NCBI GenBank assembly: GCA_913061235.1
Contig: CAJXTB010000002.1
Coordinates: 1 to 64,000, forward strand
Direction of reading: 5' to 3'
Source of the DNA: an uncultured Pseudomonadota bacterium
Lineage (GTDB): Bacteria > Myxococcota_A > UBA796 > GCA-2862545
DNA: 64,000 nt
How positions within the stretch are numbered: the stretch's first letter is position 1; every line of letters starts with the position of its first letter. Under the pieces are notes generated by a model, which saw nothing but the letters and a program-made list of their open reading frames with translations, searched no databases and was not told where the DNA came from. Both the position numbers and the translations under genes were made by a program. Of the stretch, positions 1 to 64,000 are shown piece after piece.

Positions 1-189
1 CGTCGTCTCCGGTACACTGGTCGATGTCTTCGCAGATGCCGTCGCCATCGGTGTCTGGCTGTGCGTCGTCTCCGGTACACTGGTCGATGTCGTCGCAGAT
101 GCCATCGTCGTCGGAGTCGCCTTCGGCGTCGTCTCCGTCGCACTCGTCTTGATCATTGCAGACGCCGTCGCTGTCCGCGTCTTGGCCGT
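1..189 (-). repeat. 63-bp tandem coding repeats (21 residues each)
   Basis: A block beginning with gtcgtctccggtacactggt recurs at about positions 2 and 65, with a more diverged third copy at about 128, so the period is exactly 63 bp or 21 codons. Each unit encodes an Asp-rich calcium-binding loop with an I-D-Q-C-T-G-D-D-like core. The two leftmost copies are nearly identical at the DNA level, which suggests recent unit duplication. The array continues beyond the left edge. Confidence 0.85.
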
Positions 190-1318
190 TCAGTTCACCG
201 AAGCAGGGGTCGCAGTCATTCGGTACATCGTCGCCGTCGTCATCTAGGGTGTCGTCGAAGCCGGGGCACTGGTCTTCGCCGTTGAGGACGCCATCGTTGT
301 CGTCGTCACACATGTCGCCGCCGACTTGCACGTTGATGCTAGCGCCATCTGCGATGAAGCGGTCTTCTGCGACGACGCGGATTTCGTGCGCGCCTTCGCT
401 TAGCGCTGACGCTTCCAGCTCGATGGACTGGCCTTGGCCAATCGCGCCGTCCAACGTCGAAATCCACGAGTAGGTGACGTCTCCGACGCCGCCTTCTACA
501 GAGGCCGAGGCGGTGACGCTGTCGTCGGGTGGGCACAGCAGGTAGTTGTCCGTGGGAGAGTCGATGGTGACGTCTAGGTTGAACGAACTGCCGAAGGTGC
601 TGGAGATACCGGGTGTGGCGGTGTTGTTCGAGTGGTAGGCGATGGGCGTGAGGACCAGGCCGTTCGGAAGTGAGCCGACGGGGGCTTGTCCGGTGCTGGT
701 GTCGTTCGACAGGGTGGTGATTGTCAGCGGGTTCGAGAACAGAACGCTGGTAGCGTCGAACGGCAGGAAACCACCGAAGTTACCTGTGAACCCGCTAATG
801 CCCATGAGGCTCAACATGGGGTTGGTACCGCCGTTCGCGTACACGTTGTGGTCGGTTGCAACGACAAGGCCACCGCCGACGTCTTTGAGGTTGGTGTAGT
901 AGTTCGTGGTGACCTTTCGCCCTTCGTTGGTCTGGCGACCGCTGATGTACGAGCCGAGGAAGCGGCCATCCGCAATGACGTGGCCGCCGGACTGTCCGAC
1001 GTACCAATCAGCGACAGCTTGGATGTCCGTGGGGCGAACGTCACTCGAGGCAGACAAGTCGTACGACCAGATCTGGTCGAAGGGGTCGCCGGCAGCGTCC
1101 GCTTGCTCAATCGCTGCGGCCACCCCGCCCGGTGTCGCCTGTAGATTCACATATACGGTGTTCGGGGTCAGCAGTTGGAGTTCCGCATACGCGAAGCTAC
1201 CGTAGGCCACGTAGCTTCCGCCCCATTCGATGAACAGGACCTTGTCTTCGGTTGCCTGCGCAGCTGCCAGGTTGGGGGCAAGAATGGCGAGGGCTAGGAT
1301 GGGGGACAAGAACTTCAT
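1..1318 (-). CDS. Secreted protein with calcium-binding D-x-D (thrombospondin type 3-like) repeats, C-terminus outside window
   Basis: Only the first 439 codons are visible; the gene runs off the left edge. A signal peptide (residues 1 to about 21, ending AAAQA) marks export. Residues of about 22-240 form a globular domain with a Y-D-Q-I-W-S-Y-D-like strand that recalls glutamine-amidotransferase-like folds, but no function can be assigned. An Ig/PKD-like segment follows. The visible C-terminal part is made of Asp-rich units (D-x-D-x-D-G-x-x-D with paired Cys), typical of calcium-binding thrombospondin type 3 or MopE-like surface proteins. The start ATG at 1318 is the only one that yields a signal peptide. 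It is divergent from the uracil-DNA-glycosylase gene. Surface location is inferred. Confidence 0.8.
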   Translation of the reverse strand, partial: MKFLSPILALAILAPNLAAAQATEDKVLFIEWGGSYVAYGSFAYAELQLLTPNTVYVNLQATPGGVAAAIEQADAAGDPFDQIWSYDLSASSDVRPTDIQAVADWYVGQSGGHVIADGRFLGSYISGRQTNEGRKVTTNYYTNLKDVGGGLVVATDHNVYANGGTNPMLSLMGISGFTGNFGGFLPFDATSVLFSNPLTITTLSNDTSTGQAPVGSLPNGLVLTPIAYHSNNTATPGISSTFGSSFNLDVTIDSPTDNYLLCPPDDSVTASASVEGGVGDVTYSWISTLDGAIGQGQSIELEASALSEGAHEIRVVAEDRFIADGASINVQVGGDMCDDDNDGVLNGEDQCPGFDDTLDDDGDDVPNDCDPCFGELNGQDADSDGVCNDQDECDGDDAEGDSDDDGICDDIDQCTGDDAQPDTDGDGICEDIDQCTGDD

Positions 1319-1421
1319 GAGGGGCTCCGGCGCTGGCGCGCACGGTACCCGCTGACGGTTGGGTGCGCTAGGAAAGTCGTTCGGCCGTGCCAATGATGCT
1401 GGAAAAACTTTCGGAGCCCCT

Positions 1422-2006
1422 TTGTTTCAATCACTCGATCAGCTCCTTGCCGAGGTCCGAGGATGTTCGGTTTGCGACCTGCCGATGGGGCCTCGACCCG
1501 TGGTGTCCATTGCGTCGACAGCTCGGCTGGTCATCATTGGGCAAGCGCCAGGCACCAAGGTCCACGCTTCTGGCGTTCCGTGGGACGACCCGTCTGGCGA
1601 GCATCTCCGTGAGTGGCTCGCCATCGACTCTCGAACCTTCTACGACCCAAGGAAGGTCGCGATTGTCCCCATGGGATTTTGCTACCCGGGCAAGCGCAAA
1701 GGGGGAGATGCGCCTCCGAGACCCGAGTGTGCTCCGCTGTGGCATGAGCGACTGCTTGCCCATCTCCCGGATGACCGACTCACACTGTTGGTCGGACAGT
1801 ACGCACAGCGCGCTTATTTAGGGGCTCGTCGTAAGAAGACGCTGACAGAGACGGTGCGTGCGTGGCGGGAGTACGCGCCACAGTTCATCGTGACCCCGCA
1901 CCCGAGCTGGCGGAGTCGCGGTTGGATGACGAAGAACCCATTCTTTGCGGAAGAGGTCCTGCCAGCGCTTCAGGAACGACTGCACAGCCTGTTGTCCGAC
2001 AGCTAG
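1422..2006 (+). CDS. Uracil-DNA glycosylase family protein
   Basis: The protein belongs to the uracil-DNA glycosylase superfamily, which removes uracil or related damaged bases from DNA. It has a Cys pair near the N-terminus (C-S-V-C), the nucleotide-pocket motif G-Q-A-P-G followed by G-V-P-W-D-D-P-S-G, and a C-terminal H-P-S motif. These fit the small COG1573-like branch rather than classical Ung. The open frame reaches back to a TTG at 1359, but the TTG at 1422 is preceded by GGAG at 5-nt spacing and places the conserved L-A-E-V-R segment near the N-terminus, so I prefer it (194 aa). Its stop overlaps the stop of the convergent gene in a shared CTAG. Confidence 0.85.
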   Translation: MFQSLDQLLAEVRGCSVCDLPMGPRPVVSIASTARLVIIGQAPGTKVHASGVPWDDPSGEHLREWLAIDSRTFYDPRKVAIVPMGFCYPGKRKGGDAPPRPECAPLWHERLLAHLPDDRLTLLVGQYAQRAYLGARRKKTLTETVRAWREYAPQFIVTPHPSWRSRGWMTKNPFFAEEVLPALQERLHSLLSDS

Positions 2007-2215
2007 CCCGTGAAGTGCGCAGGGCAGACGTCGCCGGCCTCGGTGACGAACATGTCGCCCTTTGCGAAGGTCTCGCCGCAGGTCACACAGGCGGCCTGTT
2101 CGGTGCTGCCCGTACCGGCACTGTCGGAGCTCGTCTTGGCGGGGTCACGCTTTTGGCGACGTTCTCCGGCCTTGTCGTTGTCGCGGTACATCTTGCCGGT
2201 TCCCGGGTATGCCAT
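2003..2215 (-). CDS. Small zinc-finger-like protein of unknown function
   Basis: This is a 70-residue hydrophilic, charged protein. The first 40 residues are rich in Lys, Arg and Asp. The C-terminus holds C43-x-x-C46 and C64-x-x-H67, which would form one zinc site. The frame extends to 2251, but the ATG at 2215 follows a strong GGAAGGAG ribosome site and is the likely start. Its stop overlaps tail to tail (CTAG, 2003-2006) with the uracil-DNA-glycosylase gene. No known function; DNA, RNA or protein binding is possible. Confidence 0.7.
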   Translation of the reverse strand: MAYPGTGKMYRDNDKAGERRQKRDPAKTSSDSAGTGSTEQAACVTCGETFAKGDMFVTEAGDVCPAHFTG

Positions 2216-2537
2216 GGTGCTCCTTCCTGAGGTTCGGCCATAGGTAGCCACCTTCCCCGACTACGCAAGCAAGTTCGATGGGGGAGTGGTGCTGGCATTC
2301 ATGAAAAAACGTCTCCAGTCGACTGGGAGTGTTGCCGCCAACCGGTTTTGGGGTCAAGAGGGACGGTGACGCACTTGCGGTATCGCGTGCGTCCGCGGAG
2401 CCTTCACCGGCCCCCACTCGCAGGACCTTCCCTGCAAAACCCTTCATCTCTTGCCGAACGGAGCGCAGGTTGAACGACGTGAATACACAGTCGATCCCGC
2501 AATTCCGGCATCGGGCAAGAGAGCACAGGAGTGTCTC
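2216..2537. other. Divergent intergenic region upstream of rng
   Basis: These 322 bases separate the leftward zinc-finger gene from rng and must hold promoters for both. The rng ribosome site (CAGGAG, 6 nt before ATG 2538) lies at the right end. I see no clear sigma-70 boxes, terminator or RNA gene. A long leader for rng would fit the 5'-UTR autoregulation known for RNase E in E. coli, but nothing here proves that. Confidence 0.5.
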
Positions 2538-4061
2538 ATGGCGTCGGAAATCATCTGCAATACCACCGGCCAGGAAACGCGCGTAGCGCTCATGGAAAAC
2601 GGCCGTTTGGCCGAGCTATTGGTGGACCGCGGAGATGAGCGCGGATTTGTAGGAAATGTCTACCTGGGGCGCGTGGTTCGCGTTCTTCCCGGCATGCAGG
2701 CAGCGTTTGTGGACATTGGTCTCGAGCGCGCCGCGTTTCTGTACGTAGGCGACATCTACCCAGACGTGTTGAAGCTCTCCGAGCGCAACAAGCAGTTGGC
2801 TGATGGTGCTCCTCCCGTCGCAGATGACAAGCCACGCAGTCGCACAAAGCCCGGCCAGCCTCCCATTCAGGACCTCCTGAAAGAAGGCCAGCAAATTGTC
2901 GTTCAGGTCGCCAAAGACCCGATTGGGACCAAGGGCGCACGCGTCACTACTCAGATCGCATTGCCCGGTCGTTTCATGGTGTTCATGCCTACGGTCGAAC
3001 ACGTGGGCATCAGCCGGCGAATCGACAAGGACAAGGAACGCCGCCGCCTGCGCGAGTTCGTTGAGAAGCACCGGCAGAAAGGGGCGGGCTTCATTGTTCG
3101 CACCGTCTGTGCGAATCAGCCGACCGAAGTGCTGGAAGCGGACATGGAGTACCTGCAGACCACCTGGAAGCGCATCGAAGACCAAGCCGGCAAGAAGAAG
3201 GCGCCGTTTGGACTTCACACCGACCATGGCTTGGTCATTCGTGCCGTGCGCGACCTGTATGATGAGCAAATCGACCGTATGGTCGTGGACTCCAAGAAGA
3301 TTTTTGATGACGTCCGCGCGTTCATGGGCGACTTCATGCCGCACCTCAAAGAGCGGGTGCACCTTTACAAAGGCAAAGAGCCAGTCTTCGACACCTATGG
3401 TGTGGAGATGGAGATCAGCCGGTCTCTGGGCCGTAAGGTCGGCCTGAAGTCGGGTGGCTACTTGGTCATTGACCAGACCGAAGCGCTGATGGCGATTGAC
3501 GTGAACTCCGGCAAGTTCGTCGGTACGTTCTCCCTCGAAGAGACCACCTTGATGACGAACATCGAGGCGGCTGAAGAAGTCGTTCACCAGCTGCGCCTGC
3601 GCAACATGGGCGGCATCATCATCATTGACTTTATTGACATGGATGCCGAGAGCAACCGTGAAAAGGTCTGGAGGAAGCTCGATGACGCGCTCCGCAAGGA
3701 CCGCGCACGAACCAATGTGATGAAGATTAGCGACTTGGGTCTTGTGGAAATGACCCGCAAGCGCACCCAAGAGGGCCTCGACCGCTACATGATGGAGGAG
3801 TGTCCCACCTGCCGGGGCACCGCAGTTGTCCGCTCACGCGCCACGCTGGCCTACGATATTCTTCGCGAAGTACGCCGAGAAGCGGAGCGTCAGCCCACAG
3901 CAGAGACCGTGTTCGTCAACACCACTCCGGCTATCGCTGACATGCTGTACGGCGAGCGATTCGTGGACTTGGAGCAAATCGAGGGTGAGGTCGGCCGGCA
4001 AGTGGTGATTCGCGCCCACGGTCACTACCATCCCGAGCAATACGAGGTCTACGGAAGGTGA
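2538..4061 (+). CDS. rng: Ribonuclease E/G family endoribonuclease (RNase G-like)
   Basis: The 507-aa protein is RNase G-sized, without the long C-terminal scaffold of RNase E. It would cleave single-stranded AU-rich RNA in 16S rRNA maturation and mRNA decay. The N-terminal S1-like region (V-Y-L-G-R-V, Q-A-A-F-V-D-I-G) is followed by the RNase H-like and DNase I-like regions. The metal-binding aspartates lie in A-I-D-V-N-S-G and I-I-D-F-I-D-M, and the zinc-link Cys pair in C-P-T-C-R-G. The frame opens at 2451, but ATG 2538 has CAGGAG at 6-nt spacing and gives the family N-terminus M-A-S-E-I-I. The stop overlaps the next gene (GTGA), so this is the first gene of the rng-DUF502-recD2 run. Confidence 0.95.
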   Translation: MASEIICNTTGQETRVALMENGRLAELLVDRGDERGFVGNVYLGRVVRVLPGMQAAFVDIGLERAAFLYVGDIYPDVLKLSERNKQLADGAPPVADDKPRSRTKPGQPPIQDLLKEGQQIVVQVAKDPIGTKGARVTTQIALPGRFMVFMPTVEHVGISRRIDKDKERRRLREFVEKHRQKGAGFIVRTVCANQPTEVLEADMEYLQTTWKRIEDQAGKKKAPFGLHTDHGLVIRAVRDLYDEQIDRMVVDSKKIFDDVRAFMGDFMPHLKERVHLYKGKEPVFDTYGVEMEISRSLGRKVGLKSGGYLVIDQTEALMAIDVNSGKFVGTFSLEETTLMTNIEAAEEVVHQLRLRNMGGIIIIDFIDMDAESNREKVWRKLDDALRKDRARTNVMKISDLGLVEMTRKRTQEGLDRYMMEECPTCRGTAVVRSRATLAYDILREVRREAERQPTAETVFVNTTPAIADMLYGERFVDLEQIEGEVGRQVVIRAHGHYHPEQYEVYGR

Positions 4062-4735
4062 CCGTAGGACAGCGCATTCGGCAAGCGCTGTTCGCGGGGC
4101 TGCTCGTGTTGGGCCCCATCGCGGTCACTGCGTGGCTCTTGGTGTTCTTGGTTGGCTTCCTCGAAGGCATTGTGCGTCTGCTGCCAGACGCCATTCAGCC
4201 CGAGAACCTACTGGGCTTTCCCATTCCAGGGCTTGGCCTCGTTCTGGCCGTCATCACCGTGCTCTTCGTGGGACTCGTCACGCGGAGCTACGTCGGTGGC
4301 CGTATCGTCGTCACCTATGAGCGCTTGCTGGCTCGCGTTCCTGTCCTGAGCGGCGTGTACTCCGGGGTCAAGCAGCTCATGGAGGCGCTGTTTGCTGGGG
4401 AAAGGGGCAACTTTCGCAAGGTTGTGATGATTGAGTGGCCACGGCGCGGCGTGCGGGCCATCGCCTTTCACACCGGCGAGTCTTTCGTTCAGCCTGACTC
4501 CGGCGAGGTCTGGGTCAACATCTTCCTGCCCACGACCCCCAACCCGACCAGTGGCTACTACTTGGTGATCCCCGAGCATGATGTGGTGCTGCTCGACCTG
4601 TCCGTTGAGGACGCCTTCAAGCTCATCATGAGTGCCGGAATCGTGGCGCCTAGGGGTGGCATGCGCTTGAAAGATGATGGGGCATGGCCCGTCGGCGCAT
4701 TGCCGACGGAGGAGATCACCCGGGAAACACCTTGA
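4058..4735 (+). CDS. DUF502 family membrane protein
   Basis: A 225-aa inner-membrane protein with two N-terminal transmembrane segments (about residues 10-35 and 50-75). A conserved soluble part follows, with Y-S-G-V-K-Q, E-W-P-R-R-G and F-L-P-T-T-P-N-P-T-S-G-Y motifs characteristic of DUF502. The biochemical role of the family is not established. It starts with GTG overlapping the rng stop in GTGA, and its own TGA overlaps a TTG that probably starts recD2, so the three genes are likely co-translated. No functional link to RNA decay or DNA repair is evident from the sequence. Confidence 0.9.
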   Translation: MTVGQRIRQALFAGLLVLGPIAVTAWLLVFLVGFLEGIVRLLPDAIQPENLLGFPIPGLGLVLAVITVLFVGLVTRSYVGGRIVVTYERLLARVPVLSGVYSGVKQLMEALFAGERGNFRKVVMIEWPRRGVRAIAFHTGESFVQPDSGEVWVNIFLPTTPNPTSGYYLVIPEHDVVLLDLSVEDAFKLIMSAGIVAPRGGMRLKDDGAWPVGALPTEEITRETP

Positions 4736-6924
4736 CCTGGCTGGAAGGTCGTGTCTCGCGTCTTGTGTGGCGGTCGGAGGAGACCGGCTGGACGGTCTTG
4801 CGCTTGGTTGTAGACGACAAGGAGCACACCGTCGTCGGTGACCTGGGTGGAATCTTGGGAGACGACGACCCCACGGGAACCTTCCTGGCCGTAGAAGGCG
4901 AGTCCGAAAAGCACTCGGTTCACGGCTCACAGTTCAAGGCGACGGGCGTCATTCATGGCCTGCCACGCACGCTCTTGGGCCTAGAAGTCTACCTGGCATC
5001 CGCCGGTGTTCCGGGCGTAGGTCCCATCCTTGCCAAGCGCATCGTCAAGGCCTTTGGTGAACGCTCCCTGTCGGTCATCGAGAAGGAGCCCGAGCGTCTC
5101 ACGGAGGTGGACGGCATTTCACAGAAGCGTGCCGACGCCATTCGTGACCGCTGGATCCATGACGAGCAGGGCAGGGCCACGACGGTGTTGTTGATGGGGC
5201 TCGGCTTGTCTCGCCGTCTCGTCCACCGCATCCGCGAGCGCTACGGCGACGAGACCGGCAAGGTCGTCACAATGACGCCATTCCGATTGATGGACGAGGT
5301 CTCGGGAATTGGGTTCAAGACCGCCGACGGCCTCGCTCAGCGAGCCGGTGTGGCGCTCGACGACCCCGCACGGGTTGCCGCCGCCGTAGACCACGTGCTC
5401 AAGCTCCAAGAGAAAGAAGGCCACACCGCGGTGCCCATCGAGATTGTGGTTCAGGGGTTGCGCGGTCTCGGTGTGCCGGATGCCGGCCTCAAGGAAGTCT
5501 TGGACGAGCGCGCACTCACCGGTCGTGTACGCATCGAAGACGACGTGTTGTTTCGTCCAATCCTTCATGCGTCCGAGTGGACGATTGCCGAGACGTTGCT
5601 TCAGATTCATGCCAAACGCAACGCGGCCCAGACGGACGATGCTGACCTCATTGAGCGCGCGGCTCGGTGGGTGGGTGTGACGCTAGACCCTACACAAGCG
5701 GACGCTGTGGCGGCTGCCCTGCGTGGCGGCGTTGTCGTCATCACGGGTGGACCAGGAACGGGAAAGACCACGCTCGTGCGAGTGCTCTTGCGGGCTGCTC
5801 GTGAGCGCCAGATGGACTGGCTGCTGGCATCACCCACCGGCCGGGCGGCGAAGCGCTTGGAAGAGGCGAGTGGGGAGCCGGCGAGTACTGTTCATCGCTT
5901 GCTGGAGTTCCGCCCAGACCTAGGCGGGTTCCAAAAGTCAGTGAGCAACCCGCTCGAAGCAGACGGCGTGCTCATTGACGAGTCATCCATGCTCGATGTG
6001 GCCTTGATGAAAGCGGTATTGCTGGCGATTCCGGACGACTGCGGCTTGGTGTTGGTCGGAGATGCCGACCAGCTTCCGAGTGTGGGCGTAGGGCGAATCC
6101 TCGCAGACATCATCGACAGTGGCGTCATCCCAGTGGTGCGTCTGACGACCATCCATCGTCAGGCCATGGACTCGGGCATCATTGCGGCGGCCAGTCAGAT
6201 CCATCAGGGAGTACGGCCGCTATCGGGGCAGCACTCCGGGCATAGCGACTTCTTTGTCATTGAGCGGGACAACCCCGAGCATGCTCGTGAGACCTTGCTG
6301 ACCGTCGTTGCCAAGCGCCTCGCCAGTCAAGGCTTTGACCCCATCACCGATGTCCAGGTACTCGCACCAACCCGCCGTGGGCCTCTGGGTACAGAGATGC
6401 TCAACCAGGCGGTACAGGGCGCATTGAATCCGGATGGTCAGGCGCTGGCGAAGCTGGGAGAGAAGTCCCTGCGCATGGGCGACCGCGTCCTGTGCATCCG
6501 CAATCGCTACGACCTAGAGGTGTTCAACGGAGATGTTGGCGTGGTCCTCAAGAAGACCGCTGACGGCATTGATGTGGACATGGATGGTCGAAAAGTCTCC
6601 TTCGCTTGGGAAGACCTGTCGGACCTTGACCTGGCTTGGGCCATGACCGTGCACAAAGCGCAGGGAAGCGAGTACCCCGCTGTGGTCCTGGCGCTTCACG
6701 ACAGCCACCACCTGCTTCTGCGACGCAGCCTTCTGTACACAGCGGTCACTCGGGCCAGCAAGTTCCTGTGCATTGTCGGCAGCCGCCGCGCCCTAGATCG
6801 AGCGGTAGGCGACATTGGGGGTGTAACCAGGCGAACCCGGCTACAAAAACGGCTCATTGAGGCTCGTTCAGCGTCGGCCACACAGGGCGCCGAGGTCCAT
6901 CCCTTTAGTGAGCCGGAAGCGTGA
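4732..6924 (+). CDS. recD2: ATP-dependent DNA helicase RecD2 (SF1B)
   Basis: RecD2/YrrC-type 5'-3' DNA helicase for DNA repair in organisms where RecD is not necessarily part of RecBCD. An OB-like N-terminal domain (E-E-T-G-W-T-V-L) is followed by tandem helix-hairpin-helix segments (G-V-G-P-I-L-A-K-R). The helicase core has Walker A G-G-P-G-T-G-K-T-T near residue 340, a D-E-S-S-M motif II, and a C-terminal T-V-H-K-A-Q-G-S-E-Y motif. Length is about 730 aa, close to the 715 aa of Deinococcus RecD2. Two starts are possible: ATG 4684, overlapping DUF502 by 52 bp, or TTG 4732, forming a TTGA overlap, which I prefer. The 3' end overlaps the convergent gene by 20 bp. Confidence 0.92.
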   Translation: MTWLEGRVSRLVWRSEETGWTVLRLVVDDKEHTVVGDLGGILGDDDPTGTFLAVEGESEKHSVHGSQFKATGVIHGLPRTLLGLEVYLASAGVPGVGPILAKRIVKAFGERSLSVIEKEPERLTEVDGISQKRADAIRDRWIHDEQGRATTVLLMGLGLSRRLVHRIRERYGDETGKVVTMTPFRLMDEVSGIGFKTADGLAQRAGVALDDPARVAAAVDHVLKLQEKEGHTAVPIEIVVQGLRGLGVPDAGLKEVLDERALTGRVRIEDDVLFRPILHASEWTIAETLLQIHAKRNAAQTDDADLIERAARWVGVTLDPTQADAVAAALRGGVVVITGGPGTGKTTLVRVLLRAARERQMDWLLASPTGRAAKRLEEASGEPASTVHRLLEFRPDLGGFQKSVSNPLEADGVLIDESSMLDVALMKAVLLAIPDDCGLVLVGDADQLPSVGVGRILADIIDSGVIPVVRLTTIHRQAMDSGIIAAASQIHQGVRPLSGQHSGHSDFFVIERDNPEHARETLLTVVAKRLASQGFDPITDVQVLAPTRRGPLGTEMLNQAVQGALNPDGQALAKLGEKSLRMGDRVLCIRNRYDLEVFNGDVGVVLKKTADGIDVDMDGRKVSFAWEDLSDLDLAWAMTVHKAQGSEYPAVVLALHDSHHLLLRRSLLYTAVTRASKFLCIVGSRRALDRAVGDIGGVTRRTRLQKRLIEARSASATQGAEVHPFSEPEA

Positions 6925-9142
6925 CAGCACCATTGCGGGCTTGCTCAACGAGCTCCAACTGCATGGGCAACAAGCTGTCTTCGAGAGACCGCATCGAGCT
7001 CTGAACGCCGCCGTATGCGAGCATCTGGTTGTCGTCTGTGATGATGGTGCCCATTGCCGCGTACCGGCGCAGTCCTTCGCCGTCTAGACGCACCGCTTCG
7101 GCCACGTCGGCCGGTGGAAGCAGCCGCTGTTCGACAGGGCGGTCAAACCCGGGCCACGACGCTCCGAGAGGTGTGGATTGACCTGCTTTGCGGCCCAACA
7201 AGATGCCGGTTCGGCCTTCGGGGTCAATCCACAGAATGCTGTCGTCGAACACGGCCTGGAAGGTCGCTGCCACAGAGGCGGACAGGTGTGGCGACAGTAG
7301 GTGGAAGGGCACCCACTGAGCGGCAACGCCGTCGTCGCTCATGGCCGCTGCTGCGAGCTCGTAGAACTCCTTGCTGTACAGCGCGTTTACGCCTGCGAAG
7401 AACGGGGGCATGGGCTCAAGCGTGACCACATCATAGGTCTTCTGAGTGCGACGCAGCCAAGCGCGGCCGTCCATCACATTGGGTGTGACACGGGGGTCAT
7501 CCAGCACGCCTTCATTGACGTCGAAGTAATGCGCGACCTCAAATACCCGCGCGTTGATGTCCACAACATCTACGCTCTGTGGCCCTTCGTGGCGCACGCC
7601 GTTGGTGGTTTGGCCCGTTCCCATACAGATGATGAGAGCCGATTCGGGGTCGGGGTGAAGCATCATTGGCAGGTGCCCCATCCAGGCCATGTAGGACGTC
7701 GACCAGTGCTCGCTCGCCGCCTGAAAACCGTCGATCACTAAGGCGCGGTCGCCGTTTTCGTATTCGACGACGGCCACGGTAGCGTCGGGGCCTTCGCGGA
7801 AGTCGAGCAGCGCGTACTCATCCTCCATGACCCGGCCCACCAGACGGTCTTTGCCGACACCACTCTGGGCGAAGAAGGCCACGAGCAGGGCAATGGCCAG
7901 AGCACCACCGCCGAACACACGGGAGCGACCCGGGGCGACAGCGACTCCCGCAATCGTCAGCACGGCACCAATCACGCACGATGTGCCAACGAGGCCGAAC
8001 AGCGGCAACAGTACCCACGCACCGCCAATGGCTCCGAACACTGCAGCGATGGTGTTCACCGCGTACAATCGCGACCAGGTCTTCGGTGAATCGGCGCGGT
8101 CTAGCAGCCACGGAAGTGGAACACCGAGCAGGAAGATGGGTGGACCCAAGATGGTGAGGGTCAGCGCGAACCACATGGGCACCACGACGAGGTAGAAAGG
8201 ACCATGGTGAATGGCGAGCTGGTCGAAGCGCTCAATGAGGGGTGTGACGAGCACAACGACCACGCCGCAGGCGGCGAGAACACCGCCAAGTGGTACCTTT
8301 TCTCGTTGAAGGTAGGGCACGATTCGGGTGGCCGCAGCCAGCGCTACAAGCACCGCGGCAAGCATGACCGCGAAGGCTTCCGTGGTGCTCCACAGGGCGG
8401 AGCGCAGCGCGCGGAACCAAGCGATTTCAAGGGCGAAGGTTGAAAACCCAGTCACGGCCACCAGGACCATTGCAGCGGTCGCAGGCAGCTCGCCAACGGG
8501 TGCGCTCGGAGCCGAAGTGCTCTGTTCAACCGGATTGCCTTCGGGCAAGGCGAAGGCGACAGCGCACACCGCTAGGTCGACTGCCGCTACCAAGATGGCG
8601 CTCCCGAAGACGCCCAGTAGTGGCAGGACCAAGAAGGCGACGCCGATGGTTCCAATCGCCGCACCCAGGGTGTTCAGACCGTACAAGCCTGAGATCGACG
8701 TATTGAACTGGCGAGCCATGAGGCCGAAGACGGGGATGGTGGCGCCCATTGCGAGGGTGGGCGGGCCTAGAATGAGGGCGATTCCAACAAGGTGAATCCA
8801 AGGCCCTGCAGTCGGGCTCTGCGCGTACAGCGAGGCGTCGACACCCTCCAGTGCAGCGAATGCCGGTGCCAGGGCGAGCCCTGAAATTCCTACCAACGCC
8901 TCAAGCGCGCCGTACAGACGAACGGGGCGGCGAACCGTGCGACCGCGCAGCCAACGGCCCATGGCGAGCGCACCCAGGGTCATTCCACCCATCAACGTGG
9001 CTAAGGTGATGGCCGTGCCTTGGGCGGAGACTCCGAGCGCCAGCGACGCGCGAAGCTGCCAGATCACCTCCCATGACAGCGCTGCGAGGCCGGCGCAGAC
9101 CACCATGACGTGGACGGCCAACCGCGATTGCGAACTGCTCAT
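6905..9142 (-). CDS. Polytopic membrane protein fused to a spermidine synthase-like domain
   Basis: A 745-aa two-part protein. Residues 1 to about 440 form many transmembrane helices resembling the MFS-like segments of fused spermidine synthases. Residues of about 470-720 form a Rossmann methyltransferase-like domain with C-M-G-T-G-Q-T-T as nucleotide loop, V-D-V-V-D-I-N and a D-V-V-T-L-E-P-M-P-P motif. The usual Asp of the spermidine synthase active site (D-x-x-x-P) is replaced around L-E-P-M, so aminopropyl transfer is uncertain. ATG 9142 follows GGAGG at 5-nt spacing; the frame reaches 9160. It is divergent from the 9277 gene and convergent with recD2. Confidence 0.85.
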   Translation of the reverse strand: MSSSQSRLAVHVMVVCAGLAALSWEVIWQLRASLALGVSAQGTAITLATLMGGMTLGALAMGRWLRGRTVRRPVRLYGALEALVGISGLALAPAFAALEGVDASLYAQSPTAGPWIHLVGIALILGPPTLAMGATIPVFGLMARQFNTSISGLYGLNTLGAAIGTIGVAFLVLPLLGVFGSAILVAAVDLAVCAVAFALPEGNPVEQSTSAPSAPVGELPATAAMVLVAVTGFSTFALEIAWFRALRSALWSTTEAFAVMLAAVLVALAAATRIVPYLQREKVPLGGVLAACGVVVVLVTPLIERFDQLAIHHGPFYLVVVPMWFALTLTILGPPIFLLGVPLPWLLDRADSPKTWSRLYAVNTIAAVFGAIGGAWVLLPLFGLVGTSCVIGAVLTIAGVAVAPGRSRVFGGGALAIALLVAFFAQSGVGKDRLVGRVMEDEYALLDFREGPDATVAVVEYENGDRALVIDGFQAASEHWSTSYMAWMGHLPMMLHPDPESALIICMGTGQTTNGVRHEGPQSVDVVDINARVFEVAHYFDVNEGVLDDPRVTPNVMDGRAWLRRTQKTYDVVTLEPMPPFFAGVNALYSKEFYELAAAAMSDDGVAAQWVPFHLLSPHLSASVAATFQAVFDDSILWIDPEGRTGILLGRKAGQSTPLGASWPGFDRPVEQRLLPPADVAEAVRLDGEGLRRYAAMGTIITDDNQMLAYGGVQSSMRSLEDSLLPMQLELVEQARNGAVTLPAH

Positions 9143-9276
9143 GAGTACCTCCAGCGGCATGGTAGCGAAGCTGGAAAATCCGCGTTCGTAGATGGGCTGA
9201 CCACAGCCACTGTTGCGTGACGCACAGGTAGTTCTTGGTCAACGCCAGTTACAGACCCAAGACAAGGAGCGCACGA

Positions 9277-9978
9277 TTGGCCCGCAGTCCACACATCCTG
9301 CGATGGATGCTCTGTATCTGCCTGTTGGCATGGCCTGCATTGGGGTGGTCACAGACCACGGATCCGGTGCTCATCCTCCCAGACGGTAGTGTCGCTCCTT
9401 CCGTCTCGATGGTCTACCAGCGTGCACGCAATCAGGGACGAGGGGGCACAGCGGCAGCCCTTGCTGCCTGGCCTGCAACGGCGATTGGACTTCTGTTCAC
9501 TCAGACCGACACTCGCTTTTCCCGTGCATCTGGGCGTGCAGGGGTTGGAATGGGCCTGTTCTCAGCCGTGATTGGTGTGCCGCTCATGCTGCATGCCGGT
9601 TCACAAGGAGCGCGTGTTGTGCGCTTGGCACGGCCGGACCACAAGACAACCCTGATCACGGTGGGTTGGATATTTGATGGTGTCAGCGTGACCTTTGGGG
9701 CTCTTGCCGCCGCGTCCATTGCCGGCGATTGGGCGAATGGTCAGCGCTCAGCCTGGCTTGTGCGACCCACAACCCTCGGTCTGGTCAGCGCACTCACCGG
9801 TGTCACAGCGTTCCTGCTGGCAAAAGTCCAGCTCGACAACAACATTCGCGCGGTGCGGAGCCTCGACTACCATCGCGCACAGCAGCAGGCTGAAGCGGGA
9901 CGGAACCCGGTTCGGGTACTCATTGCGCCAACCCTTACAGCGACTGGGACTGGAGTCGCTGTACTCGGGCAGTTCTAG
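9277..9978 (+). CDS. Exported protein of unknown function with hydrophobic segments
   Basis: I do not recognise this 233-aa protein. The likely TTG start at 9277 follows AAGGAG at 7-nt spacing and gives a signal peptide with hydrophobic core M-L-C-I-C-L-L-A-W and cleavage after G-W-S-Q. Start TTG 9235 would add 14 basic residues without a ribosome site. The mature part has four or so moderately hydrophobic Gly/Ala-rich stretches that could be membrane helices, and no metal or catalytic motif is visible. Its stop overlaps the stop of the convergent thioesterase gene in CTAG (9975-9978). Confidence 0.7.
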   Translation: MARSPHILRWMLCICLLAWPALGWSQTTDPVLILPDGSVAPSVSMVYQRARNQGRGGTAAALAAWPATAIGLLFTQTDTRFSRASGRAGVGMGLFSAVIGVPLMLHAGSQGARVVRLARPDHKTTLITVGWIFDGVSVTFGALAAASIAGDWANGQRSAWLVRPTTLGLVSALTGVTAFLLAKVQLDNNIRAVRSLDYHRAQQQAEAGRNPVRVLIAPTLTATGTGVAVLGQF

Positions 9979-10412
9979 GCGGGCGTCGCGCGAATCCACA
10001 CGCTCACTACGGCAATGTCCTCACCGTGGCCGTTCAAGACGGGCACGGTGACCTCCGCTTCGCCCTTTCCGCCGTGGTGAATTTCTTCCACAATGCGCTG
10101 GACTTGCTCGGGAGCCAGCTCGGCATGCGCAGTGACATCGCTCGTTGACCGCGATTGGTAACGAACAGAGCTGGTCAATAGTTCAGTGCGAAACTTGTGA
10201 AGCCGAGGGTGTGTGCCAACCACAACCAGGGCAGCAAGCTCGGCTACCGCAAACACCGCCGCGCTGTACAAGGTGTTGTCGCTCCCGCAGTTGTCGGCAT
10301 TGAAGGGGAGACGTAGGACCACGCTGCCCGGTTTTGCGTCTTCTACGCGAACACCCATGTGGGCAATGAACGGAACTTGGTGCAGGGCGTCGTCGAGCGG
10401 TGCGTGGGCCAC
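9975..10412 (-). CDS. Hotdog-fold thioesterase (YiiD/DUF4442-like)
   Basis: A 145-aa hotdog-fold protein resembling putative acyl-CoA thioesterases of the YiiD C-terminal/DUF4442 type. Visible family features are the substrate-helix region with N-A-D-N-C-G-S-D-N-T-L-Y-S-A-A-V-F, in which the hotdog helix follows an Asn-rich loop, and the following V-V-G-T-H strand. The substrate cannot be read from sequence. The frame opens at TTG 10439, but GTG 10412 has GGAG at 5-nt spacing and removes a Pro-rich non-conserved tail, so I take it as the start. It is divergent from rlmN. Confidence 0.8.
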   Translation of the reverse strand: MAHAPLDDALHQVPFIAHMGVRVEDAKPGSVVLRLPFNADNCGSDNTLYSAAVFAVAELAALVVVGTHPRLHKFRTELLTSSVRYQSRSTSDVTAHAELAPEQVQRIVEEIHHGGKGEAEVTVPVLNGHGEDIAVVSVWIRATPA

Positions 10413-10480
10413 AGGAACTCCAGGTGCAGGTTGCGCCAAGGGGCATTATCCGACTGGTTCACTTGTGACCGGGAACGGAC

Positions 10481-11602
10481 ATGGCACGCGTCACACATCG
10501 CGATTTGTTGACGGACAGCGAAGGTCGCTTCGACATCCGAAGTCTAGACCTGGAGGGGCTGTCGGACTGGGTGGAGTCGCTCGGGGTGGGACGGCACCGC
10601 GGTCGTGACCTGTGGAAGGCGATGTGGAAAGACGGCGCACACACCTTTGAAGAGATGACGCGCTTTGCTCCTAAGTTTCGCACTCTCTTCGCAAAGCACG
10701 GCTACTTGGCCAAGCTCGAGCCAGCGCTTGTGCTCAAGAGCAAGGATGGCAGTCGCAAGTTCTTGTGGAAGCTCGAAGACGGAAAGACCATCGAGTCGGT
10801 CCTCATCCCCGATGACGGCCGGGTCACGCTGTGCCTGTCGAGTCAGGTTGGCTGTGCGATGGCCTGTACCTTCTGCCTCACCGGTGATCTTGGCCTCATT
10901 CGCCAGCTCAAGCCGTCGGAAATTGCCCTGCAGGTCCTGCAGATCGACCAGCTGTTGGAGCGCGAAGACCGCATCACCAATCTGGTCTACATGGGAATGG
11001 GTGAGCCCGTCCACAACCTCGACAACCTGTGCACGGCCCTCGATATCTGCATGGATGACGACGCCCTTAATCTGTCGCACCGTCGCATCACGGTCAGCAC
11101 TGTTGGCTTGATACCGAAGTTTGTGGAGCTTGCTAGGCGCTCTCCGGTGAACTTGGCGGTCTCGCTCAACGCCTCGACCGAAGAACACCGGCGCGAGATC
11201 ATGCCGATCACCAAGAAGTACAGCATAAAAGCGCTTCTCGACGCCTGTCGTGAGATGAGCCTCCCAACCGGCAAGCGCATTGCCTTTGAGTATGTGTTGT
11301 TCGAGGGGCAGAACGACACCCTTGAAGACGCCGAGCGTGTGCTTCAGATGCTCAAGGGTATCAAGGCGAAAGTGAACTTGATCCCATACAACGAGAATCC
11401 GGAGCGGGCACTCACTCGGCCTCGCGAAGAACGGGTGGAAGCCTTCCAGAAGTACTTCCTGGACAACGGCATGACCTGTACGGTCCGCACCACTCGTGGC
11501 CTCGACATCAACGCCGCCTGTGGTCAGCTCGGCAAGGCCTATGAGCAGGCTCAGGATTTGGCAGCGCTGGAAGACGCACGTGCCCGCGTTGGCATGTCGT
11601 AG
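10481..11602 (+). CDS. rlmN: 23S rRNA/tRNA adenine-C2 methyltransferase RlmN
   Basis: Radical-SAM dual-specificity enzyme that makes 2-methyladenosine at 23S rRNA A2503 and in some tRNAs. The 373-aa length is normal. The radical SAM motif C-A-M-A-C-T-F-C holds three cluster cysteines. G-M-G-E-P marks SAM binding, and the C-terminal Cys in D-I-N-A-A-C-G-Q-L corresponds to the methyl-carrying catalytic Cys. ATG 10481 is preceded by GGGAACGGAC. It opens a rightward run of housekeeping genes (mtnP, rodZ-like, mgtE, recO). Confidence 0.95.
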   Translation: MARVTHRDLLTDSEGRFDIRSLDLEGLSDWVESLGVGRHRGRDLWKAMWKDGAHTFEEMTRFAPKFRTLFAKHGYLAKLEPALVLKSKDGSRKFLWKLEDGKTIESVLIPDDGRVTLCLSSQVGCAMACTFCLTGDLGLIRQLKPSEIALQVLQIDQLLEREDRITNLVYMGMGEPVHNLDNLCTALDICMDDDALNLSHRRITVSTVGLIPKFVELARRSPVNLAVSLNASTEEHRREIMPITKKYSIKALLDACREMSLPTGKRIAFEYVLFEGQNDTLEDAERVLQMLKGIKAKVNLIPYNENPERALTRPREERVEAFQKYFLDNGMTCTVRTTRGLDINAACGQLGKAYEQAQDLAALEDARARVGMS

Positions 11603-11638
11603 GGGTTACTCCGCGCCCATCCTACGGAGGGAGTGCAT

Positions 11639-12499
11639 ATGCAGCGCATCGGCATCATCGGTGGAAGCGGCCTGTATGAGTTGGACGGCGTTGAAGTGGT
11701 CGGAGAGATCACCGTTGAGACGCCCTACGGAACCCCGTCAGATGTGATTGTGCATGTGCGCATGGACGGCGCTGACGTCTACTTTCTGCCCCGTCATGGT
11801 CGGGGGCATCGCTACTTGCCATCGGAAGTCCCATACCGAGCCAACATCTGGGCGCTCAAGTCTCTCGGCGTGACCTGGGTGGTGTCGCTGTCTGCGGTAG
11901 GGTCGCTTGTAGAAGAGGTCGCACCTGGCGGAAACGTAGTGCTCGTCGACCAGTTCATCGACCGGACCTCGGGCCGAGACAAGACCTTCTTCGGCAATGG
12001 GGTAGTCGCGCACGTCACCTTCGGCGATCCGGTGTGTGGCGTGCTGCATGGCTACTTGAAGACCGCCTGCGAGCAGCTGGACGTGACTCTGCATACCAGC
12101 GGCACGTACGTGTGCATTGACGGGCCGGCCTTCAGCACCCGCGCCGAGTCGAACTGGTTCCGGAGCATGGGAGCGACGGTCGTCGGCATGACCAACTTGC
12201 CCGAGGCACGCTTGGCTCGTGAGGCAGAGATGTCCTACATGACTGTTGCATTGCCGACTGACTACGACTGTTGGCGGGAAGGCCATGATGACGTCAGCGT
12301 CGAGCAGATCATTGGCACGCTCATGGCGAATGTGGGTCTCGGGAAGTCGCTGATTCGCGCGGTCGTGCCGATCATTGCCGCCCACGAAGGCCCGGCCCCA
12401 TTTGCGGGTACGCTCGCATCTGCCCTGTTCACGTCGCGTGAGAACATCACTGCCGAGCGATGGGCAGAGCTCGCACCGTTGTTCGGAGAGTCTGCGTGA
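11639..12499 (+). CDS. mtnP: S-methyl-5'-thioadenosine phosphorylase
   Basis: Phosphorolytically cleaves methylthioadenosine to adenine and 5-methylthioribose-1-phosphate in methionine salvage and polyamine by-product recycling. The phosphate-binding loop I-G-G-S-G-L-Y is at the N-terminus, R-H-G-R-G-H follows, and the base-binding T-D-Y-D-C-W motif near the C-terminus distinguishes MTAP from purine nucleoside phosphorylase. The 286-aa length is typical. ATG 11639 sits 5 nt after GGAGGGAG; an in-frame GTG at 11633 is too close to that site. The stop overlaps the next GTG (GTGA). Confidence 0.93.
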   Translation: MQRIGIIGGSGLYELDGVEVVGEITVETPYGTPSDVIVHVRMDGADVYFLPRHGRGHRYLPSEVPYRANIWALKSLGVTWVVSLSAVGSLVEEVAPGGNVVLVDQFIDRTSGRDKTFFGNGVVAHVTFGDPVCGVLHGYLKTACEQLDVTLHTSGTYVCIDGPAFSTRAESNWFRSMGATVVGMTNLPEARLAREAEMSYMTVALPTDYDCWREGHDDVSVEQIIGTLMANVGLGKSLIRAVVPIIAAHEGPAPFAGTLASALFTSRENITAERWAELAPLFGESA

Positions 12500-13116
12500 C
12501 TGGAATGGGACCGGAGCTACGTCAGGTGCGCGAGGCCAGGGGAGAGACCCTGGAAGATGCAGCACACGTTCTGCGTCTTGACCCGCGTCACCTCAAGGCA
12601 CTCGAACAGGGAGACTTGGCCGCGCTGCCGGAAGGCCCCTTCGCCGCAGGCTGGTTGCGCGCGTACCGACTACACCTTGGCTTATCGGTTGAAGCGGATC
12701 CCCGCATTCCCGTGCGTCGTCTCGACCCCGACCGCGTACCACTGTGGGCGGTTCGTGCCGTTGCGGGTGGCTTGGCGGTGCTGGCACTGTTGCTGGCAGG
12801 CCTGTACGCGCTTCCTCGAAACGCGGACCCCGTCGCTCCACCCATTGTTGTAGATGCCGCCGCCGACCAACATGTTGAGGTGCGCGCACTGGTCAATCTG
12901 CCCTTAGAGGTACTGGTGGACGGCGCTGTCGTGTACCACGGCACTCTCCCTGGAGGAGAGACCATCGATGTGAGTGGCCATTCACGCGTGGAGGTCCGGT
13001 TGGCTGCGGCTCAGTCGGCCCGGGTTCGCTACAACGGCGAGACCATTGAGCCGCAAGGGCGGCAAGACTTGCCTCGCCGGCTGGTGTTTATCGACGACGT
13101 CGCGGACGATAACTAG
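12496..13116 (+). CDS. RodZ-like HTH membrane protein
   Basis: A 206-aa bitopic protein with the RodZ architecture. It has an N-terminal helix-turn-helix of the Cro/HTH_25 type (E-L-R-Q-V-R-E-A-R-G through L-K-A-L-E-Q-G-D) and the G-P-F-A-A-G-W-L-R-A-Y-R segment typical of RodZ. A single transmembrane helix lies at about residues 85-105, followed by a periplasmic beta domain like DUF4115. RodZ links MreB to the elongasome. GTG 12496 overlaps the mtnP stop (GTGA) and has GGAGAG upstream; ATG 12505 is a less likely start. It is shorter than E. coli RodZ (337 aa), so the name is a family call only. Confidence 0.8.
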   Translation: MTGMGPELRQVREARGETLEDAAHVLRLDPRHLKALEQGDLAALPEGPFAAGWLRAYRLHLGLSVEADPRIPVRRLDPDRVPLWAVRAVAGGLAVLALLLAGLYALPRNADPVAPPIVVDAAADQHVEVRALVNLPLEVLVDGAVVYHGTLPGGETIDVSGHSRVEVRLAAAQSARVRYNGETIEPQGRQDLPRRLVFIDDVADDN

Positions 13117-13117
13117 C

Positions 13118-14479
13118 GTGGCAGCAACACAGCTACAGAAGCAGACCACAGGCATCTTGCGCCGGTTGCTGCGGAAAGATGCGGCACCGGCCGTGCGAAA
13201 GGTACTGGCTCGGGCTCGTCCAGCTGACATTGCTGCTGCGATGGACTTGATGACGTCGTCTGAACGGCGCCGCTTGTACAGCCTGCTCACGGACAAAGAC
13301 CGTGCAGCCGAGGTCATGGCCTACTTGGATGACGACGCCCAGCGCGACCTCACCGTTGAGATGACTCAAGAGCAAGTCGCTGACTTGCTGGATCGCATGG
13401 AGGCCGACGACGCAACGGATGTTGTCGAGAACCTGCCAGATGCGCTGCGCGAAAGCATCATGAGCACCCTCGACGGCGACGCCGACGAGCTGCGCGACTT
13501 GTTGGCTTGGCCATCCGATACCGCTGGCGGGCTCATGTCCCCGGCGGTGTTCAGCACACCCGAGACGGCCACCTGCGGCCAAGCCATCATCCGGCTGCAA
13601 GAGATGGCCGAAGACCTCGACTCGGTCTTCTACCTGTACGTCGTCGACAGCCGGGACCGATTGTCGGGCGTCGTTTCCTTGCGCAAGCTGCTCATTCACC
13701 CGCCATCTACGCCGCTCGTATCGGTGATGACGAGCGACGTCATCTCGGTCCAGCCGGACCGCGACCAGGAAGAGGTGGCACGGGTTGTCGCTCGCTACGA
13801 TCTCCTTGCTGTGCCGGTTGTGGGGACTGCCGGCGAGCTACTCGGCATCATCACAGTGGATGACGTTCTAGACGTCGTGCAAGAGGAAGCTGTCGAAGAC
13901 ATGCTTCTGATGGCCGGTGTTGGTGAAGACGCCGATAGCCCCAACAACTCTGTGTTTCGCCTGGCCCAGCTTCGGTTTGGCTGGCTCATCGCTACAGCGG
14001 TTGGTGGAATGCTCGCGGATCGCATCTACCATTGGTACGGGGCGTACATTCCGATTGAAGTGGTGGGCGGACTGGTCCCGGTCATCATGGGCATGGGCGG
14101 CAATGTCGGCATTCAGTCGGGCACGCTCGCCATTCGCGGAATCGCGACCGGCCGTGTTCATGTGAAGGGCGGAGCTGGATTTGTGTGGCGAGAGGCGCGC
14201 GTCGGGCTGCTGCTCGGACTCGGCTACGGCATGCTTCTCGGGCTGTATGGATTGTTTCTTGGAGCGGGGTCGATGCCGCTTGTTGGCCTGACTGTGGGCA
14301 TCTCAGTGTGTTTGGCCATCATTCTCGGCAGCATTCTCGGCAGCTCACTGCCCATCTTGCTGCACCGCTGGGGCGCCGACCCCGCCATTGCCACGGGCCC
14401 GTTCGTCACCACCGGGGTCGATATTCTGGGCATCGTCGCGTACTTTAGCGTGGCCCGTGTTCTGCTAGGGAGCGGCTAG
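13118..14479 (+). CDS. mgtE: Magnesium transporter MgtE
   Basis: MgtE Mg2+ channel with the full domain order: N-terminal superhelical domain (residues 1 to about 130), two CBS domains (about 135-255) and five transmembrane helices (about 275-450). The transmembrane part contains the conserved selectivity stretch G-G-L-V-P-V-I-M-G-M-G-G-N-V-G-I-Q. Cytosolic CBS and N domains close the pore when Mg2+ is high. The length is 453 aa, as usual. The start is GTG 13118, one base after the preceding stop TAG; the longer open frame upstream is a shadow of the rodZ-like gene. The stop overlaps the recO GTG by one base. Confidence 0.93.
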   Translation: MAATQLQKQTTGILRRLLRKDAAPAVRKVLARARPADIAAAMDLMTSSERRRLYSLLTDKDRAAEVMAYLDDDAQRDLTVEMTQEQVADLLDRMEADDATDVVENLPDALRESIMSTLDGDADELRDLLAWPSDTAGGLMSPAVFSTPETATCGQAIIRLQEMAEDLDSVFYLYVVDSRDRLSGVVSLRKLLIHPPSTPLVSVMTSDVISVQPDRDQEEVARVVARYDLLAVPVVGTAGELLGIITVDDVLDVVQEEAVEDMLLMAGVGEDADSPNNSVFRLAQLRFGWLIATAVGGMLADRIYHWYGAYIPIEVVGGLVPVIMGMGGNVGIQSGTLAIRGIATGRVHVKGGAGFVWREARVGLLLGLGYGMLLGLYGLFLGAGSMPLVGLTVGISVCLAIILGSILGSSLPILLHRWGADPAIATGPFVTTGVDILGIVAYFSVARVLLGSG

Positions 14480-15201
14480 TGGACGCCATCGTCGTGGGTC
14501 GTAACGACCTTGGCGAGTCCGACCGCATTGTGCGTCTGCTGACTGCGACGGATGGTCGGGTGTCGGCAGTCGCTCGGGGTGCTCGTCGGTCGAAGAAGCG
14601 TTTTGCCGGAGCGCTCGACCCTGGAACCCGTCTTACTGTCACACTTCGCAAGGGTCGGGGAGAGCTGGCCACATTGACGCAGGCCACCGTGCGCAAGGCA
14701 CCCAATCGTGCACGTACGGATTTTTACCGCATTGCCGCCATGCTCTATGGGTGCGAGCTTGCTGCTTCTCTTGCACCCGAAGGCGGAGAAGCCGAGCGGC
14801 TGTACGGCTTGTTGGACGTGTGGTTGGACGTTCTCGAAGATGTTCAGACAGTCGGAACGGCTTCGCAGGTGGCCCTTGAAGCGAAGGCGCTGACCTTCGC
14901 CGGATTGTGTCCAGCACTTGTTCATTGTGCGCGCTGTGGTGAACCGATGGTCGCGGACGGACACTTTGATGATGACGCGGGCGGCGCACTGCACCCGTGG
15001 TGTGGAGTGGGGAAACGGGTGAGTCTGATATGGCTACAATCGGTCGAGACCCTGCGCCGCACACCCTTGCGCGACACTGTGGGACAACCCTGGACGGGTT
15101 CAGCATGGCTGATCGCTGATTTTGCGCGATACCACATTGGCCATCCTCTCAAGGCACGCCGCCTACTGATGGATGCCACTTCTGGAGACTTGACCCCATG
15201 A
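14479..15201 (+). CDS. recO: DNA repair protein RecO
   Basis: RecO loads RecA on SSB-coated DNA with RecR (RecFOR gap repair). An N-terminal OB fold (D-A-I-V-V-G-R-N-D-L-G-E-S-D-R) is followed by a helical domain. A Cys pair, C-A-R-C-G, in the C-terminal half corresponds to the zinc-finger region of many RecO proteins, and only this pair is obvious. The length is 240 aa. GTG 14479 shares its G with the mgtE stop and has GGGAG at 6-nt spacing. The stop overlaps the next ATG (ATGA). Confidence 0.9.
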   Translation: MDAIVVGRNDLGESDRIVRLLTATDGRVSAVARGARRSKKRFAGALDPGTRLTVTLRKGRGELATLTQATVRKAPNRARTDFYRIAAMLYGCELAASLAPEGGEAERLYGLLDVWLDVLEDVQTVGTASQVALEAKALTFAGLCPALVHCARCGEPMVADGHFDDDAGGALHPWCGVGKRVSLIWLQSVETLRRTPLRDTVGQPWTGSAWLIADFARYHIGHPLKARRLLMDATSGDLTP

Positions 15202-15932
15202 TGCTGCGCTCGTTGCTCATCGCCAGCCTGTTCCTGTCCGCATGCGGCCCGAACGACATCCTTCTTCGTGGTCGCGTCAGTGATGACGTAGGCGACAAGA
15301 GCATGGACTTTGATGGTGCTCTGGTCGAAATTCGTGAAGGAACGGGCCCTATTGTGGCCGAGACCATCACCAATTCTAACGGTCGTTTCGCGGTTCGCGT
15401 GCCTCGTGCTGCGCGCATTTTTGCGGTCATCTCCGATGACGGCTTCTTGCCGACGAGCTTTACCGGAGCCAGCGGGATTGAGCCGGTACTGCGCGTGCCC
15501 GACGGCACCTTATTTGGTGTGCCGGAGAGCACTGCAGAGCAGTACCTGACCCTGTTTGAGGGCTGTCCAGCGGCTCGCGAGGGTGGATTTTCGGTCGGCC
15601 GGGTTCGTGTAGAGAATCTGGTGGATTCCGACACCGGCGAAAACCCAATCGTCACCACAGCGCGTGTGGAGTGGAACGTCCGCGACCGCGAGACGCTCCA
15701 GGCCTGCTACTTGAACGACGAGGGAACGGCCTACGACCCTACAGCCACTGTCACAGGTCAGAGCGGCTGGTACTTGGTACCCAATGTCACGGTTGGAACG
15801 GGGGAGATCATCGTGTCGTATTCCACCATCGTTGGCGCCGAAGAAATCGTGGTGGTCTACCCGGTGTACATGCCCGATGACGGCGTCATCGCGCGCTTTC
15901 CAACCTGGGTCACGTTCGACACTCCTACGTAG
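15198..15932 (+). CDS. Lipoprotein of unknown function with carboxypeptidase-regulatory-like region
   Basis: A 244-aa lipoprotein. The signal ends in a lipobox, L-S-A-C, with lipidated Cys at residue 16. Residues of about 25-90 (G-R-V, then V-E-I-R-E, then N-S-N-G-R-F-A-V-R-V) resemble the beta sandwich of carboxypeptidase regulatory-like domains. The rest is all-beta with no catalytic motif. ATG 15198 forms ATGA with the recO stop, and a second ATG follows directly. It is the last gene of the run starting at rlmN, and a hairpin follows it. Confidence 0.75.
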   Translation: MMLRSLLIASLFLSACGPNDILLRGRVSDDVGDKSMDFDGALVEIREGTGPIVAETITNSNGRFAVRVPRAARIFAVISDDGFLPTSFTGASGIEPVLRVPDGTLFGVPESTAEQYLTLFEGCPAAREGGFSVGRVRVENLVDSDTGENPIVTTARVEWNVRDRETLQACYLNDEGTAYDPTATVTGQSGWYLVPNVTVGTGEIIVSYSTIVGAEEIVVVYPVYMPDDGVIARFPTWVTFDTPT

Positions 15933-15956
15933 CTACGCACTTGCGGCTGGAAAAAT

Positions 15957-15974
15957 CCTGGCCCAGCGGCCAGG
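15957..15974 (+). terminator. Hairpin after the rlmN-recO run
   Basis: CCTGGCC and GGCCAGG form a perfect 7-bp GC-rich stem around a CAGC loop, 25 bases after the lipoprotein stop. No T-run follows, so it is only a possible terminator or RNA-stabilising hairpin. Confidence 0.45.
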
Positions 15975-15975
15975 G

Positions 15976-15999
15976 TTGAATGCCGATTTTGGGTAAAGT
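15976..15999 (+). promoter_or_regulatory. Copy 1 of a 24-bp element TTG-x6-CCGAYTTKGGGTAAAST
   Basis: This element, with core CCGATTTTGGGTAAAGT, recurs almost exactly at 16530-16553. Both copies lie upstream of rightward genes, 100-130 bases before the start. TTG and TAAAGT are 12 nt apart, so it does not fit a standard -35/-10 pair. A promoter, operator or activator site is inferred from position and repetition only. Confidence 0.45.
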
Positions 16000-16100
16000 T
16001 GCTTCAGTTTGTTGCTGGATGCCCGGCAATGCCGTACTTTCGCACGCGCACCGGGGTAGAAACTGCCCCCCTTTTATACTCGGACCGTCTGGAGACTACC

Positions 16101-16382
16101 ATGGGTGAGATGATCACAAAGCCCGATACAAACCCCGTCATTCCTGCTGTTTTGAACCTCTTTCTGCTGGGTTGCGTTGGATACTTCATCCTCGGCCAGA
16201 AGAAGAAGGCCATCATCTCGGTAGTCATCACGCTCGTGACGAGCTGCGTTGGCTTGAGCATCATTTGGGTTCTCATCGCTGCGTACGACGCTTACCTCTT
16301 GGGCCAGAAGCTCCAAGCTGGCGAATCGATTGGCGAGAACGAGAACGGCTTGTCGTTCTTGGACGCTATCTTCAAGGACTAG
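16101..16382 (+). CDS. Small two-helix membrane protein (TM2-like)
   Basis: A 93-aa protein with two transmembrane helices (about residues 14-34 and 38-62), joined by a short G-Q-K-K-K turn and followed by Y-D-A-Y-L-L-G-Q-K. This is the general layout of TM2-domain proteins. Function is unknown. ATG 16101 follows CTGGAG at 6-nt spacing; the frame opens earlier at 15999 but that part lacks conservation signs and contains the regulatory element. It stands alone between a hairpin at 15957 and one at 16421. Confidence 0.7.
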   Translation: MGEMITKPDTNPVIPAVLNLFLLGCVGYFILGQKKKAIISVVITLVTSCVGLSIIWVLIAAYDAYLLGQKLQAGESIGENENGLSFLDAIFKD

Positions 16383-16420
16383 TTCCTAGAAGGCTGTCCA
16401 CGCCAAGCGTGGGCGAGCGA

Positions 16421-16469
16421 AGCAAGCCCACAGACCTCCCGCTCGTCGGACAGGACTGTGGGCTTTGCT
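16421..16469 (+). terminator. Long inverted repeat after the TM2-like gene
   Basis: AGCAAGCCCACAG pairs with CTGTGGGCTTTGCT, giving 13 bp with one bulged base, across a 22-nt loop. It begins 39 bases after the stop. The 3' arm contains a short T-run. A terminator or mRNA-stabilising structure is likely; the large loop is unusual for an intrinsic terminator. Confidence 0.5.
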
Positions 16470-16529
16470 GCGTCTGGTTCCCGTTGTCTGCGCGTCTCCT
16501 GACAAGCCGATGACGCTGGCCTACTGCCC

Positions 16530-16553
16530 TTGTTCACCGACTTGGGGTAAACT
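16530..16553 (+). promoter_or_regulatory. Copy 2 of the 24-bp element
   Basis: TTG followed after six bases by CCGACTTGGGGTAAACT, matching copy 1 at 15976-15999 in 17 or more of 24 positions with identical internal spacing. It lies 131 bases before the PP2C start at 16685. Confidence 0.45.
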
Positions 16554-16684
16554 GTCGCAACAGCCCACTTGGTAGGGGCTCTGGGATTGAAAACCGTGCG
16601 AACTCCGACAACGCCCCACCTTGTCCCGACCGCCTTCTGCGCGAATCGCACGGGTGATTGTGCATTCCCCAACGCGGGGCGTTG

Positions 16685-17698
16685 ATGGCATCCCGTCTTA
16701 GCTTTGGCTTTCCGCTGTCGAGCGCCACCCACACAGACGTGGGGCGCGTGCGAACGAACAACGAAGACAGTCACGGGCTCCGTTGGCTCGAAGATGGATC
16801 GCTGTTCATCATTGTTGCTGACGGAATGGGCGGGCACGAGGCCGGAGAAGTCGCCAGCGGCCTCGCTGTCCAGGTTGTCGAAGAAGTCGTAGAGCGCGAT
16901 CCTGAGGGAGACCCCAGGGAACGCATGTACAACGCGCTGCTCGAGGCCAACTCGGCAATTCTCGATGAAGGCGACCGTGGCGGTACTCGCGGCATGGGGA
17001 CAACCGCTATCTGCGGTCTGCTTCGTGGAAACGAGGCGTACATCGCCCTTGTAGGCGACTCGCGCTGCTACCACATCCGTCGTGGGCAGCTGCTGTGGCG
17101 AACGCTCGACCACACCCGAGTGCAGATGCTGCTCGATACGGGCGAAATTGACGAAGAGCAGGCGCGGGTCCATCCAGAGGCCGGCATGCTGACGCGCGCC
17201 CTTGGTCATGAGCGTATGGCCGACGGTCGCTCCCTCGAGCCCGATGTCCTCGCCGAGCCTCTGTTGTTGGAAGACGATGACACACTAGTGTTGTGCTCGG
17301 ATGGTCTACATGACCTGGTCGAAGACTGGGAAATTGGCCGACTGGTCGCAGGCAAGAGTCCTGACCAAGCTGCCAGGGACTTGGTGACCGCTGCCTGTGA
17401 GCGCGGAGGCCATGACAACATCACTGTGGCGGTCGTTACCGCTGGCGAGCGTATTGCAGAGTACGACCCGAACTACGTACCCGAGTACTACGCTCAGCAC
17501 ACAGATGGCCTCGGTCAACCTGAGATCACCTACGACGAGATGCCAGGCACTCCTGCATCCCCGCCGCAGCGTATGTCCCAGCCGGCGCCGGGTTCAAACT
17601 CCACCATGATCATTGTTGGAGTGGTGGTGGCCCTGGTGGTGTTGGCCGTGCTCGCCATTCTGGTCATTCTGGGACTGTGGTTCGCCCTAGCGGCCTAG
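16685..17698 (+). CDS. PP2C-family serine/threonine phosphatase with C-terminal membrane anchor
   Basis: PPM/PP2C phosphatase that would dephosphorylate Ser/Thr residues with two metal ions. The conserved motifs are [27 protein letters not shown] and G-G-H-D-N-I-T. The catalytic domain (about residues 10-255) is followed by a Pro-rich linker and one C-terminal transmembrane helix (about 308-335), so the enzyme sits on the cytoplasmic face of the membrane. The start is ATG 16685, with TTG 16682 and GTG 16658 as alternatives; none has a clear ribosome site. It faces a second anchored PP2C gene tail to tail. Confidence 0.9.
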   Translation: MASRLSFGFPLSSATHTDVGRVRTNNEDSHGLRWLEDGSLFIIVADGMGGHEAGEVASGLAVQVVEEVVERDPEGDPRERMYNALLEANSAILDEGDRGGTRGMGTTAICGLLRGNEAYIALVGDSRCYHIRRGQLLWRTLDHTRVQMLLDTGEIDEEQARVHPEAGMLTRALGHERMADGRSLEPDVLAEPLLLEDDDTLVLCSDGLHDLVEDWEIGRLVAGKSPDQAARDLVTAACERGGHDNITVAVVTAGERIAEYDPNYVPEYYAQHTDGLGQPEITYDEMPGTPASPPQRMSQPAPGSNSTMIIVGVVVALVVLAVLAILVILGLWFALAA

Positions 17699-17773
17699 CA
17701 CTGGATGCTGACCGTTGCTGGGTGTCCGTTCCAACCAATCGCTGGTGATGACTGGAGCTGCGCGGACGAGAGC

Positions 17774-18862
17774 CTAGCCGGCGGCCCACAGCACGACGCC
17801 TCCAACGAGCATCACCGCCAAGAACACGCCAATGACGATGACCGCAGGGGACGGACCTGGCTTGCTAACCGCGGGGCGCTTCGCGGGTGCGACGGTTGGC
17901 GGGCGCACTTCGGCCGGTTCTGGCGTGTCGGGCATCAGGTGGCCAGACAAGAACTCGTGGGAGCGACTTGCAAGAACCGTCGCCTTGTCGTCCTCGTCCT
18001 CGTCTTCGTCTTCTGCGTACCCTCCGCCTGACACAGGCGTTGTGTCACGCGTTGGGGCAAAGCCCTCGGTGGCCTTTTCCTCTGCCTGGTGATGGCCGAA
18101 CGGTTGGCCAACGAAGGTTGGAACTTGCTCGGCCCACAAGGCGACGATGGCGGTGATGTTGTCGTGACCGCCTCTTCGATTTGCGAGGTCGACGAGGTAC
18201 TGCGCCCCGTCTTTCGGAGTGCGCTCTTGGATGATCTCCGCGATCTCTTCGTCAGAGACCAGATCGATGAGCCCGTCACTGGCGAGAACAAGCTGGTCTC
18301 CGGCTTGTAAGACCCAGGACTCCTGCAGAACGCCAATCTCAATGGGGTCTGCATCTGGAGCACGACCACCGATGGACCGGGTGAGCACGTTGGAGTAGCG
18401 GCTATTCCGGGCTTCTTCCTCGGTCATATCCCCACGGTCTACAAGGGTCTGAACGAGCTTGTGGTCGGTGGTCCGCGCGAGCATAGCCCCTCCGCGCATC
18501 CAATAGGCGCGGCTGTCACCAACCCAGGCCACTGTGGCTTGGTTGCTCTCGACATACACAGCGACTGCGGTGGAGCCGGGCTTGGCCTGCTTTGTACACA
18601 TTGCCAGTCGGACGGCGTTGTCGGCCGCAGTCAGTGCAGCTTGCAGGCGTGGTCGTGGAGGTAAGGACGACGACCTCACGGCATCGGTGATTGTCTGCAC
18701 CGCGAGCTGGCTGGCTTTGTCACCTGCTCCCATTCCGCCCATGCCATCACAGACAATGAGCAGTTGTGCCGTGTTGATCTTGGAGGTCATCCACGAATCT
18801 TCATTGCGTGGGTGTTGGCGACCGGGGTCGGAGACGCCATGGATGTGCAGTGTCGTACTCAT
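17774..18862 (-). CDS. PP2C-family serine/threonine phosphatase with C-terminal membrane anchor
   Basis: A second 362-aa anchored PP2C. Metal-binding and core motifs are R-N-E-D, V-C-D-G-M-G-G-M, G-S-T-A, V-G-D-S-R, A-S-D-G-L and G-G-H-D-N-I-T. An acidic D-E-D-E-D linker follows, then a Pro-rich stretch and a transmembrane helix at the extreme C-terminus. ATG 18862 gives the usual start close to the first strand; an in-frame GTG lies at 18907. The layout matches the 16685 gene, so the two may be diverged duplicates now in inverted orientation. The gene is divergent from the EF-G-like gene. Confidence 0.9.
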   Translation of the reverse strand: MSTTLHIHGVSDPGRQHPRNEDSWMTSKINTAQLLIVCDGMGGMGAGDKASQLAVQTITDAVRSSSLPPRPRLQAALTAADNAVRLAMCTKQAKPGSTAVAVYVESNQATVAWVGDSRAYWMRGGAMLARTTDHKLVQTLVDRGDMTEEEARNSRYSNVLTRSIGGRAPDADPIEIGVLQESWVLQAGDQLVLASDGLIDLVSDEEIAEIIQERTPKDGAQYLVDLANRRGGHDNITAIVALWAEQVPTFVGQPFGHHQAEEKATEGFAPTRDTTPVSGGGYAEDEDEDEDDKATVLASRSHEFLSGHLMPDTPEPAEVRPPTVAPAKRPAVSKPGPSPAVIVIGVFLAVMLVGGVVLWAAG

Positions 18863-18917
18863 GGGGCAAAGATACGACGCTCTGGGCGCCGGGGCATCTA
18901 TTGACACGCGATTTCGG

Positions 18918-18946
18918 TTGACCTGAAGACAATCGCACCGATAGTC
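18918..18946 (+). promoter_or_regulatory. Sigma-70-like promoter of the EF-G-like gene
   Basis: TTGACC (18918-18923), a 17-nt spacer and ATAGTC (18941-18946). Transcription would begin near 18953, downstream of ATG 18948. This supports translation from TTG 18969, which has GGAG at 9-nt spacing. Confidence 0.55.
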
Positions 18947-18968
18947 TATGACTACGGAGCGCGCACTA

Positions 18969-21107
18969 TTGGCCAGTAAGCCGACCGACTTCCCCCCTAG
19001 CTACACCATTGCCCTACTTGGGCACCGGTCCGCTGGAAAGACCACTTTGGCGGAGTCAGTGCTGCTGCTCGCTGGCGTCATTCGCTCCGCTGGATCGGTC
19101 CAATCTCGCACAACCTTGCTCGACCATGATGGAGCCTCACGTCGCCGTGGGGCCTCGCTTCAGCCGAGCTTCGCGTGGCTGCCGTGGGGCGACCGCGCGG
19201 TGCAGGTGGTGGATACGCCCGGGTCGCTTGAGCTCGAGCACACTCGCGATGACGTTCTGGCTGGGGTGGATGCTGCGGTGGTGGTCATTGATGGCAGTGC
19301 TGGGCTGGAGCTTGGTACGCGTCGTGCGCTCAAACAGTGTGAGCGCCTCGGGCTACCGGTGGTCGTTGTCGTCAACAAGTGCGACCGCATCGTCGCACCA
19401 GATGACGTGTTGGCGCAGCTTGCTGGCTGTGTGCCTGGAACACCACTCGCGTTGACTCTTCCGGTACCGTCCGAGACGGGTGTCGGGATGGAGGGGGTGG
19501 TCGACCTTCGTCAGATGCGCATGTGGCGCTACCTGGATGATGCCTCCGGTCGCCATTCGGTGGAGCCGCTCGCCCGTCCAGAGCTGTGGGAGGCGGCTCA
19601 CGACCGTCTGACCGAGGCGGTCGCACTGACCGACGAAGCTCTGCTCGACTACTACTTGGAGTTTTTGGATCTACCCGACCAGGCATTGTCCGAAGGCCTA
19701 GCGAAGGCCGTGCAGCTGCGTGCCGTGACGCCTGTCGTCTTCTGCAGCGCTACGCACGTTGTGGGGGTTCAGCACGTCATCGACGCCGTTCGGGACGCGC
19801 TTCCAGCGTCAGATGAAGCAGCTGCAGAGCTCGTCTCAGCCTTCAGTGAGAGGCGGGCTGCATCACCAGATGGACCCTTTGTCGCGCAGGTCTTGGCCAC
19901 AGCGCTCGATGAGCAGGGCCAGCCGTACGCTGTGTGTCGTGTGCGCTCGGGTGCCGCATCCCGAAAGACAAGTTGGACGCTCTACGGCGAGACGCGCGGT
20001 CGTCGAGTCAACAAGCTGTACCAGCTCCGTGGCGGTCGTCGTAAGGTCGCCCAGCAGGCTCCGCATGGCAGCATCGTCGCTACTTGGGACCTCCCGGGTG
20101 TCGCGGCGGGGGACTTCTTGTCCGAGACTGGAACGTGGCGCATGGACGCCCCGAAAAAGCCGAGTCGCGAAGAGGCGGTATGGCTGGTCCCAGACAGTGC
20201 GTCCGACGAACGGCGGCTGGACAAGGCGCTGACCGTTCTATGCCAGGTGGATGGTTGGCTTGAGGTTCGTCGTGACACGCTGACGGACGGCGTGGTCCTT
20301 GCGGGTCTGTCCAAACTTCAGCTCACACTGGCGGCAGAGCACCTCGCCACCCTGGGCGTTCAGGTGCACACACGGGACGTGCCCATTGGCTACCGTGAGC
20401 TGCCTTCGGCAACCGTTCGCGACGTGCACGGAACCCATCAGCGGACCGACTCCGACGACGGCATTGTCGAGTACGGGCATGTGGTGGTCGACCTGATTCC
20501 GACATCACCGGACACGCCTCTGCGCTTTGTCGCGGCCTGTGACCCGCAAGACCTGCCTGCGACCTACCATGCAGCCGCGGAGGAGGGGGCCCGCCGTGCT
20601 CTAGAGGCGGGGCCGCTCGCTGGATACCCGGTGACCGGCGTACAGGTGGTTGTCACCGGCGGTGGCTACAACGCCATCTTCACCACGGAAGAGCACATCA
20701 CAATTGCGGCTGAGAAGGCCGTACGTGCTGCACTGGAGCGGACCGGAACTGCGCTAGTGGAACCCTGGCTGACCGCTTCGCTCACCGTCTCGGCAGATCA
20801 TGTAGGCGCCTGTCTTGCTGCTACCGGTGCACACCGTGGACGGGTTGCCGGTGTGGACAGCGGAGCAGAGTCCACCGTCATCACGGTAGCGGTACCGCAG
20901 CGCGAGTGGCGACGCATGCGCGACCAGCTGTCATCCGTGACTGCGGGTACCATCACCGTTCAGACCGCTTTCGATCACTACGAAGATGTGCCTAGCAATG
21001 ATGCCCGTAAACTCGTGGGTAGCAGTCCGGTTTCGCCCGGCCGAACCGGACAGCTAGAGTCGTCATCGGCGGCTGTGAGCAAGCGCGCTCATGCACGCAC
21101 TCGTTAG
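18969..21107 (+). CDS. EF-G-like translational GTPase paralogue
   Basis: A 712-aa protein with elongation factor G architecture: GTPase domain (G1 G-H-R-S-A-G-K-T-T, G3 D-T-P-G-S, G4 N-K-C-D-R), domain II, and C-terminal domains III-V. It departs from true EF-G at key sites: the switch I R-G-I-T-I motif reads R-G-A-S-L, and the catalytic His of D-T-P-G-H is Ser. It is therefore a specialised paralogue (EF-G-like, FusA2-type), perhaps a slow or inactive GTPase with a regulatory role. The start is TTG 18969 by promoter and ribosome-site position; ATG 18948 is the alternative. It is monocistronic or leads into phoH, 82 bases away. Confidence 0.82.
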   Translation: MASKPTDFPPSYTIALLGHRSAGKTTLAESVLLLAGVIRSAGSVQSRTTLLDHDGASRRRGASLQPSFAWLPWGDRAVQVVDTPGSLELEHTRDDVLAGVDAAVVVIDGSAGLELGTRRALKQCERLGLPVVVVVNKCDRIVAPDDVLAQLAGCVPGTPLALTLPVPSETGVGMEGVVDLRQMRMWRYLDDASGRHSVEPLARPELWEAAHDRLTEAVALTDEALLDYYLEFLDLPDQALSEGLAKAVQLRAVTPVVFCSATHVVGVQHVIDAVRDALPASDEAAAELVSAFSERRAASPDGPFVAQVLATALDEQGQPYAVCRVRSGAASRKTSWTLYGETRGRRVNKLYQLRGGRRKVAQQAPHGSIVATWDLPGVAAGDFLSETGTWRMDAPKKPSREEAVWLVPDSASDERRLDKALTVLCQVDGWLEVRRDTLTDGVVLAGLSKLQLTLAAEHLATLGVQVHTRDVPIGYRELPSATVRDVHGTHQRTDSDDGIVEYGHVVVDLIPTSPDTPLRFVAACDPQDLPATYHAAAEEGARRALEAGPLAGYPVTGVQVVVTGGGYNAIFTTEEHITIAAEKAVRAALERTGTALVEPWLTASLTVSADHVGACLAATGAHRGRVAGVDSGAESTVITVAVPQREWRRMRDQLSSVTAGTITVQTAFDHYEDVPSNDARKLVGSSPVSPGRTGQLESSSAAVSKRAHARTR

Positions 21108-21189
21108 CCCCCGCAGGTTGCTGTGAGCGCGGTGCCTAATGGGCGCGGCGTCGTCGCCAATTTCTCCAGCGCTATCGCCGTTATCGCAT

Positions 21190-22227
21190 ATGGTAACGCC
21201 GTTATTGCTAGCCATATCGCTTGCGAGGTACCGCATCCCAACGTCCCCTGAGTCCGTCGTTCAAGCCACCAAAGAACATGTTCTCTCGTTCGACGATAAT
21301 GACCGCGTCCGCCAACTGTGTGGGGAGTTCGGTGCGTATCTGCGAATGGTCGAAGAGAAGTCCGGCGCCACTCTGACACAGCGTGGCACCACGATTCGGT
21401 TGACGGGTTCTGCCGCTCCCGTAGATCTCGCCGTTCGCGTTCTTCAGCAGCTGTATGGATTGATCGAGTCCGGTTCTTCCGTTCGCGCCGTCGATGTTCA
21501 TACGGCACTTCGCGTGCTTAAGCATGAGCCGAAGGCAAGCCTTCAGGCTTACTTTGACGACGTGATCTTGTCCGATCTCAACCGTCGGCCGATCGCTCCT
21601 CGCAGTCCCGGACAGCGCGACTATGTGCGTTGCCTACGCGAGAATGCCGTGACCTTTGGTGTAGGGCCAGCGGGTACCGGCAAGACCTACCTGGCGGTCG
21701 CTGCGGCGGTCGCGGCCCATGCGAACGGCGACGTCAAGCGGATCATCCTGACTCGCCCCGCCGTGGAGGCCGGCGAGAAGCTCGGTTTTCTCCCAGGCGA
21801 TCTCACAGAGAAGGTTGATCCGTACCTGCGTCCACTGTTTGATGCGATGCATGAGATGATCCCCGGAGAGCGGGTCTCCCGCATGCTGGAGAAGAACGAG
21901 ATCGAGGTCGCTCCACTGGCGTTCATGCGCGGACGTAGCCTGAACCACGCATTCGTAGTGTTGGACGAAGCCCAGAACACAACGGTGGAACAGATGAAGA
22001 TGTTCCTGACCCGCTTGGGTGAAGGGTCCCGCATGGTCATCAACGGGGACCCGTCTCAGGTCGACCTTCCACGCGGTCGAGCGAGTGGATTGGCGGACGC
22101 TCTGCGCATCCTGCATGGAGTGGGAGGCATTGGAGTGGTACACCTAACTGCCGTGGATGTGGTTCGACATCCATTGGTCGCCTCCATCGTTCGCGCATAT
22201 GACAAGGCGTACAAGGACTCTCATTGA
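21190..22227 (+). CDS. phoH: PhoH family ATPase
   Basis: PhoH/YbeZ-type P-loop ATPase, linked in other bacteria to RNA metabolism and ribosome maturation with YbeY, which is encoded two genes downstream. An N-terminal KH-like region (about residues 25-100) is followed by the ATPase core with Walker A G-P-A-G-T-G-K-T, the conserved R-P-A-V-E-A-G-E-K-L-G-F-L-P-G segment, Walker B V-V-L-D-E-A-Q-N and G-D-P-S-Q. The start is uncertain: ATG 21190 (345 aa), ATG 21139 and TTG 21205 are all in frame and none has a clear ribosome site. The stop overlaps the pgpH TTG (TTGA). Confidence 0.88.
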   Translation: MVTPLLLAISLARYRIPTSPESVVQATKEHVLSFDDNDRVRQLCGEFGAYLRMVEEKSGATLTQRGTTIRLTGSAAPVDLAVRVLQQLYGLIESGSSVRAVDVHTALRVLKHEPKASLQAYFDDVILSDLNRRPIAPRSPGQRDYVRCLRENAVTFGVGPAGTGKTYLAVAAAVAAHANGDVKRIILTRPAVEAGEKLGFLPGDLTEKVDPYLRPLFDAMHEMIPGERVSRMLEKNEIEVAPLAFMRGRSLNHAFVVLDEAQNTTVEQMKMFLTRLGEGSRMVINGDPSQVDLPRGRASGLADALRILHGVGGIGVVHLTAVDVVRHPLVASIVRAYDKAYKDSH

Positions 22228-24584
22228 GCCTACTCGATGACCTGAAACTCACTCGAAGCGGCGGCCGACGATTGGCTGTTCTTCTATTGGTGTCTCTCGG
22301 AGTCGCGGCGTTGTCCGTGGATTGGGCAACCGCTCCGTCTGTCGAAGTGCAGATTGGCGACGTTGCCTCCCGCACCATTACCGCTCCGTACGACTTTCAC
22401 TACCAAGACACCGCAGCCCGCCGCCGCGACCAAGAGTCCGCCCGCGCCGAGGTCCTGCCGGTGGTGTTGTTTGATGAAGACCTGACCGAGCGTCTAGACG
22501 AACGCATTCAGACGGCGTTTTCCGCAGCTCGTCAAGCCCTGCCAGCGGACCCAGATGCGGACACTGGAGAAGCCCCTACACGCGACCTCGAGCCGGCCAT
22601 CGACACGTTTCGCGACCGGCTGTCCCGTCACCTGCCGTCTGGGACGTTGCTGCCTCTGGCCGAGGCGGGCTTTCCACCTGACGCTGCGCGCCTGACGCGC
22701 GAGTTGTTGGCGTCTGCGATGAGCGGGTACATCGTTGGAGATCAGTTCGGCGCTCTCGACGGCGTCGCACAGGTCTCGCTCGCTTCCCGAGACGACCTGG
22801 AGCGTTTGGAGCGCGCTGTTGTGGATGTCAGCGACCTGCGTGAGCCGTCCGATGCGCGACAGTCGGTAAGCATGGCGCTGATGGAAGCGCGGGTGAACGA
22901 GCCGTGGACCGAGGCCGCGGCTACGGTCGCCCGTGCACTTATTCAGAGCAACGTGGAGTTCGACCAAAAGGAGACTCTCGACCGCCAAGAGCGCGCAGTG
23001 GCGGAGATTCCGGTACGCACGGTCACTGTTCAGCGTGGCACGACGTTGTTCCGCAAAGGGGACCCCATCACGCCCCTGCACCGGCTTCAGTACGTCGAGA
23101 TGCAGAAGTCGCACACGGGGCGCGGTCGCTTTGCTGAGTTCGCCGGGCTCTTCCTCATCATCGGCTTCTTGACCAGCGCAGTCTTTTCGTTTGGCGCGTC
23201 GTCGGTGACACACTTCTCCACTCGGGTTCGCGACGTCGCGTCCGGTGGCCTTCTTCTGTTGCTCGTCGCCGCATTCTCGGCCGTCGTCCACTGGATTGCG
23301 CCGTCAGTGGCACAGCTTCTCGGGGCAGGGGCCACAGCGGAGTCCCTGCTGTGGGTGGTTCCCGTCGCCGGTATGGCCATGCTCGTGCGCCTGCTCATTG
23401 GCGTGTCTTGGGCCATGGCCTTCAACGCCGCTGCGAGTGCTACCGTTGTTCTGGTCACAGGCGGCGGCATCCTAGAGTTCGCCTACTTCATGGCGTCGAG
23501 CACGGTTGCTGCAGGTGCGGTGCATCACACACGTGAACGCATGGCGATTCTGCGCGCTGGCCTGTTCACTGGAACCGTCAACGCCGTCATGGCCTGTGTG
23601 CTGTTCTACTTGATTCGCTCCATGGCAGATGACGGCGCCGGGACAAGCGATGCACAGCTCGGCGCTCTGTTCGCCATGCTCGCTGCATTCATCGGTGGCG
23701 TAGGCTCGTCCTTTGTGGTCCTTGGACTGACTCCGTTGTTCGAGGCGCTGGGCTTCGTCACCGACTACCGCTTGATGGAGCTCGCCAACCTCAATCACCC
23801 GTTGATGCGTCAGCTGATGCTCCGCGCGCCGGGTAGTTACCATCACTCGGTTGTGGTGGGTTCCCTTGCAGAGGCGGGTTCGGAGGCGATTGGAGCGAAT
23901 GCGCTGCTGGCCCGCGTCGCTAGCTACTTCCACGACATCGGCAAGTCGCTCAAGCCCCAGTACTTCGTGGAAAATCAAGGTGATTCCGGCAACCGGCATG
24001 ACTCGTTGGACCCGCAAACATCCGCCGAGGTCATCATTGACCATGTGCTCGAAGGCGGGCGCATGGCACGGGAACACAACCTGCCAAAGCCCGTTCTCGA
24101 CAATATCTACATGCATCATGGAACGGGCCTGCTGTCTTACTTCTACGGCCAGGCACGGGCCAACGCGGAAGACCCAGATAGCATCGAAGAAGCCCGCTTT
24201 CGCTACCCCGGACCCAAGCCCAGTACGCGTGAAGCCGGCGTCATCATGCTTGCGGACAAGATTGAAGCGGCCACACGGACGATTGCCCAGCCCAACGAAC
24301 AGAACATTCGCGCGATGATTAAGCGCATCGTCGACTCGGTCATGGCGGACGGTCAGTTCAGCGAGTGTCCGCTGACAATGGCCGAGATCAGCACCGTGCT
24401 GGACACGTTCGTGAAGACCCTGCTCGGCATCTACCACCACCGTATTGAGTACGCGGACACCGCTGAGATCTCAAACAAGAGCCAGGGCGGAGTGGTCTCC
24501 CGGATCATTCCAATGCCGGTCCACACCGACCTCGATGACGATGCGAATACCGACTACGAGTCGGTGGAGTACTTGCCAAGGTAA
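22224..24584 (+). CDS. pgpH: PgpH-type HD phosphohydrolase with 7TM receptor domain
   Basis: A 786-aa membrane protein of the 7TMR-HDED type, whose characterised members (Listeria PgpH) hydrolyse cyclic di-AMP. An N-terminal membrane helix is followed by an extracytoplasmic domain (to about residue 300), seven transmembrane helices (about 300-510) and a cytoplasmic HD domain. Visible metal ligands are H-H-S-V near residue 540, H-D-I-G-K near 570, and H-V-L-E-G and H-H-G-T-G further on. The substrate in this organism is inferred from the family. TTG 22224 overlaps the phoH stop, and the TAA overlaps the ybeY ATG (TAATG). Confidence 0.88.
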   Translation: MSLLDDLKLTRSGGRRLAVLLLVSLGVAALSVDWATAPSVEVQIGDVASRTITAPYDFHYQDTAARRRDQESARAEVLPVVLFDEDLTERLDERIQTAFSAARQALPADPDADTGEAPTRDLEPAIDTFRDRLSRHLPSGTLLPLAEAGFPPDAARLTRELLASAMSGYIVGDQFGALDGVAQVSLASRDDLERLERAVVDVSDLREPSDARQSVSMALMEARVNEPWTEAAATVARALIQSNVEFDQKETLDRQERAVAEIPVRTVTVQRGTTLFRKGDPITPLHRLQYVEMQKSHTGRGRFAEFAGLFLIIGFLTSAVFSFGASSVTHFSTRVRDVASGGLLLLLVAAFSAVVHWIAPSVAQLLGAGATAESLLWVVPVAGMAMLVRLLIGVSWAMAFNAAASATVVLVTGGGILEFAYFMASSTVAAGAVHHTRERMAILRAGLFTGTVNAVMACVLFYLIRSMADDGAGTSDAQLGALFAMLAAFIGGVGSSFVVLGLTPLFEALGFVTDYRLMELANLNHPLMRQLMLRAPGSYHHSVVVGSLAEAGSEAIGANALLARVASYFHDIGKSLKPQYFVENQGDSGNRHDSLDPQTSAEVIIDHVLEGGRMAREHNLPKPVLDNIYMHHGTGLLSYFYGQARANAEDPDSIEEARFRYPGPKPSTREAGVIMLADKIEAATRTIAQPNEQNIRAMIKRIVDSVMADGQFSECPLTMAEISTVLDTFVKTLLGIYHHRIEYADTAEISNKSQGGVVSRIIPMPVHTDLDDDANTDYESVEYLPR

Positions 24585-25039
24585 TGCCCACTGTAGACGT
24601 CGATATGACAGAGGGGGTGACCCTACCACCGGGCGACTGGAGTGCGCTTGCTGGGCGTGTTCTGGAATACCTAGACAAGCCACAGGGCGAAGTCTCGCTG
24701 CTCTTTTGCGACGACGACGTCATTCAGCCGCTCAACCGAGACTGGCGTGGCAAAGACAAGCCGACGGACGTGCTGTCGTTCAGCCAGCAAGAAGGGGAGC
24801 TCATCGGCGACCCCAACCTCCTCGGGGACATCATCATCAGCATTGCCACCGCGCAGCGTCAGGCGGATGAGCGTGGGCATAGCCTCGCGCACGAGGTCCG
24901 CGTTCTCGTGGTGCATGGCTTGTGTCACCTGCTCGGCTACGACCATGAAGAAGACGACGAGGCCGAAGTGATGGAGGCGTTGGAGCGCTCCCTGTTGGGA
25001 AAACTCGATGAACACGACGTGTCCGTACATCCGGGTTAG
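24584..25039 (+). CDS. ybeY: Endoribonuclease YbeY
   Basis: A metal-dependent endoribonuclease for 16S rRNA 3'-end maturation and ribosome quality control. The signature H-G-L-C-H-L-L-G-Y-D-H holds three zinc-binding histidines, and the upstream conserved N-R-D-W-R-G-K-D-K-P-T-D-V-L-S-F segment is present. The 151-aa length is normal. It sits in the conserved phoH-pgpH-ybeY order and starts at an ATG overlapping the pgpH stop. Confidence 0.95.
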   Translation: MPTVDVDMTEGVTLPPGDWSALAGRVLEYLDKPQGEVSLLFCDDDVIQPLNRDWRGKDKPTDVLSFSQQEGELIGDPNLLGDIIISIATAQRQADERGHSLAHEVRVLVVHGLCHLLGYDHEEDDEAEVMEALERSLLGKLDEHDVSVHPG

Positions 25040-25068
25040 CCACGGGCTCCATCCTTCTGGAGCGTCAC

Positions 25069-26194
25069 ATGCGGGACGAGCTGCGGTCTGAACTCAAACC
25101 ACTTGCCGAGCGGGTAGAAGCGCTCTGGGGGCATCTTTGACGTCCGCGGCAAGCAAGAACGCATTCGAGATCTAGACCTAGAAGCGGCATCCCCCGAGTT
25201 CTGGGAAGACCCTAAGCGGGCCCAGAAGATGCAAAAAGAGAAGGGCGGCCTAGAGCGCGTGGTCAAAGACATGGAGGCTACGGCTGCCATGCGTGGCGAC
25301 ATCATGGCGCTCATTGAGCTGGCCGAAGAGCTGGAAGACGAAGACAGCGCCACAGAGGCAGCGACACTGCTCGCCACGCTTGCGGACAAGCTGCACTCCT
25401 TGGAGACACAGCGTCTGCTGGCCGATGAGCAAGACGAGCTGGACGCTATCGTTGAAATTCACCCCGGAGCGGGTGGGACAGATGCCGCTGACTGGGCGGA
25501 CATTCTCGTGCGGATGTACACCCGCTGGGCAGAGCGCAACGGCTTTACGGTCGAGATGATGGACTACTCGCCAGCAGAAGAGGCAGGCATCAAGTCGTGC
25601 ACTCTTGCTGTGCGTGGCCCCAATGCGTACGGATACCTTCAGTCCGAAACGGGTGTTCATCGCTTGGTGCGCATTAGCCCATTCGACCAGAACTCCCGTC
25701 GTCAGACGGCATTCGCCGCCGTGCACTGCATCCCCGAGATCGATGACGACATTGAGATCGACATCAACCCGGCGGACATTGAGCTGCAGACCATGCGTGC
25801 CAGTGGCGCCGGTGGCCAGCACGTCAACACCACGGACAGTGCCGTTCGATTGATTCATACGCCTACAGGGACCGTCGTTCTGTGTCGCGCCGAGCGCAGC
25901 CAGCACAAGAACCGGGACAAGGCCATGAAGATGCTCCGGGCCAAGCTGTACCAGCTCGAGCTGGACAAGCGGCTAGAAGCGCAAGCAGACGTCAACTCAA
26001 AGAAGAAGAGAATCGACTTTGGAAGTCAGATTCGCTCGTACGTGATGAACCCATACCAGCAGGTAAAGGACGTTCGGACCACTCACACGACTGGCAACAT
26101 TGACGCAGTCCTAGACGGCGACCTGACGCCGTTCATGGAAGCTTGGTTGGTGGGTCGTGCTGGTGGGTCGCTCGGAGATGGAGAATCCACATGA
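25069..26194 (+). CDS. prfB: Peptide chain release factor 2, made by programmed +1 frameshift
   Basis: RF2 recognises UGA and UAA stops. The first 23 codons from ATG 25069 end at an in-frame TGA (25138-25140). A +1 shift at CTT-TGA-C continues into the long frame that ends at 26194, giving about 374 aa. The decoding tripeptide S-P-F and the catalytic G-G-Q in G-A-G-G-Q-H-V-N are intact, and the sequence follows E. coli RF2 closely. The frameshift makes synthesis self-regulated by RF2 level. The stop overlaps the next ATG (ATGA). Confidence 0.96.
25124..25141 (+). promoter_or_regulatory. prfB programmed +1 frameshift site
   Basis: CTCTGGGGGCATCTTTGAC matches the classic E. coli signal, in which a Shine-Dalgarno-like G-rich stretch lies just before CTT TGA C. 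Slippage on CTT to TTT places GAC (25139-25141) as the next codon. The shift is favoured when RF2 is scarce and UGA termination is slow. Confidence 0.95.
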
Positions 26195-27141
26195 ATCAAG
26201 CCACACTTCACTGGACCTCGGACAAGGGATTCACCCTAGATCTCGACTCCACCGAAGAAGACGTCACCGTTCGCTTCATGGCGGTCACCGTTCCCGCAGA
26301 CGGCACCGACCGTCTACGCGAAGAACCGGTCGCTCTGTACAGCATGGACATGCTGTTCAACACCCACGTTGACGTCGGCCATGCCCCTGGCCAGCTGCAC
26401 ACAGCGACGGTCATGCTGGACGGGGACCACATTGTTCTCGGGGCTGACCTTGAAGATGCTGAGACCGGACAACAGCGCTCATGGTCCGTGCGTTTGCCCG
26501 TCGTTGTACCGGCAAACGCTCCCGCAAGTTGTGGCTTCGTGGCAGAAGAACCTGCTGAAGACGACCTTGACTGGGAAGACGATGGCGATTTTGAGATGCC
26601 TGCAGACATGCCGGCAATGCCCAGCGCACCCAGTGCGGGTGGAGCCGCAACAGCCACGGCAGCGGGTGGTGGCGGAGACGCTGGCATGGAGGCCTTGCTT
26701 CGCTCACTCATGAAGTCGGGCCCCCCCGAGCCCGCTTCAGGTGATTTCGACGAGCCCGATGACGCCGCACTCGCGGCGTTGGAACAGGAAGAGCACGACG
26801 ACGACGACGGCGAAGATGCTGGCGACGACAGCGGCATCAGCAGTGCGCTACTCGCCGCTCTGCTCGGTGGTGGCGCGGATGACGAAGAAGACGACTCGCC
26901 TGGCGATGACATCGAGCATGCGGTCAACTTCCTCCAGATTCTTGTGAACCGCGAGGGCTTGGCTCTTGAGCCTGGCTTCACCGTCAAAGACCTCGCCGCG
27001 GGTGCAGCGCCCATCTTGATGAGCCAAGCCCCAGCAGAGCGCATGGCCTCACAGCTGTCGAACTGGCTGCTTAGCCAAGACAGCGTAGAGGAGCTGTACA
27101 TCGATGACGAGAGTCTCGAGTCGCTCCTCGAGCAGTGGTAG
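26191..27141 (+). CDS. Acidic protein of unknown function downstream of prfB
   Basis: I do not recognise this 316-aa protein. Residues 1-115 form a beta-rich domain (H-W-T-S-D-K-G-F-T-L at the start). A strongly acidic, low-complexity middle follows (E-E-P-A-E-D-D-L-D-W-E-D-D, then Gly/Ala-rich, then E-E-H-D-D-D-D-G-E-D), broken by two short predicted helices (M-E-A-L-L-R-S-L-M, and S-S-A-L-L-A-A-L-L). A helical C-terminal domain covers about residues 245-316. There is no signal peptide or membrane helix. ATG 26191 overlaps the prfB stop, so it is translationally coupled to RF2, and the avidin-like gene follows after 6 bases. Confidence 0.75.
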   Translation: MNQATLHWTSDKGFTLDLDSTEEDVTVRFMAVTVPADGTDRLREEPVALYSMDMLFNTHVDVGHAPGQLHTATVMLDGDHIVLGADLEDAETGQQRSWSVRLPVVVPANAPASCGFVAEEPAEDDLDWEDDGDFEMPADMPAMPSAPSAGGAATATAAGGGGDAGMEALLRSLMKSGPPEPASGDFDEPDDAALAALEQEEHDDDDGEDAGDDSGISSALLAALLGGGADDEEDDSPGDDIEHAVNFLQILVNREGLALEPGFTVKDLAAGAAPILMSQAPAERMASQLSNWLLSQDSVEELYIDDESLESLLEQW

Positions 27142-27147
27142 GGCGCC

Positions 27148-27477
27148 GTGGACTTCAACGGCACCTGGCTGAATGACCGTGGTAGCGAGATGGTGCTGGA
27201 CCACCACGGCAATCAGCTTGTGGGGACGTACCGCACGAATGTGGGCGACCCTGCGAACAGCGAGACCTTTGCCTTGGTGGGCTACGTCGCCGAGACCCGA
27301 GTGTCCTTCACCGTCGACTTCAGCCGCTATGGCTCGCTGACTGCCTGGGTTGGCTACGTCGAAGACGGCGCCATCAAGACCCTGTGGCACTTGGCAAGGC
27401 GTCCAGAGGAGGCGTCAGAGGCGTGGAGCAGTGTGCACGCAGGTGCCAGCACCTTCACGCGGAAAGCGGCCGAGTAG
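27148..27477 (+). CDS. Avidin/streptavidin-family protein, no signal peptide
   Basis: A 109-aa protein matching the avidin beta barrel along its length: G-T-W-x-N-x-x-G-S at the N-terminus, G-T-Y-R-T-N-V-G-D, F-T-V-D-F, L-T-A-W-V-G, I-K-T-L-W-H-L and A-W-S-S. By hand alignment with streptavidin, the ligand residues N23, S27, Y43, V47, S88, T90, W92, W108 and W120 are kept. S45 is Thr, N49 Asp, W79 Phe, and D128 is replaced by Ser. Biotin binding is therefore plausible but perhaps weaker. Unlike most bacterial avidins it lacks a secretion signal. GTG 27148 follows AGGG by 4 nt and lies 6 bases after the acidic protein stop. Confidence 0.82.
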   Translation: MDFNGTWLNDRGSEMVLDHHGNQLVGTYRTNVGDPANSETFALVGYVAETRVSFTVDFSRYGSLTAWVGYVEDGAIKTLWHLARRPEEASEAWSSVHAGASTFTRKAAE

Positions 27478-27492
27478 AGATGCTTGGTGGGC

Positions 27493-29814
27493 CTAGAAGT
27501 CTTGGGTCCAGCGAAGAACGAGCTGGAAGGGGCGCGTTCTCTCCACGCCTTCGGTCCACCACAGCGGCACACCCAGGGTGAACCCCAGCATGTACGGGTC
27601 GGCTCCGAAGATGTCGCCGACGCCGGCAATGCCAAAGGTCGCTCCTACTGCGTGTTCTGCTCCGTCTGGCGTGCCAATGGTTCCGGCTTCCACGCCGGCG
27701 GAGATCTGTAGCTCCGTGCCCCAGAGCAGCCACAGCGGCACCGACAGATTGCGGAGTGGGACCGCTCGAAGCTCCGTCGTCACCGCTGCTCGCGAGGTGC
27801 CGAATGCACCGCCAAACCCGATACCGCCAACAGCACCGGCGCCGCCCAGAGAGAGAAGGCGGCCTCGGATGTCGCTCTGCGCAACCCCGACTGTGCCGCG
27901 TGTTGCCCACACCAAACGTGGGCGCAGGGGAACGAGGCGAACAGCACTGGTGCTGACCGACAGCCAGCGCTGGGTGGTTGTTGGTGCGACACCGGCGCTA
28001 AGTGAAGCCGCCGTGCGCCATCCGCGAAGGGGAAACAGGCCGCCTTGACGGTTGCTCCAGCCCCAGCCTACGCGTCCTGCCAAGGTAATGGGCGGGTCGT
28101 CGTCGTCAGCGAAGCGTTGGTTTTGAAGGGCGGTAGACGTGCTGAACGTCACCGCGTGGCGGCGAGACAGGCCGGAGAGCTCGGGACCGAAACGGTGAGT
28201 GTAGGCGAGCCCAGCCACGACCAAGGTGTCGCGGCTGGTGCCGATGGACAGGGCGCCAGTGTTCCGATTGTCTCCGCTGCGCCGCAAGAAGGCGCCAGCC
28301 CCCGCGCTGACCCAGCCCTCAGACAGATTGACACTGCCGATGCCTCCGGAGACCGTCACGCGAAAGCGCTGTGGCCAGGAATCGCCCAGTCGGCGTAGCT
28401 GATCGGTGTGGCGCCCTGGATCCAACCGCACGGAGCGCGCACCGTCTCGCGGAAGCACCCAGGTGCCTGGACCACGCGGCATCTGCCGGGCCAAGCGCTC
28501 TTTGCCGCGCTGGACCACAATGACCTCCGAGGGCGCGTGTTCTGGGGCCTCGCGTGTGACAATGATGGCTTCGCCAACGACATCTAGGGTGTAGTCCTGC
28601 TCTGCTGTGGCATGGGACCATCCACTGAGCAGCGACGGCGGGGCCGTAGACAAGCCAGCGGCGAGTGCTGGCGCAGTTCCCGCAAGGATGTGGTCTGTGA
28701 AGGCGGGAAGGAAGTCTTCGCCTTGCAGATCGACCAGTTGGTCGATGGCGGCGGCGCCGGGCATGTGCGGGGTGAACACCTCCGAGAGGTCGTCAGCCAG
28801 CGGGTCGCTTGGGAACGATGTCTGCAACACGTCGCCGTAGAATGGCAGCGTGCGGTCGAACAGAATGAAGTCGATGCTCGGTAGCCACGAGAACAGGCCC
28901 AGTGCTCGTCGCGCATTCATGGCGCGTAGGTCCTCGCGGTGACGTCGAGCGAGTGCCGAGCCGATCAGGGAGCGTGAGAAGTCGTTGTCGAGACCGCTCA
29001 ACCCTGCGTAAACGCCACGGGCAACGCCGGTCCGGTGAAAGCGTGGAAGTGGTGGGGTGACTCGGAACGCACGGTCGCTGATGTAGGCCATGTGTTGACC
29101 GGGGCGAGCGAGGCGTCGGCGCAGCGGTGCAATGACCAGGACGCCGTGTGTGCTCGGGGCGGCGTCGACCACGGCCGTGAGCTCTCGTGTGACCCGTCTG
29201 CTGGGAGCACGCCGTGACACCAACTGGACGTCGTCGGATAGCTGTGTGACGACGGCACGGTCCAGAACGGCGATGCTGACGCGGTCTGCGGGCCCTCGCC
29301 ATGTCAGGGTGCCCTCACCAACGACGTCTGCGACGACTCCGATAGCGTCAGTAGGAAGGTGCAGGGTTACGTCCCACGTCGCGCTGGTTCCAGTTGCACC
29401 TCTGATCATGGGCGTCCACCAGCCGTTTGCGAACAGGCCGTGCCGTGTAGCTCCCACGTCGCCAAACCTACGGGGGAGTCGGGTGGTGAACGTGAACTGG
29501 CCTGGTGCGGTCTGCAACAGGGTGCTCTCTCCCAGGTCTTCTCGGCCTGGGTAGGTACGCAGGAGCGTCAGGTCATCGCTCACCCCGGGTAGACGGTACA
29601 GGGGATGAACAACGTCCATGGAGGATTCGGCGGGCACAGTAAGGGTGCCATGCAGCTCGCGCAGATCGTCTGCAATCCATGCTTCAACGCGGACAGTCGT
29701 TGCGGCGTCGATCGGTAGTTCGGTGGGCTCGCTGGCCCACAGAACCGCCGTCAAGAGGACTAGAATCCGACACCTGCGGATGCGCCAAAGAGCAGCGATG
29801 CGCTCGGGGTCCAT
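27493..29814 (-). CDS. Outer-membrane protein: M1-peptidase-like N-terminal part and BamA-like beta barrel
   Basis: A 773-aa exported protein with an N-terminal hydrophobic segment (I-L-V-L-L-T-A-V-L-W-A). Residues of about 35-400 resemble the beta and helical layout of M1-type aminopeptidases, but no H-E-x-x-H zinc motif is visible, so that part is probably non-catalytic. The C-terminal half (about 460-773) has alternating strands, G-rich turns and a terminal Phe, as in Omp85/surface-antigen barrels. ATG 29814 lies inside the upstream gene (55-bp overlap) and lacks a clear ribosome site, so translation may depend on that gene. It is convergent with the avidin-like gene. Confidence 0.75.
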   Translation of the reverse strand: MDPERIAALWRIRRCRILVLLTAVLWASEPTELPIDAATTVRVEAWIADDLRELHGTLTVPAESSMDVVHPLYRLPGVSDDLTLLRTYPGREDLGESTLLQTAPGQFTFTTRLPRRFGDVGATRHGLFANGWWTPMIRGATGTSATWDVTLHLPTDAIGVVADVVGEGTLTWRGPADRVSIAVLDRAVVTQLSDDVQLVSRRAPSRRVTRELTAVVDAAPSTHGVLVIAPLRRRLARPGQHMAYISDRAFRVTPPLPRFHRTGVARGVYAGLSGLDNDFSRSLIGSALARRHREDLRAMNARRALGLFSWLPSIDFILFDRTLPFYGDVLQTSFPSDPLADDLSEVFTPHMPGAAAIDQLVDLQGEDFLPAFTDHILAGTAPALAAGLSTAPPSLLSGWSHATAEQDYTLDVVGEAIIVTREAPEHAPSEVIVVQRGKERLARQMPRGPGTWVLPRDGARSVRLDPGRHTDQLRRLGDSWPQRFRVTVSGGIGSVNLSEGWVSAGAGAFLRRSGDNRNTGALSIGTSRDTLVVAGLAYTHRFGPELSGLSRRHAVTFSTSTALQNQRFADDDDPPITLAGRVGWGWSNRQGGLFPLRGWRTAASLSAGVAPTTTQRWLSVSTSAVRLVPLRPRLVWATRGTVGVAQSDIRGRLLSLGGAGAVGGIGFGGAFGTSRAAVTTELRAVPLRNLSVPLWLLWGTELQISAGVEAGTIGTPDGAEHAVGATFGIAGVGDIFGADPYMLGFTLGVPLWWTEGVERTRPFQLVLRWTQDF

Positions 29815-30605
29815 GCAGCATTCATGCGCAGCAGGGCAGCACCGCTGTTCACCTGAAACCCGCCCTGAAGGCGAACGGCTGTGATCTGCGCTTCACTGTT
29901 CTGGTCGGACCCACCGATTGGCACGATGCCGGTGGTATCGAGCACCGATTGGTCGACCGTTGGTTGTGAACGAATGCGCAGAACGCCAACGGTGAGGAAG
30001 GGCGAGAAGTGGCTCTGGGTGACGTTGGTGCTGCGCTTGAAAGGAACAGTTGTTCCCAGCGTAGCCGACAGGTCCATGACCCCAAGCTTCAGTTCATCGT
30101 TGCCCACGTACCCGGTGTACCCGGCCTGTAGAGCGACGGAAGGCCAAGGAAGGTGGCCTTCGAGCAGTGCGACGCGCGCAAACCCACTGATGGCGCCCTG
30201 GCCAGAACCTGCGAACCAAGAGGTGGCCATGCCGACCTCGGTCGACAGAGGCAGTCCTTTGCGCACCACCAATGAGGGGCTCATCTGAAAAGACGGCGGC
30301 GCGTTCTCGGGGTGGGAACGTTCCCACTCGGTGGGCTCACCGTCACCGTAGGCGTCGATAAACCAGAAGGTGTTTCCTATGGCGACGTCAAAGCCATCAA
30401 TGCCCGTAGTGTTGGCGGGCAGCGCTGGGTAGCTGGACAGCCCAGAGCCGAGCTCTCGGGAGAGGTCCCGGAAGTCGTTCATGACGGTGCCGGAGGCCGG
30501 CTGACCGTTGGACGTGGCCATGCTGCTGATCGAAACGTCAGAGGGCCATGCCGCAAGGGCGGGGGAGGCAAACATCAGCAGAAATGGAACGAGCACGGCG
30601 CGCAT
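29760..30605 (-). CDS. Predicted outer-membrane beta-barrel protein of unknown function
   Basis: A 281-aa protein with a signal peptide ending A-S-P-A-L-A-A. The body alternates short beta strands and Gly/Ser turns and ends in G-A-S-A-G-V-G-F with a terminal Phe, the usual signal for outer-membrane barrel insertion. No named family recognised. ATG 30605 is 6 nt after GAGG; the frame itself reaches 30653. It overlaps the following leftward outer-membrane gene by 55 bp, so the two are probably co-expressed. Divergent from mrp. Confidence 0.72.
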   Translation of the reverse strand: MRAVLVPFLLMFASPALAAWPSDVSISSMATSNGQPASGTVMNDFRDLSRELGSGLSSYPALPANTTGIDGFDVAIGNTFWFIDAYGDGEPTEWERSHPENAPPSFQMSPSLVVRKGLPLSTEVGMATSWFAGSGQGAISGFARVALLEGHLPWPSVALQAGYTGYVGNDELKLGVMDLSATLGTTVPFKRSTNVTQSHFSPFLTVGVLRIRSQPTVDQSVLDTTGIVPIGGSDQNSEAQITAVRLQGGFQVNSGAALLRMNAAWTPSASLLFGASAGVGF

Positions 30606-30716
30606 ACAGATCCTCGGTCCCAGAGGGTAGCGCGCCTGCTGGCCCGGATGCAACGCAACGCGACGTCTCTGTGGACCGATTTGGCGTTATCACCCCCGCC
30701 CGCGAAAGGAAGTCAG

Positions 30717-31829
30717 ATGAACAATGAGCCTGTGACATTGGTGGAAGCGGCGGCAACGCGCGTACGGGACCCGGTAACGGGACGCAGCGTGTGGCTCGCA
30801 AAGATGGTCCAAGACATTCGCTTTGAGGACGACGTGCTGTCCATGACGCTGTCTTTTCAGGCGCAACATGGCGCAGATGACCAATCGGGCATCGAGGCGG
30901 CGCTGTGCGCGAACCTGACCGCCCTTGGATACGCCGGTACAGTGGACATCAAACGCCGGGTGGCCACACCGGGTCCGGCCAAGGCTCGGCAGAGCGTTCC
31001 GGGCATGGGCAAGGCTGACGGTATTCAGCCGCATGGTGGCCCCATCGAGACCAAGACCATTCCCGGCGTCAAGCACGTCATTGCCGTAGTCAGCGGTAAG
31101 GGGGGCGTGGGCAAGAGTACGATTTCGACGAATCTTGCTGTGGCGCTGCGAAAGAAGGGTCTCAAAATTGGACTTCTAGACGCAGACATCTACGGGCCCA
31201 GCCTGCCCATCATGATGAACGTCACCAATCGTCCAATGCGCAACGACAAAGGCCAGATCATTCCGCTGTCGAGCTACGGCGTCCGCTGCCTGTCGATCGG
31301 CATGCTCGTTGAGCCCGAGCAAGCCGTGATGTGGCGTGGACCCATGGTCATGAACGCCATCCGCCAGTTCCTGCAGGAGACGGCCTGGGACGACTTGGAT
31401 GTGCTTGTGGTCGACATGCCGCCAGGAACTGGAGATGCCCAGTTCTCTGTGATCCAAGGTGTGGATCTGTCGGGGGCGCTCATTGTGACCACACCACAGT
31501 CGGTAGCCACCGCAGATGCCATCCGCGGCGTGGCCATGTTTAAGCGGCTCAACGTTCCACTCTTGGGAATCGTTGAGAACATGGCCTACTATCAACTACC
31601 TGATGGTACGAAGGACTACGTGTTTGGTGACGGTGGTGGCAAGGACGTCGCGGAGCGCTTTGAGACGCCGCTGTTGGCGCAGTTTCCGCTTCAGACGTCG
31701 TTGCGAAAGAGTGGTGACCAAGGCCTTCCGGCGGCCCTCGGCGCGGACGCCGTGGCCGACGCCTTCTCCTCCCTCGCAGACCAGGTGATGGGCGCGCTAG
31801 ACGTCACTCCGACTCTCGAACCTATCTAA
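30717..31829 (+). CDS. mrp: Mrp/ApbC-type P-loop ATPase (Fe-S carrier family)
   Basis: A 370-aa Mrp/NBP35 family protein. An N-terminal MIP18/DUF59-like domain (about residues 1-90) precedes the deviant Walker A S-G-K-G-G-V-G-K-S-T, with V-V-D-M-P-P-G-T-G-D and the C-terminal core. Family members carry Fe-S clusters to target proteins. The C-x-x-C cluster motif usually found after E-N-M-x is absent here: the segment reads E-N-M-A-Y-Y-Q-L-P-D-G. ATG 30717 follows AAAGGA at 7-nt spacing; the longer upstream open frame overlaps the divergent gene and is not coding. moaA follows after one base. Confidence 0.9.
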   Translation: MNNEPVTLVEAAATRVRDPVTGRSVWLAKMVQDIRFEDDVLSMTLSFQAQHGADDQSGIEAALCANLTALGYAGTVDIKRRVATPGPAKARQSVPGMGKADGIQPHGGPIETKTIPGVKHVIAVVSGKGGVGKSTISTNLAVALRKKGLKIGLLDADIYGPSLPIMMNVTNRPMRNDKGQIIPLSSYGVRCLSIGMLVEPEQAVMWRGPMVMNAIRQFLQETAWDDLDVLVVDMPPGTGDAQFSVIQGVDLSGALIVTTPQSVATADAIRGVAMFKRLNVPLLGIVENMAYYQLPDGTKDYVFGDGGGKDVAERFETPLLAQFPLQTSLRKSGDQGLPAALGADAVADAFSSLADQVMGALDVTPTLEPI

Positions 31830-31830
31830 C

Positions 31831-32850
31831 GTGGCGCTACCGCCACAGGTGTTGAACGAGCAGCCAACCAGTGGGCCGCTCGTCGACCGGTTCGCTCGTG
31901 CACACACGTACGTGCGGGTGAGTGTGACGGACCGGTGCAACTACCGGTGCGTGTACTGCTTGCCCGCGACCGGCGTGGAGTGGATGGCGCGGGCAAACCT
32001 TCTGACCTTCGAAGAGATTGTGCGCGTTGTTCGCTGCCTGGCCTCCATGGGAGTGACGGGTGTCCGGTTGACCGGCGGCGAGCCTACGGTGCGTCGTGGA
32101 TTGCCGGATCTGGTTCGAGAACTCGCGGCCATTCCAGGCATTCTGGACATTGCCATGACCACGAACGCCCATCATCTGGCGAAGCACGCCGAAGCGCTCG
32201 CTTCAGCGGGGCTCAACCGGATCAACGTCAGCTTAGACACCCTGGATGCCGAACGATTCGTGTCGTTGACCCGAGGCGGCAATGTGGAGCGGGTGCTGGC
32301 GGGAATCCAGGCTGCGCTCGAGCAAGGGCTTACACCGGTCAAGATCAACTGTGTTGTTGTAAAGGGTGAAAACGAGCAGGACGTCCTGCCGCTTATCGAG
32401 TACTTTTCGCAGTGGCCGGATGCCGTTCAGGTGCGGTTTATCGAGAAGATGCCGTTTGGCGAGGACACCTACACCACGGTTCCATCCGCCACATTGCGGC
32501 AGCGTGTCCAACAGACTCTGCAGCTGGAGCGGGTGTCTCGGATTGCCGGGCGTGGGCCGTCGGTCAACTGGCGCGTTGCGAGCACCGGCCAGACGATTGG
32601 CTTCATCAGTCCAATGACCGAACACTTCTGCGAGCAGTGCAATCGGCTGCGCCTTCAGGCGGACGGAAACCTGCGCACGTGTCTGTCGCGAGATGACTCG
32701 CCCAACCTACGAGACGTGCTGCGCGCCGGCATGACGGACGATGCCTTGGCGGCGCTGCTTCGTGAGATGGTGTGGGGCAAGGTCGCTGGCCATGAAGCCC
32801 ACACCGGCAAACAGAATTTCGAAGGTGTGATGACGCAGATTGGCGGGTAG
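31831..32850 (+). CDS. moaA: GTP 3',8-cyclase MoaA (molybdenum cofactor biosynthesis)
   Basis: Radical-SAM enzyme for the first step of molybdopterin synthesis. The N-terminal cluster motif is C-N-Y-R-C-V-Y-C, the SAM-binding motif T-G-G-E-P is present, and the second cluster is bound by F-C-E-Q-C-N-R-L-R with a later Cys in L-R-T-C-L-S. Length is 339 aa. MoaA proteins normally end in a conserved G-G pair that is required for activity, and this one ends Q-I-G-G. GTG 31831 follows the mrp stop by one base, so it may share expression with this Fe-S carrier. No other moa genes are in the window. Confidence 0.95.
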   Translation: MALPPQVLNEQPTSGPLVDRFARAHTYVRVSVTDRCNYRCVYCLPATGVEWMARANLLTFEEIVRVVRCLASMGVTGVRLTGGEPTVRRGLPDLVRELAAIPGILDIAMTTNAHHLAKHAEALASAGLNRINVSLDTLDAERFVSLTRGGNVERVLAGIQAALEQGLTPVKINCVVVKGENEQDVLPLIEYFSQWPDAVQVRFIEKMPFGEDTYTTVPSATLRQRVQQTLQLERVSRIAGRGPSVNWRVASTGQTIGFISPMTEHFCEQCNRLRLQADGNLRTCLSRDDSPNLRDVLRAGMTDDALAALLREMVWGKVAGHEAHTGKQNFEGVMTQIGG

Positions 32851-32921
32851 CGTCTCGAATCGTGTGGGCCGTCCTCATCTGTGACGTGTTCGGTAGCGGT
32901 TTGCTGCGATAGCGTAGCGGC

Positions 32922-34283
32922 ATGATTGCTCTTCTCACTCTGTTCGCAATGGCTTCCCCTCCTGTTTTTTCGGCTGGCTCGTACGGCCGCGTGCAGGTCA
33001 GCAGCGATCTGGGCGGAGGTGGCGGAGACTCGGTCCGCATTGCTCAGTTCGCACCGCGCCTCGAGCAGTCGCCGTACATGGAGCTGGACTTGGCGTGGGA
33101 CTGGCAACTCGACGAGGGCCCGCAGTTCACAGTCTTGGTGACGCCGGCCCTGGCTGGAGACCTCTTCCACTACGACGGGAACTTTGCGGAAGCGTTGGCC
33201 CTACGGAATTTCTACGTGTCCGCCACTGGCGTTGGGGGTGTCCCGGTAGAGGTGTGGGCTGGTTCACGCATGTACCGCGGAGATGACGTCTACCTGCTCG
33301 ACTTCTGGCCGCTAGACAACCTCAATACGTATGGCGGTGGTGCTATCTGGCGCCCGTCGCAGACGGAAGTGGCTCTCCATGTGGGGGCGAACCGCTTGGT
33401 CGGAGACGACTACCAGGTGCAGACCGTGCGCGTGTTTACGCCGGACGGCGTTGACGGAGAGGATGTTCTGTTCCTCGACCGGCAAAAGGTCATTGCATCC
33501 CTTCGCGCGCACCGCGAGTTTGGTTTGGGAGACCTGACCTTTCGCGCCAAGGTGTACGGTGAAGCCCACACGCTTCCAGCCGGTGAACGCGTATTGGACG
33601 ACGCCTTTGATCAGCTGGCCGGGCAAGAACTACCAGCGGACAGCGGCGTTCTCATTGGAGCCCAGGCATCCCTGTGGGGATGGGCGGACCAGTCGTTTGT
33701 CCACGTCTGGACCCGCTACGCCACCGGCCTTGCGGCGTACGGAGAGCTGGCCATTCCAGCCGACGGCCTCGCGTTGGACCGCAGCACAACAGGCTCCCGG
33801 AGCTTCCTGACAGCGGCCATGATGAACACCGAGACCCCGAACCTAGGGGTCATGGCAGCCACGTACATCAGCAACCGGACAGACGCTGATGGTCAGCGCA
33901 TTGACTTCGACGACCGCTGGGAGTGGGTGGGCGTGGTTCGTCCGCAGGTCTACGTCGGACGCCATGTGGCGATCGGAGTAGAAGCGAGTCACCAATACGT
34001 CCGTCCGAATGGCCTCAATCCTCGCTCCGGAGCCTTTGACCAGGGACACCTGACGAAGCTGTCGCTCATTCCCGCCATTCAGCGTGACCGGGGTGGCTAC
34101 AGCCGCCCGCGACTGCACGTCCTGTACACGGCCAGCTTCCTCAATGACGGAGCGCGGGCGTTCTTCAACCCGATGGATGCACGGGTGACAGATGGCGTAC
34201 AGCACTTCGTCGGCGTGGGCGCCGAGTGGTGGGTGAACACACGACGCGTCATCGCTCCGGTCTCTGTGGACGGCGGCAACTAG
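32922..34283 (+). CDS. Maltoporin (LamB)-like outer-membrane porin
   Basis: A 453-aa exported protein with a signal peptide ending at about residue 18 (V-F-S-A). The N-terminal strands G-S-Y-G-R-V-Q-V and the segment V-W-A-G-S-R-M-Y-R-G-D-D-V-Y-L-L-D-F correspond to the W-A-G-K-R-x-Y region of LamB sugar porins, and the whole alternates amphipathic strands and loops. It probably forms an 18-stranded trimeric porin for oligosaccharides. The end (V-S-V-D-G-G-N) lacks a terminal Phe. An alpha-amylase-family lipoprotein about 8 kb away could supply maltodextrins. The start is ATG 32922 without a strong ribosome site. Confidence 0.75.
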   Translation: MIALLTLFAMASPPVFSAGSYGRVQVSSDLGGGGGDSVRIAQFAPRLEQSPYMELDLAWDWQLDEGPQFTVLVTPALAGDLFHYDGNFAEALALRNFYVSATGVGGVPVEVWAGSRMYRGDDVYLLDFWPLDNLNTYGGGAIWRPSQTEVALHVGANRLVGDDYQVQTVRVFTPDGVDGEDVLFLDRQKVIASLRAHREFGLGDLTFRAKVYGEAHTLPAGERVLDDAFDQLAGQELPADSGVLIGAQASLWGWADQSFVHVWTRYATGLAAYGELAIPADGLALDRSTTGSRSFLTAAMMNTETPNLGVMAATYISNRTDADGQRIDFDDRWEWVGVVRPQVYVGRHVAIGVEASHQYVRPNGLNPRSGAFDQGHLTKLSLIPAIQRDRGGYSRPRLHVLYTASFLNDGARAFFNPMDARVTDGVQHFVGVGAEWWVNTRRVIAPVSVDGGN

Positions 34284-34304
34284 AGCCCCAACTTGGTTGC
34301 CCCT

Positions 34305-34790
34305 CTACAACTCGAAGCTGAGACAGCCGACGTCCATAAACTCAGGTTCCGATTCATCCGGTGCCTCGGAGTCAGGGCCTAGCCACTGCACACACTCCAC
34401 GGCCACGCCGAAGCCGTCGAGCATGCCAATGGCTACGCTTGTGCGGGTGAGTTCATCACACCGTAGAGCTGTAGATTCGCCCGTGATGACTTGTTCAGCC
34501 TCGACCCCGGTCAGCAGTGGGCCGAGCTGGTAGCGCACTGGAAAGTTGGTGTCTCCGCTGCTGCGAATCGTGAGCGGGTGTCGTTCCATACTTGTCGGGG
34601 TCGTGATGGTCGCGAGCATCTCGGGAGACCTGCCGCTGGCGTCGAACTGAGCAATGAAGCTCCCAGACTCGTCCAAGCAAGCGGCAGAGACAGACGCTGG
34701 GTCCACGACTGGAACGTCGAAGCTTAGGTCGGTCGACGGAAACTCAATCAATGCAGCGTCACACCCGGTGAGTAGGAGCAGCCACCACAT
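34305..34790 (-). CDS. Lipoprotein of unknown function, last gene of sigma-factor unit
   Basis: A 161-aa lipoprotein with lipobox L-L-T-G-C just after a very short signal (M-W-W-L-L-L-L-T-G-C). The mature part has four more cysteines and an acidic tail, and no recognised domain. ATG 34790 lies 5 bases after the FecR-like gene stop; the frame reaches 34838 inside that gene. Its position makes it the fourth member of the overlapping unit with an ECF sigma factor. Confidence 0.7.
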   Translation of the reverse strand: MWWLLLLTGCDAALIEFPSTDLSFDVPVVDPASVSAACLDESGSFIAQFDASGRSPEMLATITTPTSMERHPLTIRSSGDTNFPVRYQLGPLLTGVEAEQVITGESTALRCDELTRTSVAIGMLDGFGVAVECVQWLGPDSEAPDESEPEFMDVGCLSFEL

Positions 34791-34795
34791 CGCTG

Positions 34796-35803
34796 CTACT
34801 GAAGTGTCGACAAGGCACGCACCGCCCGGTCGCTCCACGTCTCATCGAGCGACGGCAAGGTCGCGACAAGCAGGGCCCGTGCGCGCTCTGGGTCGGTTGT
34901 GCTCAAGCACTCAGCCAGCAGCACGGTCTCGGGTCCAGAGCCGGCTTCATGAAGCGCAGACAGCCAGGGTGTAGCGGCGTCACACCCCTTCGACCCCAGG
35001 GCCAGCCATCCAGCGAACCGCTGAACTTGCTCCCGACGTGCTGTTTCATCCATCTGTAGGTAGCGCTCAGCGTCTTGCAAGGCGTCGTCCACCTTGCCTT
35101 CGTCTGCGTTGAGCTGCATGCGACGGACCAGTAGTTCACCGAGAATGGGACCGTCTGCTGCTACCGAGATGCCTCGATTCAAGGTGTCCTGAAGGACCAT
35201 GCTGTCGGCGCCGGCGTCGATCAGTGCTTCAGAGCGGCCGAGTAGTCCGGTTGCACTGGTTGGCTGGCAGATGTGGGTCTCTTCAGCCCCCAGAATGCCG
35301 GTCCAACCATCTTCACAAGATACCTGCACCCGACCTTCGTTCACCCCAATCGTAGTGCCGAGAAGGTCTCGCTTCACCGAGAAGATGGTCCCGACAACGT
35401 TCACCGTTGCTTCGTCTGTGCGGACAGACATGGCAACGCCAGAGTGCGGAACGACGGATGCCTCAAGAGTGCCGGACTCCCACTCCACAGTCAGGGCGTC
35501 ATCGGTGCCGCTGATCTCGCCGGTTCCCACAACATCAAGAGCCACACGCTCGCCCCACTGATGGGAGGTCACGATGTCTGACGATAGCACCAGCTCGCGC
35601 TCTGCCGTTGCCGTGTTTGTGGAGGCGAACAGCAGTGCCACAGCGACAGCCAAGCCAGAAGCGCCGAGAGCAACCCCCGCCCATCGAAGGCGTGTACGAC
35701 GTGTGCGAGTCCGCTCAAAGCGGGACCAGACACGGTCTGGCGCGGTGATATCGGGCTCTGGAGTGTCCCGAAGAAGGTTGGCGAGTTGAGTGGGGTCGCT
35801 CAT
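34796..35803 (-). CDS. FecR-like putative anti-sigma factor
   Basis: A 335-aa single-pass inner-membrane protein. The cytoplasmic N-terminus (residues 1 to about 40, basic R-T-R-R-T-R-L-R) is followed by a transmembrane helix (about 42-62). A periplasmic FecR beta domain (about 70-165) then carries the family hallmark V-N-V-V-G-T-I-F-S-V and V-N-E-G-R-V-Q-V. The C-terminal part looks like TPR-type helices (E-L-L-V-R-R-M-Q-L-N-A-D). It would hold the adjacent sigma factor and release it on an envelope signal. ATG 35803 overlaps the sigma gene stop (ATGA). Confidence 0.85.
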   Translation of the reverse strand: MSDPTQLANLLRDTPEPDITAPDRVWSRFERTRTRRTRLRWAGVALGASGLAVAVALLFASTNTATAERELVLSSDIVTSHQWGERVALDVVGTGEISGTDDALTVEWESGTLEASVVPHSGVAMSVRTDEATVNVVGTIFSVKRDLLGTTIGVNEGRVQVSCEDGWTGILGAEETHICQPTSATGLLGRSEALIDAGADSMVLQDTLNRGISVAADGPILGELLVRRMQLNADEGKVDDALQDAERYLQMDETARREQVQRFAGWLALGSKGCDAATPWLSALHEAGSGPETVLLAECLSTTDPERARALLVATLPSLDETWSDRAVRALSTLQ

Positions 35804-36399
35804 GATCGAGCTCCTGCAGCGACTGCTGCGTGGTCGTCAGAAGTAGCAACGGCAGTTCGGAATGCGGCACGCGCAGCGCGCAGCCGGCTCTTCACCGTAC
35901 CGAGGGGAATGTCGAGCAGCACGGCGGCTTCACTGCCGGGGCGCTCCTCCAAGTCACACAGCACCAGGACATCACGATGGGCGTCCGAGAGCTGGGTCAT
36001 GGCGGTCCAGACGCGCTCGTGGGCGCGTCTGGCTTCGAGGGAGTCGTACGGGCTTGCCGCGGTGTCTGCGCGGTCGGGAACCGTGGCGCCGGGAACCCAG
36101 CGCTTCCACCACGCCCGCCGACGGTGGTTGGCCAGAACTCGGCGGGTCATGCCATACAGCCATGCTGGAAAGGCGACCGGGTCCCGTAGGGTCGGTAGCT
36201 TTCTGCACATCAGTACAAGCACCTCGTGAGCGCTGTCCTCGGCGTCAAACCCCGGACCACCTAGCCGGTGACACCAGCGGTACACATGAGGCAGCCACGC
36301 CCTCGCGAGGTCGTCCAGGTCCCGCGCATCACCGTTCATTGCTGACTCAACGAGAGCAGCTGACGGCAGTCTGGCGGTGGATATCCAGCGAGCGCTCAT
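35800..36399 (-). CDS. ECF RNA polymerase sigma factor
   Basis: A 199-aa extracytoplasmic-function sigma factor. Region 2 includes W-L-P-H-V-Y-R-W and D-A-E-D-S-A-H-E-V-L, and A-W-L-Y-G-M-T-R-R corresponds to the -10 recognition helix. Region 4 includes L-S-D-A-H-R-D-V-L-V-L and I-P-L-G-T-V-K-S-R-L-R-A-A-R, the -35 recognition helix-turn-helix. Both ends overlap neighbours in ATGA, the upstream one with an envelope protein gene and the downstream one with a FecR-like anti-sigma gene. Target promoters cannot be deduced here. Confidence 0.92.
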   Translation of the reverse strand: MSARWISTARLPSAALVESAMNGDARDLDDLARAWLPHVYRWCHRLGGPGFDAEDSAHEVLVLMCRKLPTLRDPVAFPAWLYGMTRRVLANHRRRAWWKRWVPGATVPDRADTAASPYDSLEARRAHERVWTAMTQLSDAHRDVLVLCDLEERPGSEAAVLLDIPLGTVKSRLRAARAAFRTAVATSDDHAAVAAGARS

Positions 36400-37466
36400 G
36401 GAAAGTCTTCCGAGTCGAACAGGCCAGTCGAATCGGGCCTGTGCTCGGTAGGTGTGCGGGCCGTGTTGCTTGGATCAGCACGATGGCCGATTCGTGCAAC
36501 CACACTGGCTCGAAACTCGAATGGAACGAGCCACTGTTGCTGGGCGGTAAGCTCGTCAACCAGGGCAACGCCGCGCAGGTCGGCCGTACCGCCAACACGT
36601 AGACCGATTCGTCGGTCGCCTGGCGTGCGCAGCTCAATGTCAGCGGTCAACTGGGGAACGGTCACGGCGAGGAGCGGACGGTCGTTTTGATGGTACGCCT
36701 GACGGGTAGCGCCAATGCCGGCGTCGACCTGTAGCCACTCACCAATCTGGACCGCCCCTAGGATGTGGGCACCGGCTTCCCACATCTTGCGGTTGTGCCA
36801 CGGTCGCTTGTTGAAGCCGCTGAGCGACCGAGACGTAATGGCGGTGCCTGAGACTCCCATGGATAGGCGTCGGCCGGTGAGAATGGTGACCCCACCGGAC
36901 ATTCTAAGCGATGGATTGGTCTGGGGACGCAGGCCAACGCCAAGGCCAACCCACAGATGGGGAAGTGTCAGAGTGTGCTCTGGAGGCTGAAAGTCTGGAA
37001 GCACCGGCCGTGGTGGAGGGGCTGGAAGAGCCGGCAGGGGCTGGTGTGTTGTCGCAAGCGTGGGGCGTGACGAACCCATCTGCACCTGTGGTGGCGCAGC
37101 AAGGCGGACTGTGGGCGGCTGGGGCGCTTGCTCAACGGGAGCGGCCAAGTGGACGGGTGGAGGTGGTGCCAAGTGAACGGGAGGCGCGCTTGAACGCAGG
37201 TCTCGGCCAATCGCTCGTGCCATCACTGCGACATCGAGTCGCTCACCGGCAGACCGTGGCTCATTGACGCGAACACTACGAGGCGCCCCGCGACACTCGC
37301 AACGGAGTTCCCACTGCACACCGAGGTCTGTGATCTGAACGGCGGCGTCACCGCTGGCGACCCAATCAACGTCAGCGACGGTTGCCGCATCTTCCCACTC
37401 TGCGGCTGACACGCCGGTTGGCAGCGACACGGCAACACCGGCCGACGCCATAGGAGCGACGAGCAA
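36396..37466 (-). CDS. Exported Pro-rich protein with barrel-like C-terminus, first gene of sigma-factor unit
   Basis: A protein of 356 aa or slightly more, no recognised family. From the TTG at 37466 it begins with only part of a signal peptide (L-L-V-A-P-M-A-S-A-G). The frame stays open to a CTG at 37502, which would complete a hydrophobic signal, so a non-standard start is likely. Residues 1-90 are globular with a C-E-C pair, and about 90-165 is a Pro/Ala/Val-rich linker with P-P-V-H-L repeats. The C-terminal half is beta-rich with barrel-like strands. The stop overlaps the sigma factor ATG. A role as signal sensor or secretin-like partner is inferred from position only. Confidence 0.65.
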   Translation of the reverse strand: MLVAPMASAGVAVSLPTGVSAAEWEDAATVADVDWVASGDAAVQITDLGVQWELRCECRGAPRSVRVNEPRSAGERLDVAVMARAIGRDLRSSAPPVHLAPPPPVHLAAPVEQAPQPPTVRLAAPPQVQMGSSRPTLATTHQPLPALPAPPPRPVLPDFQPPEHTLTLPHLWVGLGVGLRPQTNPSLRMSGGVTILTGRRLSMGVSGTAITSRSLSGFNKRPWHNRKMWEAGAHILGAVQIGEWLQVDAGIGATRQAYHQNDRPLLAVTVPQLTADIELRTPGDRRIGLRVGGTADLRGVALVDELTAQQQWLVPFEFRASVVARIGHRADPSNTARTPTEHRPDSTGLFDSEDFP

Positions 37467-37618
37467 AGTCAGAACGCTGACGATGGTGGCGAAGGACGGC
37501 AGCGGTCAGTCCGGTGAGGGGAGGCAACTGGTGGGACGGTGTGTGCAACCGAGCATTCGGATCACTTCGTCACTGTAGTCTGAGATTGCCCGTTGAAAAA
37601 TCCCTTTTCCCGAAAATA

Positions 37619-37649
37619 CAACGGGCCCCGGCATTGCCGGAGCCCGTTG
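37619..37649 (-). terminator. Strong hairpin terminator after the leftward lipoprotein gene
   Basis: CAACGGGC and GCCCGTTG flank CCGGC/GCCGG with an ATT loop and one mismatch: a 13-bp stem. On the minus strand a T-rich stretch (TGTATTTTC) follows directly, 38 bases after the stop at 37687. It separates the lipoprotein pair from the sigma-factor unit. Confidence 0.8.
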
Positions 37650-37686
37650 GGTGGTTGCACCCCCGAGAGAGGTGTGACCGATTCGA

Positions 37687-38241
37687 CTAGCGAGGATTCA
37701 CGCCTGTGCTGACGCTGCCACCACCGGTGACGGTGCCATTGTCGCCGAAGTCAGCAACGATGTTGACTTCGATGTCGCCGGTGTCCGGGTTCTCGGAGAT
37801 GGAAATCGTGGCTTCTTCTGCTGGCTCGTCGGTCTCGGCGTTCCAGGTGTCTGGGCCCGAGCAACCAATGACTTCGCCTTCGACCGTTTCGCCATCGTCG
37901 CCGGGGCTGATGTCGCTGTTGAAGTTGGTGAGGGTCACGGTGCTGCCGGGAGCCAAGTTGCCTTGACCGAGCTCACCCTGAAGGTTGAGTCCGAGCATCG
38001 CCCAGCCGTAGGGGCCATCCACGTGCAGCTCCATGTACGACCAGTCAGGGCCGATCTGAGTAGACCCGAGAGCGAGCTCGTCGTCGAAGCCCTGAACCGT
38101 TGCAAAGTCACCGCGCAGGAAGCCGGTGGTGTTGCTGTCGCGGAATGCGAACTCGTCGCCGCCGTTGTTACGGTCAGGAGCGAAGTTGCCGACGTCGCAT
38201 GCAGCGAGGAAGGCGAGGGAGAGAAGAGCGATTCGGGTCAT
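37687..38241 (-). CDS. Lipoprotein of unknown function, paralogue A
   Basis: A 184-aa lipoprotein, lipobox L-A-A-C at residue 15. The mature part shares a core with the next upstream gene: G-W-A-M-L-x-L-N, G-x-L-G-Q-G, a C-x-G-P-D-x-W-N motif, and E-x-x-I-x-x-S-x-x-P-x-T-G. This reads as a single beta-sandwich domain of about 120 residues. ATG 38241 has TAGGAG at 6-7 nt spacing. A strong terminator follows. Function unknown. Confidence 0.78.
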   Translation of the reverse strand: MTRIALLSLAFLAACDVGNFAPDRNNGGDEFAFRDSNTTGFLRGDFATVQGFDDELALGSTQIGPDWSYMELHVDGPYGWAMLGLNLQGELGQGNLAPGSTVTLTNFNSDISPGDDGETVEGEVIGCSGPDTWNAETDEPAEEATISISENPDTGDIEVNIVADFGDNGTVTGGGSVSTGVNPR

Positions 38242-38315
38242 GGGAATCTCCTAGGTGGGTGGGCCATGCACTCAATGAGGTGTCAGCAAGGCCAAAAACG
38301 GATCAGATATGAGGA

Positions 38316-38924
38316 CTATTCGATTGCTGCGGATGCGACCATGTGGCTGCCATCGCTGAAGTCGGCTTCGATGCTGACGACGAGAGCGCCGGTCTGTGGG
38401 TGTTGGGACAGCCCAATTACGGCTTCGTCCGTGAACAGGTCATCATCAAAGTTCCACATGTCGGGTCCGGTGCAGCCTTGGGCACTGCCATCGACGACAT
38501 CTTCGTCATCTACTGGCTCGATGCTGAAGCCAGACAAGTAGACGGTTTCTCCGGGGCGAAGTCGACCTTGACCCAGCTGCCCGTTCACGTTCAAGCGGAG
38601 CATCGCCCAACCGTGTTCACCGAGAGTGTGAACGGTAATGGAGCTGCGGTCAGGCCCAATGCTGGCCTCGATCTCAGTTACGTCAGCAGCGAACTGCCCC
38701 ATGTCTCCGAAGTCACCGCGTAGTGTCGAGCGAAACTCTTGGACGACCTCATTGTCGTCATCTGGGGAATCCAGATCGTCGGCGCCTGGTAGGTCCCGCT
38801 GGTCGTCGGTGCGCTCGATGTCCGAGGGCGTCTCCTCTCCGAGGGCATCGCTGTTGCCAGAGTTCAGGGTCTGCTCTGTGCAGCCCACGATTAGCGGTAG
38901 GAGAATCAGGGAGAGGCGGGACAT
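38316..38924 (-). CDS. Lipoprotein of unknown function, paralogue B
   Basis: A 202-aa lipoprotein, lipobox I-V-G-C at residue 15, followed by an acidic linker (residues 20-60) not present in paralogue A. The C-terminal domain carries the same G-W-A-M-L, G-Q-L-G-Q-G, C-T-G-P-D-M-W-N and P-Q-T-G-A motifs as the 37687 gene, so the two arose by tandem duplication. ATG 38924 follows TGGAG at 5-6 nt. The genes are 74 bases apart and probably co-transcribed. Confidence 0.78.
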   Translation of the reverse strand: MSRLSLILLPLIVGCTEQTLNSGNSDALGEETPSDIERTDDQRDLPGADDLDSPDDDNEVVQEFRSTLRGDFGDMGQFAADVTEIEASIGPDRSSITVHTLGEHGWAMLRLNVNGQLGQGRLRPGETVYLSGFSIEPVDDEDVVDGSAQGCTGPDMWNFDDDLFTDEAVIGLSQHPQTGALVVSIEADFSDGSHMVASAAIE

Positions 38925-39032
38925 GGTGGCTCCAGTGCTGCGGTGTTTTCAGACCCTACAGCAGTCGCACACAAATCCTACAACCGAATGTCAAATTTCG
39001 CTGCTTCGCACCCAGTGAATGCGGAAGCTACT

Positions 39033-39059
39033 GCAACGCCGGCTTGATGCCGGCGTTGC
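39033..39059. terminator. 11-bp perfect hairpin downstream of the DksA/TraR gene
   Basis: GCAACGCCGGC and GCCGGCGTTGC form a perfect 11-bp stem with a TTGAT loop, 8 bases beyond the leftward stop at 39067. Weak T content on either side, but position suits a terminator of the leftward gene. Confidence 0.6.
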
Positions 39060-39066
39060 ATCAATC

Positions 39067-39450
39067 TTAGAAGACTTGCGCCCGCCGTTCTAGTTGTTCG
39101 GCCTCGGTCTTGCAGTCGATGCACTGCGCTGCAACGGGACGGGCCATCAAACGCCCATAGGTAATTGGCTCGCCACAGGACTCGCAGACACCGTACTCGC
39201 CGTCTTGCATCCGCTGAAGCGCATGCTTGACCTTGCCGATGAGACGCCGTTCCCGGTCTGCTAATCGCAGGGTGAAGTCGCGGTTCGACTCGGTGACCGC
39301 CACATCGAGTGGGTCGGACTCGGCTTCGCGCGTCTCGGTCAGGGTGTTGACGTTTTCACGTGTGTTTTCCAACATGCTGGCCAATTGCTCGTCCAGCAGT
39401 GCTTTGAGAGTGTCGACTTCTTCGTCACTCAGGTATTCGTCTTTCGCCAT
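39067..39450 (-). CDS. DksA/TraR family zinc-finger transcription regulator
   Basis: A 127-aa DksA-like protein that would bind the RNA polymerase secondary channel. A coiled-coil N-terminal half (residues 1 to about 85) is followed by the C-x-x-C...C-x-x-C zinc finger (C-E-S-C-G and C-I-D-C). The coiled-coil tip reads E-S-N-R-D rather than the D-x-x-D-x-A of canonical DksA, so it belongs to the broader TraR/DksA family. ATG 39450 has GGAGG at 6-nt spacing; the frame reaches 39486. Divergent from the DprE2-like gene. Confidence 0.88.
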   Translation of the reverse strand: MAKDEYLSDEEVDTLKALLDEQLASMLENTRENVNTLTETREAESDPLDVAVTESNRDFTLRLADRERRLIGKVKHALQRMQDGEYGVCESCGEPITYGRLMARPVAAQCIDCKTEAEQLERRAQVF

Positions 39451-39593
39451 CGCTGACCTCCAAACGGTGCGGCGGGAACCTAGCACCTGAACGGGTTCGT
39501 GGGCGCGCCGGGACTTGTCATCCCGTGTGTACGGCAGACTTGTCGGGTGCGGACGGTGCGTCCAGTGGCTACATCCGCGGCGCGGAGGTGGCA

Positions 39594-40334
39594 GTGCTTA
39601 AACGTGCGCTCGTTGTTGGAGCCAGTAGTGGAATGGGGGCGGAGCTTGTTCGACGCCTCGCCGCCGATGGGCATGTTGTCGCTGCCGTTGCACGTCGTGC
39701 AGATCGTCTAGAGGAGCTGGCGGAAGAGGTGAACACCAACGGGACTCGCCGCGTCATCCCGGTGGTGCACGACGTCACGGACACAGCATCGGTTGAGGCC
39801 CTGTTCGACCGGGTTGTGCGAGACCTTGATGGCCTCGATCTGGTCATCTACTGTGCCGGTGTCATGCCGCGAATCGGTATTGACGAGTACCCAACCGCGC
39901 TCGACCGGCAGGTCATAGAAGTCAACGTGATCGGTGCGATGGCCTGGCTGAACCCGGCGGCTGAACGCATGGCACACCTGGGCGGCGGAACCTTGGTCGG
40001 TATTGGCTCGGTGGCCGGTGACCGCGGTCGAGTTGGGAGTCCGGCATACTGCGCGTCGAAAGCGGCGCTAGAGACCTACATGGAGGCACTGCGCAACCGG
40101 CTGGCCCCACAGGGTGTGCATGTACTCACAATCAAGCCGGGTCCGGTTCGCACGCCCATGACCGATGGTCTCGACAAGCTTCCTATGGTCATTGACGTAA
40201 GCGTTGCGGTCGACCAGATCTTGTCGGCAATCGCTAAGCAAAAGAACGTCGCCTATGTGCCGAGACGCTGGGGTCTCATCATGGCTGTCATTCGCGCGAT
40301 TCCTTCGTCCATCTTCCAGCGTTTGGGGATCTAA
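39594..40334 (+). CDS. Short-chain dehydrogenase, DprE2-like
   Basis: A 246-aa NAD(P)-dependent SDR. The N-terminal cofactor loop is G-A-S-S-G-M-G, the catalytic Ser lies in I-G-S-V-A-G, and the Y-x-x-x-K pair in Y-C-A-S-K. A hydrophobic C-terminal tail may touch the membrane. It overlaps (TAATG) an oxidase related to DprE1, and the pair recalls the mycobacterial DprE2/DprE1 epimerase that converts decaprenylphosphoryl ribose to arabinose. GTG 39594 has GGAG at 6-nt spacing; the frame reaches 39525 upstream. The pentose substrate is inferred. Confidence 0.8.
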   Translation: MLKRALVVGASSGMGAELVRRLAADGHVVAAVARRADRLEELAEEVNTNGTRRVIPVVHDVTDTASVEALFDRVVRDLDGLDLVIYCAGVMPRIGIDEYPTALDRQVIEVNVIGAMAWLNPAAERMAHLGGGTLVGIGSVAGDRGRVGSPAYCASKAALETYMEALRNRLAPQGVHVLTIKPGPVRTPMTDGLDKLPMVIDVSVAVDQILSAIAKQKNVAYVPRRWGLIMAVIRAIPSSIFQRLGI

Positions 40335-41890
40335 TGAGCGAATGGCTGAGCCCAATGACGGAAGATGCACCCGAGCCGACCGAAGGGCGAGAGGGCTGGG
40401 GAATGGCCAGTCGCGCACTGTGCGATGTCCGCTACCCGCGGTCCGAGGATGACGTCCGAGCGGCTCTCGACCACGCCCGCGCTACCGGTCTGACAGTGCT
40501 TCCTTGGGGCAATGGGCGTTCCTACGGAGATGCGGCACTCAACGAGAGTAACGTCCTGTTGGACACGTCTCGTATGACCCAGATTGTCGACTGGGATCCC
40601 GAGCACGGCGTGGTCACGTGTCAGCCAGGTGTGACCCTGGAGAAGCTGTGGAAGCACATCCTGCGCGATGGGTGGTGGCCACCAGTCGTGTCTGGGACCA
40701 TGTTTTCGACCATCGGAGGGCTGGTCGCGGCGAACGCCCACGGCAAGAACAACCGCATGCACGGCCCCATAGGTGACCATGTGATCGGCTTTACGTTGGT
40801 CACGGGGGCTGGAGAGACCCGGCAGGTCACGAAGGAGAACGACCCTGACCTGTTCCATGCGGCCATCGGAGGCATGGGCTGGCTTGGTGTGTTTACGTCT
40901 GTGACGCTGCAGATGAAGCGGGTCTACTCGGGTCAGCTGGAGGTCTTGCCGCTGTGCGAGCCCAACCTGCAGGCCATGTTCGATGCCTTTGAACGCTGCC
41001 AGTCCGAGAGCTGGGACTACGTTGTTGGCTGGATCGACGGCTTCCCAACCGGTAGAAAGATGGGGCGCGGCCAGATCCATGCCGCCCGGTACTTGAAGGA
41101 GCACGAAGACCCCGATGGACGGTCGTCCATGGTGTTGGAGAAGCAGGAGCTACCGACGCGAATCTTCGGCGTCATCCCGAAGAGCTTGCTGTGGCGCTTG
41201 GTCAAGCCATTTGCGAATCGCTTGGGCATGCGTCTGATCAACTGGAGCCGCTTCACCATGATGAGGCTTCGCGGTGATGGCCATCGTCACAGGCAGGAGC
41301 ATGCTCGGTTCAACTTCCTGCTCGACTCCATTCCGCGGTGGCAGTGGATCTACAAGCCGACCGGTCTGATTCAGTACCAGTTCTTTTTGCCGAAAGACAC
41401 CGCACAACGCGTCTTCACACGCGCGCTGGCCATGAGTCAGTCCGAGCATCTTGAGCCGTGGCTGGTGGTGATGAAACGGCACCGAGATGACGACTTCTGG
41501 TTGTCCCATGGACTAGACGGGTACAGCTTTGCCTGCGATTTCCCGGTGCTGCCTGGACGTCGCGGAGACCTGTGGCGGCTGACTCAGCGGTTCAATGAGA
41601 TGGTTGCGGATGCCGGTGGCCGTTTTTACTTCGTCAAAGACAGTGTTGTAGACGCGGCTAGCGCCAGACGGGCGTGGGATGCAGAGGTTCTCGACCGCTT
41701 CTTCGCGCTTAAGCATGAGCTAGACCCAGATTCCTTGCTTCAGAGCAACTTGCTGCGGCGCGTGTTTCCAGACAGACTGGCTCCACGGGCGGACAGTGTA
41801 GAGATGACTGAGAACGGCATGGACGTGCCGCTGCCGAGTCCGCTGGACATTGTGGAAGAGGGTGCACCGCCGGTCAAGGAAGTCGAGTAG
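40334..41890 (+). CDS. FAD-binding oxidase, DprE1-like
   Basis: A 518-aa VAO-type FAD oxidase. The FAD-binding part has G-N-G-R-S-Y-G-D-A-A-L-N and S-T-I-G-G-L-V-A-A-N-A-H-G-K-N, closely resembling DprE1, with the C-terminal V-K-D-S keeping the catalytic Lys. At the position of the DprE1 Cys attacked by benzothiazinones (G-W-N-I-C-V-D-F-P) this protein has G-Y-S-F-A-C-D-F-P, that is Ala with Cys one place later. Coupled to the SDR upstream by TAATG. A polyprenyl-phosphate pentose or similar sugar lipid is the likely substrate, by family only. Confidence 0.82.
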   Translation: MSEWLSPMTEDAPEPTEGREGWGMASRALCDVRYPRSEDDVRAALDHARATGLTVLPWGNGRSYGDAALNESNVLLDTSRMTQIVDWDPEHGVVTCQPGVTLEKLWKHILRDGWWPPVVSGTMFSTIGGLVAANAHGKNNRMHGPIGDHVIGFTLVTGAGETRQVTKENDPDLFHAAIGGMGWLGVFTSVTLQMKRVYSGQLEVLPLCEPNLQAMFDAFERCQSESWDYVVGWIDGFPTGRKMGRGQIHAARYLKEHEDPDGRSSMVLEKQELPTRIFGVIPKSLLWRLVKPFANRLGMRLINWSRFTMMRLRGDGHRHRQEHARFNFLLDSIPRWQWIYKPTGLIQYQFFLPKDTAQRVFTRALAMSQSEHLEPWLVVMKRHRDDDFWLSHGLDGYSFACDFPVLPGRRGDLWRLTQRFNEMVADAGGRFYFVKDSVVDAASARRAWDAEVLDRFFALKHELDPDSLLQSNLLRRVFPDRLAPRADSVEMTENGMDVPLPSPLDIVEEGAPPVKEVE

Positions 41891-41938
41891 AGACGTTTGG
41901 CCGCTGACTCGCTACAGTAGGCAACTTCGGAGTCCGTG

Positions 41939-43720
41939 ATGCGCGCTGTACTGCCCCTGATGCTGCTCTTGTCCTCGTGTGTGGATCCCACTCCGTACAC
42001 CGAGACACCACAAGCGACCTCGCATGTCGATGACTGGCGGGATGAGGTGGTCTACCAACTGCTCGTGGATCGGTTCGCGAACGGGGACATCAACAACGAC
42101 TACAACGTGACCACGAATCCGGAGTCGCTCGCTCGCTACATGGGTGGCGACTACCAAGGGGTCATCGACAAAGTCGGCTACTTGGAAGAGCTCGGCATTA
42201 CGACTGTCTGGGTCAGCCCAATCGTCGTCAACGTTGAGGTCGACGCCGGGGTGAGTAGCTACCATGGCTACTGGACCCAGGACTTTAAGGGCGTAAACCC
42301 TCACTTTGGCGACATGGCCAAGTTTCGTGAGATGGTCGACGTTCTTCATGAGCATGACATCAAGGTTGTGCTGGATATCGTCGCAAACCACGTAGGCCAG
42401 CTGTTCTACTACGACATCAACCGCAACGGACAGCCGGACAGCACGGTCTTTGGTGCGGGCGGCGGCTCACCAGATGACTTCTGGACCGACCCGATTGAAA
42501 TCGTCAGTGAGTGGGACCCTGCGTACGACGGCCGCGGCATTCAAGGCGAGACAAGCCTGGGCGAGTCCGGAGCATCGCCCCTCGGCTGGGTGTACATGCC
42601 CGAGATCAATCGCGTTCCGCCGCGTCCTGCCGAGTTCCACAACATTGATTGGTACAACCGTCGTGGCCGAGTGACGGACTGGAATGTCACTGAGCAAGTC
42701 GTCAAAGGCGACTTCCCTGGTGGACTCAAGGACCTCGACACCAGCAATCCTGAGGTCGTTGCCGCACTCATTGACGTGTTTGGCTACTGGATTCGCGAGA
42801 CGAACATCGATGGCTTCCGCATCGACACCATCAAGCATGTGGAACACAGCTTCTGGCAGCAGTTCAACCCGGCCATGCGCGACGTTGCCGCCGAGATTGG
42901 CAAAGAGAACTTCCTGCAGTTCGGGGAAGCCTTTGACGGCGACGACGCCCTGCTCGGTTCCTACACATTCGACGAAGAGCTCGACAGCGTCTTCTACTTC
43001 AGCCAGAAGTTCCGCGTGTTCGACGACATCTTCAAGCGCGGCCAACCGACGGTGGGCGTGGAAGACCTGTTGGCACTGCGGAGCGTCAACTACGCCGGCG
43101 TTCCACATCCCGGTGGCATTGGCCTCGCTCCACAGGATGTGCTGATCAACTTCATCGATAACCACGACATTCCGCGCTTTCTGTACCAGGAAGAGTCGGA
43201 TGAGCGGCTGCGTGCAGCACTGGTCTACCTGCTGACCGAAGACGGCATTCCGTGTCTGTACTATGGCACCGAACAGGGCTTCGATGGCGGCAACGACCCG
43301 TCAAACCGCGAGCCGCTGTGGGAGACTCAGTTTGCGACGGATGGGGAGTTGTTCCAACACATCGCCCAGCTGATTCGCGTGCGAAAGAGCTACCCGGCGT
43401 TGACGCGTGGCAGCATGGAGCTGCGCTGGGCGACGGACCGAACGGGCGACGAAGAAGACGCCGATATTCTCGCGTTTGAGCGGGTGTACGACGGCGAACG
43501 CGCACTGGTTGTCATTCACACGGATGCCGGCTCATCGCACACCAGTTTTCAGGGCAACGACATGCCCGTTGACTTTGCGAATGGAACGGTCCTCGCCCCA
43601 GCATTCCCCGTGGGCGACCCCCGACGATTTACCGTGAGCAATGGCACGATTCGTGTGGAGGCCGGCGCGTTCGAGGGCCTAGTCTTGGTGCCGGAGAATG
43701 AGCTCATCGCCGCCGAATAG
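41939..43720 (+). CDS. Alpha-amylase family (GH13) lipoprotein
   Basis: A 593-aa glycoside hydrolase family 13 enzyme, outer-membrane or periplasmic, anchored by a lipobox (L-S-S-C). The four GH13 regions are visible: D-I-V-A-N-H-V, G-F-R-I-D-T-I-K-H (nucleophile Asp), F-G-E-A-F (acid/base Glu) and F-I-D-N-H-D (transition-state Asp). A C-terminal beta domain ends the protein. Substrates are alpha-glucans or related oligosaccharides. ATG 41939 has GGAG at 6-nt spacing, preferred over GTG 41936. A hairpin terminator lies at the 3' end. Confidence 0.92.
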   Translation: MRAVLPLMLLLSSCVDPTPYTETPQATSHVDDWRDEVVYQLLVDRFANGDINNDYNVTTNPESLARYMGGDYQGVIDKVGYLEELGITTVWVSPIVVNVEVDAGVSSYHGYWTQDFKGVNPHFGDMAKFREMVDVLHEHDIKVVLDIVANHVGQLFYYDINRNGQPDSTVFGAGGGSPDDFWTDPIEIVSEWDPAYDGRGIQGETSLGESGASPLGWVYMPEINRVPPRPAEFHNIDWYNRRGRVTDWNVTEQVVKGDFPGGLKDLDTSNPEVVAALIDVFGYWIRETNIDGFRIDTIKHVEHSFWQQFNPAMRDVAAEIGKENFLQFGEAFDGDDALLGSYTFDEELDSVFYFSQKFRVFDDIFKRGQPTVGVEDLLALRSVNYAGVPHPGGIGLAPQDVLINFIDNHDIPRFLYQEESDERLRAALVYLLTEDGIPCLYYGTEQGFDGGNDPSNREPLWETQFATDGELFQHIAQLIRVRKSYPALTRGSMELRWATDRTGDEEDADILAFERVYDGERALVVIHTDAGSSHTSFQGNDMPVDFANGTVLAPAFPVGDPRRFTVSNGTIRVEAGAFEGLVLVPENELIAAE

Positions 43721-43726
43721 GGACGA

Positions 43727-43748
43727 CGTCCCCGCTCAATCGGGGACG
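43727..43748. terminator. Bidirectional hairpin between convergent genes
   Basis: CGTCCCCG and CGGGGACG make a perfect 8-bp stem with a CTCAAT loop between the amylase stop (43718-43720) and the convergent peptidase stop (43736-43738, within the loop). It could end transcription from both sides; no T-run. Confidence 0.6.
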
Positions 43749-44422
43749 GTTGCAAACCCGCGCCACATCTGGCCGGCGAGGTACGGGGTTCCGGCGCGGT
43801 CGGATGACCGTCTGCGCCGCAGGTAGTCATTGAGAACCGAGCCATCTGCCGCTTGGTGGTCGTTCGGTTGGTGCAGATTGAACGTCAGCTCGCTGCGCCC
43901 GGCACTCGTACCGGCGTGGGCCAGGGTGATGGTGCCGTCTTCGTCTACGTCGATGACAACGCCAATGTGGGTCAAGTCGTCGTTGTTACGTCCGTCGCGG
44001 TTGCGGTCGTAAGTGTTGTCGAAGAACGCAAAATCCCCAATGTTTGGTACCTTTCGATGGTGTGTGGTGCCGTCTTCGTCCATGTCTTGCCATAGCGATG
44101 CTGTGTTCCCGTTCATGGCCCGGCCTGTTCGGTTGACGGCTGCGAGCACGAATCCGCTGCAGTCGTCACGGTAGCCATCGAGGGAGTGGTTCAAGTAGTG
44201 CCGGGCGGCTTGGGCGATGTCATGCCCAGTGGCCGACTGTCGACGGGGTGCGCGAGACCTTGGGGTACTGACCCCCTCAGCGACCGGTTCGGTTGCGCGC
44301 GACGGCGCGACCACGCGTTGGGCTGGGGCTGCGGTTCGGCCCAGAGTTCTTAGCGGGCCGGGCATACCGGAACGTCCGGCGCAGCCGGTGGTGAGCAGGG
44401 CAATAAGAAGGAGGTGTCGCAT
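43736..44422 (-). CDS. Lipoprotein with NlpC/P60-like (CHAP-type) cysteine peptidase domain
   Basis: A 228-aa lipoprotein (lipobox T-T-G-C) with a basic Pro/Arg linker (residues 15-65). The C-terminal domain has the Cys motif D-D-C-S-G-F-V-L-A-A-V and the later His in T-H-I-G-V-V-I-D-V-D and L-A-H-A-G, the catalytic pair of NlpC/P60-like peptidoglycan peptidases. It would trim cell-wall peptides in the periplasm. ATG 44422 lacks an obvious ribosome site. Convergent with the amylase gene. Confidence 0.8.
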   Translation of the reverse strand: MRHLLLIALLTTGCAGRSGMPGPLRTLGRTAAPAQRVVAPSRATEPVAEGVSTPRSRAPRRQSATGHDIAQAARHYLNHSLDGYRDDCSGFVLAAVNRTGRAMNGNTASLWQDMDEDGTTHHRKVPNIGDFAFFDNTYDRNRDGRNNDDLTHIGVVIDVDEDGTITLAHAGTSAGRSELTFNLHQPNDHQAADGSVLNDYLRRRRSSDRAGTPYLAGQMWRGFATVPD

Positions 44423-44548
44423 GGCTGTGGGGGAGGTGGGGAGGGGAAACTTGGAGGGAGAACACTCGGAGGGGCTGGCAGATTGCTATGTTAGGCCGAA
44501 CGGGCGTCAAGTGCTGCCCAAATTGCCGCTCAGCCGAAGGTGTTCCGT

Positions 44549-45604
44549 ATGGATGTCAGTCATCTCCCAGTGTTTTCGGGCCTCAGCGACGACGTCGTCC
44601 GCGACGCCTTGGCCCACTTTCGGCCGGCAAATGTCGAGTTTGGAATGCAGCTAATGGAAGAGGGAGAGGCCGACTCGACCATGTTGTGCGTGGTCGACGG
44701 TGAGCTGGAGATCCGCACTGGCGACACCTTGCTCGGCAAGGCCAAAGCCGGTGAAGTTGTCGGAGAGATGGCGCTGTTCGGCTACGGCATGCGCATGGCC
44801 ACGGTGGAAGCGCTGACCAACGCGGACTTGTTGTTGCTGGACCGCGACGGCTACGCGGCCTTGCGTGACTCGGGCAGTCCTGTCGCGAAAGCCGTGGAGC
44901 AACTTGCACTGCGTACGCTGATGGCTCGGTTGACGTCAACGTCCGACCGTATCGCTGCGATGGCAGATGGCAGTCCGACTGGCTCGGTTGCCCCGCCCAA
45001 ATCCTTTTTCCAGAAGGTGGCCTCGCTGTTCGGCGGTGGTGGGCGTCGGCAGACCTCTTCGTTGAACCATCGGGCGATTCTGGAGCAAGCACCGTTCTTT
45101 CAGAAGTTCTCAGAGGGCGGCTTGGATTCGTTGGCGGACATGATGGTGGGTGTCGAGTACTCACCCGGCGAGTTTGTGTGCAGCGAAGGCGACTCGGGCG
45201 ACGAGATGTTCATCGTTGCCGAAGGACTGCTAGACGTCTTCATCAACACCGGCGATGATCGTGTCGAGCCCTTGGCTAGTTTGGAGCCGGGTGATGCGTT
45301 TGGCATGTTGGCTCTGTTCAACAATCGTCCGCGCATGGCGTCGTGTGTTGCACGCACGGATGTCGCCTGTTTGGCGCTGTCCAAGGAGCGATGGGATGCT
45401 GTGGTGGACGCTCACTCTCCAGCCGGTTCGGCCTTACGAGGGGCGCTGATTCGCTGCCTGTCCGACCAGTTGGCATTCGCGAATGCACGCCTGTCCCAGC
45501 TTGACCTGACCAAGCGGAAGAAGTCAGACCAACAGGCGTCGCTACTGGTTGTGTCCGCGGGCATGGACACGTACGGACCTGCTGGACGGAATGGTTCCAA
45601 GTGA
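44549..45604 (+). CDS. Tandem cyclic-nucleotide-binding-domain protein
   Basis: A 351-aa soluble protein with two CNB-type beta-roll domains (about residues 5-120 and 185-305) separated by a Ser/Lys-rich linker (K-S-F-F-Q-K-V-A-S-L-F-G-G-G-G). Phosphate-binding cassettes are visible as G-E-V-V-G-E-M-A-L-F-G and G-D-A-F-G-M-L-A-L-F-N-N-R-P-R-M-A-S. The first keeps the G-E-M-A-L core but neither carries a typical ligand Arg in full, so ligand binding is unsure. No DNA-binding domain. ATG 44549 after AAGGTG; the stop overlaps the next GTG (GTGA), so it is coupled to the carbamoyltransferase-like gene. Confidence 0.82.
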   Translation: MDVSHLPVFSGLSDDVVRDALAHFRPANVEFGMQLMEEGEADSTMLCVVDGELEIRTGDTLLGKAKAGEVVGEMALFGYGMRMATVEALTNADLLLLDRDGYAALRDSGSPVAKAVEQLALRTLMARLTSTSDRIAAMADGSPTGSVAPPKSFFQKVASLFGGGGRRQTSSLNHRAILEQAPFFQKFSEGGLDSLADMMVGVEYSPGEFVCSEGDSGDEMFIVAEGLLDVFINTGDDRVEPLASLEPGDAFGMLALFNNRPRMASCVARTDVACLALSKERWDAVVDAHSPAGSALRGALIRCLSDQLAFANARLSQLDLTKRKKSDQQASLLVVSAGMDTYGPAGRNGSK

Positions 45605-47274
45605 ACATTCTAGGACTGGCTGACGGGCCCCGACCGAGCGCTGCGCTGTACAAAGATGGCACCCTGGTGTCGGTTCGCACCGAAATGAAGGGGCTGGGCT
45701 TGGACCGCTTCGGCATTCCGTGGAAGGCTGCGGAGGCGGTGTTGCACGATGGTGGTCTGAGTCCTGCAGACGTCGACCATGTGGCTGTTGCCGGTAAGTT
45801 TACGCCGATGTTGTTGCTGCGCCAGCATCCGCGATTGCGTCGTCTGGGGGGAGATGCGTTCTCGCCAGCGCGTGACCTACATGCCTTGGCTCAGGCCTTC
45901 TTGCGTCAGAGTGGGCTCGGTGCGTTGGAGTCGGACCGCGCGGCCGACTGGTGGACAGCTCAGCTCAAGTCTCGCGGCTATGGCCAGCGTCGTCTTCAAC
46001 TTGTGACCATTCATAGAGCGCTTGCTGCTGCGGGCTATCGCTGCCAAGCAGATGACGATGTCCTGGTGATCAGCATGCACCCAATGGGGGACGGCGTGGT
46101 CGCGGCGGTTCACCGTGGTGAGGCCGGCTTTTTGGAGCTGGTGTGGGAACAACGTGGGTCATCGGCTCTTCAGGTTCACCTGACGCGCTGCGCGGAAGTG
46201 CTTGGCTTTGTCGGCACTGCGGACATGGTCGAGCTGTCTGAGCTGGCTGCAAAGGGCGTTGCCGATGGTGAGATTGTTCGCGAGCTGGAAGGCTGGCTGC
46301 GTGTGCGCGAAGGCAAGATCTGCGGGCATCGTCGACCGGTGCCTGGCTTTCGGCGCGACCGGGTCTACACGTTGCTCGAGAAAGCATCGCGAGCGGACGC
46401 AGCTGCGTCGTTGTTGGTGAACCTGCGCGATGCCGTGTGCAAGCTGGTGTCGTGGCACCTTCGCGCCGAAGCCATCCAAGATGTGGTGTTGTGCGGGAGC
46501 TTGCTGCATGACCCGCGACTTGTGAATGCGGTCGCGGCCTTGCCTTCCGTAGGCACTGTGACCGCACTGCCGTTGACGGGGGGGGCGGAGCTGGCTGTTG
46601 GTGCGGCAGCATCACTTGGAGGAGTGGCGCCAAGATCGTTGCCCGTGGCGGGATTGTCGCGCGCATTCAGCGACTCAGATGCCAAAGCTGCGATTGCGGC
46701 CTCTGCCTGCAAGCCAGTCAAGCGGCGCAGTCCTGCGAAGTGGCTCTCGGACCAGCTTGCGGAAGGCAATTCCGTGGCGCGGCTCGTTGACCGCGGTGGG
46801 CTGGGGCGATGGGGAGCGGGACGGTCTGCAGTTCTCGTCCGAGCAGATGACGCCGCCGGTATCGAGCGTCTGCGCAAGAATCTCGGCCGTAGTCCAGATG
46901 AACAGCCAGGCTGCTTGTTCCTTGACACTGTCATGGACGGGCGCAGCACTCATGCCGAGGTGTTGAAGAGGGCATGCCGACACGGTGTCGCCGCCATGTC
47001 GTTTGGAGAGGCCTTTTCACGACCCATTCGCGGTGTCGTTTCGAAGGATGGGCGCATCTACGCCGTTCGCGTTGCCGTTGAGACGGACCCGGTTCTCCAT
47101 GATGCGCTCACGCGATTGAAGAACAAGACCGGTTGCAGTGCAGTCGCCTGTTTCCCCCTTGCGGATGGCGACATGCCGTCGGTCACGAACCCCGAAGAAG
47201 CGGTGCGAGTGTTTGTGACGTCCGACCTAGACGCGCTACAGCTCGGCCCCTTTGGAGTTGTGAAGCCCGCATGA
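45601..47274 (+). CDS. Divergent carbamoyltransferase (NodU/CmcH/TobZ)-like protein
   Basis: A 557-aa protein with the fold signature of the carbamoyltransferase family: N-terminal M-N-I-L-G-L-x-D-G and a second Asp region D-D-D-V-L-V-I-S. Metal and carbamoyl-transfer histidines are not kept: D-G-H-x-A-S-A is D-G-P-R-P-S-A, and the H-H-x-A-H-A motif reads I-H-R-A-L-A. The C-terminal YrdC-like R-x-E-F-G-P-R-A-L-G motif is replaced by W-G-A-G-R-S-A. It is therefore likely a pseudoenzyme or an enzyme of changed chemistry. It overlaps both neighbours (GTGA, ATGA) in a run with a tandem-CNB protein and LarE. Confidence 0.75.
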   Translation: MNILGLADGPRPSAALYKDGTLVSVRTEMKGLGLDRFGIPWKAAEAVLHDGGLSPADVDHVAVAGKFTPMLLLRQHPRLRRLGGDAFSPARDLHALAQAFLRQSGLGALESDRAADWWTAQLKSRGYGQRRLQLVTIHRALAAAGYRCQADDDVLVISMHPMGDGVVAAVHRGEAGFLELVWEQRGSSALQVHLTRCAEVLGFVGTADMVELSELAAKGVADGEIVRELEGWLRVREGKICGHRRPVPGFRRDRVYTLLEKASRADAAASLLVNLRDAVCKLVSWHLRAEAIQDVVLCGSLLHDPRLVNAVAALPSVGTVTALPLTGGAELAVGAAASLGGVAPRSLPVAGLSRAFSDSDAKAAIAASACKPVKRRSPAKWLSDQLAEGNSVARLVDRGGLGRWGAGRSAVLVRADDAAGIERLRKNLGRSPDEQPGCLFLDTVMDGRSTHAEVLKRACRHGVAAMSFGEAFSRPIRGVVSKDGRIYAVRVAVETDPVLHDALTRLKNKTGCSAVACFPLADGDMPSVTNPEEAVRVFVTSDLDALQLGPFGVVKPA

Positions 47275-48098
47275 TGACTGCACCTGTCTCTCCCCTCGAG
47301 CGCTTGCGTAGCGTTCTGCGTGACATGGACTCTGTGCTTGTCGCCTTCTCGGGCGGGGTCGATTCGGCTCTGGTCCTGCGCGTTGCCGTAGATACCCTTG
47401 GCGACCGCGCACATGCCGTGACCGCCGAGTCTCCTACGTTTCCTCCAGAAGAAGCGGCCCTCGCTCGGGAGATCGCAGCGGACCTAGGTGTGGCCCATCA
47501 TATCGTCGACAGCCATGAGCTGGAGGTCGAGGGCTATGCGGCGAACGCCGGTAATCGCTGCTATTTCTGCAAGTCAGAGCTGTTCGTCCTGGCTGAGGCC
47601 GTGCGCCAAAAGCATGGGCTCGCCTGGGTCGTGGATGGCACCTTGCTGGATGACCTTGGCGACCATCGCCCCGGTCTTGTGGCCGCGAGTGAACAACGGG
47701 TTCGTCATCCGCTTGTGGAAGCGGAGCTCGGCAAAGCCACCGTCCGCGAGCTCGCCCGCAGCCTGAAGGTACCGGTGTGGGACAAGCCTTCGTTCGCGTG
47801 CCTAGGAAGCCGATTCCCAGACGGTACGCGTGTGACCGAGCCGAAGGTGCGGCAGGTCCGTTCCGCAGAGTCGGCGTTGCGCGTGTTGGGGTTTCGGCAG
47901 TTTCGCGTTCGCTGGCATGAGCTCGGAGACGACGTGCTGGCTCGTGTTGAGCTGCCAGCCGATGCCTTTGCGCGAATGGCTGAACCGGGTGTTCGGGACC
48001 AAGTGGTTGCCGCGTGCAAGGGGGTTGGCTTTCGCTGGGTGACGTTGGACCTTGCCGCCTACGTGAGTCCCGAGGATCGAGTTGCTCGTGAGCAGTAA
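47271..48098 (+). CDS. larE: LarE-type ATP-dependent sacrificial sulfur transferase
   Basis: A 275-aa PP-loop pyrophosphatase of the LarE/ExsB-like family, which adds sulfur during synthesis of the nickel-pincer (lactate racemase) cofactor. The PP-loop S-G-G-V-D-S-A is near residue 25. N-R-C-Y-F-C-K-S-E-L-F is present, and the conserved W-D-K-P-S-F-A-C-L-G-S-R segment has Cys177, the counterpart of the sacrificial Cys176 of Lactobacillus LarE. No larB or larC is visible, so it may serve another thiolation. ATG 47271 overlaps the previous stop (ATGA). Confidence 0.88.
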   Translation: MMTAPVSPLERLRSVLRDMDSVLVAFSGGVDSALVLRVAVDTLGDRAHAVTAESPTFPPEEAALAREIAADLGVAHHIVDSHELEVEGYAANAGNRCYFCKSELFVLAEAVRQKHGLAWVVDGTLLDDLGDHRPGLVAASEQRVRHPLVEAELGKATVRELARSLKVPVWDKPSFACLGSRFPDGTRVTEPKVRQVRSAESALRVLGFRQFRVRWHELGDDVLARVELPADAFARMAEPGVRDQVVAACKGVGFRWVTLDLAAYVSPEDRVAREQ

Positions 48099-48924
48099 GC
48101 CCGTCGTCGCCTCGTCTCGTCGTGAAGTTCTCATTGAGGTCATTGGCCTGTGGCTTGTGACCATGCTCCTGATTCGTGGATTGAAAGTCGCGGTCGATGT
48201 TGGGGCTCCGAAGCTGATCTTGGCCGGCGTGCCTCTTCTGTTCATGTACATGCCGGTGGCCATGTGTCGCTGGCGCGGAGTGGACTCGTGGAGCTACCCG
48301 CTGGCGATTCCTTCGTTTCGCGACTGGCCCACCTGGCGGCGTGCCCTGAAGGTCAATGGTGTACTCATCGCGGTCATGGTTCTGCCCTGGATCGGTCTGT
48401 ACCATCTGTGGCAGACCACGCTGTTGCCGGACACGGTCATGGCGCTCAACCCGTGGCTTGGTGAGCTGACGCGCGTACTGGCGGAGTGGGGGTGGCTCGG
48501 GCCTCGGGCGACGTTGACGCTGCCTGTTCCGCATTTTGAGTTTCGCGGGGTGTGGCCGGACTCCATCCCGTTGTTGATTGCCTACCACCTGTTCTTCGTC
48601 GCCATTCCAGAAGAGATGTTCTACCGCGGGTATCTGCAGACCCGCCTTCAAGAGCACTTCACACCAGGTACACGGGCTTTCGGTACGGTGGTGGGGCGCG
48701 GGCTGATTTTCGCCAGTCTTCTGTTCGCATTCGGTCATTCGATAGTGGAGCTGCAGTGGTGGCATTTCGCCATCTTCGTGCCCAGTCTGGCTTTCGGGTG
48801 GCTGCGGAATCGCACCGGCGACATCATGGCCGGCGCCTTTTTCCATGCTTGGTGCAACGTGCTCGCAGTCACCCTGGACACTCTCTACGGCGTTGTCTTG
48901 CCGGCGTCTGCCACCGGCGGCTAG
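48082..48924 (+). CDS. CPBP family glutamic-type intramembrane protease
   Basis: A 280-aa polytopic membrane protein (about six to eight helices) with the CPBP/Abi motif E-E-M-F-Y-R-G (catalytic Glu pair), F-G-H-S, and the last motif H-A-W-C-N with a conserved His. Members cleave prenylated or sorted proteins inside the membrane. The TTG at 48082 has GAGG at 6-nt spacing and overlaps the LarE stop by 17 bases; GTG 48088 is the alternative. Substrate unknown. Confidence 0.85.
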   Translation: MLVSSKPVVASSRREVLIEVIGLWLVTMLLIRGLKVAVDVGAPKLILAGVPLLFMYMPVAMCRWRGVDSWSYPLAIPSFRDWPTWRRALKVNGVLIAVMVLPWIGLYHLWQTTLLPDTVMALNPWLGELTRVLAEWGWLGPRATLTLPVPHFEFRGVWPDSIPLLIAYHLFFVAIPEEMFYRGYLQTRLQEHFTPGTRAFGTVVGRGLIFASLLFAFGHSIVELQWWHFAIFVPSLAFGWLRNRTGDIMAGAFFHAWCNVLAVTLDTLYGVVLPASATGG

Positions 48925-48934
48925 CGCGAGGTTT

Positions 48935-48964
48935 TTGCGACGAACACGCACAACCCGATATACT
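48935..48964 (+). promoter_or_regulatory. Sigma-70-like promoter before the AgmX-like gene
   Basis: TTGCGA (48935-48940), 18-nt spacer, TATACT (48959-48964), 54 bases before the GTG/TTG start region at 49015-49018. Both boxes match the consensus at four or more positions. Confidence 0.6.
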
Positions 48965-49017
48965 TACGCCGATGTGACAGTGCCCACCACGGGGGCCGCG
49001 TCTGTCGGGAGTCTGTG

Positions 49018-49908
49018 TTGGCTAAGTGTCCGTTCTGTAGTTCCGAAATCAGCGAGAGCCTCTCCATCAATGGCGGCACCTGTCCGACATGCTTTGGTGA
49101 GATTCCCGGTGAAGAAGCGCCAACCGATCCCGGTGCGGTCGTCCGCGCGCGTCAAGAAAAAGAAGATGCGAAGACCGTTGCTCGGTCCCGCGTCCCGGTC
49201 ATCCTGTTGACTCTCGCAATGGGCACCCTCATTGCCGGTGCAGCATGGTTGGCGACTCGGCCGCCCGCTGAGGTTCCTGTGCTCGACTTCGACCAGCTCG
49301 AGTTCGCTGAGTACGAGATCGTTGCGCTCGAAGACCCGGACACCGAAGCGGCGCCGGCGCCCACCCAACCTCGTCCGCGCCCGGGGCCCTCCGCTCTCGA
49401 CCGCGCAGCGAATGGGAATGGTCCCGACATCAATGTGGCTGAGATGGGCAACAGTGGAAACCCCGACGGCGGCGCAGGTGGAACACGCACCATTGGTGGC
49501 GGTGGTGGTGACATTGACCCCGAGATTGAGCTCGGCGGCGCTGGCTTCGGCGGTGACGGCCTTGGCAGCATCGATATTGGCCCACAACGGCGACAGCTGC
49601 GCGGCGTCACGCTCAGTGACCCGAACGATATTGTCGATATGATTCGTGCGACGATGGAGCAGGGCATTCCCCGTCTTCAGCGCTGCTACACACGTGCCTA
49701 CGGAACGAACTCGGACCTGCGCGGCGAATGGATGCTGACCTACACGCTGCTCGAGTCAGGTGAGCCCTCCGATGTCCGTGTTGACGGCAAGACCATGAGC
49801 GATGCGGCCATGGAAGAGTGCATCGCCACGCGGGTCAAGGGATGGAACTTCCAGCCCATCGTCAACAATCAGCCGATTCAGAAGACCTTGCGCTTCCGTC
49901 CAGGCTGA
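49018..49908 (+). CDS. Zinc-ribbon, single-TM protein with AgmX/PglI C-terminal domain
   Basis: A 296-aa protein with an N-terminal C-P-F-C...C-P-T-C zinc ribbon, one transmembrane helix (about residues 60-80), a long Pro then Gly/Asp-rich periplasmic linker (85-190) and a C-terminal TonB-like domain. This carries the AgmX/PglI hallmarks: I-V-D-M-I-R, L-Q-R-C-Y-T-R-A, G-E-W-M-L-T-Y-T and C-I-A-T-R-V-K-G-W-N-F. Such proteins occur in gliding-motility or envelope complexes of myxobacteria. TTG 49018 has GGGAG at 6-nt spacing, with GTG 49015 as alternative. It has its own promoter. Confidence 0.82.
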   Translation: MAKCPFCSSEISESLSINGGTCPTCFGEIPGEEAPTDPGAVVRARQEKEDAKTVARSRVPVILLTLAMGTLIAGAAWLATRPPAEVPVLDFDQLEFAEYEIVALEDPDTEAAPAPTQPRPRPGPSALDRAANGNGPDINVAEMGNSGNPDGGAGGTRTIGGGGGDIDPEIELGGAGFGGDGLGSIDIGPQRRQLRGVTLSDPNDIVDMIRATMEQGIPRLQRCYTRAYGTNSDLRGEWMLTYTLLESGEPSDVRVDGKTMSDAAMEECIATRVKGWNFQPIVNNQPIQKTLRFRPG

Positions 49909-49928
49909 TTTGCTCTACCGGCTCGCCC

Positions 49929-50351
49929 TCACAGGTCGAGCCGCATGACAACCGCGTCGCAGCCGTCGTCGTAGTACTTCTTGCGCTCGCCGACAGTGCT
50001 GTAGCCGAGGTGCTCGTACAGGCCCCTTGCTGGGCCGTTGTCGGTACGGACCTCTAGGAAGACCTCAAGGACTCCCAGGCTCTGCAGACGGCCGTGAGCG
50101 GCTTTCAGGAGCTGCTTGGCAATACCGCGTCGTTGGTGCGACGGGTGCACGGCGACGGTCAGGACATCCGCACAAGGCCCGGCAACGCTGATGAGCACAT
50201 GTGCATTGGATTGATGAACCATCGACAAGCTGGACGTTGCCTGTAGAGAGGCGCGGATCTGGTCTTCGCGCCATGGATGTGAGGCGGCGGCGGCCTCGGT
50301 CGTTGCGATTGTGTGGGCGTCTTCTGCTGTTCCGTCTCGAAAGGGTGCCAT
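49929..50351 (-). CDS. rimI: RimI-like GNAT acetyltransferase
   Basis: A 140-aa GCN5-related N-acetyltransferase. The acetyl-CoA binding loop Q-R-R-G-I-A is preceded by V-A-V-H-P-S-H, and the C-terminal R-x-x-N-x-x-A-R-x-L-Y-x-x-L-G-Y motif is present, as in RimI, which acetylates the N-terminus of ribosomal protein S18. Length is 140 aa against 148 in E. coli. The substrate is inferred. ATG 50351 shares one base with the stop of the upstream SurA-like gene. Confidence 0.82.
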   Translation of the reverse strand: MAPFRDGTAEDAHTIATTEAAAASHPWREDQIRASLQATSSLSMVHQSNAHVLISVAGPCADVLTVAVHPSHQRRGIAKQLLKAAHGRLQSLGVLEVFLEVRTDNGPARGLYEHLGYSTVGERKKYYDDGCDAVVMRLDL

Positions 50352-50860
50352 CAGCGCTGCTCACGGATGGTTCGGATTCGACTCCCTGCCCGAAGCGTCG
50401 TGAGCAGAGTGTCGAGCTCGCCCCTCCAAGCATCGTCCGCCGGTGGCACACGAATGTTGCGCAAGGCAAAGCGCTCAACCACGAGGCGGCGCTGCGCCCA
50501 TTGGTCCAGTGCGCTGTCCGAGAGTCCCCACCTGGCAAAGAAGGCGTCCGCAGCAGCTGTGGAGTCGAATGTCGCGCGAATCGAGGCGACACGCTCGCTC
50601 ACGTCTAGATCGGACGGTGTGTACACGCTCACATCACCCGCGGCGGCCCGAAGGACGGCCGCGTCGATTAGTCGCTCACTGTCAGACCGAGCAGGGTCCG
50701 ACCACAACACGAGCGCTTGCGGGTCGTGGATGGCCATGGCGGCGTTTAGGTCGAGCTCTGTGGCAAGCACCAGCTCTTCTTCGACGACGGCCACCACCCG
50801 GTCAGCTGGGGCTGCCAGAGCGATGGAAAACCAGAACAGGAGGAGAGCAGTCACACCCAC
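50351..50860 (-). CDS. SurA N-domain-like periplasmic chaperone without PPIase domain
   Basis: A 169-aa exported protein. GTG 50860 follows AGGG at about 6 nt and gives a signal peptide (T-A-L-L-L-F-W-F-S-I-A-L-A). The mature start D-R-V-V-A-V-V-E-E-E-L-V-L matches the R-V-V-A-V-V-N-D-E-x-I segment that opens SurA, and the rest is helical. No parvulin domain is present, so it may be a chaperone fragment. The frame extends to 51049 but the region upstream of 50861 belongs to the divergent selenoprotein gene. It lies 41 bases from that gene and overlaps rimI. Confidence 0.7.
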   Translation of the reverse strand: MGVTALLLFWFSIALAAPADRVVAVVEEELVLATELDLNAAMAIHDPQALVLWSDPARSDSERLIDAAVLRAAAGDVSVYTPSDLDVSERVASIRATFDSTAAADAFFARWGLSDSALDQWAQRRLVVERFALRNIRVPPADDAWRGELDTLLTTLRAGSRIRTIREQR

Positions 50861-50901
50861 AACTACCCTACATTGGGCTACACTGCTGCCCTGGAGGTAC
50901 T

Positions 50902-52251
50902 GTGCTCGGTTGGTTGGTGTTGTTGACGGCTTGTTCAAGTGGACCCTCCCCGGATGCCGTGTCGGTCGTGTACCAAGGGCGGCTCGATGGTGAGATTGAA
51001 CCGTGTGGTTGACCTCGTAATCCTCTGGGCGGTCTGTCCAGGCGAGCATCGGTCCTTACAGAGCTGAAATCATCCGGTCCCGTCCTTGTTGTGGACGGCG
51101 GCAATGCGCTGCACCGCAATCGCGAGTGGCCCGCTACAGGCTTGCCTCAAGCCCGCGTAACTGCAGCTGTGGTTGCGAAGGGCCTAGCCGAGACGGGTAT
51201 CGACGCCATGGCCCTCGGTGGTCATGATTGGTGGCTAGGAACGGAGTTTGTTCAAGCCTTAGTGCGCGAACACTCCCTGCCAATCTTGGCTGCAAATCTG
51301 ACCTGCGACGGGACTGCGCCGTTTCCGGGCGGCGTGGTGGTGGAACGTGGGGCGCTGCGCTTTGCAGTCGTAGGCGTGACCACTGGCGAGCCGCAAGGCT
51401 GCGAGGTGGGGGACCCTCGTGTTCTGGCCGAGAGTGCTCTGGCTGGGCTCGGTGAGGTGGACGTCGCCGTTCTGCTAGCTCCCGAAGGTGAGGCGGCTCT
51501 CGAAGCTTGGGGAGCAAGTCAGAGCGCCTTCGATCTCGTTGTCGTAGGCGATAGTGATATCCCAAGCACCACAAGCGTTCCTTGGGGGGACGGCTGGCGG
51601 GTTCAGAGCGGTTCACGTGGCAAGCAGGTCGGCGTTGCAACGATTGAGCCCGTCTCAGGCGGGCATGGTCTGACGCGGACCGGAGAGGGAGCCACGCCCA
51701 CTGCGGGTGCCCATGTATTGTCCACGCGCCTGATTGCGCTTGCTGAAGCGCTACGCGAGGACCCAGACATCGCCGCTATTGTTGCGGACGGCAAGGTGCG
51801 TATTGCCGAGACAGAGGCCGCTCCTGCACGTCCCATTGACAGTGTGGCTCGACGAGTCGCAAGCGGCTCTGCCTACGCTGGCCGGGACACCTGCGCGGGA
51901 TGCCACGCTCAGGCGGACGCCCAGTGGCAGACGACTTCGCATGCTCACGCTTGGACAACTCTAGACGCCGCCGGACGCGGACTGGACCGAAGCTGTGTTG
52001 GGTGCCACGTCACAGGCTGGGAACAGGACGGTGGCCCGCAAGAGCCAGCAGCCATCGGTGCCTTCCGTGACGTTCAGTGTGAGGTGTGCCATGGCCCTTC
52101 GGCTGCCCATGTTGCCGATCCAGCGACCATCAAGCCAGTTCGTTCACCGTCTGTGACCGTGTGCACCACCTGCCACGACGGCGAGCGCGACGGCGGGCAG
52201 TTTGATGCCGAGACCTACATGCCACGCATCCACCATGGGCACGCTGAGTAG
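50902..52251 (+). CDS. Predicted selenoprotein: metallophosphatase-like lipoprotein with four c-type hemes (Sec37)
   Basis: I read this as one 449-aa selenoprotein. GTG 50902 (GGAGG 4 nt before) begins a lipoprotein with lipobox L-T-A-C. The frame runs to UGA at 51010-51012 and continues unbroken to 52251. The UGA falls in E-P-C-G-U-P-R-N-P-L-G-G-L, where relatives have E-P-C-G-C-x-x-N-P-L-G-G-L. Residues of about 20-300 are UshA/calcineurin-like with V-D-G-G-N-A and G-G-H-D-W. About 330-425 carries four C-x-x-C-H heme sites (CAGCH, CVGCH, CEVCH, CTTCH), cytochrome c554-like. A SECIS hairpin follows the UGA. Periplasmic redox role inferred; no Sec machinery genes are in the window. Confidence 0.85.
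51021..51045 (+). promoter_or_regulatory. Predicted bacterial SECIS hairpin downstream of UGA 51010-51012
   Basis: The stem pairs TCTGGGC (51024-51030) with GTCCAGG (51036-51042), including two G-U pairs, closing a GGTCT apical loop (51031-51035). After one C-C mismatch two more pairs extend it. The loop GGUC starts 18 nt after the UGA, the same distance and loop as in E. coli fdhF. The stem is coding and encodes P-L-G-G-L-S-R, part of the conserved motif. Confidence 0.8.
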
Positions 52252-52274
52252 GACGTCAGCGGACGACCAGAGGC

Positions 52275-52550
52275 CTACGCCCCTGCGCTCATAGCGAGCA
52301 AGATGCCGCCGATTGTGAGCCCGATGATGTCGAGGCACAGTACCGCGGTGCCTACGTAGCCAAGCACTCGGGCAACCATGAGTAGTTGCGCGGGTTCGTG
52401 ACCGTCCACAACCGCGCGCTTTCGCTCAACATCGGCCATGTACACAGCGACTGGACCCAGGAATGGGCACAGGACAACGCCGGCAATGGCTACGCCTAGG
52501 ACGACGTGCGGTGACCGTGGCGGTGCGTCGATTGGGGCAGAGGCGTCCAT
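52275..52550 (-). CDS. Small two-helix membrane protein (DUF4190-like)
   Basis: A 91-aa protein with two transmembrane helices (about residues 16-36 and 62-88) linked by a short basic loop (V-E-R-K-R-A). The layout resembles DUF4190-type small membrane proteins. ATG 52550 lies one base after the stop of the upstream lipoprotein gene; the open frame reaches 52646 inside that gene. Function unknown. Convergent with the selenoprotein gene. Confidence 0.65.
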   Translation of the reverse strand: MDASAPIDAPPRSPHVVLGVAIAGVVLCPFLGPVAVYMADVERKRAVVDGHEPAQLLMVARVLGYVGTAVLCLDIIGLTIGGILLAMSAGA

Positions 52551-52551
52551 G

Positions 52552-53220
52552 TCAGTTGGCCGTTCCGTGAATGGAGAAGAACTGCGTGGTGTCGGTGAGA
52601 CCAATGTCGCTGAACGCGGACCAGCTGTAGGGGCGAGCATCCGCATTCGACCAGAAGTTCCGTGATCCTCCGGACTCCGGACAGGTGCGCAGACAGGTTG
52701 CCGATGTGCTTGTCGAGATGACCTGGATGGCCACGAAGACGTTGTCTCCAGCGCTCAACTCTAGATCTGCTGGGAGAATGATGACGCGCTCGGTCTCGTT
52801 GACTTCGGCTGTGGGGACCGAGAGCACGAGGTCTGGGGCGCTGTCTGCTGGGGGGGCACTGTCGGACGTCACGTAGACGTGTACCGAAGTGGGCAGAGTC
52901 GCTTCGCAGTCCAGCAGCGTGTCCAGCGGGTCGTGAAACAGGTGAATACGAACCTGTTCGAGGCTCATGTCTTGGCTGGGCGTGATGCGTGCCGCCGACC
53001 AGTGGCCGTCTTCTGTGTCGGCCTCCCCGCGTAGGACTGTGTCGGCGTCGGAGCAGGCTGTCGTGTCGTAGCTGTAGAACGCAACGTCAGAGCCTGTGAC
53101 GCTTGTGCCCTCAACCTCTGTGCCATCGGTGCCCGACCCGGTGTCGTTGGTGTCATCGGTATCGTCGCCGTTACAGGCAACGATGAAGAGGGGCAGGGCG
53201 AAGAGTGAGAGAACGCGCAT
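52552..53220 (-). CDS. Lipoprotein of unknown function with Asp/Thr linker
   Basis: A 222-aa lipoprotein: lipobox I-V-A-C, then a D-D-T-D-D-T-N-D-T-G linker common in surface lipoproteins of this kind of bacterium, and a beta-sandwich-like domain of about 170 residues containing two Cys. No family recognised. ATG 53220 has GGAG at 6-nt spacing; the frame reaches 53232. It is probably co-transcribed with the 52275 gene and lies 11 bases after the flavoprotein gene. Confidence 0.72.
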   Translation of the reverse strand: MRVLSLFALPLFIVACNGDDTDDTNDTGSGTDGTEVEGTSVTGSDVAFYSYDTTACSDADTVLRGEADTEDGHWSAARITPSQDMSLEQVRIHLFHDPLDTLLDCEATLPTSVHVYVTSDSAPPADSAPDLVLSVPTAEVNETERVIILPADLELSAGDNVFVAIQVISTSTSATCLRTCPESGGSRNFWSNADARPYSWSAFSDIGLTDTTQFFSIHGTAN

Positions 53221-53231
53221 GGGGGGCTCCA

Positions 53232-54353
53232 TTAGGCGAGAAGGCTAGCGACCTCCTCAATCTGGGCGTGGCCCGTGCGAAGAAGGAAGTCATTACGACG
53301 ACCATAGCTCTTGGCACCCAAGACGAAAAACTGTGGCTCGGGATTCATCAGCAACTCGGGGCCGCTGGCTTTGGGCGCCAGGCAGTCACCGCTGCTGTCA
53401 CCTAGCAATGCCGCAGCGAGCTTCATGGGGCCCTCGCTGGCGTAGCAGGCGTGAACTTGCAGCTCACGGTGCAGGTTGAGGTCTGGCCTGAATCCTGTGC
53501 ATGCAACCACCACATCAACGTCCACAGGTTCGGCTCGTCCGTCCAGAGTCACAGACAGACCCCCGTTGTTTGGAGCCATCTCCGTGACCCAAGCCAGCGG
53601 AGCGTGGGTCACTTGGCTTCGAGCGTTCTCTGTCCGTTGGAACAGCTTCCTACGACCTGGAAGGGGGTCGTCCGAATCACTGTTGAAGCCAAGGCCATCT
53701 TTGTGCGCTGTGACCCAAGTGACGTCGGCGGGGGGCGTTGTGGTGAGCAATTGGTTGAGCACGGTGGCGGCACTGGCGCCGTCGCCAACCAATAGAACCC
53801 GCTTTCCAGCCAGGTCCGAGCAATCTCGTGGACCGTAGTGAATCAGGCCCGCTTGGCGTGCAGCGCGCTCTCCAACCGCGTCCACCCCGCCAAGTCCTGC
53901 TGGCGCCGGATCTGAGAGCACGCCAGAGCAGTCAATGACGGCATCGGCGAACATCACCGTCTCGCCATGCGGCGTATCGACGAGCAGACGGAAGGGGTCT
54001 TGAACCCGCACGGTGCTTCCAATGGCCGTTCCTTTTCTCTGAACGCTTCTGGAGACCGAGCGCACTTGGTGGTGGGCGCGAAGGTTCAGAGTGGTGGAAA
54101 TTGGAGCGAGGTAGTGGCTGACAAAATCGGCGCCTGATGGCAGCGCGCTCAAGTCTAGGGTTGCTCCAATTCGTGTCCGGCCTCGCTCCGTGGTGAGCAT
54201 CGACCATGGCGTAAACAGCGTCACATGCGACCACGAGCGCACACCTGCCGCCGCCAGCCCCTTCTCGAGAACGGTGACCGAGTGTCCATCTTCTTCGAGC
54301 TTTAGTGCCGCTTCTAGACCGACCGGTCCAGCACCGATGACGATGACATTCAT
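53232..54353 (-). CDS. FAD-dependent NAD(P)-binding oxidoreductase (flavin monooxygenase-like)
   Basis: A 373-aa two-dinucleotide-fold flavoprotein. N-terminal FAD loop G-A-G-P-V-G-L-E-A, a second NAD(P) loop G-D-G-A-S-A-A-T in mid-protein, and A-C-T-G-F-R-P-D near the C-terminus place it with pyridine nucleotide-disulfide/flavin monooxygenase proteins. It lacks a redox Cys pair, so monooxygenase or reductase action is likelier than disulfide chemistry. ATG 54353 has GGAGG at 7-nt spacing. Divergent from the deoxynucleoside kinase gene. Substrate unknown. Confidence 0.8.
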   Translation of the reverse strand: MNVIVIGAGPVGLEAALKLEEDGHSVTVLEKGLAAAGVRSWSHVTLFTPWSMLTTERGRTRIGATLDLSALPSGADFVSHYLAPISTTLNLRAHHQVRSVSRSVQRKGTAIGSTVRVQDPFRLLVDTPHGETVMFADAVIDCSGVLSDPAPAGLGGVDAVGERAARQAGLIHYGPRDCSDLAGKRVLLVGDGASAATVLNQLLTTTPPADVTWVTAHKDGLGFNSDSDDPLPGRRKLFQRTENARSQVTHAPLAWVTEMAPNNGGLSVTLDGRAEPVDVDVVVACTGFRPDLNLHRELQVHACYASEGPMKLAAALLGDSSGDCLAPKASGPELLMNPEPQFFVLGAKSYGRRNDFLLRTGHAQIEEVASLLA

Positions 54354-54426
54354 GACAGTTCCTCCGACCCCGGGTAGATGCCGCCCTTGTGAGTTCGTTG
54401 CAAGTACGCACGTCAGGGGAGTTCGG

Positions 54427-55077
54427 ATGTCCAGCTTTGAGAATCTCTTCATTGGCATTGCCGGAATGATCGGTGCTGGCAAGAGCACGTTGGCTACGGC
54501 GCTAGCCGAACACTTGAGCATTGACGTGTACTATGAGCCGGTAGAGGACAACGAGTACCTCGCCGATTTCTACGCAGACACGGCGAAGTATTCGTTCGCG
54601 ATGCAGGTCTACTTGTTGAACCGTCGCTTTCAGCAGCACCAAGAGATCATCTGGCGCGGACGCAGCGCCGTACAAGACCGCACGATCTATGAGGACAGCA
54701 TCTTCGCGAAGATGTTGGCGGATGTGGGTCTGATGGATGAACGCGACTACCGAACCTATCAATCGCTGTTTCAGCACATGTCCAACTTCATGTGCAAGCC
54801 AAACCTCATCGTCTACTTAGACGTGAAGCCTGAGGCGTCTTTCGAGCGCATTCAGATGCGCAGCCGCGGCGTTGAGAGTGGTATTTCGCTAGAGTATTTG
54901 CAGGCGTTGTACCGGGGCTACGAAGAGTTTATCGGTGACATCAGCCGGGTCATCCCGGTCATTCGAGTGGACTACGAGCGCTTCGGCACTGCTGCAGAGA
55001 TGGCCGAACTGATCGAGCGCGAGTACCTCGACCACAGCTTCCTGCGCGAAGCAACTCGCTTTGATCCCACCCGCTGA
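54427..55077 (+). CDS. Deoxynucleoside kinase (dGK/dAK/dCK family)
   Basis: A 216-aa kinase that phosphorylates deoxynucleosides in dNTP salvage. P-loop G-M-I-G-A-G-K-S-T at the N-terminus, D-R-T-I-Y-E-D (catalytic Arg and substrate binding), Y-L-D-V and R-S-R-G-V-E lid motif follow the dNK family exactly. Base preference cannot be read. ATG 54427 has AGGGGAG at 5-nt spacing. The stop overlaps the tsaD ATG (TGATG). Confidence 0.9.
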   Translation: MSSFENLFIGIAGMIGAGKSTLATALAEHLSIDVYYEPVEDNEYLADFYADTAKYSFAMQVYLLNRRFQQHQEIIWRGRSAVQDRTIYEDSIFAKMLADVGLMDERDYRTYQSLFQHMSNFMCKPNLIVYLDVKPEASFERIQMRSRGVESGISLEYLQALYRGYEEFIGDISRVIPVIRVDYERFGTAAEMAELIEREYLDHSFLREATRFDPTR

Positions 55078-56039
55078 TGGTCGTTCTAGGCATTGAGACC
55101 AGCTGTGATGAGACCGCTGCGAGCGTTGTCGACGCAACGGGCGTGCGAAGTGACGTGGTCTATAGCCAGACCATTCATGAAGCCTACGGCGGTGTCGTTC
55201 CCGAGCTTGCCAGCCGTGGTCACGTTGAGAAAATCGGCGCTGTTGTCGCGGCTAGCTTGCATGAGGCTGGCGTCGAGCGACCGGACGTTGTCGCAGCGAC
55301 TAGCGGTCCCGGATTGATGGGAGCGGTACTCGTAGGGCTGTCCTACGCAAAGGGGCTCGCTGCTGCGTGGAACGTGCCATTCGTCGGTGTCAACCACCTG
55401 GAAGGGCATCTGTTGTCGCCGCTTCTAGAAGACCCGGCCCCGAGCTTTCCGTTTCTCGCTCTGGTCGTCAGTGGCGGTCACACCACGCTGTACCTTGCCG
55501 AAGACATCGGTAAATACAGTGTTCTAGGAAGCACCCGTGATGACGCGGCGGGTGAGGCTTACGACAAGACTGCCCGTTTGCTTGGACTTGGCTACCCGGG
55601 TGGTCCCGTTGTGGACCGCTTGGCGGCTACTGGCAACGCCGATGCCGTTCCTCTGCCTCGGCCCATGCCTGGTGAGCTGGACTTCTCGTTCTCGGGCCTC
55701 AAGACTGCTGTGCGCAATCGTGTCCAGCGCTTCCCCGATGACAACGTCGAAGACGTCTGTGCAGGGTTTCAGGCGGCAGTTCTAGACTGTCTGATGAACC
55801 GGATTGAGGCCGCGAGCCGTTCAACGGGCATCACGCGTGTGGCAATCGCTGGAGGCGTCGCCGCCAACAGTGGCCTTCGCGCAAGGCTTATGGCGTCGGA
55901 CCTGACGGTGACCATGCCGCCGAAGTCCCGCTGTACCGACAACGGCGCCATGATTGCCAATGTGGGGCGATTGTACGCATTGCGGGGACAGTTTCATGAC
56001 TTGTCCTTCGCCGCTCAGCCGGGCTGGGCTTTGACATGA
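55077..56039 (+). CDS. tsaD: tRNA N6-threonylcarbamoyladenosine transferase TsaD
   Basis: A 320-aa enzyme that puts threonylcarbamoyl on A37 of ANN-decoding tRNAs with TsaB and TsaE. N-terminal G-I-E-T-S-C-D-E-T, the metal-binding H-L-E-G-H, and the G-G-V-A-A-N-S motif are intact. The length is a little short of the usual 340. ATG 55077 overlaps the dNK stop. Confidence 0.95.
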   Translation: MVVLGIETSCDETAASVVDATGVRSDVVYSQTIHEAYGGVVPELASRGHVEKIGAVVAASLHEAGVERPDVVAATSGPGLMGAVLVGLSYAKGLAAAWNVPFVGVNHLEGHLLSPLLEDPAPSFPFLALVVSGGHTTLYLAEDIGKYSVLGSTRDDAAGEAYDKTARLLGLGYPGGPVVDRLAATGNADAVPLPRPMPGELDFSFSGLKTAVRNRVQRFPDDNVEDVCAGFQAAVLDCLMNRIEAASRSTGITRVAIAGGVAANSGLRARLMASDLTVTMPPKSRCTDNGAMIANVGRLYALRGQFHDLSFAAQPGWALT

Positions 56040-56117
56040 TGGTGTGGCGTTGCTCACATCTCAATGGTTCGTCGCGTTGCGACTCGACCGAAACAGTGGT
56101 CCGATTTGGGAGCCTCT

Positions 56118-56933
56118 TTGTCTGAAGAAATCCACCCCCGTGTTCTCCTCAAACGCCTAGAACAACGCGCTCGCCGTCGGTTCGGTCAGCACTTCTTGGC
56201 TCGCCCAGGGATTGTGACGCGCATTGTGCGCGCCGCTCGAGTGGAACCCGGAGACCGCGTAGTTGAGGTCGGGCCTGGATTGGGCATTCTGACTCGCGCG
56301 CTGTTGGCGGCCGGTGCAGACTTGACTGCGATTGAGCTGGACCGAGACATGGCCGAGTTCATTCGGGAAGAGCATCCTGACGTTCGGCTCATCGAAGGGG
56401 ACGCTATGCGGGTGAACCTCGACGAAGAGCTGCCGGGTTCGGGCTGGAAGGTCGTGGCCAACCTGCCGTACAACGTCGGTACGCGGTTGATGTTGAACTG
56501 GGTCGACATGCCCGACCGGTTTGAGAGCCTGACGGTGATGCTGCAGAAGGAAGTGGTGGACCGCATTCTGGCTGATCCGGGAACGCGTGCCTACGGCTCG
56601 CTGACCGTCCAGATGAGAGCGCGGGCCAAGGCACGCATGATCTGTGCTGTTCCCCCGGCGGCCTTTTATCCGCCGCCGAAGGTCGACTCCGCGGTCATCC
56701 AGTTGTTCCCTCACGTGCCGGACTTGGGAGGAGTGCCCTCGGCACACTTTGACCGTGTGGTTCGTGCGGCCTTCTCCCAGCGTCGCAAGACCTTGCGCAA
56801 TGCGCTGTCCGCGTTGTTCGACCGCGATGTTGTCGATGCGGCCCTCACACAGACGGGTATCGACGGGCAGATCCGTGGTGAGATGTTGGACCTAGACGCC
56901 TTCCGGGCTATTTCGGCCCAGCTTCCCGAGTAG
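56118..56933 (+). CDS. rsmA: 16S rRNA dimethyladenosine transferase RsmA (KsgA)
   Basis: Dimethylates A1518 and A1519 of 16S rRNA. SAM-binding [10 protein letters not shown], catalytic N-L-P-Y-N, and C-terminal substrate-binding helices are present; about 271 aa, as usual. TTG 56118 is preceded by GGGAG at 5-nt spacing and gives the normal short N-terminus ([13 protein letters not shown]); ATG 56064 would add 18 residues without a ribosome site. It is separated from tsaD by about 80 bases. Confidence 0.92.
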
Positions 56934-56967
56934 ACTGCGGCAGCGACCCTTCCTGGAGACTTCTTCG

Positions 56968-57732
56968 ATGCGAATCACCTCATGCGGCATCACGGATGTT
57001 GGCCTCAAGCGTGGCCACAACGAAGACAACTTCCTCATCAATGAGGAGCTCAATCTCTTTGTTGTTGCAGACGGTATGGGCGGCCATGCCGGCGGTGAGT
57101 ACGCGTCGGCCATCTCGGTGAACACCGTCGAGGAAATCGTCACCAATCTTGAGCTGCATGGTCATCCAATTGACATGGAAGACCCTGATGATCCCGTCGA
57201 CCGCACACGGGAGCGCCTTCGTTACGCCATTCGCTTGGCTGGGCGGCGGATTCACGGAAAGGCGCAAGAAGAGCCCCAATACAGCGGTATGGGTACCACG
57301 GCTGTGGCCCTGTTGGTCGAGAACGGAAACGCGTTCATCGCACACGTTGGCGACAGTCGGCTGTACCTGTGTCGTGACGGTGTGACCCGGCAGATCACGG
57401 AGGACCACAGCCTGGTGAATGAGAAGCTCAAGGCCGGTCTCATCACGGAAGAAGAAGCGAAGAACCACCGCATGCGCAACGTCATCACGCGGTCCCTTGG
57501 CTACCAAGAAGACGTCGAAATCGATGCCCAGGTCCAGGCGGTCCGTCGAGGAGACGTGTTCTTGCTCTGCTCAGATGGTCTGTCTGGCTACTTCGAAGAA
57601 GACGAACTGGGCGAGTACATGGGGCACTACGGTCCCCAGGATGCCTGCCGGCGCCTCGTTGAGCTGTCGTGCGAACGTGGCGGCGAAGACAACATCACCT
57701 GTTTGATTGCGAAGATTGAAGAGGTCGGATGA
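56968..57732 (+). CDS. PP2C-family serine/threonine phosphatase (soluble)
   Basis: A third PP2C in the window, 254 aa, without a membrane anchor. Motifs: [27 protein letters not shown] and G-G-E-D-N-I-T. It is closest in layout to bacterial Stp/PrpC phosphatases. ATG 56968 after CTGGAG. The stop overlaps the M23 peptidase ATG (ATGA). The soluble form and cell-wall neighbour differ from the two anchored PP2C genes at 16.7-18.9 kb. Confidence 0.92.
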
Positions 57733-58718
57733 GCGGGCCCTCCGAGGAGGACTGGGACGACGTCACCACCCAAGGTGGTTCGGTTCGCGCCCCAACAGCT
57801 CGGGTCGATGAGGCGCGTGTCACACGCATGGTGTGGACCATTCGCGGGCTCATTGTTGCGCTTGTTGTCTGCTTCGTCGTCATTGCAGTCACACTGCCGC
57901 GCAGCTTGGCGTACACCGAAGTCTTCGAAGAGAATCTGGCCATTAAGGCCAAGATTAGCGACGTGGACGACCAGTTGAGCGCCCTCGACCGGATGCTGTT
58001 GCGTCTGCGGGTATACGACGCGGAAGTGCGGTCCCTAAGCCAGCCGGACGGAGACCACGGCGGCATCCCTGACGAGGCATTCTCGGGCGCGGACGTTGCG
58101 ATGGACCCGGACGTTGACCTGGACCCTGGCACCGGTGTGTCGGGGAATAGTGTGGTGTTCGATGAGGACGGGGATGGCGACGTCATGGACGGCACCCTGC
58201 GTCCGGCGGCGGAGTGGGCTGACTCGGTGTCTAGCCGGCTGCACACCATTGTGAGTCGTCTGGAGACGGCCGAACCCGACCTTACGACCGTCGTGGGCGA
58301 GCTCGAGAGTCTACGGGCGCTGGAGCTGGCCTTGCCAAGTGCGTGGCCCGCCGCAGGCACCTTCACCAGCGGGTTTGGCTGGCGTCGCTCACCGTTTACG
58401 CGGCGCTGGAAGTTCCATAGCGGCATCGACGTGGCGAATGACCGTGGAACACCGATTCACGCGCCGTCAGACGGCCAGGTGGTCAAAGCCGAGTACAACT
58501 CTGGCTACGGTCGAATGGTGGAGATTGACCATGGGTTTGGAATCCATACGATCTATGCCCACTGTCAGGCTCTTCGCGTTCGCGAGGGAGACTATGTCGA
58601 GCGCGGGGACCTTCTGGGTACTGTTGGCACGACAGGCCAGAGCACAGGGCCGCATCTTCACTTCGAAGTTCGGCTAGAAGGGCACGCTGTGGACCCCATG
58701 GACTACCTGCCTCGCTGA
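57729..58718 (+). CDS. Membrane-anchored M23 (LytM-type) peptidoglycan endopeptidase
   Basis: A 329-aa protein: cytoplasmic N-terminus, one transmembrane helix (about residues 38-58), a coiled-coil-like stretch (65-100), an acidic Asp/Gly linker (110-155) and a C-terminal M23 domain (about 210-325). Zinc ligands are in F-H-S-G-I-D and H-L-H-F-E-V. It would cut or regulate cutting of peptidoglycan cross-links in the periplasm. ATG 57729 overlaps the PP2C stop, suggesting signalling control of cell-wall work. Confidence 0.9.
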   Translation: MSGPSEEDWDDVTTQGGSVRAPTARVDEARVTRMVWTIRGLIVALVVCFVVIAVTLPRSLAYTEVFEENLAIKAKISDVDDQLSALDRMLLRLRVYDAEVRSLSQPDGDHGGIPDEAFSGADVAMDPDVDLDPGTGVSGNSVVFDEDGDGDVMDGTLRPAAEWADSVSSRLHTIVSRLETAEPDLTTVVGELESLRALELALPSAWPAAGTFTSGFGWRRSPFTRRWKFHSGIDVANDRGTPIHAPSDGQVVKAEYNSGYGRMVEIDHGFGIHTIYAHCQALRVREGDYVERGDLLGTVGTTGQSTGPHLHFEVRLEGHAVDPMDYLPR

Positions 58719-58882
58719 GACGTGGTGAGTGGGGTGGGCAACGCCCAGCTGTGAGACATGAGCAGTAAGAACCGTCTACGGCGGCCTTGCGAACCACGAG
58801 GCTCTCATCACTCAAGCTGTCCCTTGTTGCGGATAGTTGCTTTGAACCCCGACAGATCTGCGGTCTCACAGCTCACAACACA

Positions 58883-58920
58883 CAGCCCGCGGTCGAATCT
58901 CTGGAACGCTGCGCGGGCTG
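58883..58920. repeat. Inverted repeat CAGCCCGCG / CGCGGGCTG
   Basis: Perfect 9-bp arms with a 20-nt loop, 165 bases after the M23 gene stop. Possible terminator stem without T-run. Confidence 0.55.
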
Positions 58921-58956
58921 GCCTACGCCGATGTCAGGCAATTAGGGGGTTGCGGA

Positions 58957-58987
58957 CAGGGGCGATGTGACGAATTACACGCCCCTG
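58957..58987. repeat. Inverted repeat CAGGGGCG / CGCCCCTG
   Basis: Perfect 8-bp arms with a 15-nt loop, ending 59 bases before the secA start. Could be a leader hairpin or terminator. Confidence 0.55.
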
Positions 58988-59046
58988 CTTGCTGCGCGCC
59001 CGCCATTGTGTGGGCCAAATGTAGCACTACTGGTTGCGGAGATAGC

Positions 59047-61845
59047 ATGTTTGAAGCCTTTTCTCGGTTGGCGAAGCGCGTATTCGGAGACGCCAATGAG
59101 CGTGAGCTGAAGAAGCTCCAGCCGTTGGTGGCCGCCATCAACGCTCTTGAGTCTCAATTCGAGGCCCTGTCGGACGAGCAACTCGCCGCCAAGACCGTTG
59201 AATTTCGCACTCGTATCGAAAACGGTGCACCTCTGGACGATTTGCTCGTCGAAAGCTTCGCAACCGTTCGTGAAGCTTCAAAGCGAACCCTCGGAATGCG
59301 TCCGTACGATTGCCAGCTGATCGGCGGTGCCGTGATTCATCAGGGCAAGATCGCGGAGATGAAGACGGGTGAGGGCAAGACCCTTGTAGCCACGCTGCCC
59401 GTCTACCTGAACGCACTCTCTGGCAAGGGCGCGCACGTGGTCACCGTCAATGACTACTTGGCAGACCGTGATGCGGACTGGATGGCGGAGGTCTACAACT
59501 TCCTCGGACTGTCTGTCGGAAAGGTGCTCTCGGGCGAGCGCAACCAGACCATCAAGCGCGATGCGTACGCTGCAGACATCACCTACGGCACCAACAACGA
59601 GTTTGGCTTCGACTACTTGCGGGACAACATGAAGTTCCGCATTGAAGACATGGTCCAACGTGGTCATGCCTTCGGCATCGTCGACGAAATCGACTCGATT
59701 CTCATCGATGAAGCTCGGACCCCACTGATCATCAGTGGCCCCGCCGCAGCAGACGTCGATCTGTACCGGGTGGTCGACCAGGTCATCCCTCTGCTTCAGG
59801 AAGAAGTGGACTTCACCGTAGACGAAAAGGCTCGGTCCGCCGTCCTGACAGATGCGGGTGTGCACAAGGTTGAAGCTCGTTTAGGCATCGACAACCTGTT
59901 CGACCCGAACAACATGGAAGTGCTTCACCACGTCCAGCAGTGCCTCAAGGCACACCATACGTTCAAGCGCGACAAAGACTACGTCGTCCAGAACGGTGAG
60001 GTGATCATCGTTGACGACAACACGGGTCGTCTCATGTCGGGCCGTCGCTGGTCCGATGGTCTTCACCAAGCGGTGGAAGCCAAAGAAAAGGTCCGCATTC
60101 AAGAAGAGTCCCAGACGTACGCGACCATCACCTACCAGAACTTGTTCCGTATGTACGACAAGCTGGCAGGAATGACGGGTACTGCCGCTACGGAAGCCGC
60201 GGAGTTCGCGAGCATCTACGACCTCGACACGATGATCATCCCGACCAATAAGCCGATTGCGCGAATTGACTCGGAAGACATTGTCTACAAGACGCAGATG
60301 GAGAAGTTCCGCGCCGTCATGACCGATATCCAACAGGCGAATGCCAAGGGGCAGCCGGTCTTGGTCGGTACGACCTCGGTTGAGAAGTCGGAAATTGTGA
60401 GCAAGCTGCTCAAGCGCGCTGGCATTGGGCATGAGATTCTCAACGCGAAGAATCACTCCCGCGAAGCGCACATTGTCTCGCAAGCTGGCCGTCTGAATGC
60501 TGTGACCATCTCCACCAACATGGCGGGTCGCGGAACGGACATCAAGCTCGGCGGCAGTCCTGAAGCCATGGCCGAGGACATCGCGAGTATCGAGACGGAT
60601 CCGGAAGGGTACGCAGTTGCCTTTGCCAAGTTTGAACCACAGTGTGCCGCTGAGAAGGCCGCAGTCCTCGCAGCCGGTGGCCTACACATCGTGGGTACCG
60701 AACGTCATGACTCGCGTCGCGTCGACAACCAGCTGCGCGGTCGGTCTGGCCGTCAAGGGGACCCGGGCAGCTCGCGCTTCTTCCTGTCTCTTGAAGATGA
60801 GCTGATGCGTCTGTTTGGTGGCGACAAAGTCACCGTGTGGATGGAACGCATGGGCCTGAAGGATGACGAACCGATCGAGCATCGCTGGATTTCTAAGGCC
60901 ATCGAGAATGCCCAGAAGAAGGTCGAAGGTCGCAACTTCCAGATGCGGAAGAACCTGCTCGAGTACGACGATGTCATGAACTACCAGCGTCAGGGTGTGT
61001 ACGAGCTTCGTCGCCGAGCGCTGGCGGGTGAGGACATGATGGGCATGCTGGACGAGAGCATTGTCGCTACTGCCGTCGATACCCTCGACGACTCATGTGG
61101 AGCGAGCCCCAACCCGGAAGCGTGGGACCTGACGATTCTTCGCAAGCGTCTCAAAGACATTGCGGATGTTGAGTGGGACGACACCGACGAGCAGCTGCGT
61201 GATGCGTCGCGTACGGACTTGGAGGCCCGCTTCAAGGCCGAGCTTCGGCAGAAGCTCGAAGAGCGCAACGAAGCTGTTGGTGAAGAGGCGTTCAACAGCT
61301 TGGCGCGCATGCTCGTGCTCCAGCACTCGGACCAGTTGTGGAAGGACCACTTGCTCGCCGTGGACCGTCTGCGCCAAGGCGTGAGCCTGCGTGGCTACGG
61401 CCAACGCAACCCGCTGCTTGAATACAAGCGCGAGGCGTACCACATGTACTTGCTGATGGAAGCTATGCGCGACGAGGAAGTTCTCAAGAACCTCATCCGT
61501 GCAGATGCCGCAGCTGCTGCCGCACCTCCTCCCGGAAGGCGCCCACCGGCGCGTCAGTCGCTTCCTGCTCCCGCTGCGGCACAACCAGCAAACGGCGGCT
61601 CCGTGGACCCGTTGGCTGCTGTTGGCTTGCCACCCATGCCAGGACTCACCGCACCTGGTCGTCCGGCCGCTGCCGCTCCAGCTGCTCCGCCTCGTGTTCC
61701 GACGAAGGGCGACGAAGCCCGTGCATTCGGCATTGAGAATGGCTTCAGCAAGAACGACCCCTGTCCGTGTCAGAGCGGCCAGAAGTTCAAGAAGTGCTGC
61801 GGAAAGGGCGCCTCAGCGACTCCCGCTCCAGCACCAAGGGTCTAG
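59047..61845 (+). CDS. secA: Preprotein translocase ATPase SecA
   Basis: A 932-aa motor of the Sec translocon. Nucleotide-binding domain 1 has M-K-T-G-E-G-K-T near residue 105 and V-D-E-I-D-S, the preprotein cross-linking and scaffold domains follow, and NBD2 includes M-A-G-R-G-T-D and L-R-G-R-S-G-R-Q-G-D-P-G. The Pro/Ala-rich linker (about 820-900) ends in the zinc-binding SEC-C motif C-P-C-Q-S-G-x-K-F-K-K-C-C. ATG 59047 has GGAG at 5-nt spacing. The mutH frame begins four bases after its stop, in the same frame. Confidence 0.97.
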   Translation: MFEAFSRLAKRVFGDANERELKKLQPLVAAINALESQFEALSDEQLAAKTVEFRTRIENGAPLDDLLVESFATVREASKRTLGMRPYDCQLIGGAVIHQGKIAEMKTGEGKTLVATLPVYLNALSGKGAHVVTVNDYLADRDADWMAEVYNFLGLSVGKVLSGERNQTIKRDAYAADITYGTNNEFGFDYLRDNMKFRIEDMVQRGHAFGIVDEIDSILIDEARTPLIISGPAAADVDLYRVVDQVIPLLQEEVDFTVDEKARSAVLTDAGVHKVEARLGIDNLFDPNNMEVLHHVQQCLKAHHTFKRDKDYVVQNGEVIIVDDNTGRLMSGRRWSDGLHQAVEAKEKVRIQEESQTYATITYQNLFRMYDKLAGMTGTAATEAAEFASIYDLDTMIIPTNKPIARIDSEDIVYKTQMEKFRAVMTDIQQANAKGQPVLVGTTSVEKSEIVSKLLKRAGIGHEILNAKNHSREAHIVSQAGRLNAVTISTNMAGRGTDIKLGGSPEAMAEDIASIETDPEGYAVAFAKFEPQCAAEKAAVLAAGGLHIVGTERHDSRRVDNQLRGRSGRQGDPGSSRFFLSLEDELMRLFGGDKVTVWMERMGLKDDEPIEHRWISKAIENAQKKVEGRNFQMRKNLLEYDDVMNYQRQGVYELRRRALAGEDMMGMLDESIVATAVDTLDDSCGASPNPEAWDLTILRKRLKDIADVEWDDTDEQLRDASRTDLEARFKAELRQKLEERNEAVGEEAFNSLARMLVLQHSDQLWKDHLLAVDRLRQGVSLRGYGQRNPLLEYKREAYHMYLLMEAMRDEEVLKNLIRADAAAAAAPPPGRRPPARQSLPAPAAAQPANGGSVDPLAAVGLPPMPGLTAPGRPAAAAPAAPPRVPTKGDEARAFGIENGFSKNDPCPCQSGQKFKKCCGKGASATPAPAPRV

Positions 61846-61848
61846 TAC

Positions 61849-62550
61849 CTGAAGCGCGAAGCCCCCGCGTCCGAACAGGCGCTACTTCAACGCGCTCTGG
61901 CGTTGGAGGGGCTGGCGCTCGGCGTCATTGCCTCTGGCTTTGGCGAGGCGGCTCCATCCGACCTACGGCGCAATAAGGGATGGATTGGCACTTTGCTCGA
62001 ACGTGAGCTTGGCGCTGTCGGTGGGGCTCAGGCCGAGCCTGATTTTCCCGCGCTCGGCGTCGAGCTGAAGACCATCCCTGTAAATGACAAGGGCGTGCCT
62101 ACGTCGTCCACCTGGGTGTCGCTCGCGGACATTGACCTGCGCGTGTCGCGCTGGGAGGACTCGTGGGCACGGCGAAAGCTGTCCCGTGTTCTGTGGGTGC
62201 CGGTCATCACTCCTAAGGGCAGCTCGCCTGGTGAGCGCTGTATCGGGCGGCCGCTGCTGTGGTCGCCAACTGCTGTGCAAGACGCTCTCCTTCAGCAGGA
62301 CTGGGACGAGCACATGGAGCTCCTAGGCCTGGGGGCCTTCTGGCAGATCGATGCGACTCGGGGGAACGCCTTGCAGCTCCGTCCCAAGGCCGCCAAAGGC
62401 AGCGACACCCAGTGGGCCTTGTCGGACGACGGAGAGTGGGTGAGGGCGCAGCCGAAAGGCTTCTACTTGCGACGAACCTTCACCCGAGACGTGTTGGCTG
62501 GTGGCATTGCGAGAGAGCAAGGCATTGCCGACGATACGAAAACCCGTTAG
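61849..62550 (+). CDS. mutH: DNA mismatch repair endonuclease MutH
   Basis: A 233-aa protein aligning end to end with E. coli MutH (229 aa), the GATC-nicking enzyme of methyl-directed mismatch repair. The D/N-K-G-W-I-G motif, Glu51 (E. coli Glu56), and the catalytic triad Asp65, Glu72 and Lys74 in D-F-P-A-L-G-V-E-L-K-T-I-P match Asp70, Glu77 and Lys79. R-P-K-A-A and G-F-Y-L-R-R-T-F-T are also conserved. To get the full N-terminus it must start at CTG 61849, with AAGGG 8 nt upstream; the first usual start, TTG 61903, would drop 18 conserved residues. No dam or mutL/S here. Confidence 0.9.
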   Translation: MKREAPASEQALLQRALALEGLALGVIASGFGEAAPSDLRRNKGWIGTLLERELGAVGGAQAEPDFPALGVELKTIPVNDKGVPTSSTWVSLADIDLRVSRWEDSWARRKLSRVLWVPVITPKGSSPGERCIGRPLLWSPTAVQDALLQQDWDEHMELLGLGAFWQIDATRGNALQLRPKAAKGSDTQWALSDDGEWVRAQPKGFYLRRTFTRDVLAGGIAREQGIADDTKTR

Positions 62551-62583
62551 CCGCGCCGTCCACTTGTCTTCGGATGAGTGAGA

Positions 62584-62631
62584 TCACACGCTGGAACATC
62601 ACGTGTGACCCACGGTGCCCGTGAAAACGGG
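62584..62631 (+). promoter_or_regulatory. Two hairpins in the rpsB leader
   Basis: TCACACG/CGTGTGA (7 bp, 11-nt loop, 62584-62608) is followed by CCCGT-GAAA-ACGGG (5 bp closed by a GNRA tetraloop, 62618-62631), 87-134 bases before rpsB. They may end the secA-mutH transcript or form an S2-responsive leader; no T-run. Confidence 0.4.
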
Positions 62632-62717
62632 GTCGGGTCGCAGTGCCAGCGGACGTTTCAACCAAATTCGGGCCTTGTGCCCACGTCTCGTCTCTGACGA
62701 GGCATCTGGAGCTCCCT

Positions 62718-63554
62718 ATGAGCGTTTCCCTCCGCGACCTTCTCGAAGCAGGCGTACATTTCGGTCACCAAACCCGTCGTTGGTCCCCGAGAATGAAGCC
62801 ATACATCTATGGCGCCAAGAACGGCATTCACATCATCGACCTTCAGAAGACCGCTCGCGGCCTGGTCGATGCTAGCCGCTTCATCGCGAATGAAGTTGCC
62901 CACGGTGGCACCATCATGTTCGTCGGCACCAAGCGCGCCGCACAGGACATCGTCAAAGAAGAGTCCCAACGCTGCGGCATGTACTTCGTGAACAACCGCT
63001 GGCTCGGCGGCACGATGACCAACTGGCAGACCGTTAAGAAGTCAATCGACCGTCTCGTTACGCTCGAAAAGGCCCGCGACGAAGGCCGCTTTGAGCTGTT
63101 GACCAAGAAGGAGGCTCTCGAGCTGTCCCGCGAGATCGCCAAGATGGACCGCAACCTCGGCGGCATCAAGGGCCTCAAGGGTCTGCCGAAGATTATCTTT
63201 GTCATCGACCCGAAGAAGGAGCACATCGCTATCAAAGAAGCGAACAAGCTCAAGATTCCAGTCGTCGCTCTGTGTGACACCAACTGTGACCCGCAAGGAA
63301 TCAGCTACGTCATTCCAGGCAATGATGACGCTCTGAAGTCGATTCGTCTGTTCACCGAAGCCATCGCTGACGCTGTCATCGAAGGCAAGGCAGCATCGAC
63401 CAAGGGTAACAACAACGACGTGTACGTTGCGAAGGCAGCGGCTGCAGACGTCGAAGTTGTCCGTCGTGGCGGCGAAGCTGCTGCTGCTCCGGCTGCCGAA
63501 GCTGCACCAGCCGTCGAAGCTGCACCCGCACCCGCGGTCGCTCCAGAGGCTTAA
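62718..63554 (+). CDS. rpsB: 30S ribosomal protein S2
   Basis: A 278-aa S2 protein. Family motifs: [33 protein letters not shown], and V-I-D-P-K-K-E. The C-terminal 40 residues are an Ala/Pro/Val-rich tail common in deltaproteobacteria. ATG 62718 has GGAG at 5-nt spacing; the upstream open frame is not part of it. tsf follows, the usual order. Confidence 0.97.
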
Positions 63555-63568
63555 GGGCCCGGTCGCAT

Positions 63569-63590
63569 CACCCGGCCGATGTGCCGGGTG
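63569..63590 (+). terminator. Hairpin between rpsB and tsf
   Basis: CACCCGGC and GCCGGGTG form a perfect 8-bp stem with a CGATGT loop, followed 10 bases on by TTTTC. An attenuator or partial terminator setting the S2 to EF-Ts ratio is possible. Confidence 0.55.
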
Positions 63591-63653
63591 AACCCACCGC
63601 TTTTCTACTATGCATCCCACTTCCGCCACGCGGGAGAACAGGAGGACTCCGTT

Positions 63654-64000
63654 ATGTCCATGGCCGTCATCAAGCAGCTGCGTCAACGTACCGGCGCAGG
63701 CATTCTCGATTGCAAGAAGGCTCTTGACGAGAATGAAAACAACCTAGAAGCCGCCATCGATTGGCTGCGCGCCAAGGGCATTGCCAAGGCCGCAAAAAAG
63801 TCGGGCCGGGCTGCCACCGAAGGCACCGTTTACAGCTACATCCACGCCGGCGGCTCCATCGGAGTCCTCGTCGAGGTCAACTGTGAAACGGACTTCGTCA
63901 CCAAGACCGACCAGTTCCAGGCGCTCGTTAGCGACATCGCGATGCACATCGCGGCAGCCGCTCCGACCGTCGTCTCTCGCGAAGAGTTGTCCGCTGACGA
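63654..64000 (+). CDS. tsf: Elongation factor Ts, C-terminus outside window
   Basis: The first 115 codons of EF-Ts, the nucleotide exchange factor for EF-Tu; the rest lies past the right edge. Visible are the N-terminal UBA-like domain (L-R-Q-R-T-G-A-G-I-L-D-C-K-K-A-L), the G-x-x-K-A-A-K-K linker and the core T-D-F-V motif (C-E-T-D-F-V). ATG 63654 has AGGAGG at 8-nt spacing; a second ATG follows two codons later. Confidence 0.96.
   Translation, partial: MSMAVIKQLRQRTGAGILDCKKALDENENNLEAAIDWLRAKGIAKAAKKSGRAATEGTVYSYIHAGGSIGVLVEVNCETDFVTKTDQFQALVSDIAMHIAAAAPTVVSREELSAD

Follow-up and report, generated by a model that had tools for sequence, protein, structure and literature searches.

A divergent UshA-like (CxU) selenoprotein with a tetraheme tail and a proposed redox role

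Introduction

A gene-length reading frame in a 64,000-nt stretch of an uncultured bacterial genome (contig CAJXTB010000002.1, positions 1 to 64,000; hereafter the window) is interrupted by one UGA. Does this UGA end a protein or encode selenocysteine (Sec), and if the latter, what does the protein do? A preliminary description, made from the sequence alone, had read the frame as an unannotated selenoprotein in which Sec replaces a conserved Cys of a tetraheme, metallophosphatase-like lipoprotein. Ordinary ORF calling truncates such genes, here to a 386-aa protein without its signal peptide.

Gene structure and conservation of the UGA

Translation with TGA read as U gave the single frame that had been described, 449 aa long from a GTG start to a TAG stop (52249-52251), whose sole in-frame UGA is codon 37 (51010-51012); the features found in and beside it are collected in Table 1. 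At the N-terminus a short hydrophobic stretch ends in LLTAC, and most relatives have a comparable Cys in the place of Cys11. The lipoprotein signal proposed ahead of the UGA is thus visible, and export and lipid anchoring of the protein are predicted. Residues 33-45 read EPCGUPRNPLGGL (U = Sec37), so that the UGA does occupy the second position of a CxC/CxU motif.

Table 1. Position and supporting evidence of features at the selenoprotein locus (window coordinates)
Feature	Position	Strand	Evidence
Shine-Dalgarno-like GGAGGT, immediately 5' of the GTG start	50893..50898	+	Direct sequence reading
UshA-like selenoprotein gene, 449 aa with Sec37	50902..52251	+	Translation with TGA=U; NF041198, 246.7 bits; homologues
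Predicted lipoprotein signal peptide, lipobox LLTAC, Cys11 last	50902..50934	+	Sequence inspection
UshA/5'-nucleotidase/SoxB-type N-terminal domain, eroded metal site	50956..51738	+	AlphaFold2, VIA-align, ligand comparison
Cys35-Gly36-Sec37, putative redox motif	51004..51012	+	Invariant P-C-G-U/C in 36 aligned homologues; TGA in 45/45 non-redundant Sec forms
SECIS-like hairpin; apical loop GGUCU (51031-51035), 18 nt past the UGA	51021..51045	+	Folding; GGT codon bias
Tetraheme c-type cytochrome domain, four CxxCH, cytochrome c554-like	51889..52239	+	PF13435, E = 7 × 10−13; alignment

A plain ORF caller yields 51091-52251 instead, as expected if the UGA were a true stop, the real protein began at GTG 51091 and the upstream part were a decayed or unrelated ORF. 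The product from 51091 would lack the first strand and the motif of the domain as well as the export signal, which heme attachment requires. The aligned homologues share a conserved GEIEPCG directly ahead of the UGA, a good ribosome-binding site precedes GTG 50902, and both Sec machinery and a hairpin are present (see below); we consider a true stop highly improbable.

We gathered 47 non-redundant homologues from all fetched loci, counting in the window protein. As the preliminary description had anticipated, aligned homologues carry Sec or Cys at this same alignment position: the codon at Sec37 is TGA in 45 and TGC in two. The two Cys homologues (L075 and L078) are outlying sequences from groundwater Deltaproteobacteria. 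With 45 TGA against 2 TGC, Sec is the usual state in the lineage and no occasional replacement of Cys, so it was misleading to say that Sec replaces a conserved Cys: Sec is standard in the class, and among the 47 sequences Cys occurs only in the two outlying homologues. In a protein search of genomes of the same class, 59 of 71 gave a UGA-containing N-terminal match, and selA was detected in 52 of these 59; most of the seven genomes with the UGA form in which selA was not detected are incomplete assemblies. A pseudogene, or a sequencing or assembly error at the UGA, has the in-frame UGA itself in its favor and nothing further. The same TGA recurs in 45 non-redundant homologues across many genera and independent assemblies, and the rest of the frame is intact, which makes such an origin next to impossible.

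Selenocysteine machinery and the SECIS-like hairpin

We searched the host genome (7.18 Mb, 72 contigs, 99% complete) for Sec machinery. selA (451.9 bits), selB (309.1 bits) and selD (195.7 bits) each scored above the curated cut-off, and a tRNA-Sec was found (60.8 bits), which ARAGORN classified as SeC with anticodon tca (UCA); the set of genes by which the preliminary description proposed to check its claim is therefore all present. The selD match (L089, G000:C1:370690-371535) lies within an open frame of 720 aa; SelD is about half as long, which suggests a fused domain. The genome's formate dehydrogenase alpha match (L098:1501-2100, 813.8 bits) carries Cys (SRYCQAP) at a site that is often Sec in this enzyme; the UshA-like gene may therefore rank among the principal users of the genome's Sec machinery.

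The hairpin described past the UGA, with a GGUC apical loop at 18 nt, was recovered by folding. Deep members of the family have a shifted hairpin register with the loop GGUCUC, and for this reason homologues were folded individually in place of fixed-register counting. In all 44 Sec homologues that were scored, GGU/AC lies inside an apical loop of 5-6 nt exactly 18 nt past the UGA; the tetranucleotide is GGUC in 43 of them and GGAC in the remaining one. The loop and spacing are those of E. coli fdhF. The two Cys homologues have GGCG or GGCA at that place and no such tight hairpin. The loop Gly codon is GGT in 44 of the 45 Sec forms, whereas at the other Gly positions of these genes GGT accounts for 296 of 2196 codons (13%).

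Folding as a check thus bore out the loop at +18 but not an unusual stability: the raw minimum free energy of the isolated 61-nt stretch is unremarkable for its composition (z = 0.15), and a fraction of 0.117 (11.7%) of synonymous recodings of the window sequence fold as stably. GGUC combined with an equally stable hairpin occurred in just 1.4% of these recodings. In fixed-register counting, 82.5% of pairs were formed, with one double-changed pair, so that covariation is weak. A covariance model built from the hairpin alignment, whose training set contained the window sequence itself, matched the window place with E = 4 × 10−14, the next best match across the 7.2-Mb genome having E = 0.07. Rfam SECIS_1 (RF00031) gave no match in this genome and likewise none in all 14 control genomes, and is hence uninformative here. 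A pairing predicted by RNAalifold on a 48-nt alignment overlaps the UGA, is invariant and without covariation, and differs from the scored hairpin; it was set aside. The case for the hairpin is one of position and conservation, to which folding energy contributes nothing.

Since selA, selB, selD and tRNA-Sec are present, and both the UGA and the hairpin are conserved, the UGA at 51010-51012 is very probably a Sec codon, and we infer that Sec is incorporated in vivo. UGA conservation, hairpin and machinery together support the original claim that the gene encodes a selenoprotein.

Family assignment

The best NCBIfam match of the window protein was NF041198, "UshA-like (seleno)protein", at 246.7 bits, below the curated equivalog cut-off of 275 bits. 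Relatives from the same GTDB family also fall short of it (L020, 240.8 bits; L027, 234.1 bits), while the syntenic orthologue L048 (305.1 bits) and the deep member L074 (363.5 bits) pass, which marks the branch of the window protein as divergent. We therefore called membership by orthology instead of by the cut-off. The window protein and the L048 orthologue (aligned as L036) are 39% identical, and the four CxxCH motifs of the window protein align with the C-terminal part (345-513) of the NF041198 profile. The first loop of the UshA-type domain bears the family's PCGU/CxU motif, here E33-P-C-G-U37. Most relatives have, ahead of the heme domain, a coiled-coil-like insert spanning about 57 columns, which the window protein lacks. 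Sequence comparison places the window protein within the UshA-like (CxU) selenoprotein family as a divergent member, and we hold this assignment and Sec incorporation, taken together, as close to certain.

The preliminary description knew of no selenoprotein of this type. This was wrong, because "UshA-like (COG0737), CxU" has been tabulated since the 2008 Global Ocean Sampling selenoproteome, with 76 sequences (PMC2398784), and is modelled as NF041198; the type is not new, and the window protein is a new, divergent representative of a known family. The 2008 survey placed UshA-like proteins among the few abundant families without a tie to a known thiol-redox motif (PMC2398784), and UshA-like CxU selenoproteins are also tabulated in reviews of 2022 and 2026 (PMC9312934, PMC13188914). 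We found no assigned function in the literature on UshA-like selenoproteins, listed since 2008.

A search of plasmid records returned distant UshA-fold matches only. Four loci that carry the gene, and its neighborhood where checked (L054, L057, L076 and L079), come from metagenome records whose titles name Klebsiella pneumoniae or Bifidobacterium breve; these titles look wrong because the gene is of the Deltaproteobacteria type.

Domain architecture

We modelled the protein with AlphaFold2 from a 36-sequence alignment (pLDDT 90, pTM 0.89) and compared the model with known structures using VIA-align. The N-terminal domain matched 5'-nucleotidases with Z of about 30 (2.2-2.5 angstrom over about 265 residues) and SoxB with Z of about 28; it has the calcineurin-like fold. 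We then compared the metal site by profile alignment to the Thermus 5'-nucleotidase 2z1a and an alignment column table. The metal-site motifs of nucleotidases are ND-x-H, DAGD, GNHE, LSH and GHSH. The 2z1a residues D, H, D, N, H, H and H correspond to R27, D29, N68, G107, P194, D217 and D219 of the window protein, so that seven of the eight compared positions are replaced; H108 alone is retained, a residue that the family as a whole does not conserve. With almost all di-metal ligands lost, the protein is probably no longer a phosphatase: of the label "metallophosphatase-like", the UshA fold stands and the metal site does not.

Deep-branching members retain some ligands (VLSHLG and GGHDRKH in L063; similarly L064, L070 and L074). 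Because they keep LSH and GGHxxxH, loss of the site looks progressive. These retained ligands, the match of L074 to TIGR04486 (SoxB) and the clear resemblance in fold to 5'-nucleotidases and SoxB would also suit a selenoprotein that is still a metal-dependent hydrolase, a 5'-nucleotidase or a SoxB-like thiosulfohydrolase, with Sec as metal ligand or nucleophile. The seven replaced positions in the window protein and the fusion of the family to a tetraheme domain argue against it, and we judge a hydrolase unlikely. C35 and Sec37 lie directly past the first metal-ligand motif, on the loop that bore the first ligands.

That the protein is tetraheme, as described, is clear from its C-terminal part, where four CxxCH motifs (at C331, C365, C393 and C421, spanning residues 331-425) are all invariant in the alignment. 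For the heme part of the model, no cytochrome was among the VIA-align matches, which is uninformative on its fold. Literature for the PDB entry 6i5b led to OcwA and other extracellular electron-transfer cytochromes, which bear on the heme part only. Another match, to the cytochrome part alone, was the multiheme cytochrome c selenoprotein MccSep (PDB 9wt8 and 9wt9, including a U325A mutant); a literature search on MccSep found nothing relevant.

There are known enzymes in which Sec is a metal ligand. This precedent, and the existence of MccSep with its U325A mutant, although its cytochrome part is all that matches, lend something to the idea that Sec37 binds a metal or heme directly, as a structural or electron-relay ligand, with no Cys-Sec redox pair. 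Yet C35, two residues away, is invariant, the pattern typical of a CxU redox pair, and every CxxCH heme already has its own His; direct ligation seems to us a poor prospect.

Locus neighborhood

In about 24 of the 30 fetched relatives, the gene comes last behind genes for an ABC ATPase, an ABC-2 permease, ABC_transp_aux and DUF4340; in L048 this block (L048:1349-5986) lies directly upstream of the UshA-like gene, as in about 23 further loci. At the window locus all four transporter genes are absent, and the SurA-like and UshA-like genes adjoin divergently. The flanks, where gene names in the window were assigned by eye, match those of relatives: a Zn-ribbon protein, RimI and the SurA-like gene on one side, and tsaD, rsmA, PP2C, M23 peptidase and secA on the other. 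The order shared by the window and L048 (Zn-ribbon protein, SurA-like, [ABC block], UshA-like, tsaD, rsmA) supports orthology with the relatives. Within the same GTDB family, the transporter genes were found in G012, G013 and G014, and DUF4340 in G021; next to the selenoprotein gene they were not detected in G006, G007, G018, G019 and G025. The host genome has two DUF4340 genes elsewhere. The selenoprotein persists without adjoining transporter genes.

The ORF caller placed the SurA-like gene at 50351-51049 on the minus strand, so that it overlaps the beginning of the selenoprotein gene. The SurA-like gene probably starts close to 50880 instead, in which case a very short promoter region separates the two divergent genes. 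Further upstream, 47133-48098 and 45601-47274 adjoin and were read by eye as a putative LarE-like ATP-dependent sulfurtransferase and a carbamoyltransferase-like protein.

Discussion

Our best overall explanation, which we hold with good confidence, is that the gene encodes a divergent UshA-like (CxU) selenoprotein with Sec37 and a proposed redox role together with its hemes. In the mechanism that we propose, the hairpin past the UGA, with its GGUC loop at 18 nt, would recruit SelB with Sec-tRNA (UCA), so that codon 37 is read as Sec. The product would be an exported lipoprotein with a UshA/SoxB-fold N-terminal domain and a C-terminal four-heme domain. As the phosphoesterase site decayed, Cys35-x-Sec37 on the first-ligand loop may have become the active site, cycling between selenenylsulfide and thiol/selenolate and either donating electrons to the four hemes or accepting electrons from them. 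Because Cys35-Sec37 is taken as the new active site, we read the protein not as a phosphatase but as a putative oxidoreductase of the periplasm or outer membrane.

That it is specifically a surface redox protein, with the Cys35-Sec37 pair exchanging electrons with the four hemes, is a suggestion on which we are evenly divided. More tentative, and in our view rather doubtful, is the fullest version: a phosphoesterase fold that lost its metal site, is now a Cys-Sec enzyme wired to its own tetraheme tail on the cell surface, and originally partnered an upstream transporter. That partner would possibly have been of the ABC type, GldA/GldG/DUF4340-like and encoded just upstream. If true, the protein would represent a novel type of Sec-dependent extracytoplasmic oxidoreductase. 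A lost metal site, an invariant C-x-U and a tetraheme tail together give a concrete, testable redox hypothesis for UshA-like selenoproteins.

Among known systems, the closest is the NF041198/COG0737 UshA-like CxU family, with which the window protein shares the EPCGU motif, the UshA-type N-terminal domain, the C-terminal CxxCH domain and full-length homology; it differs in scoring below the cut-off, in lacking the insert of about 57 columns and in having lost metal ligands further than the deep members. UshA-like selenoprotein family 2 (NF049981) has a related UshA-like domain (33.3 bits, residues 21-105), but its motif is CxxU (PMC13188914) and the window score is far under its 140-bit cut-off. 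UshA/CD73 5'-nucleotidases and SoxB thiosulfohydrolase have the N-terminal fold in common with the window protein (Z of about 28-30), whereas in the window protein nearly all of their di-metal ligands are replaced and their C-terminal domain gives way to hemes. Nitrosomonas cytochrome c554 (PF13435; 1bvb) resembles the heme domain (residues 324-401, E = 1.3 × 10−6), which in the window protein is a four-heme tail fused to a UshA-like domain in one selenoprotein. ExtKL (NF040886) and MccSep (9wt8) represent another type of Sec-containing multiheme cytochrome, matching weakly and in the cytochrome part only; they belong to a different family, and their Sec stands in another context than Sec37 of the window protein.
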